The notes beneath the pieces were generated by a model that searched no databases, was not told the origin of the DNA, and saw nothing but the letters and a program-made list of their open reading frames with translations. This document shows, in pieces, positions 1 through 54,700 of a stretch of 54,700 bases of DNA (its first letter is position 1; each line of letters begins with the position of its first letter). This DNA comes from Actinomycetales bacterium (lineage in GTDB: Bacteria > Actinomycetota > Actinomycetes > Nanopelagicales > Nanopelagicaceae). A program made the position numbers and the translations under genes. The stretch lies in assembly GCA_018969585.1 (NCBI GenBank), contig JAGWYB010000006.1, positions 1 to 54,700 of the forward strand, read 5' to 3'.

Positions 1-2
1 AG

Positions 3-83
3 ATTGAAGAGGGTGGTCGCCGGATGGTGCGAAAGGATGATAAAAAATCGATGGCCCGTTACTACCTAATTAAAGCCATTTAG
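3..83 (+). CDS. 3' end of an unidentified CDS truncated by the window edge (…IEEGGRRMVRKDDKKSMARYYLIKAI*)
   Basis: Open frame from the window start to TAG at 81-83; convergent with and overlapping the corA stop. Confidence 0.4.
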   Translation: MEEGGRRMVRKDDKKSMARYYLIKAI

Positions 84-1041
84 CGCGTTTGAATTTGTAG
101 AACAAAACACCACAAATTATTGTTATTGTGCCAACCACGATGAAATAGCCATATCGCCACTGTAGTTCAGGCATGAATTTAAAGTTCATTCCATAAAGTC
201 CTGCAATCATGGTTGGAAAAGCTGCAAGCGCAACCCATGCGGAAATTCGGCGCACCTCTACATTCTGTTGGACTTGCACTTGTGCAAGATCAGCTTGAAG
301 TGCTGCAGTTAATAGGGCGTCCATGCCAATCGCGTGATCACATGCTCGAGATACTTCATCCAACTTATCTTGAAAAAATGCTACCAGTTCAACTGGATAG
401 ATATTTTTGAACTCGCCAACAAGCTTTTGCAATGCAGATACTAAAGGACCAATGGCATGCCTGTATTCAATCACTTCTCGCTTGAGCAAATAGATTGTTT
501 TTGAATGAGAGGTTTGAGAATCAGAAAAAACTAAGGTTTCGATATTAATGACATCCCGTTCGAGTTCCACAGCAATTTTTGAATATTCATTAATCACACA
601 GTTGAGAACTCCATAAAGGACAGCGTAGGGGCCGAGTTTCAGGAAATTCGGTTTTGATTCAAGACTTGATCGCACGGGCACCAAAGGACTTCCATCTCCG
701 TGGCGAACAGTAATAATGAAATCATCGTTCATAAAGCAAATTAATTCACCTGTGGTCACTGAACTTATGGAGTCATCGTAGAAAACAGTGCGCATGACAA
801 ATGTGACCACATTGTCATTGATTTCGATTCTTGCCCGTTGGCGAGCGTTCACGGCGTCTGCTCGCGCAGTCTCATGGAGAGGAAAGGAACCAAGGACCCG
901 ATTGAGCTCAATGTCAGAAGGTTCGGCTAGGCCTACCCAAGCAAAAGCTGTGCTGTCGTGGCTTGCAACACTAAGGGCTTCAAAAGTGCCAACATTTACA
1001 TCTCGAACCCCTGCACGGTAAATTGCGTGATCAACGATCAT
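70..1041 (-). CDS. corA: CorA-family magnesium/divalent cation transporter
   Basis: 323 aa; YGMNF signature (AGLYGMNFKFMPEL) and C-terminal TM segments. Confidence 0.9.
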   Translation of the reverse strand: MIVDHAIYRAGVRDVNVGTFEALSVASHDSTAFAWVGLAEPSDIELNRVLGSFPLHETARADAVNARQRARIEINDNVVTFVMRTVFYDDSISSVTTGELICFMNDDFIITVRHGDGSPLVPVRSSLESKPNFLKLGPYAVLYGVLNCVINEYSKIAVELERDVINIETLVFSDSQTSHSKTIYLLKREVIEYRHAIGPLVSALQKLVGEFKNIYPVELVAFFQDKLDEVSRACDHAIGMDALLTAALQADLAQVQVQQNVEVRRISAWVALAAFPTMIAGLYGMNFKFMPELQWRYGYFIVVGTITIICGVLFYKFKRAKWL

Positions 1042-1172
1042 GCTTCATCATAAGCCCATATTCTTAGTAGATATACGTACGCACCAAAACTTTTTTGTTT
1101 TGTGACTAATTGTTCACCCAAATATAACTCAATTGATATTTATTTTTTATTCACTGCGCCTACTTTGCAACT

Positions 1173-2408
1173 ATGCAAAACGTTGCAAAGTCCGCTTTCG
1201 GTGAGGTAAATGAAAAAGTTCGCGAAGCGGGCGATATTCTCAATATAAAACCTGGTGTGATTGATGCGTTGACCCATTGCGAACGAGAGGTCGTTATTTC
1301 AATCCCTTTACGAAAAGATTCCGACATCAGAGTTCTTTCAGGTTATCGAGTTCAACATTCCAGTGCACGTGGTCCCCGTAAAGGTGGTATTAGATTTCAT
1401 CAGGATGTAAATCTTGATGAAGTGAGGGCACTGGCTTCTCTCATGACATGGAAGACCGCTCTTATCGATGTTCCGTTCGGAGGAGCCAAAGGCGGGGTCG
1501 CGGTAGATTCCACTTCTCTAACAAATATTGAAAAGGAAGAGGTTATCCGCAGATGGACTCGTTCGCTCGTTCACGTATTGGGTCATCACCGTGATATTCC
1601 AGCCCCTGATATGGGTACGGATGCTAGGACTATGGCATGGCTCATGGATGAATTTCATCGGTTAGAAGGTTTTCAACCAGCATGTGTAACGGGTAAACCA
1701 GTTGAACTATTTGGCGCCTTGGGACGCGAAGAGGCTACAGGAAGAGGTGTCGCTCAAATAACTGTTGCAACGCTGGAGCAGTATGAAGTGAAGGTGAAAG
1801 GAGCGACTGTAGCAATTCAAGGGTTTGGCAATGTAGGTCGTTTTGCAGCGTTAGCCTGTCAAGAGTTTGGGCTGAAAGTTGTCGCATTGTCAGATGTTTC
1901 GGGAGCAATCTTTGATAAGAATGGAATTGATATTAAATCAGTTTTTCACCACAAGTTTATTAGCGAAATTAACGATGTAGATCACATACCTGTAGATTCC
2001 CTTTTATCTCTTGATGTAGATGTACTTATTCCCGCTGCACTAGGAAATGCAATCAATGATTCGAATTACAATGTCATTCAAGCAGATTTTATTATTGAAG
2101 GTGCTAATCAGCCAATTTCCCTGGTTGCTGATCTTGAATTGCGTGCACAGGGAATTGTGATTGTGCCAGATATTTTGGCAAATTCAGGAGGAGTTATGGG
2201 TTCTTACTTTGAATGGACACAAAACATTCAAGAATACAGTTGGTCCTTGGATAAATTTAGAAAAGAGTTAGATCAGAGAATGGAGAAAGCTTTTTCACAT
2301 GTTTTCAAGGCTTCTCGAAAATATAATACGGATCTTAGAACAGCGGCTTTCATACTTTCCGTCGGTCGCGTCGCTAACGCATTTGAAATGAGAGGTGTGC
2401 TCGTATGA
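1173..2408 (+). CDS. gdhA: Glu/Leu/Phe/Val dehydrogenase (glutamate dehydrogenase)
   Basis: 411 aa; PFGGAKGGV, PAPDMGTDARTMAW and AIQGFGNVG motifs. Confidence 0.93.
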   Translation: MQNVAKSAFGEVNEKVREAGDILNIKPGVIDALTHCEREVVISIPLRKDSDIRVLSGYRVQHSSARGPRKGGIRFHQDVNLDEVRALASLMTWKTALIDVPFGGAKGGVAVDSTSLTNIEKEEVIRRWTRSLVHVLGHHRDIPAPDMGTDARTMAWLMDEFHRLEGFQPACVTGKPVELFGALGREEATGRGVAQITVATLEQYEVKVKGATVAIQGFGNVGRFAALACQEFGLKVVALSDVSGAIFDKNGIDIKSVFHHKFISEINDVDHIPVDSLLSLDVDVLIPAALGNAINDSNYNVIQADFIIEGANQPISLVADLELRAQGIVIVPDILANSGGVMGSYFEWTQNIQEYSWSLDKFRKELDQRMEKAFSHVFKASRKYNTDLRTAAFILSVGRVANAFEMRGVLV

Positions 2409-2518
2409 TGAAATTTTTTCGAAGAATTCAATTGCTTATTGAATTTGCTCGGAATAGAAAGCGATTTAAGCGAGGAAAATTTACAAAGGGTCGTGGAGAG
2501 GATTTTCACCACGAGTGA
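2405..2518 (+). CDS. Small ORF overlapping the gdh stop (ATGA); MMKFFRRIQLLIEFARNRKRFKRGKFTKGRGEDFHHE, possibly frameshifted (see findings)
   Basis: ATG at 2405 overlaps TGA 2406-2408, suggesting translational coupling; 37 aa. Confidence 0.3.
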   Translation: MMKFFRRIQLLIEFARNRKRFKRGKFTKGRGEDFHHE

Positions 2519-2524
2519 TTTTTT

Positions 2525-2774
2525 GCTAGATTGATTACACAAGTTTTTACAGTACCTTGATATCGTGATAATGTTTGCAGATTGAAGTTTACTTTCTCAC
2601 TTTCAAGGAATTCGAAGTGCAGGTTCGGCTAAAAGGAGTAAATCCGCACATTTTTGCGCAGGGCCTATATGGTGTTAAGAGGAGTCGCCCTATAAGCCGC
2701 TCATAGTCGTGAAGAGTTTTGGGTCTAATTTGAATTATTTCCCAGACAGTTTCAACCCATTCATTTACCCGCAT
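2525..2774 (-). pseudogene. Degraded tyrosine recombinase/integrase N-terminal fragment
   Basis: Minus-strand translation VNEWVETVWEIIQIRPKTLHDYERLIGRLLL resembles an integrase SAM-like domain; in another frame LQTLSRYQGTVKTCVINLAK continues the pattern; sits at the 3' side of tRNA-Lys. Confidence 0.55.
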
Positions 2775-2873
2775 TTATTTCAAGCCTTTCTTTAAGGAAG
2801 GACCTACTGATTCATTCTCACCCAGTCATCAGACTTTTTAGGGTGGTAAACCAGCCGCACTTACTTTCGTAAG

Positions 2874-2946
2874 TGGGTTGTGCAGGGATTGAACCTGCGA
2901 CCCGGTGATTAAGAGTCACCTGCTCTACCAACTGAGCTAACAACCC
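2874..2946 (-). tRNA. tRNA-Lys (anticodon CTT)
   Basis: Cloverleaf on minus strand GGGTTGTTAGCTCAGTTGGTAGAGCAGGTGACTCTTAATCACCGGGTCGCAGGTTCAATCCCTGCACAACCCA; 7-bp acceptor GGGTTGT/ACAACCC. Confidence 0.95.
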
Positions 2947-3042
2947 GACGATCGAGCAAACTATAACGAGATTTGCACCGCAGCCCTAATTCTTTACTCA
3001 TGAGAAAGATTTGTTCTTGGCTAACCTACTAAATTCGGAATC

Positions 3043-3417
3043 TTAAGAGTTGCTTGCAGCTTCTCCATCCATTTCGGGAGTGGCGGCAATCGTTAAGCCA
3101 CCAGTAATGAGCGCCACTGATCCGAGAACCAATCCCCAAACTATTCGATCGCCATCAATCATGTAATACGCGACGCCTAGGGCAATTAAATTAGCCATAA
3201 CTATTGCGCCGCGGCCATATCTTTTTGAACGAACCATGCCTCGACCGGCAAAAAAAAGTCCCACCGCACCTAAAATCAAAAAGACTATTTCGGCAGCAAC
3301 TGCATCAGCTTCGGTTAACTCGGAGGTGAGCGAACGAATGATCAAGTAAGCGGCAAGGCAGAGCAGAAAGAGAGCTTCTATGTTTACGAATATTTCAGCA
3401 AGGCGCCGTGTGCGCAT
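3043..3417 (-). CDS. Small integral membrane protein, unknown function
   Basis: 124 aa with about 4 hydrophobic segments. Confidence 0.65.
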   Translation of the reverse strand: MRTRRLAEIFVNIEALFLLCLAAYLIIRSLTSELTEADAVAAEIVFLILGAVGLFFAGRGMVRSKRYGRGAIVMANLIALGVAYYMIDGDRIVWGLVLGSVALITGGLTIAATPEMDGEAASNS

Positions 3418-3480
3418 GGAAGAAGAATAGGGGATGAGATTTCCATTCTCTATCTAATTGACATTATCGAAAATTTCCCC

Positions 3481-3855
3481 GTGAGCGACTTGATCCATGA
3501 CTCGTTAACCGGCCTGATGACACCTTTTTACTTTTATGAGAGCGCCTGGCGCCTTAGGTCCTGGGCCAATAGACGAGAACAACCTTTATCGCTAATCGCA
3601 ATTAACCTTCAAGGAATACCTCTAGATGACCTGATTCGATGTGCCCGAGAACTAAATGCTGAATTACGCGGAGGCGACTTATTGGCAAGAATGCAACAAG
3701 AGAAGTTTCTCTTGTTACTTCTTGGGAATTTGCAAAGCGCAAATCATCTTATATTTAGGCTCTCTCATCGAATTAAACCGAAGCTTGAATTCCTAGCTAC
3801 CGAGTTAAGTAACGATGAAGACATATTACTTGCTATGGCAAGAATTGAAATATAA
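3481..3855 (+). CDS. Degenerate GGDEF-like domain protein (GTG start)
   Basis: DSLTGLMTPFYFYES… and RGGDLLARMQQEKFLLLLLG resemble a GGDEF domain with the signature loop replaced by MQQEKF. Confidence 0.5.
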   Translation: MSDLIHDSLTGLMTPFYFYESAWRLRSWANRREQPLSLIAINLQGIPLDDLIRCARELNAELRGGDLLARMQQEKFLLLLLGNLQSANHLIFRLSHRIKPKLEFLATELSNDEDILLAMARIEI

Positions 3856-3860
3856 ATAAA

Positions 3861-4955
3861 TTAAAGAGTTTGCACCACTTCTCGCAAACGAAGCGAATTC
3901 GAAAGAAGGTCGCCATCATGGAGAGCGCCTCCAATAAGAATTGTTATATCTCTACCAAAGTCACTAACCATTTCTGGCGCTCTTTCAATTTTCATGCCTC
4001 CGGCTAATGCCGGAGAAGCTTTCTTGATATTCCCCAGACCTGAAAGGCAAGAGGCGACCACAGATTTACATTCTTCAAGAGTGAAACTAAATCGTCCGCC
4101 ATGATTCGGAAAGATAGAAATATCAGCTCCAGAAAGGCGCATTAAAATTCCAAAAGTAATTGCATGGCTAAAGCCGTGATTTGGATTCATAACGTAAGTT
4201 CCGATCAGCGCAGGGTGACCAATAACAGGAAGCGCTACCGAATCATCATCGGCGATTGCACGCATTGCGTCGTATCCACAGATACCTGGAAGTAGCAAAA
4301 GCGCACCACAACCGACTTTTTTTGCAAATCTCGCTCCATCGAAAAATTCTTCAGTTGGTCGATTGAGGCTAGGCGCATAAACCGCGTTTCTATTGAATTT
4401 TGAGTTCGCACTATTTATTGCATCGGCGACTTGTTCTACTCGATCTTTCCAAAGCGCCCACGGTTGATTAGCAAGACTGTGATCATCTTTGATGATGTCA
4501 ATGCCACCCTCAACGAGAGTCGTTGCCATATTCGCTAATTCCTTCGAGCTCAACCCCATCGGCTTCAATGCCGTCATAAGCATCGGTCGATTTTCGATTC
4601 CTAGCTGTTTACGTAAACCAGATACTCCAAATCGTGGACCCTTTAATTTATTCAGGAAGCTCTCTGGGAATTTAATGTCAACAATTTGCACTCCTTGAAA
4701 GAGTGAGATATTTCCAAATAATAGATTAAGAAATTGGGTTAGTTCGCCGCCAGCAATTCCGTCGTTGTAAGAGATTGAAACTTTAGTTTTACTCTTCGAA
4801 ATTTCTACTATAGATTCAACTTTTCCAACAATCTCATCTTGAATCCATTTTGGAACTAACTTATAGGGAAATTCGATTGTCTGCTCTACCCGGATAGCCT
4901 CAATTACATCATCTGCAGCATCTGAGTCGATGAGATAAGTAATTAAAAATGCCAT
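3861..4955 (-). CDS. RuBisCO-like protein (form IV), candidate 5-methylthioribulose-1-phosphate isomerase; ORF extends to 5003, start at 4955 (MAFLITYLI) more likely
   Basis: RuBisCO large-subunit features: LKPMGLS, GGIDIIKDDHSL, FPNHGGRFSF, DITILIGGALHDGD; neighbours metY and a cupin. Confidence 0.85.
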   Translation of the reverse strand: MAFLITYLIDSDAADDVIEAIRVEQTIEFPYKLVPKWIQDEIVGKVESIVEISKSKTKVSISYNDGIAGGELTQFLNLLFGNISLFQGVQIVDIKFPESFLNKLKGPRFGVSGLRKQLGIENRPMLMTALKPMGLSSKELANMATTLVEGGIDIIKDDHSLANQPWALWKDRVEQVADAINSANSKFNRNAVYAPSLNRPTEEFFDGARFAKKVGCGALLLLPGICGYDAMRAIADDDSVALPVIGHPALIGTYVMNPNHGFSHAITFGILMRLSGADISIFPNHGGRFSFTLEECKSVVASCLSGLGNIKKASPALAGGMKIERAPEMVSDFGRDITILIGGALHDGDLLSNSLRLREVVQTL

Positions 4956-5027
4956 GCGAAATGATATCGGAGGAAATTTATAAGGTAATCCTGAGGAGCA
5001 CATAAGAATTTCCCATGATAAAATTCG

Positions 5028-6329
5028 TTGATGTCAGATCGTGAATTTGGATTCAAAACCAAATCTCTACATGCCGGAACACTGCCCGATGCAGCAACGG
5101 GATCGCGTACGGTTCCGATTTATCAGTCGACTGCGTTTGTCTTTGAAGATACTAAAGATGCGGGCGACCTTTTCGCCCTCCGGAAATATGGAAATATCTA
5201 CAGCAGAATCGCCAACCCGACTGTTGCTGCGCTTGAGGAAAAAGTTGCTGCCTTAGAGGGCGGTTTGGGCGCTGTTGCAACTTCATCGGGTTTATCAGCC
5301 CAGTTCCTTCTGTTCGCAGCGTTGACTAGTAGCGGCGACCATATCGTTTCCTCATCAAATCTTTACGGTGGAACTATTACTCAATTAGATGTCACCCTAA
5401 AAAAGTTTGGCGTAGATACAACATTTGTTTCAAGTGATGATCCAAAAGATTTTGCTAAAGCAATCAAGCCAAACACCAAATTACTTTTAACAGAAGTCAT
5501 TTCCAATCCTTCAAATCATGTTGCTGACCTTGAGGGCTTAGCAAAGGTTGCACATGAAAGCGACATACCCTTAGTAGTCGATTCCACATTAACAACTCCC
5601 TATTTGGTGCAACCTTTTGATTATGGGGCGGACATAGTTATTCACAGTCTCACTAAATTTATGGGAGGTCACGGAACAACTCTCGGTGGAATAGTTGTGG
5701 AATCTGGAAAATTTAATTGGGGAAATGGGAAATTTCCTTCTATGCTCGAAAAGGTTCCTCATTATGGAGATATTTCTTGGTGGGGAAACTTTGGGGAGTA
5801 CGGTTTGCTTACGAAATTGCGAGCAGAGCAGCTACGAGATATCGGAGCATCTCTAACTCCAATTGCCGCATTTCTCCTAATTCAAGGTATTGAAACTCTC
5901 GCACAGCGAATGGATGATCATGTGTCGAACGCTAGAAAAGTTGCAGAGTTTCTAAATTCAGATCCGCGCGTCAGCTGGGTTAACTATTGCGGATTACCAA
6001 GTCATCCGCATGCCGATCGAGTTAAAAAGTACCTTCCTCGAGGCGCAGGCGCAGTATTTAGTTTTGGCGTAAAAGGTGACCGAAGCGCTGCGGAAAAATT
6101 TATTAATTCAGTTCAATTAGCCTCTCACCTTGCAAATGTTGGTGACGTAAGAACGTTAGTTATTCACCCAGCTTCGACCACCCACCGCCAACTTTCAGAT
6201 AGTCAATTGGAAGATGCTGGAGTCAAGCCGGATTTGATACGTATAAGCGTGGGACTTGAAGACGTTGAGGATATTATTTGGGACATCGACCAAGCCTTAG
6301 AGGCAGCCACTGGAATGAGTTCAAAATGA
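5028..6329 (+). CDS. metY: O-acetylhomoserine aminocarboxypropyltransferase/sulfhydrylase
   Basis: 433 aa Cys/Met metabolism PLP enzyme; KTKSLHAG, PIYQSTAFVF, HSLTKFMGGHGTTLGG. Confidence 0.9.
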   Translation: MMSDREFGFKTKSLHAGTLPDAATGSRTVPIYQSTAFVFEDTKDAGDLFALRKYGNIYSRIANPTVAALEEKVAALEGGLGAVATSSGLSAQFLLFAALTSSGDHIVSSSNLYGGTITQLDVTLKKFGVDTTFVSSDDPKDFAKAIKPNTKLLLTEVISNPSNHVADLEGLAKVAHESDIPLVVDSTLTTPYLVQPFDYGADIVIHSLTKFMGGHGTTLGGIVVESGKFNWGNGKFPSMLEKVPHYGDISWWGNFGEYGLLTKLRAEQLRDIGASLTPIAAFLLIQGIETLAQRMDDHVSNARKVAEFLNSDPRVSWVNYCGLPSHPHADRVKKYLPRGAGAVFSFGVKGDRSAAEKFINSVQLASHLANVGDVRTLVIHPASTTHRQLSDSQLEDAGVKPDLIRISVGLEDVEDIIWDIDQALEAATGMSSK

Positions 6330-6799
6330 TTTGGAGCGAGCCAACAAATTTCGAACTTTCACAAATCATTAATGGTTCGAAAAATATTGCGGTTATTGGA
6401 GCTTCGAGTGACACCTCGAAGGCTTCGTTTTTCGTTATGACTTATCTTGTCGGCTCAACTAACTACAAACTTTTTCCAATAAATCCAAAAGAGGAAAATA
6501 TTCTTGGCATCAAGGTTTACAAATCCCTAAAAGAGGTACCAGAAGCAATTGACGTATGTGTTGTATTCCGCAGACCGGACGCGCTAGATGCCGTTTTAGA
6601 TGAGGTTCTCGAAGTAGGCGCAAAAGTTTTGTGGATGCAACTTGGCATTAGAAATGATGCGGTAGCAGTGCGAGGAACTTCGAGCGGAATTAAAGTTGTT
6701 CAAGATCGTTGCATAAAGATTGAGCACGCAAGATTTCATGGGGGGCTTCATTTGGCCGGTTTTGATACAGGAGTAATTTCTTCAAAGAGATTGAAGTAA
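6326..6799 (+). CDS. CoA-binding domain protein (YccU-like)
   Basis: IAVIGASSDTSKASFFVMTYL, DVCVVFRRPDA, VLWMQLGI; ATGA overlap with metY. Confidence 0.8.
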   Translation: MIWSEPTNFELSQIINGSKNIAVIGASSDTSKASFFVMTYLVGSTNYKLFPINPKEENILGIKVYKSLKEVPEAIDVCVVFRRPDALDAVLDEVLEVGAKVLWMQLGIRNDAVAVRGTSSGIKVVQDRCIKIEHARFHGGLHLAGFDTGVISSKRLK

Positions 6800-6804
6800 T
6801 CAAT

Positions 6805-7287
6805 ATGAATCATGAAGACGCATTCCTGCCAATAAACCTTGCCCAGAGCGAGCCTTACCGGTGGCAAGGCGTAAGTGAGCATGTTTATAAAGCTGATGGT
6901 GATGTTTCGTCGTTTAAAGATGTTACTCGAAGAAAGCTATTCATCGATCCAGAGAAATCTGGAATTGAACTTCGTTATTTTGAGATCGCTCCCACCGGAC
7001 ATACAACTTTAGAGAAACATGACCATATTCATCTCGTAATACCCATTAGAGGCGCGGGATCCTGTTTAGTTGACAATAAATTAATCAAACTTGAGATAAA
7101 TGATGTTGTCCATGTTCCTTCTTGGGCTTGGCACCAATTCAGGGCGAGCGATGATGACCATCTTGGTTTTCTCTGTCTTGTGACCTGTGAACGAGATAGA
7201 CCAACTTTGCCTACCAAAGAAGATTTAGAAATTCTCAAAAAAGACCCTTCAGTAGCTGATTTTATTCGGGCGCATCAAATCTCTTGA
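6805..7287 (+). CDS. Cupin protein; candidate 1-methylthio-xylulose-5-phosphate methylsulfurylase
   Basis: Cupin motifs GHTTLEKHDHIHLVIPIRGAGSCLV and VPSWAWHQFRA; genomic context with RLP and metY. Confidence 0.75.
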   Translation: MNHEDAFLPINLAQSEPYRWQGVSEHVYKADGDVSSFKDVTRRKLFIDPEKSGIELRYFEIAPTGHTTLEKHDHIHLVIPIRGAGSCLVDNKLIKLEINDVVHVPSWAWHQFRASDDDHLGFLCLVTCERDRPTLPTKEDLEILKKDPSVADFIRAHQIS

Positions 7288-7326
7288 TTGTTAACGTTCT
7301 AATGGTTTACCCTCTACAAAAGGGGA

Positions 7327-8541
7327 GTGAAAATGCGTAAATCAGGAATTCGGAAGTTTCGCTCCTTAAGGGTGCTTTCCATTACCGCCATCCTTGCAAT
7401 TGGTTTGTTTCAACTTTCATCCGCAACCCAAGCTTCTGAGGCTCTTAAGAAAAAATTAACAGATATTCCCGAGTTCGCAGCAGGTCAGTTAGCAGAGGTA
7501 AAAAAGAAATCCAAATCAAATATCAATAAGCACTCAATGCGCATGAAGAAAGCGCATTTACCTACCGCTCCTAATGGTGGGACTGACGACTACCGTTGTT
7601 TCCTACTCGATCCCAAGATAAAAGAAGATTCGATTCTCCGTTCAATAGAGTTTATTCCGCAAAAGAAAGACTACGTCCATCACGCCATTATGTTTAGAGT
7701 CTCTGAAGCCAACATTCCTGAGGCTATTGAAAAGGATAAATCTGGAATCGGGTGGCCCTGTTTTGGCGGTTCCGGACTAGGAGGGATGTTCTCTTCGTTT
7801 GTCACATCGCCTTGGATAAGCGCTTGGGCGCCCGGAAGAGGAATAGATATTTCGCCAGAGGGTTATGGAATTCCTTTTAGAAAAGGAGAACGCCTCGTAC
7901 TGCAGATTCATTACAACTTGCTCGCAGCAAATGGTGGAACTGTTGAAACTGATAGATCGCGGATAGTTATGGAAGCTGTTCCAGCAAGTTCTACAAATGT
8001 AAAACCTTTGACTATCGAACTCTTCGCCGCGCCAGTCGAATTAGCTTGTCCATCAGGAGTAACAGGACCATTATGCGATCGAAATGCTTCACTAAGAGAT
8101 CTGGCAACCCGAACTGATAAAACTAGTTTTCTGGAGGCGCAAGCTATTGCGGCGATTTGTGGAAAGAATCCTGCAAAGCCAATCCCTTCGCTCGCCAACT
8201 CTTGTGATCGAATTATTAGATCAGATTTCAAAATAATAGCGGCTGGCCCGCATATGCACCTTCTTGGGAAGAAGTTGAAGATGACGCTGAACCCCGGAAC
8301 GGAAAGGGAAAAATCGATTCTCAATGTTGAAAATTACGATTTTGACGATCAATCACCAATCGTTTTAACTGAACCTATAAACGTAGTTTCAGGCGATGTA
8401 ATCCGAATTGAATGTGTTCATGATCCATCTCTTAGACAAGTACTTCCAGCGCTAAAGTTCTTGCCACCTAGATATGTCACATGGGGAGAAGGATCCTCGG
8501 ATGAAATGTGTCTCGGCGTGCTATCTGTCACGAGGGATTGA
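7327..8541 (+). CDS. Secreted copper type II ascorbate-dependent monooxygenase-like protein (PHM/DBH family)
   Basis: Signal peptide; apparent Cu ligands in YVHHAIMF, LQIHYN, AAGPHMHLLGKKLKM and SSDEMC match the PHM-type pattern. Confidence 0.75.
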   Translation: MKMRKSGIRKFRSLRVLSITAILAIGLFQLSSATQASEALKKKLTDIPEFAAGQLAEVKKKSKSNINKHSMRMKKAHLPTAPNGGTDDYRCFLLDPKIKEDSILRSIEFIPQKKDYVHHAIMFRVSEANIPEAIEKDKSGIGWPCFGGSGLGGMFSSFVTSPWISAWAPGRGIDISPEGYGIPFRKGERLVLQIHYNLLAANGGTVETDRSRIVMEAVPASSTNVKPLTIELFAAPVELACPSGVTGPLCDRNASLRDLATRTDKTSFLEAQAIAAICGKNPAKPIPSLANSCDRIIRSDFKIIAAGPHMHLLGKKLKMTLNPGTEREKSILNVENYDFDDQSPIVLTEPINVVSGDVIRIECVHDPSLRQVLPALKFLPPRYVTWGEGSSDEMCLGVLSVTRD

Positions 8542-8543
8542 TT

Positions 8544-8984
8544 ATGAATTTTGATAATTCTATTTCAAAAGAGCTGCCTAGAAGATCTCTCCTTTGTGGA
8601 CTTGGGTTGATTGCTCTCGGGATGCTCCCGAGCGCCGCTATTGCATCAGGCAATGTTAAATTATTGAGTGATGGGAAAGTTGAAGTCTTGCTATCGAAAA
8701 ATACTGCTCTTAGAAAAGTTGGAGGGGTAATTCAATTCAATGATAAACAGGGTAAATCTATTGCTCTTATCCGCACAACTCAGTCGGCCACGGGTTTTCG
8801 AGCCATTAATCTAAGTTGCACTCATCAAGGTGTGACTGTTGAGCGAACTGATAATGGTTGGCTCTGTAAAGATGGGCATCAAGCGACATATGCAGCAGAC
8901 GGTAAGGTTTTATCTGGACCTGCCAAATTTGACCTTCGCTCGATACCGGTGAAAGCAAGTAAGTCAAAAGTCACTGTCGGTTAG
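8544..8984 (+). CDS. Tat-type exported Rieske-like [2Fe-2S] protein
   Basis: LPRRSLLCGLGLIALGM twin-arginine signal; CTH-x13-CKDGH; AADGKVLSGPA tail typical of Rieske domains. Confidence 0.7.
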   Translation: MNFDNSISKELPRRSLLCGLGLIALGMLPSAAIASGNVKLLSDGKVEVLLSKNTALRKVGGVIQFNDKQGKSIALIRTTQSATGFRAINLSCTHQGVTVERTDNGWLCKDGHQATYAADGKVLSGPAKFDLRSIPVKASKSKVTVG

Positions 8985-8993
8985 TTAGCATTG

Positions 8994-9067
8994 CGCGCCC
9001 GGCAGGAATCGAACCTGCGACAACCCGCTTAGAAGGCGGGTGCTCTATCCGACTGAGCTACGGGCGC
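8994..9067 (-). tRNA. tRNA-Arg (anticodon TCT)
   Basis: Minus strand GCGCCCGTAGCTCAGTCGGATAGAGCACCCGCCTTCTAAGCGGGTTGTCGCAGGTTCGATTCCTGCCGGGCGCG. Confidence 0.95.
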
Positions 9068-9114
9068 AATTACTTTAAGCGAATTCTACCGAGCAACCGA
9101 TAGGGTTTCGCCTC

Positions 9115-10782
9115 GTGGCAGAGTTCATTTACACGATGAAAAAAGTGCGCAAAGCGCATGGTGACAAAGTAATTCTTGATGATGTCACGCTTATGTTCCT
9201 TCCCGGAGCCAAAATTGGTGTTGTTGGTCCAAACGGAGCTGGAAAATCAACTGTTCTACAGATGATGGCTGGTTTGCAACAACCTTCGAATGGCGAGGCT
9301 TATTTAACTCCTGGATACACAGTTGGAATTTTGCTTCAAGAACCACCACTTAATGAATCGAAAAATGTTCTGGAAAATGTACAAGAAGGTGTTGCCGAAA
9401 CAATTGCACTTAAGGCGCGTTTCGATCAGATCTCCGAGGAAATGGCAAACCCCGATGCGGATTACGACAAACTTTTAGCAGAGATGGGCGAGTTACAAGA
9501 AAAACTAGATCACCTAAACGCATGGGATCTTGATTCACAGTTGGAACAAGCTATGGACGCACTTCGTTGTCCACCTCCAGATGCTGATGTAAAAGTTCTC
9601 TCAGGTGGCGAGAGACGTCGAGTCGCGCTTTGCAAACTTCTATTGCAAAAGCCTGATTTGTTGCTCCTTGATGAGCCAACGAACCATTTAGATGCCGAAT
9701 CAGTTTTATGGCTTGAGCAGTTCTTATCAAAGTATGAAGGAACTGTCGTAGCGATTACTCACGATCGTTATTTTCTAGACAACGTTGCTCAATGGATTTT
9801 GGAACTTGATCGAGGTCGCGCCTATCCGTATGAAGGAAACTACTCAACGTATCTGGAAACCAAGGCCTCGCGATTAAAAGTTGAAGGTCAGAAAGACGCC
9901 AAACGAGCTAAGCGCTTAGCTGAGGAATTAGATTGGGTAAGACAGAACGCAAAGGGTCGACAAGCAAAATCCAAAGCTCGTCTGGCTAGATACGAAGAGA
10001 TGGCAGCAGAAGCAGAGAAGGCCCGCAAACTTGAGTTTGAAGAGATTCAGATTCCGATGGGACCGCGTCTTGGAAATATTGTTGTGGAGGTAGATAAATT
10101 AAGTAAGGGATTTGGCGAGAGATTACTAATTGATGAACTTAGTTTCTCGTTGCCTAGAAATGGAATTGTTGGCGTTATCGGTCCTAACGGTGCTGGAAAA
10201 ACCACATTGTTTAAAATGATTTTAGGTCAGGAGCAACCGGATTCTGGCTCAATCAAAGTAGGCGAGACGGTGAAGATTTCTTACGTGGATCAATCTAGAT
10301 CTGGAATAGATCCAAAGAAGTCGCTTTGGGAAGTTGTTTCAGATGGCCTCGATTTCATCAAAGTTGGACAGGTTGAAATGCCAAGCCGAGCTTATGTATC
10401 CGCCTTTGGATTCAAAGGGCCAGATCAACAAAAACCTGCTGGCGTTCTCTCTGGTGGCGAACGAAATAGATTAAATCTTGCTCTCACCTTGAAAATGGGC
10501 GGAAATCTGCTCCTGCTTGATGAGCCAACAAACGATTTAGATGTTGAGACCCTTGGATCATTAGAAAATGCGTTACTGGATTTTCCTGGCTGCGCAGTCG
10601 TCATTTCTCACGATCGTTGGTTCCTCGATCGAGTAGCAACCCACATTTTGGCTTACGAAGGTGATTCTCAATGGTTCTGGTTTGAAGGTAACTTCGAGTC
10701 ATACGAGAAGAACAAAGTTGAGAGACTAGGACCTGAAGCAGCACGTCCACACCGCGTTACATATAGAAAGCTCACTCGATGA
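9115..10782 (+). CDS. ettA: ABC-F protein, energy-dependent translational throttle EttA
   Basis: Two ABC cassettes (GPNGAGKST, GPNGAGKTT; LSGGERRRVALCKLL, LSGGERNRLNLAL); MAEFIYTMKKVRKAHGDK N-terminus; GTG start. Confidence 0.93.
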   Translation: MAEFIYTMKKVRKAHGDKVILDDVTLMFLPGAKIGVVGPNGAGKSTVLQMMAGLQQPSNGEAYLTPGYTVGILLQEPPLNESKNVLENVQEGVAETIALKARFDQISEEMANPDADYDKLLAEMGELQEKLDHLNAWDLDSQLEQAMDALRCPPPDADVKVLSGGERRRVALCKLLLQKPDLLLLDEPTNHLDAESVLWLEQFLSKYEGTVVAITHDRYFLDNVAQWILELDRGRAYPYEGNYSTYLETKASRLKVEGQKDAKRAKRLAEELDWVRQNAKGRQAKSKARLARYEEMAAEAEKARKLEFEEIQIPMGPRLGNIVVEVDKLSKGFGERLLIDELSFSLPRNGIVGVIGPNGAGKTTLFKMILGQEQPDSGSIKVGETVKISYVDQSRSGIDPKKSLWEVVSDGLDFIKVGQVEMPSRAYVSAFGFKGPDQQKPAGVLSGGERNRLNLALTLKMGGNLLLLDEPTNDLDVETLGSLENALLDFPGCAVVISHDRWFLDRVATHILAYEGDSQWFWFEGNFESYEKNKVERLGPEAARPHRVTYRKLTR

Positions 10783-11189
10783 AGTACCAACATAAAGCAT
10801 TTGTCCGTTGGGATGATTTAGATGCGATGGGGCATGTCAACAATGCGAAATATCTAACGCTTGCGCAAGAGGCAAGATTTGAATGGTCTTTTATGCAACA
10901 CCACTCCAAAGGCGAGATTCCCGGATTAATGGAGATGGTCGTTGCAAAAGCCGAAGTGGATTTTTACAAGCCGATTAATCTGGGTGGCATATTTGTAGAT
11001 GTAGAACTATGGGTTGAGAAAATTGGCAACTCATCCTTTGTAATGGTCTATGAAATTAGAAATGGCGAAGAGCTTTGTGCCCGGCTAAAGACGGTTCAAG
11101 TCGGAGTTGATTCGGCCGCTTCCAAATCCAGGCCTTTAACAGATTCAGAGAGAAAGTTTCTTGAACAATATCTAATACCGGAGGCATAG
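10779..11189 (+). CDS. Acyl-CoA thioesterase (4HBT hotdog family)
   Basis: VRWDDLDAMGHVNNAKYLTLAQEAR motif. Confidence 0.85.
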   Translation: MKYQHKAFVRWDDLDAMGHVNNAKYLTLAQEARFEWSFMQHHSKGEIPGLMEMVVAKAEVDFYKPINLGGIFVDVELWVEKIGNSSFVMVYEIRNGEELCARLKTVQVGVDSAASKSRPLTDSERKFLEQYLIPEA

Positions 11190-12857
11190 TTGTCTTTTCC
11201 GCGTAGTTCAAGGTTATGGTGGCGTGACGCCGTCACATATCAGATTTACATCAGATCTTTCGCTGATGGCAATGGCGATGGGAAAGGCGATATCCAAGGA
11301 ATCAGATCTCGCCTTAAATATTTGAAGAATTTAGGTATTGATGCCATTTGGATAACTCCCTGGTATCCATCTCCACAAAAAGATCACGGTTATGACGTAG
11401 CGGATTATCTGGATATTGAACCTGACTACGGAACACTTTCCGAAGCTGAATTGATGATTAATGAAGCGCATCAATTAGGAATAAAAGTAATTATCGATAT
11501 TGTTCCAAACCACTCTTCCGATCAACATAAATGGTTTATACAAGCTGTTAATTCTGACCCGGGATCAAAAGCGCGCGATCGCTACATCTTTAGAGACGGA
11601 CGTGGGAACTATGGCGAAATACCTCCAAATAATTGGCACTCGGTCTTTGGTGGGAGCGCCTGGCAACGAATAATTGAGAAAGACGGTCGTCCAGGCCAGT
11701 GGTATCTACATCTTTTTGCAGTAGAACAACCTGACTTCAATTGGGATAACCAAGAAGTTCACGAGTATTTTGAAAAAGTTCTGAGATTTTGGCTTGATCG
11801 CGGGGTGGATGGATTCCGCATAGATGTAGCGCACGGAATGGTTAAGGCGCCAGGACTACCTGACATTGAGGAAAATTTATCTTCTGAAATGTTGGCGGCA
11901 CGGCGATTGCCATTCTGGGATCAAGATGGCGTTCACGAGATTTACCGAAATTGGCGCAGAATTTTGAACTCTTATCCCGGTGATCGAATGGCAGTTGCTG
12001 AAGCTTGGGTATCGCCAGCTTCTCGAATTGCTCTTTATTTGCGACCGGACGAGCTAGCAAACTCATTTAATTTCGATTTCCTAACTTCGATTTGGGACAT
12101 TCAAGATTTAAAGAGAAACATTGATTTATCTCTGCAAGCAATCCAAAGCGTTGGAGCTCCAGCATCTTGGGTGTTCAACAATCATGATGTCGTTCGTTCT
12201 GTTGACCGGTTCGCGCTAGGGCTGCGACCAGGCGTGGGAGAAACTACATTTGATCGACATGGAGATGTTTCTAAATTAAATCTTGAAATAGGTATCCGAC
12301 GTGCCCGCTCAGGAGCGCTACTGATGCTAGCCCTTCCAGGCGGTGCATATATTTATCAAGGTGAGGAATTGGCCCTACCTGAGGTTCGAGACATACCGGA
12401 AGATCGATTAGAAGATCCTCGTTGGTTTCTATCCGAAAAAACCGATAAAGGAAGAGATGGATGTCGAGTGCCATTACCTTGGAGTGCAAATGAAAGTGGC
12501 TCATTCGGATTTTCCATAAATGAAAAACTTGGAAAAGAGAATTCATGGTTGCCGCAACCTAATTGGTGGGGGAATTACTCAGCTGAAAATCAAGAGCATG
12601 ATCCAAATTCAACGCTAAACCTCTACCGAAAAGCGCTTGAAATTCGCAAAACTGAAATTGGCCTCGGGGATGGGGAATTAGAGTGGTTTAACATGAGTGA
12701 TCAGGTTCTTGCTTTTAAACGACCCGGAAACTTCGCTTGTATTGTAAATTTTGGTGAAGCTTTCAAGATACCTAATGGAGAAGTATTAATTGCCAGCACC
12801 TCAATCGAAGATGGGATTCTTCCCGAGGATGGCGCGCTCTGGATGAGGTTGGCATGA
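11190..12857 (+). CDS. GH13 family alpha-glucosidase-like glycosidase (TTG start)
   Basis: [58 protein letters not shown]. Confidence 0.9.
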
Positions 12858-13231
12858 GCAAATATCTAGAAATGGGAGGAAGGCCAACGTTTGAGAAATT
12901 GGTTTCCCATTTCTACGCACTGGTTAGCGTGGATCCTGTTCTACGCCCGATGTATCCAGATGATGATTTAAAAGGAGCAGCTGAAAGATTATTGATGTTC
13001 TTGGAACAGTATTGGGGAGGGCCAACTACTTATAGTGAGCAGAGAGGGCACCCTAGATTAAGAATGCGTCATGCCGAATTCAAAATAGGCGAATTAGAGC
13101 GAGACGCTTGGCTTCGAAATATGAAATCTGCGGTTGACGAAATCGAACTTGAATCTGATCTGAAAAAAGAACTCTGGGACTATCTGGTTATGGCTGCAAA
13201 TTCAATGATTAATCAGCCACGCCGTTTTTGA
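12854..13231 (+). CDS. glbO: Group II truncated hemoglobin
   Basis: [20 protein letters not shown]…[25 protein letters not shown]. Confidence 0.9.
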
Positions 13232-13773
13232 GAGAGATTTCCAACTTTAAGAATTTCGCCATTTCTTAAGTACCAAAGCGTTCCAGCGCGATCTCTTACC
13301 GTAGTAATTCGTAATCCCACTGATTCAACGCGACCTTTAACTTCAAGCACATCAACGCGATCACCAACACCATATTGATCTTCAATCAACATAATGATTC
13401 CGGAAAATATATCTCTAACAATTGTTTGCGCACCAAGGCCAACTGCAAATCCAACAACGCCTGCAGATGCAACTAGAGGACCCAGGTCAACTCCTAGCTC
13501 GCCAAGAATCATCGCTCCCGCAATAAGGCCAATAAGTGCTTTAGAAGAACTCGATAAGACTGTTGCGGCAGTTCGTGCGCGCTCTCGTTGCCGGTTGCCT
13601 TGAGTTCGCTCACCAGGGATGAAATCGGCCTCAGCAATCTTCCCCAGCGTTCGGACAATGGCGCGAGACGCAATCCTTTGAACTATCAGGGCGATTACAA
13701 GTATTACAAGAATTCGTACGGGAGCGCCTAGGAACCAGTCCAAAAGTTCCTGCGTGCTCAAATCCAGCTCCAT
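13213..13773 (-). CDS. MscS-family mechanosensitive ion channel protein
   Basis: [36 protein letters not shown]. Confidence 0.9.
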
Positions 13774-13885
13774 TTGAGACGGACTTTATAAGAAATTGAC
13801 CTTAATTCCCCACAATTCCGAGGAAGTTCGGGCAGGATTTCCTCCACGGCGCGAGCCACGCGTTGGATAAAGGGGTTTAGACAAA

Positions 13886-14413
13886 GTGTCGGTAACGACC
13901 AGAAGGACTTTAGTTCTGAACGCCACCTACGAGCCACTAGGTGTCGTTTCTGATAGACGCGCGCTCATTTTAGTTTTGAACAATCGTGCAACCATGGTTG
14001 AAGATTCCGGAATTGAACTCAGATATGCGACAGGCTCTCTAACGCTTCCAGCAGTAATTCGTCTTCATAAGTTTGTAAAAATTCCGTACAGACATACTGT
14101 CCCGCTATCTCGCCGAGCTATTTTTGCTCGCGATGGCGGTCGATGTGTTTATTGCGCAGCCACGGCAACGTCAATTGATCATGTTGTTCCAAAAAGTCGT
14201 GGTGGCGATCACACGTGGGATAACGTTGTTAGCGCTTGTCACAAATGTAATCATTTAAAAGCTGATAAGACGCTAAAAGAATTAGGTTGGAGATTGCGAT
14301 CAATTCCTCGTGAGCCCGTTGGTGCTGCTTGGAGAATTCTCGGAACTGGCAGAGCAGATTCACGTTGGGTTCCATACCTTGAACCATTTGGCGTAGCCGC
14401 TGCTACTGCATAG
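13886..14413 (+). CDS. HNH endonuclease (GTG start)
   Basis: LVLNATYEPLGV…FARDGGRCVYCAATATSIDHVVPKSRGGDHTWDNVVSACHKCNHLKADK. Confidence 0.9.
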   Translation: MSVTTRRTLVLNATYEPLGVVSDRRALILVLNNRATMVEDSGIELRYATGSLTLPAVIRLHKFVKIPYRHTVPLSRRAIFARDGGRCVYCAATATSIDHVVPKSRGGDHTWDNVVSACHKCNHLKADKTLKELGWRLRSIPREPVGAAWRILGTGRADSRWVPYLEPFGVAAATA

Positions 14414-14423
14414 ACTTTTATCC

Positions 14424-14618
14424 ATGAATCTTGCGCTTAGTGAAGATGGTTCGCTGCCCGGAGATCCACTACCGTTTTTAGATGCCGTAATTTGGTTCTT
14501 TGTAGCACCAGTTTCAATTTTCTTAGTGGTATGGCTTTTGGTTATAGCGGGCGAGAATTTAACTAAGGCAAAGAAACGAAAATCAAAACCCGAATTATTA
14601 ACTCAAATTCCTGAATAA
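14424..14618 (+). CDS. Small membrane protein, unknown
   Basis: 64 aa with one strong TM segment; fits between flanking genes. Confidence 0.55.
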   Translation: MNLALSEDGSLPGDPLPFLDAVIWFFVAPVSIFLVVWLLVIAGENLTKAKKRKSKPELLTQIPE

Positions 14619-14619
14619 A

Positions 14620-17172
14620 TTAGCGGTCTATCGCCTGAACCCTTAAGGCTCGCTCCAGGGCATCTTTAGATTCAATCAAATGTCGACGCAGCGTGGGATG
14701 AGCGTCCTTGCCTGGGCCATCTAGCCAATTAACTGTTTTAGCCAAGGTTTCTTTGGTTACTACGTAACTTGGAAACAAGATATCAATAATGCTCGAGGAT
14801 TCTTCATAAGATTTAGTGTTGTAAATATTTAGAATCAAGGCAAAGTAACGATCAATAAACTTTTCATGTAATTCTCGATGCAGGGGCCGCGCAAATCCTT
14901 GAAGAGCAGAGAGCCTCATCCAATTGGTTATCTCGAAATTTTCGGTAGCTTTTGTAAATGCTGCCTCTTTTGCCTGTAAATCTGGAAAAGCTGCAAGACA
15001 ACGTTCGTGGGCAAGTTGTCCCGTCAACGTATTGTCTCTCTTCAACTCATCATCAACTTCAAATTTAGAGGCGATCCCTCTCTCAACAAGTGATAAGAGA
15101 AGATGCCACCGCAGATCTGCATCGATAACTAATCCAGGAAGTTTTCCATCCAACAACTCCCTAACTCTCAAACTTTGTTCTTTTGTATGAGCGAGAGAGG
15201 CAAAAATCCTTGCGTATTGTAGTTGCAGATCGCTTCCGGCTTTTGAACTGGTTAGTAACTTCTCAATTTCAGCAGCAACTTTCTCGCGTAACGCATCTCG
15301 ATTCTTTGGTGCCGCATAAAACTCAATTGTTGAATGAAGTTGGCTACCTACAGCTGAAATGGTGGTCACATCATCTTCGCCGGGAAGTCCTGCAATAGCA
15401 ATATCAACGTAATCAGACGGGGCTAGTTCAGCATCGCGAAGCATGTCCCAAGATGCAGACCAACAAAGTGCTCGAGTGAGTCCGTCAGTCAACTTTCCTA
15501 AATTTTGTTTTAGAGATTCCACGGATTTCTCATCGAAGCGAATTTTTGCGAAAGTTAAATCTCGATCGTTAATCAACAATAAGTCAGCCAAAGGTTCGCC
15601 GGAAAAAGCAGGCACCTCAGTTATCTCACCTTGAACATCTAACTCAATCGATTTGCGCAGAGGAAATTTAGAGTCATTCAAGTCATAAAGCGCGATTGCC
15701 ATACGGTGCGGACGAAGGTCGCTCGAGCCAACCGGAATAGTTGGTGGCTCTTGTTTAATTGAGACCGATTCATATTTATTTCCCGTTAGTTTCACTATTG
15801 GGCGCAAAGTGTTTACTCCGGAAGTCTGTAACCAAGTTGCTACCCATGGATCAAGTCGACGACCGCTCGTCTTTTCTAATTCACTCAATAAATCTTTCAG
15901 CATCGTATTTTTATAGGCATGTTTTGCGAAGTAAGTCTGCAGACCAGAGATGAAATTCTCTCGACCGACATGTGCGACTAACTGCTGCAAAACCGATGCG
16001 CCTTTTGCATAGGTGATGCCGTCGAAATTTGCCTTTACTGTCTCAATATCAACCATGTCGGTAGCTATTGGGTGAGTAGAAGTTAATTGGTCTTGCCGGT
16101 AAGCCCAGTTCTTTCTCTCAGCATTAAATCCAGCCCACGAATTTGTGAATTTAGTGGCTTCAACCAAGGCCAGATATGAAGACCATTCTGCGAAAGACTC
16201 ATTGAGCCAGAGGTCGTCCCACCATTTCATCGTAACTAGATTTCCAAACCACATATGAGCCATCTCATGCAGTATCGTGTTTGCTCGAGCGTTATACATT
16301 CGCTCTGTCACTTTAGAGCGGAAAACCAGTAATTCTTCTCGGAAAGTTACACAACCAGCATTCTCCATCGCTCCCCAATTGAAATCTACGACAGCAATCT
16401 GATCGTATTTATCGAAGGCATATGCGAGGCCAAAAACCTTTTCGAAATATTCAAAACCCTGTTTGGTAATCAAGAAAATTTCATCAGCATCCAAGTGCTG
16501 GAATAATGATTTTCTGCAGTAAATGCCTAACGGAATAGTTTTAGCGCCCTTGTACTCGTCTTGAACATATGCGTAAGGTCCAGCAACTACGGCAGTAATG
16601 TAGGTAGACATAACCGGTGTCGTTGTGAACTCCCAAGTTTTTGTATCTCCCGCTTTAATGGAATTCTTGACTGGATTATTTGATATTACTTCCCAATGGG
16701 CAGGCGCGATTACTTTGAAGTCGAAAGTCGCCTTTAGATCTGGTTGGTCGAAGCAGGGATACATGTTTCTGATGAAGGCTGTTTCACCTTGAGAGTAGAG
16801 ATAGACCTCGTTATCAACTGGATCGACTGAGCGCTGCAGACCTTCACCCGTTTTTGAGTAAATAGCCTCAATTTCGACTATGAGTTCATTTTCACTCTGT
16901 AGTTCATCTAGAAATAAAGTTTGGCCCGTAAATTTTGAATCTGGGATTGAGACTCCATTTAACGTGGCAGAAATAATTTTTTTCCCAACGGCATCTATAA
17001 ATGTGGAAGCTCCTGGTCGGTTGCATTTGAACTTAACAACAGATTTTGCGTAGAAAGTCTCAGCGCCTTTTGTGACATCAATAGTCACTTCGTAGTTCTC
17101 TACACGAAGAAGGCTCGAGCGCTCAAAGGCTTCAGCTCGAGAGAGATTGTTACCTGGCATGCGCTCATCCAA
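14620..17172 (-). CDS. pepN: Aminopeptidase N (M1 metallopeptidase)
   Basis: GAMEN motif and HEMAHMW zinc motif. Confidence 0.95.
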   Translation of the reverse strand: MDERMPGNNLSRAEAFERSSLLRVENYEVTIDVTKGAETFYAKSVVKFKCNRPGASTFIDAVGKKIISATLNGVSIPDSKFTGQTLFLDELQSENELIVEIEAIYSKTGEGLQRSVDPVDNEVYLYSQGETAFIRNMYPCFDQPDLKATFDFKVIAPAHWEVISNNPVKNSIKAGDTKTWEFTTTPVMSTYITAVVAGPYAYVQDEYKGAKTIPLGIYCRKSLFQHLDADEIFLITKQGFEYFEKVFGLAYAFDKYDQIAVVDFNWGAMENAGCVTFREELLVFRSKVTERMYNARANTILHEMAHMWFGNLVTMKWWDDLWLNESFAEWSSYLALVEATKFTNSWAGFNAERKNWAYRQDQLTSTHPIATDMVDIETVKANFDGITYAKGASVLQQLVAHVGRENFISGLQTYFAKHAYKNTMLKDLLSELEKTSGRRLDPWVATWLQTSGVNTLRPIVKLTGNKYESVSIKQEPPTIPVGSSDLRPHRMAIALYDLNDSKFPLRKSIELDVQGEITEVPAFSGEPLADLLLINDRDLTFAKIRFDEKSVESLKQNLGKLTDGLTRALCWSASWDMLRDAELAPSDYVDIAIAGLPGEDDVTTISAVGSQLHSTIEFYAAPKNRDALREKVAAEIEKLLTSSKAGSDLQLQYARIFASLAHTKEQSLRVRELLDGKLPGLVIDADLRWHLLLSLVERGIASKFEVDDELKRDNTLTGQLAHERCLAAFPDLQAKEAAFTKATENFEITNWMRLSALQGFARPLHRELHEKFIDRYFALILNIYNTKSYEESSSIIDILFPSYVVTKETLAKTVNWLDGPGKDAHPTLRRHLIESKDALERALRVQAIDR

Positions 17173-17195
17173 CCATAATGAGAATATTTGCCACT

Positions 17196-17867
17196 ATGGA
17201 AAACCGATCTGCTTTTCGTTTGAGGAGCTTTCGGCTTCGCGGGGACAGGATGACTAAAGCGCAGGCTGAGGCGTTGGTGAATCATTGGAATAGATATGAG
17301 ATACCGCTACAAGGCAAAATTGATCCAAAAAATATTTTTTACTCATTCACACCGAAGAAGGTTATCTTCGAAATCGGAAGCGGCATGGGTGAAGCAACTG
17401 CAAAAATCGCCGCCGCAAATCCGGATATTGGATACGTTGCTATTGAAGTGCACCGCCCCGGAATCGGAGCTTTAATCATTCGCGCCGAGGAATTGTCGAT
17501 AAGAAATTTGAGAATTATTAACGCTGATATTTTGGACGTACTAACAGATCACGTTGATGACACCTCAATTGATGGATTCCATATCTTTTTTCCGGATCCA
17601 TGGCATAAAAGAAAGCAAAATAAGCGGCGGTTACTACAACCCGATTTCATAGCTTTGATGAGTAAGAAACTTAAGCCTGGAGGGGAGATATCTATTGCTA
17701 CAGATTGGCTTCCGTATGCTCAAGAGATTGAACGAAATTTTGCGGCTAACCCAGATTTCGCAGGTGGAGTTATAAATAGACCGGATTGGCGTCCAATAAC
17801 TAAATTTGAAGGAAAAGGAATTTCAAAAGAACACGTTGTTACAGATTTTCGTTATAGAAAACTTTAG
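17196..17867 (+). CDS. trmB: tRNA (guanine-N7-)-methyltransferase; ORF opens at 17178, start at 17196 likely
   Basis: RSFRLRGDRMTKAQ, FEIGSGMGEAT, FFPDPWHKRKQNKRR. Confidence 0.92.
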   Translation: MENRSAFRLRSFRLRGDRMTKAQAEALVNHWNRYEIPLQGKIDPKNIFYSFTPKKVIFEIGSGMGEATAKIAAANPDIGYVAIEVHRPGIGALIIRAEELSIRNLRIINADILDVLTDHVDDTSIDGFHIFFPDPWHKRKQNKRRLLQPDFIALMSKKLKPGGEISIATDWLPYAQEIERNFAANPDFAGGVINRPDWRPITKFEGKGISKEHVVTDFRYRKL

Positions 17868-18325
17868 ATTGACCCATCTTTTTCATACTTTGAAATCATC
17901 CCGATTCGACGAGCATGTCGTTCATCATTGCTAAACGGAGTCGCTAGAAATACATCAACCATTTCGAGGCACAAGGCCTCGTCATGCATGCGACCACCTA
18001 AAGAGATTACATTCGCATCGTTATGAGTTCTCGCTAATTTGGCAATCTCGATACTCCACACCAAAGCGGCCCTAACGCCTTTAACTTTGTTGGCGACCAT
18101 CTGTTCACCATTTCCAGAGCCTCCTAATACAACTCCGAATGAACCTGGCTCGCTTCCAACAGCCTCCGCAGCAGGGAAACAGAAAACGGGATAGTCATCA
18201 AGTGGATCGAATTTATGTGGTCCGTGATCAACCACTTCATGGCCTTTGGCTTTTAAATGGGCAACTATTTTGTTCTTGAATTCAAGTCCGGCGTGATCGC
18301 TTCCTACATGGACTTTCATAGGCAA
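17864..18325 (-). CDS. rpiB: Ribose-5-phosphate isomerase B
   Basis: VHVGSDHAGLEFKN…GSGNGEQMVANKVKGVRAAL. Confidence 0.9.
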   Translation of the reverse strand: MPMKVHVGSDHAGLEFKNKIVAHLKAKGHEVVDHGPHKFDPLDDYPVFCFPAAEAVGSEPGSFGVVLGGSGNGEQMVANKVKGVRAALVWSIEIAKLARTHNDANVISLGGRMHDEALCLEMVDVFLATPFSNDERHARRIGMISKYEKDGSI

Positions 18326-18353
18326 ACTCTCTCAAAACTTCAGCGAAAAACAG

Positions 18354-18385
18354 AAGAACCACCAGTGTTTCTACTGGTGGTTCTT
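18354..18385 (-). terminator. Intrinsic terminator for the 18428-18982 gene
   Basis: 13-bp stem AAGAACCACCAGT/ACTGGTGGTTCTT, 6-nt loop; followed on the minus strand by TCTGTTTTT. Confidence 0.8.
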
Positions 18386-18427
18386 TTCTATGAGGAGGTA
18401 GTGCCTAACTTTTGGGAATGTGAGTTA

Positions 18428-18982
18428 TTACGGACGAGGACCTTTCCCGTGGCCTCTTCCGCCCATGAATTCCAACCCTTTCATTTTTCCTAGGCCTTTG
18501 GCGCGATTTACCTCAGCGGTAATTCGATCCTGCAGGTTGGCTTTCAATTTGGTTGCTTGTTCAGCGGTGATTCGGCCCGCAGCTAACGCCTCATCAACAT
18601 TCTTCGAATGGAATGCGACGATTGCGCTTACCAGAGCATCCTTCTTTGCTCCGGCAATAGCCGCAAGACTTTCACCAGCCTTAATTCTTGAAAGCAGATC
18701 CGATTCACTGATTCCCAAAGTGTCGGTTATAACCTTCAAGTAAGCATCCTTCATTACTTTTACTTCTGATTTCATGGACGACATCGAATCCTTGAGCGCT
18801 TTTTGGATCGCATCAACCTGTGTTGTGGTTAAAGTTCCCTTAGCGACAAGTCCGTTCAAGACGTTACCCAAAATCGCGTCTCTTCCCATTTTCTTGTCAT
18901 CTGCGGAGGCCAGGGAAACATTTCCCAGCGATAGCGCTACGGCAGCTGCAACTGATGCCGCAACTATTTTTGTTCTTTTCAA
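18428..18982 (-). CDS. Secreted alpha-helical protein, unknown function
   Basis: Signal peptide MKRTKIVAASVAAAVALSLGNVSLASA; ITAEQATKLKANLQDRITAEVN helical motifs. Confidence 0.7.
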   Translation of the reverse strand: MKRTKIVAASVAAAVALSLGNVSLASADDKKMGRDAILGNVLNGLVAKGTLTTTQVDAIQKALKDSMSSMKSEVKVMKDAYLKVITDTLGISESDLLSRIKAGESLAAIAGAKKDALVSAIVAFHSKNVDEALAAGRITAEQATKLKANLQDRITAEVNRAKGLGKMKGLEFMGGRGHGKGPRP

Positions 18983-19208
18983 TTGATACTCCTTCTTCTA
19001 TCCATCGAACACTCTTGTATTCGATGCATTTATGGAACACCCAGGTTCTGAGAAAAGTTACCTTGAAAGGTGAGAACTAGGTGTGAGTCTTCTAGTCAGC
19101 GGAGGTTATACGCCTGAATCCTCAGAATTCCTATAGGCGAATTGGACTGTAGATAACTCATCAAACGGCCCAATATGAAACCTCCCCATCCCGAACCCCG
19201 GGAGTCCA

Positions 19209-19225
19209 GCCCCAAGAGGAGGGGC
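19209..19225 (+). promoter_or_regulatory. Hairpin overlapping the Shine-Dalgarno of the collagen-like gene
   Basis: GCCCC-AAGAGGA-GGGGC directly before ATG 19228. Confidence 0.4.
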
Positions 19226-19227
19226 AA

Positions 19228-20178
19228 ATGATTAAGCCAATTCGTACTGTCTTAATTGCAGCCCTTATTCTGCAAACAATTAATCCGGTAGCAAATTCAG
19301 CCGGAAGAACTAATCAAAGTATTGCTAACACAATCCTTAACGGAAAAGGCGCGCCAACATCCAATGTTGGAATCAATGGAGATTTCTACATCGATATCTC
19401 CAATTTCAATATTTATGGACCAAAAACAAAAAATCGTTGGCCATCTCCGGTCAGCTTGCGCTCAACTACAAATACCTCAGAGCGGACTACAGCGGTTGCT
19501 GGATCACCGGGTGAAAAAGGAGAAAAAGGTTCTAAAGGCGAGAAGGGTGAGTCAGGCGCGCAAGGAGCTCAAGGCGCACAAGGTGCACAAGGTGCTAAGG
19601 GGGACAAGGGAGAGAGCGGCGCAAAAGGTGAAGCCGGAGCAAAAGGTGAAGCCGGCGCAAAAGGTGAAGCCGGAGCCAAGGGCGATACCGGACTCAAAGG
19701 AGACACGGGATTAAAAGGAGATAAGGGTGACACTGGTGAAACCGGACCCGCGGGACCAGCCGGCCCATCAAATGTTTATTACCAAACGATTCCAACTTTT
19801 ACTTTAAGTACAAATACGATCAATACATCGTCTACTTCGGGGAATATAGGAAGTTTGCAGCCAAATAAAAGCTATCGCTTTGAAATGACCCTGCAAGGAA
19901 GATGCGAATCAAATGCTGGAAAGTTTGGATTAACCGTAACAAATTCAGGTACAGGAAGTACCCTGAATTACGACTATACAAGTTCATATGTTACTGACGT
20001 GCGAAGTAATACCCCATATAAGTCTTATCATTTTCACGTCATAGGAACTATTTCCGTGGGATCACTTGTCACGAATTTGAATGTCGCGATTACTGACGGA
20101 GGTCCAATTACTGGCACTTTCCCGATGACACTCAATGGTTTTGCAGTCTTTACTTTGGTTGGAAATGTATCGACGTGA
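19228..20178 (+). CDS. Secreted collagen-like (Gly-X-Y)n repeat protein
   Basis: N-terminal hydrophobic signal-like segment; about 30 consecutive GXY triplets (19501-19770), then a C-terminal beta-rich domain. Confidence 0.85.
   Translation: MIKPIRTVLIAALILQTINPVANSAGRTNQSIANTILNGKGAPTSNVGINGDFYIDISNFNIYGPKTKNRWPSPVSLRSTTNTSERTTAVAGSPGEKGEKGSKGEKGESGAQGAQGAQGAQGAKGDKGESGAKGEAGAKGEAGAKGEAGAKGDTGLKGDTGLKGDKGDTGETGPAGPAGPSNVYYQTIPTFTLSTNTINTSSTSGNIGSLQPNKSYRFEMTLQGRCESNAGKFGLTVTNSGTGSTLNYDYTSSYVTDVRSNTPYKSYHFHVIGTISVGSLVTNLNVAITDGGPITGTFPMTLNGFAVFTLVGNVST
19501..19770 (+). repeat. Collagen-like coding repeat (GSPGEKGEK…GPAGPAGPS)
   Basis: 9-nt periodicity, including tandem GAQ x4 and (GAKGEA) x3 blocks. 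Confidence 0.85.
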
Positions 20179-20196
20179 AAAAACATTTGAACTTGG

Positions 20197-20267
20197 AGCG
20201 GGTGACGGGAATCGAACCCGCATAGCTAGCTTGGAAGGCTAGAGCTCTACCATTGAGCTACACCCGC
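20197..20267 (-). tRNA. tRNA-Gly (anticodon TCC)
   Basis: Minus strand GCGGGTGTAGCTCAATGGTAGAGCTCTAGCCTTCCAAGCTAGCTATGCGGGTTCGATTCCCGTCACCCGCT. Confidence 0.95.
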
Positions 20268-20364
20268 AATGTTTGCTCACTTAGGGCTTTTTCCTAAGGG
20301 GCATACGGTATCGGCTGAGGTAATGAGATGTGAATTTTTCATCTAGACTCTGCCACCTACGCCG

Positions 20365-20440
20365 CGGGGCGTAGCGTAGTGGCTAGCGCGTCTGCTTTGG
20401 GAGCAGAAGACCGTGGGTTCGAGTCCCTCCGCCCCGACCA
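20365..20440 (+). tRNA. tRNA-Pro (anticodon TGG), CCA encoded
   Basis: CGGGGCGTAGCGTAGTGGCTAGCGCGTCTGCTTTGGGAGCAGAAGACCGTGGGTTCGAGTCCCTCCGCCCCGACCA. Confidence 0.95.
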
Positions 20441-20465
20441 GTAATTCAAATTAGTAAGGAGTCCT

Positions 20466-21755
20466 GTGAAGAGCGCCGTCGAAACTCTCTCACCGACTCG
20501 AGTTCGTATTTCTATAGATCTTGATTTCAAGGATCTTGAACCACATGTAGCAACTGCTTATCAAACTCTTTCACAACAGGTTTCAATCCCAGGTTTTCGT
20601 AAAGGCAAAGTACCGCGTCAACTTATCGATCAGCGCGTGGGTCGAGGAGCGGTATTGAATGAAGCTATAAACACTGCGCTTCCTGAGTTCTACTCACAAG
20701 CAGCTCGTGAAAATGAAGTTCTTATCGTCGGTCGACCTAACGTCGATATCAAGGAACTCAAGGACAATGAAATAGTTAAGTTTGAAGTAGAAGTCGATGT
20801 TCGCCCCGAGATAAAGCTCCCTGATTTTTCAGAGATAGAACTCTCGGTTCCCGACGTTGAATTGAGCGAAAAAGATGTTGAAGATCAAGTTGAGGCTCTT
20901 CGAATTCGTTTTGGAACTCTTGTCACAATTGAAAAAGATGCAGCTTCCGGAGATTTTGTCACAATTGATTTAGTCGCCAAGATAGAAGGTAAAGAAGTTG
21001 AGGGTGGAACTGCGAACGGCATTTCCTATGAAGTTGGCTCAAACCGCATGATTGATGGACTCGATACGGCTCTCGAAGGTATGAAAGTCGGAGAATCAAA
21101 GAATTTCACAGCTCAATTAGTCGGAATGAAGGAAGGCGAAACTGGAGAAGTCACAGTTACCCTTCAAGCTGTAAAAAAGAGAGAACTACCAGACCTAAAC
21201 GATGAGTTTGCAAAATTAGCCAGCGAGTTTGAAACGCTTGAGGAATTAAAGAGCGACACAAAAGAGCGATTGAATCGATTGAAATCAATGGAACAAGGTG
21301 CGCAAGCACGCGATGAACTCTTGAAATATCTTCTAGATAAAGTTGATATCCAAGTTCCGGAACAGCTAGTAAAAGATGAGGTGCACGACCATCTAGAAAA
21401 AGAGAATCGACTTGAAGATGACACGCACCGAAATGAAGTAACTGAGGAGGTTACTCGATCTGTGCGTGCTGATTTCTTGTTAGATGCGATTGTCAAAGCT
21501 GAAGAGGTTCAAGTTTCCGAGGCTGAACTAACCGAGTATTTGATCCGAACAGCTGCCAGATACGGGATGACACCGGAACAATTTGCGCAACAGTTGACCC
21601 AGGCCGGCCAGATAACGGCTCTTATGGCCGAAGTTGCGCGTACGAAAGCACTGGCGATTGCTCTCGAAAGAGTGAAAATTAAAGATGCATCGGGGCGAAG
21701 CGTTGATCTTTCGAAATTAACCCCAAAGCCGAACTCAGAAGAAAAGTCTGAATAA
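20466..21755 (+). CDS. tig: Trigger factor
   Basis: MKSAVETLSPTRVRISIDLDF, VSIPGFRKGKVPRQLIDQRVG; upstream of clpPPX. Confidence 0.95.
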   Translation: MKSAVETLSPTRVRISIDLDFKDLEPHVATAYQTLSQQVSIPGFRKGKVPRQLIDQRVGRGAVLNEAINTALPEFYSQAARENEVLIVGRPNVDIKELKDNEIVKFEVEVDVRPEIKLPDFSEIELSVPDVELSEKDVEDQVEALRIRFGTLVTIEKDAASGDFVTIDLVAKIEGKEVEGGTANGISYEVGSNRMIDGLDTALEGMKVGESKNFTAQLVGMKEGETGEVTVTLQAVKKRELPDLNDEFAKLASEFETLEELKSDTKERLNRLKSMEQGAQARDELLKYLLDKVDIQVPEQLVKDEVHDHLEKENRLEDDTHRNEVTEEVTRSVRADFLLDAIVKAEEVQVSEAELTEYLIRTAARYGMTPEQFAQQLTQAGQITALMAEVARTKALAIALERVKIKDASGRSVDLSKLTPKPNSEEKSE

Positions 21756-21760
21756 CTATC

Positions 21761-21771
21761 CGCTCTGAGCG
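21761..21771. promoter_or_regulatory. Putative ClgR-type operator upstream of clpP1P2
   Basis: CGCTCTGAGCG; opposite strand CGCTCAGAGCG fits the CGCYNANRGCG core reported for ClgR in corynebacteria. Confidence 0.4.
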
Positions 21772-21848
21772 AACAAGCCGCTTATTGGGAAGCAAAAGTC
21801 GCTCGGGAGCGTTAGGGTCTATACATAACGAATCTCAGGAGGAACTTC

Positions 21849-22463
21849 TTGGAGCTCATTACCCCGCGCTTGGCGGCTAGCCCCGCCGGTGGACTAGACG
21901 ACCAGGTCTACAACCGCCTTTTAAAGGAAAGAATCATTTTCCTTGGTTCCGTCGTTGAAGATTCAATGGCAAACGCAATTGCTGCCCAGATGCTTTTGTT
22001 GGCAGCTGAAGATCCAGAGAAAGATATTTATCTTTACATTAATTCTCCCGGCGGATCCATCTCTGCAGGTATGGCGATCTATGACACGATGCAATACGTA
22101 AAGAATGATGTGGCAACTGTTGCAATGGGTCTCGCCGCATCGATGGGCCAGTTCTTACTTTGCGCTGGCGCCCCAGGAAAACGTTACGCGCTTCCACATG
22201 CAAGAATCATGATGCACCAACCATCCGGTGGCATTGGTGGAACCGCTTCCGATATCAAGATTCAAGCAGAGCAGATGTCATTCACAAAGAAGAAAATGGC
22301 CGATTTGATTGCATTTCACACTGGCCAGAAAGTCGAAACTATTACTGCTGATTCGGATCGCGACCGATGGTTCACCGCTGAAGAAGCAAAAGAGTATGGC
22401 TTCGTAGATCATGTTGTTAAATCAGCCGGCCAAGTCTCTGGAAGTGGAGGAACTGTTCGATGA
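21849..22463 (+). CDS. clpP1: ATP-dependent Clp protease proteolytic subunit 1 (TTG start)
   Basis: [35 protein letters not shown]. Confidence 0.93.
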
Positions 22464-23083
22464 GTAAGTATGAATCACAGAATCGATATGTGCTTCCAAC
22501 AATTGAAGAGAGAACTTCATATGGATACAAGCGTCTAGATCCATACACAAAACTATTTGAAGAGCGCATCATCTTTCTCGGTCAAGCTATCGACGATACT
22601 GTCGCAAACGATGTAATGGCCCAGCTTTTAACTCTGGAGTCGATGGATCCTGATCGCGACATCATGATGTACATCAATTCTCCAGGCGGCTCATTCACAG
22701 CCCTAACTGCAATTTATGACACGATGCAATTCGTACGTCCGGACGTGATGACAATTTGTCTTGGTCAAGCAGCATCTGCTGCGGCAGTTCTTCTTGCCGG
22801 CGGCACCGCAGGAAAGCGAATGGCGCTGGAACACTCAAGAATTCTTATCCACCAGCCATATAGCGAAGGTGGCGGACAAGGCTCCGATATTGAAATCCAA
22901 GCTAAAGAAGTCTTGCGCATGCGAGAACTTCTAGAAGAGATGCTCTCCAAGCATTCGAAGAAATCAAAAGAAGAGATCGCAAAAGATATTGAGCGAGACA
23001 AGATTCTTACTGCAGCAGAAGCTGTTGAGTACGGACTTGTCGACCAGATCTTGGCGAGCCGAAAAGCCTCTCTCAAGCGTTAA
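22460..23083 (+). CDS. clpP2: ATP-dependent Clp protease proteolytic subunit 2
   Basis: [36 protein letters not shown] overlap with clpP1. Confidence 0.93.
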
Positions 23084-23160
23084 TTCCTCTCTAGGCGAAC
23101 AGCTATATCCGACGTTCGCGCACGCTCGCGATTTACCATTAGAGCCTTCCCTAGAGAAAG

Positions 23161-24456
23161 TTGGCAGACGTGACTCGCATCGGTGAAAGCGGCGATCTTC
23201 TCAAGTGCTCCTTCTGCGGTAAGACCCAGAAGCAAGTCAAGAAGTTGATTGCAGGTCCAGGTGTTTATATCTGCGACGAATGTATCGATCTTTGCAACGA
23301 GATAATCGAAGACGAATTAAGCGAAGCAGCTGGTCTTGGTCTCCAAGAACTTCCTAAACCTCAAGAGATTTTTGATTTTCTAGATCAATATGTAATCGGA
23401 CAAGAACGTGCCAAGAAATCCTTATCGGTTGCCGTATATAACCATTACAAGCGAATCAAATCTGGCGACCGTCATCGCGAACAAGGCGTTGAGATTGCCA
23501 AGAGCAACATTCTGCTCCTCGGTCCAACTGGCTGCGGAAAGACATTGCTAGCCCAAACTTTAGCCAGAATGTTGAATGTCCCATTTGCGATTGCAGACGC
23601 GACTGCACTCACCGAAGCTGGCTACGTTGGTGAGGATGTAGAAAATATACTTTTAAAGTTGATTCAAGCAGCAGATTTTGATGTCAAAAAAGCTGAGACT
23701 GGAATTATCTACATTGATGAAATCGATAAAGTTGCGCGCAAGAGTGAAAATCCTTCGATTACTCGGGATGTTTCCGGTGAAGGCGTGCAACAAGCGCTAC
23801 TTAAGATTTTAGAGGGAACTACCGCATCGGTCCCACCTCAAGGCGGAAGAAAGCACCCGCATCAGGAATTTATTCAGATAGACACAACTAATGTTCTGTT
23901 TATTGTTGGAGGAGCATTTGCTGGGCTTGAGAAAATCATTGAAGCGCGCAAAGGAAAGGCTGGTGTTGGTTTTAATGCCGCGCTCAAGGTAACTAAAGAA
24001 AATGAGAAGAATGATCCATTTAGGGATGCCATGCCGGAAGATTTATTGAAGTTTGGAATGATTCCCGAATTTATCGGCCGCCTTCCAATCATGACTTCAG
24101 TTGAAAGTTTGGACCGTGCCGCTCTTCTCCAAATTCTTACCGAGCCAAAGAATGCTCTGGTTAAGCAATATCAACACCTATTCTCTATGGATGATGTTGA
24201 GCTAGAAATTGCAGAAGATGCGCTAGATATCATCGCCGACCAAGCTATTGCGCGCGGAACGGGCGCTAGAGGTTTAAGAGCAATCATGGAAGAGATTCTC
24301 TTGCCTGTGATGTACGAAGTTCCAAGCAAGAAAGAAATTGGCAAAGTAATCGTCAATGCCGAGGTTATTCGCTCGAAAACGCCACCGGTTTATGTGGAAC
24401 GAGGACCAAATAGCGTCAAGCGCAACAGTAAACGTGGAGAAGAGAAGACCGCGTAG
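23161..24456 (+). CDS. clpX: ClpX ATPase (TTG start)
   Basis: Zinc finger [52 protein letters not shown]. Confidence 0.96.
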
Positions 24457-24477
24457 CGCTCGCTAGTATCGCGTCTT

Positions 24478-27069
24478 ATGTCTGAGCTGCCCTCAAATTT
24501 CGCCCCTCACGAGATTGAGTCTGCACTTTATAAAAAGTGGTTAGACGCTGGGTATTTCAAAGCTGATCCAAATTCTAAGAAACCGCCATTTGCCATAGTT
24601 ATCCCGCCGCCGAACGTGACTGGCAGTCTCCATATCGGTCACGCTTTAGATCACACTATTCAAGATTTATTGATTCGAATGAAACGCATGAAGGGTTTTG
24701 AAACCCTCTGGCTTCCCGGGATGGATCATGCCGGCATCGCAACACAAAACGTAGTTGAAAAGAAATTAGCTGAAAGCAAGATCACCCGACATGATCTTGG
24801 AAGAGAAGAATTCATCAAAAAAGTGTGGGATTGGAAAGCTGAATACGGCGGCGCAATTCTCGGCCAGATGAAACGACTCGGAGATAGCGTTGATTGGAGT
24901 CGGGAACGTTTCACGATGGATGACGGCTTGTCACGAGCTGTCTTAACAATTTTCAAGCGACTTTACGATGCTGGGTTGATTTATCGAGCAGAGCGAATAA
25001 TTAATTGGTGCCCTCGTTGCTTAACTGCACTCTCTGATATCGAAGTGGATTATCAGGAGATAGATGGTGAATTTGTTCAGATTAGATACGGAGATTTAGA
25101 CGGCGACCATATTTATATTGCGACAACTCGCCCTGAAACAATGCTCGGCGACGGCGCCGTAGCGGTAAATCCAAATGATGACCGATATAAATCAATGATT
25201 GGTAAGCAAGTCCGCCTTCCTTATGTGAATCGAATGATCCCGATAATTGCAGATGAATTAGTTGATCCAGAATTTGGTACTGGTGCCGTAAAAGTTACTG
25301 CAGCTCATGATCCAAACGACTTTGAAATGGGGATGCGCCACGGCGTGCCCATGATTGTCATCATGAATGAGTCCGGAGTTATGGAAGGAACCGGAACGCA
25401 ATTTGATGGAATGGATAGATTCAAGGCTCGCAAAGCTCTGGTTGAGAAATTACGGGAAGATGGATTACTTGGGTGGGAAAAACGTCCTTATAAACATAGC
25501 GTTGGCCATTGTTCACGTTGCAACACAATCGTAGAACCACGACTCTCCTTACAGTGGTTTGTGAAAGTTGCACCGTTAGCGAAGATGGCAGGAGATGCGG
25601 TCCGTAATGGAGAAGTAAAGATTTCCCCAGTTGAGATGGAGCCACGCTATTTCGAGTGGGTAGACAACATGCATGATTGGTGTATTTCGCGTCAATTATG
25701 GTGGGGTCATCGAATTCCAGTTTGGTATGGACCGAATGACGAAATGAAAGTTATTGGTCCTGATGAAGTTGCACCAACTGGTTGGGTTCAAGATGAAGAT
25801 GTCTTAGATACCTGGTTTTCATCTGCGCTTTGGCCATTCTCAACCCTCGGTTGGCCAGATAAAACCGAGGACTTAAAGAAGTTCTATCCAACTTCGGTTC
25901 TCGTTACTGGCTATGACATTCTCTTCTTCTGGGTCGCACGCATGATGATCTTCTCGTTATTCGCGATGGATGGGAAACATCCATTCGACGTTATTGCGCT
26001 ACATGGCCTTGTGAGGGATAAGAACGGCAAGAAGATGTCGAAATCCAAAGGGAACGTAATCGACCCATTGGAATTTATGGATAAATATGGATCAGATGCC
26101 CTGAGATTCGCTTTGGCACGTGGCGCGAATCCTGGGACAGACCAAGCTCTCGCAGAAGAGTGGATTGCTGGAGCACGAAATTTCGCTACCAAGATATGGA
26201 ATGCCACTCGCTTTGCCATTATGAATGGAGCGAATGTTAAGGGCCTGCTCCCTGAAAGGAGTTCGCTAAACCATATTGATCGATGGATATTGGATGAATT
26301 GGATCGAACCATCGCATCAGTCGATGAGCTCTACGAAAACTTTGAGTTCGCAAAAGCTAGCGAGTCTCTCTATCACTTCGCTTGGGACGAAGTTTGTGAT
26401 TGGTATCTTGAATTAGTAAAAGACACTTTTTCAAAAGGTGGACCAGAAGCTGAAAAAACCAAGCGAGTTCTAGGTCACGTATTAGATAATCTTTTGAGAT
26501 TAATGCACCCAAATATGCCATTTATTTCTGAAGAACTCTGGATTAAATTAACTGGAGGAGAATCACTAGTAATCGCAGAATGGCCGACAGGTTCCGGGCA
26601 CGCTAAAGACTTAGAAGCTCATGACGTAGTTGAAGATATGAAGCAACTGATTACAGAAATCCGCCGGTTCAGGAGTGATCAAGGAATAAAGAATTCAGCT
26701 CGAATAAATGCCGAGATAACCGGACTAACCGGTCCCGGCACAAAATACGAGGATGCGATTAGATTCCTTGTTCGCCTCGATGCTCCTGGTAATTACTTTT
26801 CGCCGAGCGCAAAGATTGAAATTGGTAAATTTACTGTTTCCTTTGATCTAACAGGCAGCGTTGATGTCGCAGCCGAAAGAGCGCGTTTAACTAAAGATCT
26901 TGCAAATATTAAAAAGGATCGTGAGACTGCTCAAGTAAAGCTTGGCAATGAGAATTTTATGGCGAAAGCCCCAATGGAAGTCGTTTCTGAAATTCGGAAC
27001 CGTTTAGAATTCTGCGACTCTGAAATTCAGCGTATCGAGTCACTCCTCTCCTCTCTACCAAATTCTTAA
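24478..27069 (+). CDS. valS: Valyl-tRNA synthetase
   Basis: PPPNVTGSLHIGHALDHT; KMSKSKGNVIDP. Confidence 0.96.
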   Translation: MSELPSNFAPHEIESALYKKWLDAGYFKADPNSKKPPFAIVIPPPNVTGSLHIGHALDHTIQDLLIRMKRMKGFETLWLPGMDHAGIATQNVVEKKLAESKITRHDLGREEFIKKVWDWKAEYGGAILGQMKRLGDSVDWSRERFTMDDGLSRAVLTIFKRLYDAGLIYRAERIINWCPRCLTALSDIEVDYQEIDGEFVQIRYGDLDGDHIYIATTRPETMLGDGAVAVNPNDDRYKSMIGKQVRLPYVNRMIPIIADELVDPEFGTGAVKVTAAHDPNDFEMGMRHGVPMIVIMNESGVMEGTGTQFDGMDRFKARKALVEKLREDGLLGWEKRPYKHSVGHCSRCNTIVEPRLSLQWFVKVAPLAKMAGDAVRNGEVKISPVEMEPRYFEWVDNMHDWCISRQLWWGHRIPVWYGPNDEMKVIGPDEVAPTGWVQDEDVLDTWFSSALWPFSTLGWPDKTEDLKKFYPTSVLVTGYDILFFWVARMMIFSLFAMDGKHPFDVIALHGLVRDKNGKKMSKSKGNVIDPLEFMDKYGSDALRFALARGANPGTDQALAEEWIAGARNFATKIWNATRFAIMNGANVKGLLPERSSLNHIDRWILDELDRTIASVDELYENFEFAKASESLYHFAWDEVCDWYLELVKDTFSKGGPEAEKTKRVLGHVLDNLLRLMHPNMPFISEELWIKLTGGESLVIAEWPTGSGHAKDLEAHDVVEDMKQLITEIRRFRSDQGIKNSARINAEITGLTGPGTKYEDAIRFLVRLDAPGNYFSPSAKIEIGKFTVSFDLTGSVDVAAERARLTKDLANIKKDRETAQVKLGNENFMAKAPMEVVSEIRNRLEFCDSEIQRIESLLSSLPNS

Positions 27070-27077
27070 GAATATAA

Positions 27078-28406
27078 ATGAGCCTACAAGAGATAGAAAA
27101 GGCGTTATCAGCTCGTTGGCCAGAAACAAAAATAAATCCAACTTTAGAACGCATTGCACTTTTAGTTGATTATCTTGGATCACCCCAACTTTCATATCCA
27201 ACAATTCATATTGCGGGTACGAATGGGAAAACTTCAACATCGAGGATTATTGATTCGCTCTGCCAAGAATTGGGTTTGCGAACTGGAAGATTCACGAGTC
27301 CACATTTAGAGAGCATGCTGGAGCGGATTGCAATAAATGGAAGCCCAATTGATGAATTAACTTTTGTTAAGAACTTTAAAGATATTGAGCCCTATTTAGC
27401 GTTAGTCGACGGAAAAATGCCAGATCCGCTCTCATTTTTTGAAGTGATGACGGCGCTTGCCTTTGTAACGTTCGCGGAGCATCCAGTAGATATTGGGATT
27501 TTTGAATGCGGCATGGGAGGGGAATGGGATTCCACCAACGTTATTGATAGCAAAGTCGCGGTTATTACATCAATTGGATTTGATCACATGGAGTATTTGG
27601 GGAACACACTGGTCGAGATCGCAACTACCAAATCTGGAATTATCAAAAGTGGAGAGTTTGCGGTCCTTGCCCGCCAGGAGCGCGAGGCGGCACAGGCACT
27701 ATTGAAGCGATGTGCCACTATGAATACGACGCCTCTTCGTGAGGGGATTGAATACGAGGTTGTGAAACGTGACGTTGCAGTTGGAGGTCAACTACTGACA
27801 ATTCGTGGAATTTACGGAATTTATGAAGATTTATTCCTTCCGCTTCACGGCAAACATCAATCCAGTAATGCAGCTACTGCATTAGCGGCGGTTGAAGTTT
27901 TCGCTGGCGAATCGGAATTATCTCAAGAAGTTGTAGCTAACGCATTTGCAAATGTGACATCCCCAGGACGTTGTGAAATTATCTCTAGAGAGCCCACTGT
28001 CATTATTGACGCGGCACATAACCCACATGGAGCGATCTCACTAAAAGAGGTTTTGAATAGTGAATTCAACTTCGACAAAATTATCATGATTTTTGCAGCA
28101 ATGGGAGATAAAGACATCTCCGGGTTTCTAACTGAAATCTCTCCAATTATCGATCAGGTAATACTCACTCGAAATTCATCTCCAAGGTGCGCAGAAATAA
28201 ATCAAGTAAGCGAAATAGCCTCAGGAATATTTAAGGATGCTCAGATTTCTACGGCCCCGCAGCTAGCAGAAGCACTTGAGGCGGCCAAGTTAAAGGCTCT
28301 TGAAATGCAAGATCATGGAAGTGTTGCAATACTGGTAACTGGGTCTGTGGCTACTGCTGGTGAAATAAGATCGATAGTAAAGAGAAAAGGTATGACGAAT
28401 AGATGA
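27078..28406 (+). CDS. folC: Folylpolyglutamate synthase/dihydrofolate synthase
   Basis: HIAGTNGKTSTSRIIDSL; VIIDAAHNPHGA. Confidence 0.93.
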   Translation: MSLQEIEKALSARWPETKINPTLERIALLVDYLGSPQLSYPTIHIAGTNGKTSTSRIIDSLCQELGLRTGRFTSPHLESMLERIAINGSPIDELTFVKNFKDIEPYLALVDGKMPDPLSFFEVMTALAFVTFAEHPVDIGIFECGMGGEWDSTNVIDSKVAVITSIGFDHMEYLGNTLVEIATTKSGIIKSGEFAVLARQEREAAQALLKRCATMNTTPLREGIEYEVVKRDVAVGGQLLTIRGIYGIYEDLFLPLHGKHQSSNAATALAAVEVFAGESELSQEVVANAFANVTSPGRCEIISREPTVIIDAAHNPHGAISLKEVLNSEFNFDKIIMIFAAMGDKDISGFLTEISPIIDQVILTRNSSPRCAEINQVSEIASGIFKDAQISTAPQLAEALEAAKLKALEMQDHGSVAILVTGSVATAGEIRSIVKRKGMTNR

Positions 28407-28732
28407 AAATGTTGGCGCGCTCAGTGTTGTCAATGGAAATTTTGCTACTTGGATTCGCCCTATTACTTGCGAAAGACCTTGCTTCCAGAGAGGGCTTGTG
28501 GCTTGGACTTGCGCTAGTCGTAATCGCAATTTTGGCTCTCGGAACTTTGAAAAGCAAAATTGGATGGATACTTGGTTGGATACTTCAATTCGGGATTATT
28601 CTTTACGGGTTTTACATTTTTTCTATGTTCTTCATGGGAGCTCTTTTTCTCTCATTGTGGGTTGGTGCGATTGTGATTGGCCGAAAGGGAGAGGCGCTCA
28701 AGCGGGCTCGCCAGGGGGAAAATCCACAATAG
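28403..28732 (+). CDS. DUF4233-like membrane protein
   Basis: 109 aa with 3-4 TM segments between folC and ndk, a conserved actinobacterial position. Confidence 0.75.
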   Translation: MKMLARSVLSMEILLLGFALLLAKDLASREGLWLGLALVVIAILALGTLKSKIGWILGWILQFGIILYGFYIFSMFFMGALFLSLWVGAIVIGRKGEALKRARQGENPQ

Positions 28733-28745
28733 ACTTGGGTCTGTG

Positions 28746-29186
28746 ATGACCTCCCAAAAAGAGCAAACTTTGGTACTCATAAAGCCGGATGGCGTTCGCC
28801 GCGGCCTTATTGGCGAAATTATTCGCCGAATTGAAGCTAAAGGTTATGTCGTCGAAAATCTAAAGATGTCTCTTGTTTCGATTAACCAATTAAAAAATCA
28901 TTATCAAGAACATGAAGGCAAGCCTTTTTTCGAACCCCTACTTGAGTTCATGCAGAGCGGTCCAATCGTCGCAATGGTTGTTTCTGGCAATCGCGTCATT
29001 GAAGGTTTTAGATCTCTAGCGGGCGCAACTGAGCCCACAAGTGCCGCACCCGGTACCATTCGCGGTGACTTGGCAAGAGACCAAGGAACTAAAGTTGTTC
29101 AAAATCTCGTTCATGGTTCAGATTCTTCGGAGTCAGCCCAACGTGAGATTTTGATTTTCTTCCCCGAACTACAAGGAGTGAAATAA
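28746..29186 (+). CDS. ndk: Nucleoside diphosphate kinase
   Basis: [30 protein letters not shown] active site. Confidence 0.95.
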
Positions 29187-30226
29187 TGGCGGGTATGAAA
29201 TCTCGAGGTAGTTTCTTCGGTCGAGATATGGCGATAGATCTTGGAACCGCCAACACCTTGGTATATGTAAGAGGTAAAGGCATCGTCTTAAATGAACCGA
29301 GCGTCGTAGCTGTTAATCAAGATACTGGAGCGGTCCTTGCCGTAGGCGCGGAAGCGAAGCGAATGATCGGAAGAACTCCAGGAAGTATCGTCGCAATTCG
29401 CCCATTAAAAGATGGTGTAATCGCAGATTTCGATACCACGGCTTTAATGATTAAATATTTTATTCGCCAAGTGCATAAACATACCTATCTTGCAAAACCG
29501 AGAATTGTCATTTGCGTTCCCTCAGGAATCACTGGCGTTGAACAACGCGCGGTTAAAGATGCTGGATACGAAGCTGGAGCTCGCAAGGTATACATAATTG
29601 AAGAGCCGATGGCAGCGGCGATAGGCGCAAACCTTCCCATTCATGAACCAACCGGAAACATGGTCGTAGACATTGGCGGTGGAACGACTGAAGTTGCTGT
29701 TATTTCTATGGGCGGAATCGTTTCCGCTGGTTCAATCCGTGTCGGTGGCGACGAATTAGATCAAGCAATTATTAGTTGGATTAAGCGCGAGTATTCAATG
29801 CTGCTTGGCGAGCGGACCGCAGAAGAAATTAAGATGGCGGTTGGCTCTGCTTATCCATTGCGGGATGAGCCTGATGCTGAAATTCGCGGAAGAGATGTTG
29901 CCACTGGGCTACCAAAAACAATCGTTATCTCAGCCGAAGAAATTCGAAAAGCTCTAGAGGAGCCAGTCACCGCCATCGTAAATGCGGTTAAAGCAACATT
30001 GGATAAGACGCCGCCTGAGTTATCTGCGGACTTGATGGATCGTGGAATTTTCTTAACGGGCGGAGGAGCGCTGCTTAGAGGACTAGATGAGAGATTGCGC
30101 CACGAAACAAATATCCCTATACATATCGCAGAGCGACCCTTATTAGCTGTTGTTGAAGGTTCTGGAAAATGTATCGAGGAGTTCGAAGCTCTAGAGAAAG
30201 TTCTAATCTCCGAGCCTCGTCGATAG
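29186..30226 (+). CDS. mreB: Rod shape-determining protein MreB
   Basis: [39 protein letters not shown]. Confidence 0.96.
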
Positions 30227-30232
30227 GAAGTA

Positions 30233-31144
30233 ATGACGACTAAGCGGACCAATCGCACTCGACTTCTTCTGGTCTCGCTTCTGGTTACATCGCTTTTTCT
30301 AATCACACTGGACCTACGTGGACTTAGCGTTGTGTCATCACTGCGAACAGCTGCGCAAAGTGCGCTTACTCCCTTTCAGTCTCTCAGCACCGCAATTTTG
30401 TCGCCAATTTCAAATTTTCTCGACAATTTGAGCGGTTTGAGATCTGCACAAAATCGCGTTGCTGAATTAGAGAGAGAAAATCAAGAGTTACGAAATACCA
30501 ATATTCTGAATGAAAATGTAGTGGGCGAATTGAAGCAATTAAAAGGCGTACTAGATCTCGCCGGAAGAGCGAAATATAAAACTATTAGTGCTCGAGTTAT
30601 CGGAAAAGGTGGCACTGCAACTATTGGCGAGACAATAATCATTGATAAAGGAAGCGCCTCCGGAATTTCTACAGATATGACAGTTATTTCCGAAAATGGA
30701 TTAGTAGGGGTAGTGAAATCAGTCAGTAATAGCGCTTCAATAATTATGTTGATGAGCGATCCGAATTTTAGATTAGGCGTAAGAGTTGCAGGCTCACAAT
30801 TAATGGGAATTCTCTCTGGGGAAGGGGGCGATAATTTCTCGTTACAAATGTTGAGCGCATCCTCCGATTTAAGTGTCGGAGACGTTTTGCTTTCTAGAGG
30901 AAGCTCCGGAGATAAACCATTCGTACCCGGAGTGCCGGTTGGGAGAGTGAGTTTTGTTGAAAACAGTTTGGGTCAGCTAACCAAAAAAGCTAAAGTCGAA
31001 CCTTACGTAGATTTCAATTCACTTGGTGTTGTGAGCGTCGTTTTAGAATCGATCGCCGGCGATCCAGGAGACGCTCTAGTTCCAAAAGCGCCGAGGCCAG
31101 CCCCGACAATAACTGTTTTCGTTACTCCAACTCCGAATGAATAA
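30233..31144 (+). CDS. mreC: Rod shape-determining protein MreC
   Basis: N-terminal TM, coiled coil and beta domain (ARVIGKGGTATIGETIIIDKGSASGI); position after mreB. Confidence 0.9.
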   Translation: MTTKRTNRTRLLLVSLLVTSLFLITLDLRGLSVVSSLRTAAQSALTPFQSLSTAILSPISNFLDNLSGLRSAQNRVAELERENQELRNTNILNENVVGELKQLKGVLDLAGRAKYKTISARVIGKGGTATIGETIIIDKGSASGISTDMTVISENGLVGVVKSVSNSASIIMLMSDPNFRLGVRVAGSQLMGILSGEGGDNFSLQMLSASSDLSVGDVLLSRGSSGDKPFVPGVPVGRVSFVENSLGQLTKKAKVEPYVDFNSLGVVSVVLESIAGDPGDALVPKAPRPAPTITVFVTPTPNE

Positions 31145-31159
31145 ATCCAGGTTACAACT

Positions 31160-31678
31160 ATGAATATTGCTCGAATTCCTTACATCCTCTTAACACTTTC
31201 GGGATTCTTTATTCTTCAAGAGGGTTTTATCAATCGAATAAATTTCTTTATTGGTGGATTCTCTCTTTATCTTGTCTTTGTAATTGCTTGGACGCTTCAA
31301 GAGGAGCCCAGTAACGCGATGCTTATCGGATTCTTCGCCGGATTTATTGCTGACTTCTCGCCAACTCTAGAGTCGCCATTTGGTTTATGGACGCTAATAC
31401 TCACTGGGTTCTGCTATTTCTTGGCAACCACAGTCAGGGGTAATTTGGATCCACAGTTAAGCCCGCTGCAAATGACTCTAGTAACAGCGTCTAGTTCAGC
31501 TGTTCTGCTCCTGTTGTTTATATTGATTGGAGCAATTCTGGGGCAAGAACTATCGTCGATTAGCATTTTGATATCGGAAGTTATTGGAAACACACTTTGG
31601 AGTTTTGTTCTAGCTCCCATTTATATTCCGTTGACAATTAAGTTCTATCAATTTTCTCTGACAGCGAGGGAGAGATGA
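31160..31678 (+). CDS. mreD: Rod shape-determining protein MreD
   Basis: 172 aa multi-TM protein between mreC and pbp2. Confidence 0.85.
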   Translation: MNIARIPYILLTLSGFFILQEGFINRINFFIGGFSLYLVFVIAWTLQEEPSNAMLIGFFAGFIADFSPTLESPFGLWTLILTGFCYFLATTVRGNLDPQLSPLQMTLVTASSSAVLLLLFILIGAILGQELSSISILISEVIGNTLWSFVLAPIYIPLTIKFYQFSLTARER

Positions 31679-33729
31679 GAGATAGAACTTCCACCGCAGT
31701 TCTTGTTGCTCAAGTATTTGTAATTTCCTTGATGATTGCGCTTTTTGGACGACTCTTCTATCTGCAAATCGCCGATGGCCCTCGTTACCAAGAGGCGGCA
31801 TTGGATATTCAGAGCAGAGATATCGTTACCCCTGCCTTGCGCGGCTTAATTGTTGATATCTCTGGTGAAAAACTAGCCACAAACAAAGCTGGGCTAATGG
31901 TCACTGCAGATCGCTCGATTCTTGATCAGCAAAATGACGATGGCAAAGTCGTCCTTGAGCGAGTGTCTCAGATACTCAAATTGGAATTCAGTGATGTTTT
32001 TGCCCGTACGCGACTTTGCGGAGAGTTGCCAAAAGAGGAGCGAAATGGTTGTTGGACTGGTAATCGATACCAACCGATCCCAATCACCAAAGAAGCTACC
32101 GAGGAGCAAGTTCTAAAGATTGTGGAACGTTCTGATCAGTTCCCAGGAATTGGCGCTGAGCCTGTATCGATTCGAAACTATCCTTCCAAATCAGATGAAC
32201 GCGCAACACATATTCTTGGATATGTCGGACCAATAACGGAAGACGATTTAAATAACGAATTAGGTAAAAAATATTATCGAAATGAGTTAGTTGGCAAAGC
32301 AGGTATTGAACTCCAATACGATGAAGCTTTACGCGGAACTCCGGGAGTTCGCACGGTAATTGTCAACAACAAAGAATCGGTTACACGAGAATCCAAAAAT
32401 ATTGCTCCAATACCGGGAAATCATCTTGTTTTAAATATAAATGCGAAACTTCAAGCTGCCGTAGAGAAGGAGCTTCGTGATTCCGTCTTTCGTGCTCGAG
32501 CAAACGGATACCGTGGTGATTCTGGTGCAGCCGTGGTTATGGATTTGAAGGGTCGAGTTTTAGCGATGGCTTCTTATCCCGATTATGATTTAAATATTTG
32601 GGAAAATGGAATCACCGTCAGACAAGCCAAAGAACTTTATAGTGAACGAAGTGGAGTCCCTGCACTCTCTCGAGCCATCCAAGGAAGTTTTGCACCCGCT
32701 TCGGCATTCAAAGTTGTTTCGCTGGCCGCTGCGGGCGCTGCAAACTACAACTTGGCAAATACATATAACTGTCCGAGTGAGGTGACATTCGGCGATCGAA
32801 CCTTTAGGAATTACGATAGCAAGCCTGCCGGAAGAATTAATTTGGTTACGGCAATGGCTATTTCATGTGACTCGATTTGGTATCAAATTGCATATGACGA
32901 ATGGGTTCGCGATGGAGGATTAAAGCCAAAGCCAAATCCGAACGATAATTTCTTCAAAGCTGCAGCCGGATTTGGGGTAGGCAAGCGCACCGGTATCGAT
33001 CTGCCATCTGAAGTTAAGGGGCGCCTACCAGACCGAGAATGGAAGAAATCTTGGTACTCCCGAAATAAAGAATTTTTCTGTGATTATCAGGCGCGAGCTC
33101 AAAAATCTCAATTAACTCCTTATTTGATTGCGTTGGCAAGAGAAAATTGCCTGGATGGTGACCGAGTAAGAGCGGGAGATATGGTGAATTTTTCGATCGG
33201 TCAAGGAGATGTCTTGATGACACCTATTCAAATGGCAGTTATGTATGGCGCGATTGCCAACGGTGGAAATTTAATGAAACCCAAAATTGCAAGAGCTATT
33301 GTCTCTCCGACAAATAGAGTTATAAAAGAAATGGAGCCAGAAGTTACTGGCAAACTAACCGTCCCAGACTCGACGCTAGAACTTTTGAAACGGTCGTTAA
33401 GAGCAGTTGTTACTTCAGGAACTGCGCGCGGAGTATTCTCAGGATTGCAAGCCGAAGTGAGTGGAAAGACTGGAACCGGACAAGTATTTGGAAGGAATTT
33501 AGATGGATCTGCTAAGGATGATACTTCTTGGTTCGCTTCCTATGCTCCCGCTAAGAAACCTAAATACGTTGTTGTGATGATGGTTAGCCAAGGTGGATTT
33601 GGAGCGACGACAAGTGGAGCCGGCGTTCGTCGTATCTACGAATATATATTTGGCGAGAATGGGAAAAAAGCGATTTTTCCTAATGGCCCTGTTTCGGAAA
33701 TACCAACTATCGATAGCAAGACTTCATAA
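31675..33729 (+). CDS. mrdA: Penicillin-binding protein 2 (MrdA-type transpeptidase)
   Basis: PASAFKVVSLAAA (SxxK), SCDSIWYQIAYD (SxN-like region), SGKTGTGQ (KTG). Confidence 0.93.
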   Translation: MRDRTSTAVLVAQVFVISLMIALFGRLFYLQIADGPRYQEAALDIQSRDIVTPALRGLIVDISGEKLATNKAGLMVTADRSILDQQNDDGKVVLERVSQILKLEFSDVFARTRLCGELPKEERNGCWTGNRYQPIPITKEATEEQVLKIVERSDQFPGIGAEPVSIRNYPSKSDERATHILGYVGPITEDDLNNELGKKYYRNELVGKAGIELQYDEALRGTPGVRTVIVNNKESVTRESKNIAPIPGNHLVLNINAKLQAAVEKELRDSVFRARANGYRGDSGAAVVMDLKGRVLAMASYPDYDLNIWENGITVRQAKELYSERSGVPALSRAIQGSFAPASAFKVVSLAAAGAANYNLANTYNCPSEVTFGDRTFRNYDSKPAGRINLVTAMAISCDSIWYQIAYDEWVRDGGLKPKPNPNDNFFKAAAGFGVGKRTGIDLPSEVKGRLPDREWKKSWYSRNKEFFCDYQARAQKSQLTPYLIALARENCLDGDRVRAGDMVNFSIGQGDVLMTPIQMAVMYGAIANGGNLMKPKIARAIVSPTNRVIKEMEPEVTGKLTVPDSTLELLKRSLRAVVTSGTARGVFSGLQAEVSGKTGTGQVFGRNLDGSAKDDTSWFASYAPAKKPKYVVVMMVSQGGFGATTSGAGVRRIYEYIFGENGKKAIFPNGPVSEIPTIDSKTS

Positions 33730-34877
33730 TGCAAACTTCTAAGTCATCTCGAAGAGTTGAACGCAAACGTGTTTTGCTAGGAACAGATCCGATAATCAAT
33801 GTATCTGTATTACTTCTGACTGGAATTGGAATTCTGCTTGTTTATGCGGCAACTCGTGATTGGTTCGCAGCGAATGGCCAGGACCCTGAGTATTACTTAA
33901 AGCGACAACTTTTGAATGTAATCATCGGACTTGCGCTCGCTTACGGCGTCACGCTGATTGATTATCGATTATTGCGTGCTTACACACCAATAATTTGGGG
34001 TCTGGGCGTCCTTGGATTACTCCTAGTTCTAATTCCAGGTGTTGGAAGTATCGTAAATGGAGCAAGATCTTGGATCTCATTCCCCGGGGGATTTCAAATA
34101 CAGCCTGCAGAGATTGCTAAGTTAACAATTATTGTTGGGATGGCGCTAATTCTTGCCGAACGTGACGCGGGCGCTAAGCACCCGACCGATCGACAAGTTC
34201 TCTACTCACTATTGGTAGCAGCAGTTCCGATTCTTCTGATCGTTGCTCAGCCAGATTTAGGGACTGTTTTAATAATTTCTGCATCCGTCATTGCAATTAT
34301 TGCGACATCCGGGGCAAAGCTTCGCTGGGTAATTGGTTTAATTGTTCTAGGAATTTCAGGCGCCTATCTTGCAGTAGTAAGCGGCGAGGTAAGTGAGTAT
34401 CAACTTAATCGCCTTAGATCTTTTGTTGATCCTTTTGCCGATCCGCAGGCGACTGGATATCAGCTACGACAAGCAAGAATAACAATTGGTTCAGGCGGAT
34501 TATTCGGAAAAGGACTTTTCGAAGGCCCACAGACAAATGGCAGATTCGTTCCAGAGCAACAGACAGACTTTATTTTTACAGTCGCCGGTGAAGAACTTGG
34601 CTTTCTCGGTTCGTCGTTAATACTAATTCTTTATTTATTAATTCTTATGCGCGCGTTCGCTATTGCTCGACGTAGCAATGAGATATTTGGAAGAATTGTC
34701 ACTGTTGGAGTCATCGCCTGGTTTTCTTTCCAAATATTTCAAAATATAGGAATGACCATGGGGTTAATGCCGATGACTGGCGTTCCATTGCCATTTCTCT
34801 CTTACGGTGGCTCCAGCATGTTCGCAAATATGATTGGAATTGGCCTGTTGCAAAATGTTTATCAGCGATCCAGGTAA
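33729..34877 (+). CDS. rodA: Rod shape-determining protein RodA (SEDS family)
   Basis: FVPEQQTDFIFTVAGEELGFLG; MTGVPLPFLSYGGSSM. Confidence 0.95.
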   Translation: MQTSKSSRRVERKRVLLGTDPIINVSVLLLTGIGILLVYAATRDWFAANGQDPEYYLKRQLLNVIIGLALAYGVTLIDYRLLRAYTPIIWGLGVLGLLLVLIPGVGSIVNGARSWISFPGGFQIQPAEIAKLTIIVGMALILAERDAGAKHPTDRQVLYSLLVAAVPILLIVAQPDLGTVLIISASVIAIIATSGAKLRWVIGLIVLGISGAYLAVVSGEVSEYQLNRLRSFVDPFADPQATGYQLRQARITIGSGGLFGKGLFEGPQTNGRFVPEQQTDFIFTVAGEELGFLGSSLILILYLLILMRAFAIARRSNEIFGRIVTVGVIAWFSFQIFQNIGMTMGLMPMTGVPLPFLSYGGSSMFANMIGIGLLQNVYQRSR

Positions 34878-34944
34878 CGCCAGTTTTACCCTTGAAAACG
34901 CGGTAATTAGGTCGACCTTCTCTTATATGTCATACTTCTCGGGT

Positions 34945-35036
34945 AATCGCCTCGAAAGAGGTCGCCAGACCGCTCTATAGGTGCGGTCGGCTGATCCGGA
35001 CTAAAGGCGCAACCGAAGATTTCACCCGAGAGGGTG
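34945..35036 (+). ncRNA. Structured 5' leader of rne (candidate cis-regulatory RNA)
   Basis: Hairpins CCTC-GAAA-GAGG (34950-34961), GACCGC-N9-GCGGTC (34968-34988), CACCC-GAGA-GGGTG (35023-35036) just before the RBS. Confidence 0.45.
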
Positions 35037-35054
35037 CAGAAAAAGGATTTTGCT

Positions 35055-37151
35055 ATGGCTGATGAGCCAAAAAAAACGCGTAAACGCGCTGTTAAGAAAA
35101 CCGCAGCTGAACAAGGCTCGACCGAAAAATCATCTGAAAAAAAGAATGAAAAGAAGTCAGAGCGCAAGAGTAGTTCTGCAATTCCTACACCTATTTTTCA
35201 AGCCCCAACTACAGCTCCTGCGCGAGATAAAAAGGGCGCTGATAGCCAGGAAAGTGAGAATCGTCGAAGACGTCGTCGACGCGGCGGACGCGGACGTCGC
35301 AGATCTGATCGCGAAGAGGGCGTAGAAGGAACGGCAGATTCAAAACTCGAATCAAAACTAGAGGCTAAAGATCAAAGTTCATCTTCTCAGGATAAAAATG
35401 AGCACCAAATCGCTGGCGAACCTGTATTTAAAAAGCGTCGTCGACGTCGAAGATCCGGCTCAGATGGAGTAACTCCTGGCGAAAGTGTTGAAGAAGACGG
35501 CGTAGTGACTGTTGTTAAAGTTCGAGAATCTAGACCACAGCAAGAGCGACCGAAAGAGCGAAAGAGTTTTGAGCGCCGAGACCGTAGAGAGCGGTTCCGA
35601 GAAAGAGATAGAGGCCGAGATCGTGGCCGATATGGCGACTATAAAGAAAATAGACGCCGCGGAACAATTCTCACCGACGCAGAATTTTTAGCTCGTCGCG
35701 AATCTGTCAATCGCGAGATGCTGGTTAGACAGACTGGCGATCGCACCCAAATCGCCATACTTGAAGATAATGTTTTGGTCGAGCATTATGTAAACAGAAG
35801 TAGCAATATTTCTTATGTAGGAAATGTTTACCTCGGCAAAGTTCAGAATGTTCTTCCATCAATGGAAGCGGCTTTCGTAGATATCGGCAAGGGAAGAAAT
35901 GCAGTTCTGTATGCCGGTGAAGTTAATTGGGATGAATCTGGGCTATCCGATAATAAAGAGCGAAAAATTGAAAGAGTTTTAAAAACTGGTCAATCTGTTT
36001 TAGTCCAGGTTACGAAAGATCCAATTGGACAGAAAGGCGCTCGCTTAACTAGCCAGATTTCCCTTCCAGGAAGATATCTAGTTTATGTACCTGGCGGTGG
36101 GATGAGCGGAATTTCTAGGCGTCTTCCCGATAGCGAACGAAACCGTCTAAAAGATGTATTAAAAGATTTAATTACTGATGAAGAGGGCGTAATTGTTCGA
36201 ACGGCAGCCGAAGGCGCATCCGAAGAAGAACTAACCAGAGATGTCGTTAGATTAAAAGCGCAATGGGACGATATTAAGAAGAAGTCAGAAAATTCTTCAA
36301 CAAAGGCTCCTTCACTTCTTTATGGCGAACCAGATATGACCATTAGGGTTATCCGAGATATTTTTAATGAAGATTTTCGAAAGATGACCGTTCAAGGAGT
36401 CGACGCCTGGGAAGACATTCATAACTACCTTGGCCATATAGCTCCAGAATTGATGAGTAAAGTTGAAAAATGGACTGGCACTAAAGATGTATTTACGGAA
36501 AACCGTGTTGATGAACAGCTTGCTAAAGCCTTAGACCGAAAAGTATTTCTCCCATCAGGTGGTTCACTCGTCATTGATAGAACTGAAGCAATGGTCGTAA
36601 TTGACGTTAACACCGGTAAATTTATCGGCAAGGGTGGAAATCTTGAAGAAACAGTAACTAAGAATAATTTAGAAGCTGCGGAAGAGATTGCGCGTCAACT
36701 AAGACTTCGAGACTTAGGTGGAATTATCGTCATCGACTTTATCGATATGGTTTTGGAATCTAACCGTGAACAGGTCTTGCGAAGATTGGTTGAATGCTTA
36801 GGTAGAGATCGCACTAAGCATCAAGTTGCTGAAGTTACCTCTCTTGGGCTAGTTCAAATGACAAGAAAGAGAGTGGGACAGGGCTTGATTGAGGCATTCT
36901 CCACAACTTGTGATCATTGTGGTGGTCGAGGAATTCACGTCCATATGGAACCTGTAGATAAGAAGAAATTAGACCGTGAGATAACACCAATTATTGAATC
37001 TGAAACCGAAGCGAACGATGAATTGGAAACTCCCGATTCAAATCCTGAGCCGACTCCAGATTCAAAAGAGGAGAGCGAAGATGCTCGCCCTAGGTTTGGC
37101 AGGAGACGAAGGCGGGCTGCTTCATCTGGGGTTCTTACGCCTAAATCATGA
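35055..37151 (+). CDS. rne: Ribonuclease E/G family endoribonuclease; ORF opens at 35034, ATG 35055 preferred
   Basis: ILEDNVLVEHYVNRSSNISYVGNVYLGKVQNVLPSMEAAFVDIGKGRNAVLY; VIDVNTGKFIGKGGNLEETVTKNNLEAAEEIARQLRLRDLGGIIVIDFIDM; CDHCGGRG. Confidence 0.95.
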   Translation: MADEPKKTRKRAVKKTAAEQGSTEKSSEKKNEKKSERKSSSAIPTPIFQAPTTAPARDKKGADSQESENRRRRRRRGGRGRRRSDREEGVEGTADSKLESKLEAKDQSSSSQDKNEHQIAGEPVFKKRRRRRRSGSDGVTPGESVEEDGVVTVVKVRESRPQQERPKERKSFERRDRRERFRERDRGRDRGRYGDYKENRRRGTILTDAEFLARRESVNREMLVRQTGDRTQIAILEDNVLVEHYVNRSSNISYVGNVYLGKVQNVLPSMEAAFVDIGKGRNAVLYAGEVNWDESGLSDNKERKIERVLKTGQSVLVQVTKDPIGQKGARLTSQISLPGRYLVYVPGGGMSGISRRLPDSERNRLKDVLKDLITDEEGVIVRTAAEGASEEELTRDVVRLKAQWDDIKKKSENSSTKAPSLLYGEPDMTIRVIRDIFNEDFRKMTVQGVDAWEDIHNYLGHIAPELMSKVEKWTGTKDVFTENRVDEQLAKALDRKVFLPSGGSLVIDRTEAMVVIDVNTGKFIGKGGNLEETVTKNNLEAAEEIARQLRLRDLGGIIVIDFIDMVLESNREQVLRRLVECLGRDRTKHQVAEVTSLGLVQMTRKRVGQGLIEAFSTTCDHCGGRGIHVHMEPVDKKKLDREITPIIESETEANDELETPDSNPEPTPDSKEESEDARPRFGRRRRRAASSGVLTPKS

Positions 37152-37216
37152 ACTCAGTTTGACCCTAGTAACCATCAATCTCTAACCTAGGCCCCTACTT
37201 TGATTGGAAGGAAACC

Positions 37217-37534
37217 GTGTACGCGATTGTGAAAGCTGGCGGACGCCAGGAGAAAGTTGCGGTAGGCGATACCGTATTTGTCGATCGCATCGACGCCGCT
37301 CCCGGCTCTACTGTCACTTTCCCTGCTGTACTCGTTGTTGATGGTGAATCAGTTACCTCTGATCCGAAAGTACTTTCGGGTGTGAAGGTGACCGGTGAGA
37401 TCATCTCTGAAGTTAAAGGTCCGAAGATAAACATTCTTCGCTATAAGGCAAAGACTGGCTATCGTCGTAGGCAAGGTTTTCGTTCCAAGAACACGCGAGT
37501 GAAAATTACCGCGATTAATGGCGTAAGGAGCTGA
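37217..37534 (+). CDS. rplU: 50S ribosomal protein L21 (GTG start)
   Basis: [39 protein letters not shown]. Confidence 0.97.
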
Positions 37535-37535
37535 G

Positions 37536-37790
37536 ATGGCATCCAAAAAAGGCGTATCGTCTACACGAAACGGTCGTGATTCGAATCCACAATATCTTGG
37601 CATTAAGAGATTCGGTGGCCAGGTCGTAAACAGCGGCGAGATTTTGGTACGTCAACGCGGTACTAAGTTCCACCCAGGTAAGAATGTAGGAATTGGCAAA
37701 GATGACACTCTCTTTGCACTTGCTGCTGGCGCGGTTGAGTTTTCAAGCGCACGTGGTCGACGCGTTGTAAATATCGTTCCGGCTTCATAA
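37536..37790 (+). CDS. rpmA: 50S ribosomal protein L27
   Basis: [48 protein letters not shown]. Confidence 0.98.
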
Positions 37791-37805
37791 AAAAACGGGC
37801 TTTTA

Positions 37806-37840
37806 AAAACGGGTCCGTATCAACGGGCCCGTTTTCGCTT
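37806..37840 (+). terminator. Intrinsic terminator after rpmA
   Basis: AAAACGGGTCCGT/AACGGGCCCGTTTT stem followed by CGCTTTT. Confidence 0.75.
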
Positions 37841-37858
37841 TTCTAAGGAGGGAGCGCC

Positions 37859-39334
37859 ATGGCTACATTTGTAGACCGCGTAACTCTCCATGCCGCCGCA
37901 GGAAAAGGTGGCGATGGCTGCGTTTCCGTACATCGTGAAAAGTTTGTGCCCCTCGGAGGTCCTGATGGTGGCAGTGGCGGCAGAGGTGGCGACGTAATAC
38001 TTGTTGTCGACCCTGGCGTGACAACTCTTTTGGATTTTCATCATTCACCACATCGCAACGCAACATCAGGTCGACAAGGCTATGGCTCCATGAAGAATGG
38101 ACCAGACGGCGAAGATTTAATTCTGGGAGTCCCAAATGGAACTGTGGTGCTCACTAAAGAAGGAAAAGTTTTGGCTGATTTAGTTGGAACTGGCTCAAGG
38201 TTTGTTGCAGCTCGCGGCGGGCAAGGTGGTTTGGGTAATGCAGCTCTTGCCTCATCGCGCAGACGCGCACCGGGATTTGCACTTCTAGGTGAACCAGGAG
38301 AGAAACGAACATTAATTTTGGAATTGAAATCGGTTGCGGATATTGGGTTAATTGGTTTCCCAAGCGCTGGCAAATCTTCGTTAATCTCTGCAATTTCAGC
38401 AGCGCGCCCGAAAATAGCTGACTATCCATTTACGACATTGGCGCCAAATCTGGGAGTAGTTCAAGCAGGCGAATCGCGATTTACAGTTGCTGATGTCCCA
38501 GGACTTATTCCTGGTGCTTCAACTGGAAAGGGCTTGGGCTTGGAGTTTCTTCGCCATATTGAGCGTTGTGCTGCTTTAGTACATGTTTTGGATTGTGGAG
38601 CGCTTGAGAGCGACCGAGATCCAATCAAAGATTTCGAAATTATCGAGAATGAATTGAAAAATTATTCCGCTGATTTAAGTGACCGCCCAAGATTAATTGC
38701 TCTCAATAAAATCGATTTACCAGATGGTAAGGCTATAGCGGATATGGTTGAGGCTGAATTTAAAGCACGCGGATATCAGGTATTTCAAGTCTCTGCGGTA
38801 GCGCGACTTGGTTTATCGGAACTTCTCTTCGCGATGGCAAAAACTGTAAATGAGTATCGCGCGGCACAGGCGCATGACGAGAAAGCAAGAATTGTTTTAA
38901 GACCGACGCCCGTTGACGATCGCGGATTTGAAGTTCTGGTAAACGAGGATGGAACATTCACCGTTTTAGGCACAAAACCAGAGCGCTGGGTACATCAAAC
39001 TAATTTCTCAAATGCGGAAGCAATTGGCTATCTTGCAGATCGCTTAGCCAGCCTCGGAGTTGAGAAAGAACTTTTCAAAAAAGGTGCGAAAGCGGGTGAC
39101 GAAGTTCGTATCGGAGCTGGTGATGATGCCGTGATCTTTGATTGGGAGCCAACAATTGAAGCTGGTGCTGAACTTCTGGCTGGCCCAAGAGGTGATGATC
39201 TTCGAATTCCTCGCGGTTGGGAAAAATTCGACGAAGAGGCAATTGATCAACTTGATGACGAGGAACTGGCTCTGCAATGGGAAAATCAAGTTGCCAATCC
39301 GACATCACCAGTAATCGAAGGCGAGAATCGATGA
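37859..39334 (+). CDS. obgE: GTPase Obg (ObgE/CgtA)
   Basis: [59 protein letters not shown]. Confidence 0.97.
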
Positions 39335-40437
39335 GCGAGAGATTCAATAAACTGCAACGAGTAGTTATAAAGATTGGCTCATCGTCATTGACCGGAGCAA
39401 ATGCCGAAAACTTAAGTCCAGTTGCCGTTGACACTTTAGTCGACTCAGTAGCCACTCTTAGAAAAAGAGATATTGACGTAGTAATAGTTTCATCAGGAGC
39501 AATCGCGGCTGGCATTTCACCTCTGGGCCTTTCAGCTAGACCAAAAGATTTAGCAACGCAGCAGGCAGCCGCTGCGGTGGGACAAGGTCTACTTATTCAT
39601 CGTTATACAGAATCGCTGGCGCGCCATTCACTTATTGGCTCTCAAGTACTTATAACAATTGAAGACATCGTTCGCAGATCTCACTATCGAAATGTTAAAC
39701 AGACTTTAGATAGATTATTACAACTTGGAGTTGTGCCGGTGATAAATGAAAATGATTCAGTAGGAACTCAAGAGATTAGATTTGGTGATAACGATCGGAT
39801 TGCAGCTCTAATTTCCCACTTGGTTGGCGCGGATCTACTATTGATTATTACAGATGTCGATGGTTTGTATGATGCGGCGCCGAAAGAAGAGGGCGCAAAA
39901 TTGATTCGCGAAGTCACAGATTTTGAATCGATTGCCAATATTCGAATTGGCTCTAATTCACGTATTGGTAGCGGGGGAATGGCTTCGAAGATAGAAGCCG
40001 CGAGAATTGCCAGCGTTGGTGGAATCTCAACAGTAATGACATCTCTACCTAATGCCGCCAAAGCGTTGCAAGGAGAGAATGTAGGAACATTTTTCAAGGG
40101 CTCAAGCAAGAAACAACCCTCCAGATTACTTTGGTTAGCTCACGCATCAACAATTAGTGGACAATTACATATTGATCAAGGAGCGGCTACAGCACTGCGC
40201 GAAAAAGGAGTTTCACTTTTGGCAGCGGGCGTTACCAAAGTGCTAGGTGATTTTAATGCTGGTGACGCGATCGAAATCGTTGCGCCTAATGGAGAGATAA
40301 TTGCTCGCGGACTGGTTGGGTTTGACTCTTCTGAAATTCCACAGATGCTTGGTAAGACAACTCGAGTTCTTAAGGAAGAATTCGGAGCCGAATTCGAACG
40401 AGAACTGGTCCATCGAGATGATCTGGTGATGTTATGA
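39331..40437 (+). CDS. proB: Glutamate 5-kinase
   Basis: [49 protein letters not shown] domain. Confidence 0.95.
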
Positions 40438-41702
40438 GTAATGATTTATTGATTAAGGAATTAGCAAACAAAGCCCGGATTGCCTCTTCTACTCTACGAG
40501 GTAGCAGTATCGAATCCCGAAGAGCGGCAATTCACTCGATTGCTAAAGCCATTGAAAATAATGTGAGTGAAATTTTGGCTGCTAATAACGAGGATATGAA
40601 TAGAGAGAGGTCTGCGGGTCTTTCGGAGAGTCTTCTCGACAGGTTGGAATTAACTGAAAAAAGAATTTTGGGAATTGTAGAGAGCAATCGAAAGGTTGCA
40701 TCCCTTCCCGATCCATTAGGGCGAATTTTGAAGTCTGGCATTTTGCCAAATGGACTAAAGCAAAATTTAGTTACGGTTCCATTTGGAGTCGTCGGTATGA
40801 TCTATGAAGCTCGCCCAAATGTGACGGTAGACGCTTCAGTCATCTTGTTAATGTCAGGAAATGCGGCGCTACTCCGAGGATCTTCTACGGCACGTCGAAG
40901 TAACGAGATACTTGTACAGATAATGAAGAGTGCGTTAGCCGCTACCGAAATTTCACCAGAAGTAATTCAATTAATACCCTCAGATGATAGAGATACCGTG
41001 AGAGCGTTACTGCATGCAAGGGGAAACGTTGATTTAGTAATTCCACGAGGTTCCGCATCGCTCATAAGGACTGTAGTCGATGAAGCGCTCGTGCCCACAA
41101 TTGAAACTGGCGCCGGCGTATGCCACGTATATGTTGATAAGTACGCTGATTTAGAGATGGCAATTCCAATAATTGTAAATTCCAAGACTCATCGTCCATC
41201 TGTTTGCAATGCTGCCGAGACTCTTCTTGTTCACTCAGCTATCTCAGATAACTTCTTACCAAAAGCATTAAGCGAGTTAAGTTCCAGGGGCGTGAAGTTG
41301 AACTGCGATCTACAATCTTTGGAAATTGCAAGAAAAAATGGGATTACGGCCAACCCTGCTACCAGTGAATCATGGGGAACTGAATACGGAACACTCGAGA
41401 TGAATATTGCGGTTGTCTCAGATGTTGATGAAGCTATTGAACATATAAGGACATTTGGAACTCAGCATACTGAGGCAATTGTTTCCGAGAATGAACCCAC
41501 AATAGAGAGATTCATCGCGCTATCGGATTGTGCTGCGGTTATGGTAAATACTTCGACTCGATTCACAGATGGTGAAGAGATGGGTTTTGGAGCCGAAATC
41601 GGAATTTCAAACCAGAAACTTCATGCTCGCGGTCCAATGGGTTTAGAAGCGATGACCACCACAACTTGGATTGTGAGAGGTGAAGGCCAAATCCGAGAAT
41701 GA
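40434..41702 (+). CDS. proA: Gamma-glutamyl phosphate reductase
   Basis: PFGVVGMIYEARPNVTVDA; LIPRGSASLIRTV-type motif; GFGAEIGISNQKLHARGPMGLEAMTT. Confidence 0.95.
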   Translation: MSNDLLIKELANKARIASSTLRGSSIESRRAAIHSIAKAIENNVSEILAANNEDMNRERSAGLSESLLDRLELTEKRILGIVESNRKVASLPDPLGRILKSGILPNGLKQNLVTVPFGVVGMIYEARPNVTVDASVILLMSGNAALLRGSSTARRSNEILVQIMKSALAATEISPEVIQLIPSDDRDTVRALLHARGNVDLVIPRGSASLIRTVVDEALVPTIETGAGVCHVYVDKYADLEMAIPIIVNSKTHRPSVCNAAETLLVHSAISDNFLPKALSELSSRGVKLNCDLQSLEIARKNGITANPATSESWGTEYGTLEMNIAVVSDVDEAIEHIRTFGTQHTEAIVSENEPTIERFIALSDCAAVMVNTSTRFTDGEEMGFGAEIGISNQKLHARGPMGLEAMTTTTWIVRGEGQIRE

Positions 41703-41725
41703 TTCGGTTTAGGTAAGGTAATCCC

Positions 41726-42016
41726 ATGATTTCTCGTGAAGATGTTGCCAATCTGGCTAAATTGGCTCGGATAGATATGTCAGACGATGAGTTAGACCAT
41801 CTTGCAAGTGAGTTATCGGTAATACTGGATGCAGTCGCAAGAGTTCAAGAAGTAGCAAATTCAGATGTACCTCCAACTTCGCATCCAATTCCTATGACCA
41901 ATGTTTTTCGAATCGATGAAAATCGACCCAGCCTTTCGCCAGAAGACGCGCTATCTGGCGCCCCAGCAAGCGAAGGTCAGCGATTTAAAGTTCCTCAGAT
42001 ATTGGGTGAAGAGTGA
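41726..42016 (+). CDS. gatC: Asp-tRNA(Asn)/Glu-tRNA(Gln) amidotransferase subunit C
   Basis: [33 protein letters not shown]. Confidence 0.93.
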
Positions 42017-43500
42017 TTGTAAATAAAAGTGCGATTGAAATGTCGCAATTACTAAAAGATGGAGAAATCTCATCGGTTGATTTAACAAAAGCTCACCTTG
42101 AGAGAATTGATGAAGTTGATGGACAAGTAAAAGCATTTCTATATGTGGATCGCGAAGGTGCGCTAGCTCAAGCACAACTAGTTGATACAAAACGTAAATC
42201 TGGCGAGAAGTTATCTCCGTTAGCTGGCGTACCGCTAGCCCTAAAGGATGTAATGACGCAACGTGGGATACCTACAACTTGTGGCTCAAAGATGCTTGAA
42301 GGTTGGCGGCCGCCGTATGACTCGACTGTAGTGACAAGACTTAGATCATCAGATGTAGTAATACTGGGAAAGACAAATTGTGATGAATTCGCGATGGGTT
42401 CCTCTACTGAAAATTCTGCATATTTTCCGACTCGAAATCCATGGGATTTAAATCGAATTCCCGGTGGCTCGGGCGGCGGATCTTCAGCATCTTTAGCTGC
42501 TTATGAAGCTCCATTAGCAATTGGCACAGATACTGGCGGATCTATTCGACAACCAGCTGCCGTAACTGGAACCGTTGGAGTCAAACCAACTTATGGCGGA
42601 GTATCTCGATATGGGTTAGTCGCTTTCTCATCTTCACTTGATCAAGCCGGACCTTGCGCGAGAACCGTTCTAGATGCTGCGTACCTTCACGAAGCTATCG
42701 CCGGATACGACCCGTTAGATTCAACTTCAATTAACGCACCCGTCCCACCAATTGTTGCTGCTGCAAAAGATGGAAATGTAAAGGGAATGAAGATTGGTGT
42801 AATCAAGGAACTACAAGGTGATGGATATCAACCTGGCGTACTTAAACTTTTCAATCAATCGCTCGAAGAATTAGCAAATCTTGGCGCAGAAATTGTTGAA
42901 GTATCCTGCAAATATTTTGATTACGCATTAGCAGCCTATTATCTAATAGCACCGAGTGAGTGCTCTTCCAACCTAGCTAGATTTGATGCGATGCGATACG
43001 GCCTTCGAATCGGTGAGGGTTCCGCAGAATCAGTAATGAACTCAACTAGAGCTGCCGGTTTTGGCAAAGAAGTAAAGCGAAGAATTATTCTGGGAACTTA
43101 TGCCTTATCCAGTGGCTACTACGACGCCTATTACGGAAGCGCCCAGAAAGTACGCACGCTAATTTCCCAAGATTTCAAAGCGGCATTTGAGAAAGCAGAT
43201 GTATTAGTTTCACCGACAGCGCCTACCACCGCCTTCAAAATTGGTGAGAAATCAAATGATCCAATCGCTATGTATTTAAATGACATCGCCACAATTCCTA
43301 CAAACTTAGCTGGCGTTTGCGGAATGTCGTTGCCATCGGGTTTAGCAGAAGAAGATGGATTGCCTGCCGGATTTCAAATAATGGCAGGTGCAATGAAAGA
43401 TGATCGACTTTATAAAGTTGGCGCAGCTTTGGAGAACGCCCTTGTTAAAAAATGGGGCGGCGGTATTCTCGAACAGGCTCCGAGATTAGGCATAAAGTAA
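42013..43500 (+). CDS. gatA: Asp-tRNA(Asn)/Glu-tRNA(Gln) amidotransferase subunit A
   Basis: Amidase signature [33 protein letters not shown]. Confidence 0.96.
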
Positions 43501-45002
43501 TGGGCTTTACTTACGAAACTTTACTTACAAAATATGAGCCTGTTTTAGGTTTGGAAGTTCACGTTGAATTAGGGACTAAATCAAAGATGTTCTGCGGTTG
43601 CAGCACTGTCTTTGGTGCCGAACCAAATACTCAAACGTGTCCGGTCTGCTTAGGTCTTCCCGGATCACTTCCTGTTGTTAATGAAAAAGCAATTGAATAC
43701 ACCATCGCTATAGGCCTGGCTTTAAACTGCACAATCGCTCCGTATTCAAGATTCGCCCGAAAGAATTACTTCTATCCCGATATGCCTAAGAATTTTCAGA
43801 CCTCTCAATATGACGAACCGATATGTTCCAATGGATTCCTTGATATTTCTATCGAAACAGATGCAGGAACCAAAGATTTTCGAATTGAAATCGAGCGAGT
43901 GCATATGGAAGAGGACACTGGAAAGTCATTACATATGGGAGGAGCGACAGGCCGAATACATGGTGCTGACTACTCACTTTTAGATTACAACCGTGCCGGT
44001 ATTCCGTTAGTGGAAATTGTTACGAAGCCAATCGTTGGTACCGGAAAATATGCTCCAGAGGTTGCTAGAGCCTATGTGGCAGAACTAAGAGATATTTTAA
44101 GAGCACTCGGCGTAAGTGATGTGAAAATGGAGCAAGGCTCACTTCGTTGCGACGCGAACGTATCTCTGCGCCCAATAGGTGAGAGCAAATTTGGTACGCG
44201 CAGTGAAACCAAGAACGTAAATTCGCTTAGAAGTGTTGAACGCGCAGTAAGAAGTGAGATGTTACGACATGGATCGCTTTTGGATGAAGGAAGGCGAGTC
44301 ATTCAAGAGACGCGACATTTTCATGAAAATACTGGCGAGACTACTGCTGGGCGATCGAAAGAGCAGGCTGAGGATTATCGTTATTTCCCAGAACCTGATC
44401 TGGCTCCAGTTACACCAAGTAAAGATTTCATCGAAAAGATACGTTCTTCACTACCTGAAAAACCCTCGACTAGAAGAAAGCGTCTTCAGGAGAATTGGCA
44501 GGTCCCAGATAAAGAGATGGCTGCCATGATTAACGCAGATGTTTTAGATCTTGTCGCTGCCACAGTTGAACTTGGCGCAGATCCCACGAGAGCGCGTGGC
44601 TGGTGGTTAGGTGAAATTGCACGCTTAGCTAATGAGCGAGAAGTCTCAGCCGGTGAATTACCAATCACCCCCAAAGATGTATCTGAAATTGTTCAGTTAA
44701 TTGATTCTGGTGAATTAACTGACAAGTTAGCTCGACAAGTTGTCGAGGGTGTAATTAATGGCGAAGGAAGGCCGAAAGAAATCATTGCAAACCGCGGTAT
44801 TAAGGTTGTTAGTGACGATTCAGCGCTGTTATCCGCAATTGAAAAGGCAATTGCCGCCCAACCGGATATTGCTGAGAAAGTCCGGGGAGGACATATTCCG
44901 GCTGCTGGCGCGCTGATTGGCGCTGTTATGAAAGAGACCAAAGGTCAGGCGGATGCCGCTAAAGTTAGGGAATTGTTACTAAGACATTTGGGACAAGGCT
45001 AG
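43500..45002 (+). CDS. gatB: Asp-tRNA(Asn)/Glu-tRNA(Gln) amidotransferase subunit B
   Basis: [35 protein letters not shown]. Confidence 0.96.
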
Positions 45003-45044
45003 TTGAGAACAACTACCTTTAAGTTCTGAAATGGAAAAGGAATT

Positions 45045-46724
45045 ATGGCTCGCAATCCGATGAAACCAAGGTCTTACCTTGTTACGGACGGACTTGAACG
45101 CGCCCCAGCGCGCGGCATGTTGCGCGCTGTTGGAATGAAAGACGAAGATTTTGAAAAGCCTCAAATTGGGATTGCTTCATCTTGGAATGAAGTAACTCCA
45201 TGCAATCTCTCACTTGATCGACTCGCCAAAGCTTCAAAGAAGGGCGTTATTGAAGCCGGTGGCTTCCCTATGCAATTCGGCACCATCTCAATCTCGGATG
45301 GAATTTCTATGGGACATGAAGGAATGCATTTCTCGTTAGTTTCGCGAGAGGTTATTGCCGATTCTGTTGAGACCGTTATGGAAGCAGAACGCCTAGATGG
45401 CATGGTGACATTTGCAGGATGCGACAAATCACTTCCTGGAATGATGATGGCCGCTGCCCGGATAAATGTTGCGAGCGTTTTTGTGTACGCGGGATCGATC
45501 ATGCCGGGCAAAGTAGATGGCCGAGATGTGACGATTATCGATGCTTTTGAAGCAGTTGGAGCTTGCGCGCGTGGGCTAATTAGCGAAGCGGAAGTCGAAA
45601 AAATCGAACGAGCGATTTGTCCGGGTGAAGGCGCGTGCGGCGGCATGTACACCGCTAACACCATGGCATCTATTGGAGAAGCTTTAGGACTTTCACTTCC
45701 TGGCTCAGCTTCGCCACCATCTATTGATCGCCGCAGAGATGATTATGCAATCAAGTCAGGCGCTGCGGTCGTTGAACTTATTCGAAAGGGAATTCGCACT
45801 CGAGATATTCTCACTAAGAAAGCATTTGAGAATGCGATAACTATTCTTATGGCTCTCGGAGGTTCGACCAACGCGGTTTTGCACCTTCTAGCAATTGCCC
45901 ATGAAGCTAGAGTTGATTTAACGCTCGAGGACTTTCATAGAGTCGGCTCAAAGGTTCCTTTGCTGGGTGATCTCAAGCCCTTTGGTAAATATGTGATGAA
46001 CGATGTCGACAAAGTTGGCGGCGTTCCTGTAGTTCTTAAATCCCTTTTAGATGCAGGTTTGATTCATGGGGATTGCCTAACTGTGACCGGAAAAACTATG
46101 GCGGAAAATCTCTCTCAGATTAAACCTCCAGATCCCGATGGCGAAATTCTAAAAGCTACTAAGAGCGCGCTCTCATTAAGCGGTGGCATAACTATTCTTG
46201 GCGGATCGCTAGCGCCAGAAGGTGCTGTCACAAAAGTTGCCGGAGTTGGCGTAGATATCTTTGAAGGACCAGCTCGCGTGTTTGATCGCGAACAGGGCGC
46301 AATGGACGCATTAGAAAATGGAACTATCCAATCTGGTGATGTGGTTGTGATTCGATATGAAGGTCCTAAAGGTGGGCCGGGAATGCGCGAGATGTTAATG
46401 ATCACTGGTGCAATTAAAGGAGCCGGACTTGGAAAGTCAGTTCTATTGCTAACCGATGGAAGATTTTCAGGTGGCACAACTGGGTTATGCGTTGGTCATA
46501 TTGCACCGGAAGCAGTCGATGGCGGTCCCATCGCACTAGTGAAAGATGGGGATCGAATACGTATCGATATTATTAATCGAAAACTTGATCTCTTAGTTGA
46601 TGAATCAGAATTAGCAAAACGTCGAAGTAGCTTTAAACCATTGCCCGGTCGCTATGACTACGGGGTCCTCTCCAAATATGTGAAATTGGTTGGTTCGGCC
46701 TCGCGCGGGGCGGTCTGCGACTAA
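45045..46724 (+). CDS. ilvD: Dihydroxy-acid dehydratase
   Basis: [41 protein letters not shown]. Confidence 0.96.
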
Positions 46725-46754
46725 TTCCACATCCTGAGATAGGTATCTCAGGGG

Positions 46755-46784
46755 TTGACTATCGCTAATTAGACGCGGAATAAT
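46755..46784 (+). promoter_or_regulatory. Putative sigma70-type promoter of ilvBNC (TTGACT-N18-AATAAT)
   Basis: Hexamers placed so that the expected TSS falls at or next to the leader-peptide ATG (46791). Confidence 0.55.
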
Positions 46785-46790
46785 GCTCGT

Positions 46791-46841
46791 ATGACAACGA
46801 AGACATCTTCACTTTCAGTGGTGGTGATTCGTTGCGCGTGA
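46791..46841 (+). CDS. ilvBNC leader peptide MTTKTSSLSVVVIRCA
   Basis: Short ORF with Val-Val-Val-Ile codons, followed by an attenuator-type structure and ilvB. Confidence 0.75.
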   Translation: MTTKTSSLSVVVIRCA

Positions 46842-46886
46842 TCTAATCCAAAGATCACGCGCACCCTCAGGAAACTGAGGGTTTTT
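46834..46886 (+). terminator. ilvBNC attenuator: pause hairpin plus rho-independent terminator
   Basis: GCGCGTGATC-N9-GATCACGCGC (46834-46862) overlapping the leader stop; ACCCTCAG-GAAA-CTGAGGGT then TTTT (46863-46886). Confidence 0.8.
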
Positions 46887-46905
46887 GCATTAGTGGGGCA
46901 AATAA

Positions 46906-46967
46906 GGCGATACCAGAAAAAAGGCGATACCAGAAAAAAGGCGATACCAGAAAAAAGGCGATACCAG
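46906..46967 (+). repeat. 17-bp tandem repeat x4 (GGCGATACCAGAAAAAA)
   Basis: GGCGATACCAG at 46906, 46923, 46940 and 46957, separated by A6; the last copy leads into the ilvB SD (AAAGGAG). Confidence 0.95.
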
Positions 46968-46980
46968 AAAGGAGTCGGAG

Positions 46981-48720
46981 ATGAGCGAACAGATCACCGG
47001 TGCGCAATCACTAGTTAAATCACTGGAAAGTGCCGGAGTTGAAGTTATGTTCGGTATTCCTGGCGGCGCAATCCTTCCTGCATACGATCCAATCTTTGAC
47101 TCCAAAATCAGACACATTCTGGTCAGACACGAGCAAGGTGCCGGGCATGCGGCAACTGGATATGCCCAAGTAACTGGAAAAGTTGGAGTTTGTATTGCGA
47201 CCTCCGGTCCAGGCGCCACAAATCTTGTAACGCCACTTGCGGACGCGCATATGGATTCCGTACCAATGGTCGCAATCACTGGCCAGGTTCCTGGACCGGC
47301 AATTGGAACTGATGCTTTTCAAGAAGCGGATATACGCGGCGTTACGATGCCAGTCACAAAACATAATTATTTGGTCACCGATCCAAATGAGATTCCAAGA
47401 GCTATCTCAGAAGCTTTCTATATCGCTAGATCCGGTAGGCCAGGACCAGTATTAGTTGATATTGCCAAAGATGCGCTGCAAAAGATGACTGGTTTTAATT
47501 ATCCAAAGCGGCCCGAACTTCGCGGCTATCGTCCACAAATTGAACCAAACGATCAAGCTATCCGTGATGCTGCAGCTCTTATTGCACAATCTGCAAAACC
47601 AGTTTTCTATATTGGTGGCGGAGTTATAAAAGCAAATGCCGCTAGCGATTTACTAAAACTTGCTGAATTAGTTGGCGCGCCAGTTGTGACTACATTGATG
47701 GCTCGCGGTGCATTTCCAGATAGCCATCGCCAACATCTAGGAATGCCAGGCATGCATGGCACCGTGGCGGCCGTAACAGCTCTTCAGAAATCTGATTTAT
47801 TAATCACTCTAGGTGCTCGATTTGATGACCGCGTAACTGGAAAACTAAGCACTTTCGCCGTAAATGCAAAAATTATTCATGCCGATATTGATCCAGCGGA
47901 AATTGGTAAGAATCGTTACGCGGATGTACCAATCATCGGGGATCTCGGCCCAACGATACGAGCACTAATTCCTGCGGTAGCTGCGGAGTTTAAGAAGAAG
48001 CAACCTGATTATTCGATTTGGTGGCGCCAGATGGATTCACTTCGTTCCACCTATCCACTTGGCTATAACGAACCAGAAGATGGCTCCCTTTCCCCTCAAT
48101 ATGTAATTGAGCGAATCGGAGCAATAACGGGTCCTGATGCGGTCTATGTAGCTGGAGTCGGACAACACCAGATGTGGGCGTCGCAATTTATTAAATATGA
48201 AAAACCACGCACCTGGCTCAACTCTGGCGGTTTGGGAACCATGGGATATGCCGTTCCAGCTGCAATGGGTGCCAAAGTTGGCGCACCCGACACACCAGTT
48301 TGGGCGATAGATGGTGACGGCTGTTTCCAGATGACAAATCAAGAGTTAGTAACTTGTTCTTTAAATAACATCCCGATCAAAGTTGCCATCATTAATAATG
48401 AAAGTTTAGGAATGGTTCGTCAGTGGCAATCCCTTTTCTATCAAGGTAGATATTCAAATACCGATCTGCATTCAAAGCGCATTCCTGACTTTGCAAAATT
48501 AGCGGAAGCTATGGGTTGCGTAGGACTTCGTTGCGAAAGTAAAGGTGATGTCGACAAGATCATCAAGGAAGCCAATGCAATAAATGACGCACCGGTCGTA
48601 GTTGACTTCAACGTTCATCGCGATGCCATGGTTTGGCCGATGGTTGCTGCTGGCACTTCAAATGATGACATCATGATTGCGCGAGAGCTAGCGCCAGACT
48701 GGGATTCACAGGAGTTATAA
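46981..48720 (+). CDS. ilvB: Acetolactate synthase large subunit
   Basis: [43 protein letters not shown]. Confidence 0.96.
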
Positions 48721-49272
48721 ATGGCACAACACACTCTCTCTGTTCTCGTTGAAAATAGCCCAGGCGTACTTGCTCGCGTTGCAGGATTGTTTTCCCGTCG
48801 CGGTTACAACATTGATTCTCTAGCGGTCGGACCAACGGAGGATCCAAAGGTTTCGCGTATGACTATTGTTTTGAATTTAGAGGGTCACGCTCTTGATCAA
48901 GTTAGCGCCCAATTATTTAAATTAGTGAACGTAATTGGAATTCAAGAGATGAAAGATTCAGATACTCGCCAGCGCGAACTAGCATTCGTGAAAATTGCAG
49001 CCGAGCGTGGCAAGTTAGAGCCTTTGCTCGCCGGATATCAAGCAGAAATTGTCGAAGAAAAATCCGGCACCTCGATTGTTCAAGTGGTCGCCAACAATAA
49101 GGATTTAGTCGCTCTTTTGAAGAGACTAGAATCTCTAGGTATCAAGGAATTGGTGCAATCTGGAGCAATTGCAATTGAATTGGGTAGCCAAACATTGGTC
49201 GAGCAGACTGCGCTAGAGACTGGACTAGCAAGCTCGGACACCCAATCTCAATTAGAGGATTATCAGAACTAA
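48721..49272 (+). CDS. ilvN: Acetolactate synthase small subunit
   Basis: ACT domain HTLSVLVENSPGVLARVAGLFSRRGYNIDSLAVGPTED. Confidence 0.95.
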   Translation: MAQHTLSVLVENSPGVLARVAGLFSRRGYNIDSLAVGPTEDPKVSRMTIVLNLEGHALDQVSAQLFKLVNVIGIQEMKDSDTRQRELAFVKIAAERGKLEPLLAGYQAEIVEEKSGTSIVQVVANNKDLVALLKRLESLGIKELVQSGAIAIELGSQTLVEQTALETGLASSDTQSQLEDYQN

Positions 49273-49300
49273 ATCGAAACCAAATAGAAGAAACAACTAG

Positions 49301-51928
<2,628 letters not shown>

Positions 51929-51932
<4 letters not shown>

Positions 51933-52966
51933 GTAAATTTAAATTAGCAGTCATAGGTGGCGATGGAATCGGCCCTGAAGTTGTCGCTGAAGGTTTACGA
52001 GTTCTCGATAAGGTCAGTGAAAAATACAAACTTACTTTTGAACGGAAAGAGTTTGCATTAGGAGCCAAGTTCTGGCACGAAACCGGGGAAACGCTCCCAG
52101 ACTCTGTTCTCACTGAACTAACTAAATTTGACGCAATTCTCTTGGGTGCGGTTGGGGATCCATCTGTTCCAAGTGGTGTTCTAGAGCGTGGTTTACTTTT
52201 GAAATTACGTTTTGCCTTTGATCACTATATTAATCTTCGCCCGGCAAGACTTTATCCAGGTGTGACTGGGCCGCTATCCACCAAATCACCGATTGATTTT
52301 ATTGTTGTTCGTGAGGGCACAGAGGGTCCTTATGTTGGCGCAGGCGGCGTTCTTGCAGAAGGTACATCCTCTGAAATTGCTACCGAGGAGAGTTTGAATA
52401 CTCGACGGGGCGCTGAAAGAGTGATTCGTTACGCTTTCAATAAAGCAATGAGTCGTCCACGCAAGCAACTAACTCTGGTACATAAAAATAACGTTCTCAT
52501 GCGCGCTGGTGGACTCTGGACTCGCACATTCAATGAGGTCGCGAAAGATTTTCCGCAGATAAAGACCGACTACCTCCACGTCGATGCGGCATCCATGTTC
52601 TTTGTTACAAATCCGGATCGGTTTGATGTCGTCGTAACTGATAACTTGTTTGGAGACATATTGACCGATATCGCAGCTGCAATTTGCGGGGGTATTGGAT
52701 TGGCCGCATCTGGAAATATAAATCCCGAGGGTAGATTTCCATCTATGTTTGAACCAGTACATGGTTCAGCTCCTGATATTGCAGGGAAAGGAATCGCAGA
52801 TCCAACCGCAACCGTGATGTCTGTTGCAATGATGTTGCGACATCTTGGTCAAGAGGAAGCAGCCTTAAATGTTGAAGCTGCTGTTGCTGAAGACTTATCA
52901 AGTCGTGGCGACAAAAAGCGCAGCACTGCTGAAGTTGGTCAATCGCTTGCAGGGGCAATTACATGA
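51929..52966 (+). CDS. leuB: 3-isopropylmalate dehydrogenase
   Basis: [49 protein letters not shown]. Confidence 0.93.
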
Positions 52967-54048
52967 AAATCAAGATAAAGCCAAACCCAAACCCCGTAAA
53001 AGACGCAGATCGTGAGCGTTTTGTTGCTGAACCAGGTTTTGGAAAATATTTCACTGATCACATGTTGGTTGCAGAATGGAATCAAAATTCGGGATGGAAT
53101 GATGCAGAGCTAAAGAGTTACGGCCCAATTTCATTAGACCCAGCAGCCATGGTTTTTCATTATGGGCAAGAGATTTTCGAAGGCATGAAGGCGTATCGCC
53201 AACCAGATGGTTCCGTTGCGCTGTTTCGTCCTGATGCTAACGGCGCGCGATTTATGAGAAGTGCTGCCCGGGTAGCTCTTCCAGAGTTGCCGGTTGCCGA
53301 CTTTGTTAATTGCGTAGAGGAATTAGTTAAGTTGGAATCTAAATGGGTTCCGAGCAAGATTGGCGAATCTTTGTATCTGCGACCATTCATGATTGCCACT
53401 GAAGTAGGTCTTGGCGTTCGCCCATCAAATAAAGCCATGTTTTCAATCATCGCCACTCCTGCCGGAGCGTATTTCAATGCGGAAAAAGCGGTCACAGTTT
53501 GGATCTCTACTGAATATGTCCGTGCCGCACAAGGAGGAACTGGCGAAGCTAAATGCGGCGGCAATTACGCCGCTTCACTCCTTGCTCAACAAGAAGCGGC
53601 AAAGCAAGGTTGCGATCAAGTAGTTTGGCTAGACGCCATTGAGCGGCGCTGGGTTGAAGAGATGGGCGGAATGAATCTTTATTTCGTGCGAGGCCAAGGT
53701 AAAGACGCCACAATTTTTACACCTAAATTAACCGGAACTTTATTGCCAGGAATAACTAGAGACTCAATTCTTTCTGTTGCTAAGGATCTTGGCTATAAGA
53801 CCGAAGAGGGCATGATAAGTATCGAAGAGTGGCGAGATGGCGTTGCTTCTGGAGAAATCTCTGAAATTTTTGCATGTGGAACTGCTGCTGTAATTGCGCC
53901 AGTTGGAACTGCCAAGAGCGCAAAGGGAACTTGGATTACTGGAGATGGCAGCCCTGGGAAGATAACCATGCAGATTAGAAATCATCTTTTGGGAATTCAG
54001 CATGGAACTATTGCTGATAAACATGGATGGATGAGAAAAGTCTGCTGA
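52963..54048 (+). CDS. ilvE: Branched-chain amino acid aminotransferase
   Basis: [46 protein letters not shown]. Confidence 0.95.
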
Positions 54049-54700
54049 TGATCTCTGATTCCTTTCACGTTTACGACACAACGCTGCGAGATGGCGCTCA
54101 ACAAGAGGGATTGAATCTTTCTGTCCACGATAAATTGACCATAGCGCAGCATCTAGACGATCTCGGAGTTGGATTTATCGAAGGTGGATGGCCCGGCGCA
54201 AATCCAAAAGATACTGAATTCTTCAAGTTGGCAAAGAGCGAGTTAAAGTTTAAAAATGCAACATTTGTAGCTTTTGGAGCTACGCGACGTCCAAATGTCG
54301 CGGCCGCAGATGATGCTTTACTTCGAGCGCTTCAAGATTCTGGCGCTTCGGCAGTGACGCTTGTGGCTAAATCTCATGACCGCCATGTCGAACTAGCGCT
54401 AAAAACTTCTCTTGATGAAAACCTAGCCATGATTCGAGACTCGATAAAGTTTTTACGTGACGGTGGACAGCGAGTCTTTCTTGACGCAGAACACTTTTTC
54501 GATGGTTATCGCTCAAATCCAAAATATGCGCTTGAAGTAGTCCGGGTTGCCGCTGAAGCTGGCGCTGACGTGGTTGCGCTTTGTGACACAAATGGCGGCA
54601 TGTTGCCTGATGAGTTATCCCAAGTCGTACATGAAGTTCTAACTAAAAGTTCGGCTCGATTAGGCATTCATTGCCATAATGACACTGGTTGCGCAATCGC
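54048..54700 (+). CDS. cimA: Citramalate synthase (5' part, truncated by window end)
   Basis: FHVYDTTLRDGAQQEGLNLSVHDKLTIAQHLDDLGVGFIEGGWPGANPKD; LGIHCHNDTGCA; ATGA overlap with ilvE. Confidence 0.9.
   Translation, partial: MISDSFHVYDTTLRDGAQQEGLNLSVHDKLTIAQHLDDLGVGFIEGGWPGANPKDTEFFKLAKSELKFKNATFVAFGATRRPNVAAADDALLRALQDSGASAVTLVAKSHDRHVELALKTSLDENLAMIRDSIKFLRDGGQRVFLDAEHFFDGYRSNPKYALEVVRVAAEAGADVVALCDTNGGMLPDELSQVVHEVLTKSSARLGIHCHNDTGCAI

What the first reader, a model, noticed from the sequence alone, without database searches (positions are those of the whole stretch)
3861..7287. RuBisCO-like protein + MetY + CoA-binding protein + cupin: a candidate MTA-isoprenoid shunt
Sequence: a divergent pair has a form IV RuBisCO-like protein (LKPMGLS, GGIDIIKDDHSL, FPNHGGRF) on the minus strand, and metY, a CoA-binding protein gene and a cupin gene (GHTTLEKHDHIHLVIP, WAWHQFRA) on the plus strand. 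Established: in Rhodospirillum rubrum an RLP converts 5-methylthioribulose-1-P to 1-methylthioxylulose-5-P, a cupin releases methanethiol to give DXP, and an O-acetylhomoserine sulfhydrylase re-assimilates the methanethiol. Inference: the same shunt operates in this streamlined actinobacterium, linking polyamine/SAM by-product recycling to isoprenoid precursor supply. No MTA phosphorylase or mtnA is visible in the window.
Basis: partly seen in the sequence, partly recalled or inferred. Interest (0 to 1): 0.75.

Follow-up and report, generated by a model that had tools for sequence, protein, structure and literature searches.

The report
Actinobacterial MTA-to-isoprenoid sulfur salvage cassette
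A streamlined actinobacterium carries a compact gene cassette that very probably turns a toxic by-product of S-adenosylmethionine use into methionine plus an isoprenoid precursor, and comparison with relatives shows that the RuBisCO-like enzyme at its heart has repeatedly swapped partners between a small cupin enzyme and an unstudied two-part transketolase-like enzyme.

Summary
Window 3861-7287 holds a RuBisCO-like protein (RLP) gene divergent from a tight metY-CoA_binding_2-cupin operon. No activity was tested.

(1) The cupin is very rare in the phylum (1 of 397 Actinomycetota sampled).
(2) In 58 of 80 related loci the same RLP type sits beside a split transketolase, not the cupin. The two partners are nearly mutually exclusive, and cupin-linked RLPs are not one clade (p-AU 6e-6), so partners were exchanged more than once.
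(3) All 53 RLP-linked transketolase C-chains checked lack a His and an Asp of ordinary split transketolase.
(4) metY-CoA_binding is a common pair with its own C-terminal tail; it recurs with the cupin in two other genomes, and CoA_binding and cupin are fused in a third.

Filed as a new variant of the MTA-isoprenoid shunt; the split-transketolase branch is the more novel lead.

The parts
3861..4955 (-). RuBisCO-like protein, KDDH (DeepYkr-like) type; predicted 5-methylthioribulose-1-P 1,3-isomerase
   Evidence: start chosen by homology with L024
4956..5030 (.). short intergenic region between the divergent RLP and metY genes, presumed to hold both promoters
   Evidence: no Rfam riboswitch; promoter scan uninformative
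5031..6329 (+). metY, O-acetylhomoserine sulfhydrylase; predicted to capture methanethiol as methionine
   Evidence: TIGR01326 587.7 bits, cut-off 495.1
6326..6799 (+). CoA_binding_2 protein of the MetY-linked subfamily with C-terminal tail GGLHLAGFDTGVISSKR
   Evidence: PF13380 E 2.3e-37; metY pairing and tail; ATGA overlap with metY
6805..7287 (+). cupin, predicted 1-methylthioxylulose-5-P methylsulfurylase
   Evidence: 3jzv/Rru_A2000 E 2e-38, 47% identity, invariant H72/H74/H76/H110/C124

Best explanation
The cassette encodes the distinctive steps of an MTA-isoprenoid shunt in a streamlined actinobacterium. Elsewhere in the genome, MTA is probably deaminated to methylthioinosine and phosphorolysed to methylthioribose-1-P, which MtnA isomerises to 5-methylthioribulose-1-P. 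The window RLP then isomerises this to 1-methylthioxylulose-5-P. The cupin removes the methylthio group with a thiol, giving 1-deoxyxylulose-5-P, and methanethiol is freed from the mixed disulfide. MetY joins methanethiol to O-acetylhomoserine to make methionine. The CoA-binding protein works with MetY and secondarily with the cupin. The cassette probably arose by exchange: the ancestral partner of this RLP lineage was a split transketolase-like enzyme, replaced here by the metY-CoA_binding-cupin module. Shown by sequence: gene content, family membership, operon structure, partner exchange. Inferred from characterised homologues: the reactions. Inferred only: the thiol and the role of the CoA-binding protein.
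For: RLP: KDDH motif, best PDB hit 3qfw, split from MtnW with 96% SH-aLRT. Cupin: 47-49% identity to Rru_A2000 and 3kgz with invariant metal-site histidines and Cys. mtnA and a methylthioinosine phosphorylase above cut-off, with a deaminase-like gene, on contig C21. Same MetY-CoA_binding-cupin set in G466 and G469, both of which also have a KDDH RLP; RLP-cupin operon in G784. The reactions of the homologues are established in R. rubrum and R. palustris (PMC4958253, PMC5893883). Partner exchange.
Against: No biochemical test. The known cupin uses glutathione, which actinobacteria generally lack; a likely mshC suggests mycothiol instead. An aldolase/dehydrogenase fused gene behind mtnA may divert MTRu-1P. 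metY-CoA_binding pairs exist without RLP or cupin, so MetY may serve general methionine synthesis. dxr, metX and MTA-producing enzymes were not searched.
Confidence: 0.8

Rival explanations
1. The cassette is mainly a detoxification route: RLP and cupin clear MTA-derived sugar phosphates and the methanethiol is lost or used elsewhere, while MetY and the CoA-binding protein serve ordinary sulfide-based homocysteine synthesis and are neighbours by convenience.
For: metY-CoA_binding pairs are common without RLP or cupin. L024 has RLP and CoA_binding-cupin but no metY beside them. In R. palustris part of the methanethiol is released.
Against: MetY-CoA_binding-cupin recurs in G466 and, with another gene order, in G469, and in the window metY and cupin are in one tightly packed operon.
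Confidence: 0.13
2. The RLP has another activity (MtnW-type enolase or a sugar-acid RLP) and the cupin is an unrelated oxygenase or isomerase.
For: NCBIfam's best model for the RLP is the MtnW enolase (211 bits), though far below its cut-off of 409. Small cupins are functionally diverse.
Against: KDDH instead of KDDE, tree position apart from MtnW, cupin match to Rru_A2000 about 30 orders of magnitude better than to other cupins, and presence of mtnA.
Confidence: 0.04
3. The window is a contaminant or chimeric contig, so the cassette belongs to another organism.
For: The assembly is 81% complete with 3% contamination, and none of the 23 same-genus genomes searched has the RLP or the cupin.
Against: The gene directly downstream of the cupin is 67-72% identical to a gene of four genus members, in one of which the same Rieske gene follows. 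The RLP groups with Nanopelagicales RLPs. Base composition is even along the contig.
Confidence: 0.03

Closest known systems
MTA-isoprenoid shunt of Rhodospirillum rubrum (Rru_A1998 RLP, Rru_A2000 cupin, Rru_A0774/A0784 OAH sulfhydrylase) and Rhodopseudomonas palustris (RPA2169, RPA2170)
   Same: KDDH-type RLP with a methylsulfurylase-clade cupin, MtnA upstream and an OAH sulfhydrylase downstream.
   Different: metY and a CoA-binding protein lie in the cassette; entry looks like methylthioinosine phosphorolysis; the thiol is probably not glutathione; the RLP nests among transketolase-linked actinobacterial RLPs.
RLP plus split transketolase operons (mtnA, aldolase/dehydrogenase, TktN, TktC, RLP) in many phyla; undescribed in the papers held here
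   Same: Same RLP type (KDDH); the sister RLPs of the window RLP are in such operons.
   Different: The window genome has no RLP-type TktC; cupin, metY and CoA_binding stand in its place.
Split-gene transketolase of Carboxydothermus hydrogenoformans (6yaj, 6yak)
   Same: Closest solved relative of the RLP-linked TktN and TktC: two chains, catalytic Glu in the AEQN motif conserved.
   Different: All 53 RLP-linked C-chains have FLPGxTT-PGG in place of THAGLTVGEDG, losing a His and an Asp. Not present in the window genome.
DHAP shunt for 5'-deoxynucleosides (MtnA plus class II aldolase)
   Same: mtnA overlaps a gene with a class II aldolase domain in this genome.
   Different: Here the aldolase is fused to a short-chain dehydrogenase and lies on another contig from the RLP; substrate unknown.

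Membership tests
MTA-isoprenoid shunt | MTA-to-MTR-1P phosphorylase | tested here: met
   Phosphorylase on C21 passes NF006599 (methylthioinosine phosphorylase, 247.8 vs 223) but not TIGR01694 MTAP (232.3 vs 274.9); deaminase-like amidohydrolase beside it
MTA-isoprenoid shunt | MtnA isomerase | tested here: met
   TIGR00512 389.7 bits, cut-off 279
MTA-isoprenoid shunt | DeepYkr-type RLP, distinct from MtnW | tested here: met
   KDDH motif; tree split from MtnW at 96% SH-aLRT; that 3qfw is R. palustris Rlp1 is own knowledge
MTA-isoprenoid shunt | Methylsulfurylase-clade cupin | tested here: met
   47% identity to Rru_A2000 with invariant His and Cys residues
MTA-isoprenoid shunt | O-acetylhomoserine sulfhydrylase to capture methanethiol | tested here: met
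   TIGR01326 above cut-off; its use of methanethiol here is inferred
MTA-isoprenoid shunt | Glutathione as thiol co-substrate | tested here: inconclusive
   Likely mshC, 470 bits vs cut-off 485.1, suggests mycothiol; glutathione genes not searched
MTA-isoprenoid shunt | MEP pathway downstream of DXP (dxr) | not tested
MTA-isoprenoid shunt | Enzyme activities on MTRu-1P and MTXu-5P | not testable with these tools
   Needs biochemistry
Universal methionine salvage (MtnW branch) | RLP above the MtnW cut-off | tested here: not met
   211.5 vs 409 and 165.7 vs 513.6 bits; only one RLP in the genome
RLP plus split transketolase operon | RLP-type TktN/TktC in the genome | tested here: not met
   No TktC match at E 1e-30 in G000, although the RLP nests among such RLPs

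The most novel reading that the evidence does not exclude
KDDH-type RLPs across many bacterial phyla mostly work with a dedicated split ThDP enzyme (TktN/TktC with a remodelled active site) that consumes the RLP product 1-methylthioxylulose-5-P, perhaps cleaving it to glyceraldehyde-3-P and expelling methanethiol from the ThDP adduct. This would be an undescribed oxygen-independent methionine salvage route. The window cassette is a derived form in which that enzyme was replaced by the cupin, with the CoA-binding protein (or CoA itself) handling the thiol chemistry in place of glutathione.
Probability: 0.35. Interest if true: 0.85.

Novelty: new variant of a known kind. Interest (0 to 1): 0.62.

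Why it matters
It places the MTA-isoprenoid shunt, established by experiment in purple bacteria, in a genome-reduced actinobacterium that probably uses mycothiol, and shows a recurring MetY-CoA_binding-cupin module that suggests how methanethiol is handled without glutathione. More broadly, the repeated exchange of cupin for split transketolase around the same RLP makes a clear prediction for an unassigned enzyme pair found in Actinomycetota, Bacillota, Chloroflexota, Spirochaetota, Planctomycetota, Nitrospirota and others. If right, it bears on how anaerobes and streamlined bacteria recycle methionine sulfur and release methanethiol.

Tried and rejected
MtnW or another RLP activity: rejected by motif, model cut-offs and tree. 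Contaminant contig: made unlikely by genus-type neighbours. The CoA-binding protein as specific to the cupin: weakened, because seven metY-CoA_binding pairs with no cupin or RLP nearby were found, plus one with a weaker MetY relative; the fusion in L024 keeps a second role alive. Window, L024 and L043 as separate cupin acquisitions: not supported, since one clade of the three is not rejected (p-AU 0.52). Riboswitch near metY: none at Rfam gathering thresholds. Promoter scan: fewer hits than shuffles, uninformative. Viral contigs: no relative. Pseudomonadota sample: one cupin genome in 399. Literature on a CoA-binding protein with MetY: one lead was a false match. No held paper combines transketolase, RuBisCO-like protein and methylthioribulose.

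Full report
1. The observation. The ORF list shows one minus-strand and three plus-strand genes in window 3861-7287. Pfam and NCBIfam identify a RuBisCO large-chain homologue, an O-acetylhomoserine sulfhydrylase (TIGR01326, 587.7 bits, cut-off 495.1), a CoA_binding_2 protein and a Cupin_2 protein. The plus-strand genes form a tight operon: the metY stop and CoA-binding start overlap as ATGA at 6326-6329, and the cupin starts 5 nt after the CoA-binding stop. The RLP is divergent; its best start by homology with L024 is ATG 4955.

2. What the RLP is. Its best PDB match is 3qfw (202 bits), then 4nas and the MtnW enolases. It carries K-D-D-H where MtnW has K-D-D-E; KDDH is found in nearly all of the 80 related loci. 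In a tree of 86 RLPs the KDDH RLPs are separated from B. subtilis MtnW and 4nas with 96% SH-aLRT. That 3qfw is the R. palustris DeepYkr protein is from my own knowledge. R. palustris Rlp1 and R. rubrum Rru_A1998 are experimentally supported 5-methylthioribulose-1-P isomerases (PMC5893883, PMC4958253).

3. What the cupin is. The three best PDB matches are 3kgz, 3jzv (labelled Rru_A2000) and 3ibm, E 6e-39 to 2e-30; the next is at 5e-5. Rru_A2000 is the R. rubrum MTXu-5P sulfurylase. Identity is 47% to Rru_A2000 and 49% to 3kgz. Across eleven cupins of this clade H72, H74, H76, H110 and C124 (window numbering) are invariant. The cupin is rare: 1 of 397 sampled Actinomycetota genomes (this one only, apart from three partial 36-38% matches) and 1 of 399 sampled Pseudomonadota at E 1e-20.

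4. The rest of the pathway. The genome (1.096 Mb in 67 contigs, 81% complete) has mtnA on contig C21 (389.7 bits, cut-off 279). About 5 kb away is a phosphorylase that passes the methylthioinosine-phosphorylase cut-off and fails the MtnP one, followed by an amidohydrolase related to MTA/SAH deaminases. This suggests MTA to methylthioinosine to MTR-1P. mtnA overlaps an aldolase/short-chain-dehydrogenase fusion, so MTRu-1P may also enter a DHAP-shunt-like branch. The same stretch holds an ABC transporter of the nucleoside type, cytidine deaminase, thymidine phosphorylase and deoC: a nucleoside-use island (names of these from reading the sequences). A likely mshC (470 bits, cut-off 485.1; the next hit, at the level of CysS, scores 276) suggests mycothiol is made. 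A review already noted that the thiol of this shunt should differ between lineages, mycothiol in Actinobacteria among them (PMC6302742). I did not search for dxs, dxr, metX, mtnB/C/D/K/X or polyamine genes.

5. Partner exchange. A scan of the species-genome collection with the RLP alignment gave 80 best loci. In 58 of the 80 the RLP lies beside a split transketolase (TktN, TktC), usually directly downstream of it; in Actinomycetota often also with mtnA and the aldolase/dehydrogenase. Family relatives G028 and G031 have that form and no cupin. Where both were checked, a strong cupin match occurs in 6 of 10 genomes without the RLP-type transketolase and in 1 of 42 with it (Fisher p 7e-5; the genomes are related, so this p is only indicative). 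The sample is biased: the search patterns came from an alignment that included two transketolase-linked RLPs. On the tree, window and L024 (99%) nest among transketolase-linked Nanopelagicales RLPs (99%), and the cupin label needs six changes. Holding all cupin-linked RLPs as one clade is rejected (p-AU 5.9e-6); holding window, L024 and L043 together is not (p 0.52). So the exchange happened more than once overall, and possibly once within Actinomycetota. The direction (cupin replacing transketolase) is inferred from the nesting.

6. The RLP-linked transketolase. Compared with the C. hydrogenoformans split transketolase (6yaj), all 53 RLP-linked C-chains keep the catalytic Glu and the H of THQ but have FLPGxTT-PGG in place of THAGLTVGEDG: a His to Leu, an Asp to Gly and a one-residue deletion. 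In transketolases these positions contact the sugar substrate (own knowledge). This marks a specialised enzyme. Because it alternates with a cupin family known to use MTXu-5P, it may act on the same compound; that is inference. No held paper links the two.

7. The CoA-binding protein. Searches of 247 Actinomycetota and 250 Bacillota genomes gave 60 loci for inspection; ten have a MetY relative within 1.5 kb, the window and G469 included. Ten MetY-linked proteins compared (window, L120, L122, L128, L129, L130, L133, L134, L138, L157) share a C-terminal tail like GGLHxxGFDTGxISSxR, which nine unlinked relatives lack. MetY-CoA_binding-cupin occurs in G466 (Actinomycetota; 66, 52 and 53% identity to the window genes) and cupin-MetY-CoA_binding in G469 (Bacillota). 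In L024, CoA_binding (without the tail) and cupin are one 299-aa protein beside the RLP; this rests on one draft genome. The RLP-cupin operon of G784 (Pseudomonadota) has no CoA_binding gene beside it. I conclude that the CoA-binding protein is a MetY partner brought into the shunt with metY. A role for CoA as the thiol, or in handling the mixed disulfide, is possible and testable but not shown.

8. Does the contig belong? The genes at 7327-8984 match an adjacent pair in genus member G002 at 72 and 64%, and the first also matches G006, G023 and G003 at 67-72%. None of 23 genus members searched has the RLP or the cupin, so the cassette is either a gain in this lineage or a survivor.

9. Verdict. 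The window is a new variant of the MTA-isoprenoid shunt, with metY and a CoA-binding protein in the cassette and a probably non-glutathione thiol. The unassigned split-transketolase partner of the same RLP type in many phyla is the more novel lead.

Noticed in passing
L011:1983-5050, L012:2-2954 and most of L024-L103: KDDH-type RLPs of many phyla lie beside a split transketolase (TktN/TktC) whose C-chain has an invariant FLPGxTT-PGG in place of THAGLTVGEDG; function unassigned.
   Followed up: partly
L024:1068-1967 (-): CoA_binding_2 and the methylsulfurylase-type cupin are fused in one 299-aa ORF; the MetY-linked C-terminal tail is missing and there is no metY beside it.
   Followed up: partly
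L128, L129, L130, L133, L134, L138, L157; window 5031-6799: metY-CoA_binding_2 is a widespread gene pair in Actinomycetota and Bacillota, with a subfamily-specific C-terminal tail; role unknown.
   Followed up: partly
L013:3814-19398 (G000 contig C21): Nucleoside-use island: nucleoside-type ABC transporter, methylthioinosine phosphorylase, deaminase, mtnA, aldolase/dehydrogenase fusion, cdd, deoA, aldehyde dehydrogenases, deoC, and a DUF985 cupin.
   Followed up: partly
L113:1432-1902 (G464): A more distant cupin (34% to the window cupin) lies next to a metK-like gene in a Thermoflexales genome that has the RLP but neither RLP-type transketolase nor a close cupin; it may be another methylsulfurylase variant.
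   Followed up: no
window 7327-8984: Pair of a Cu2_monooxygenase-like protein and a Rieske-type protein downstream of the cassette, conserved as a pair in genus member G002.
   Followed up: no
window 70-1041 and L012:2964-3935: A corA-type transporter gene (46% identity) lies close to the RLP in both the window and family member G028, which may hint at a shared ancestral site.
   Followed up: no
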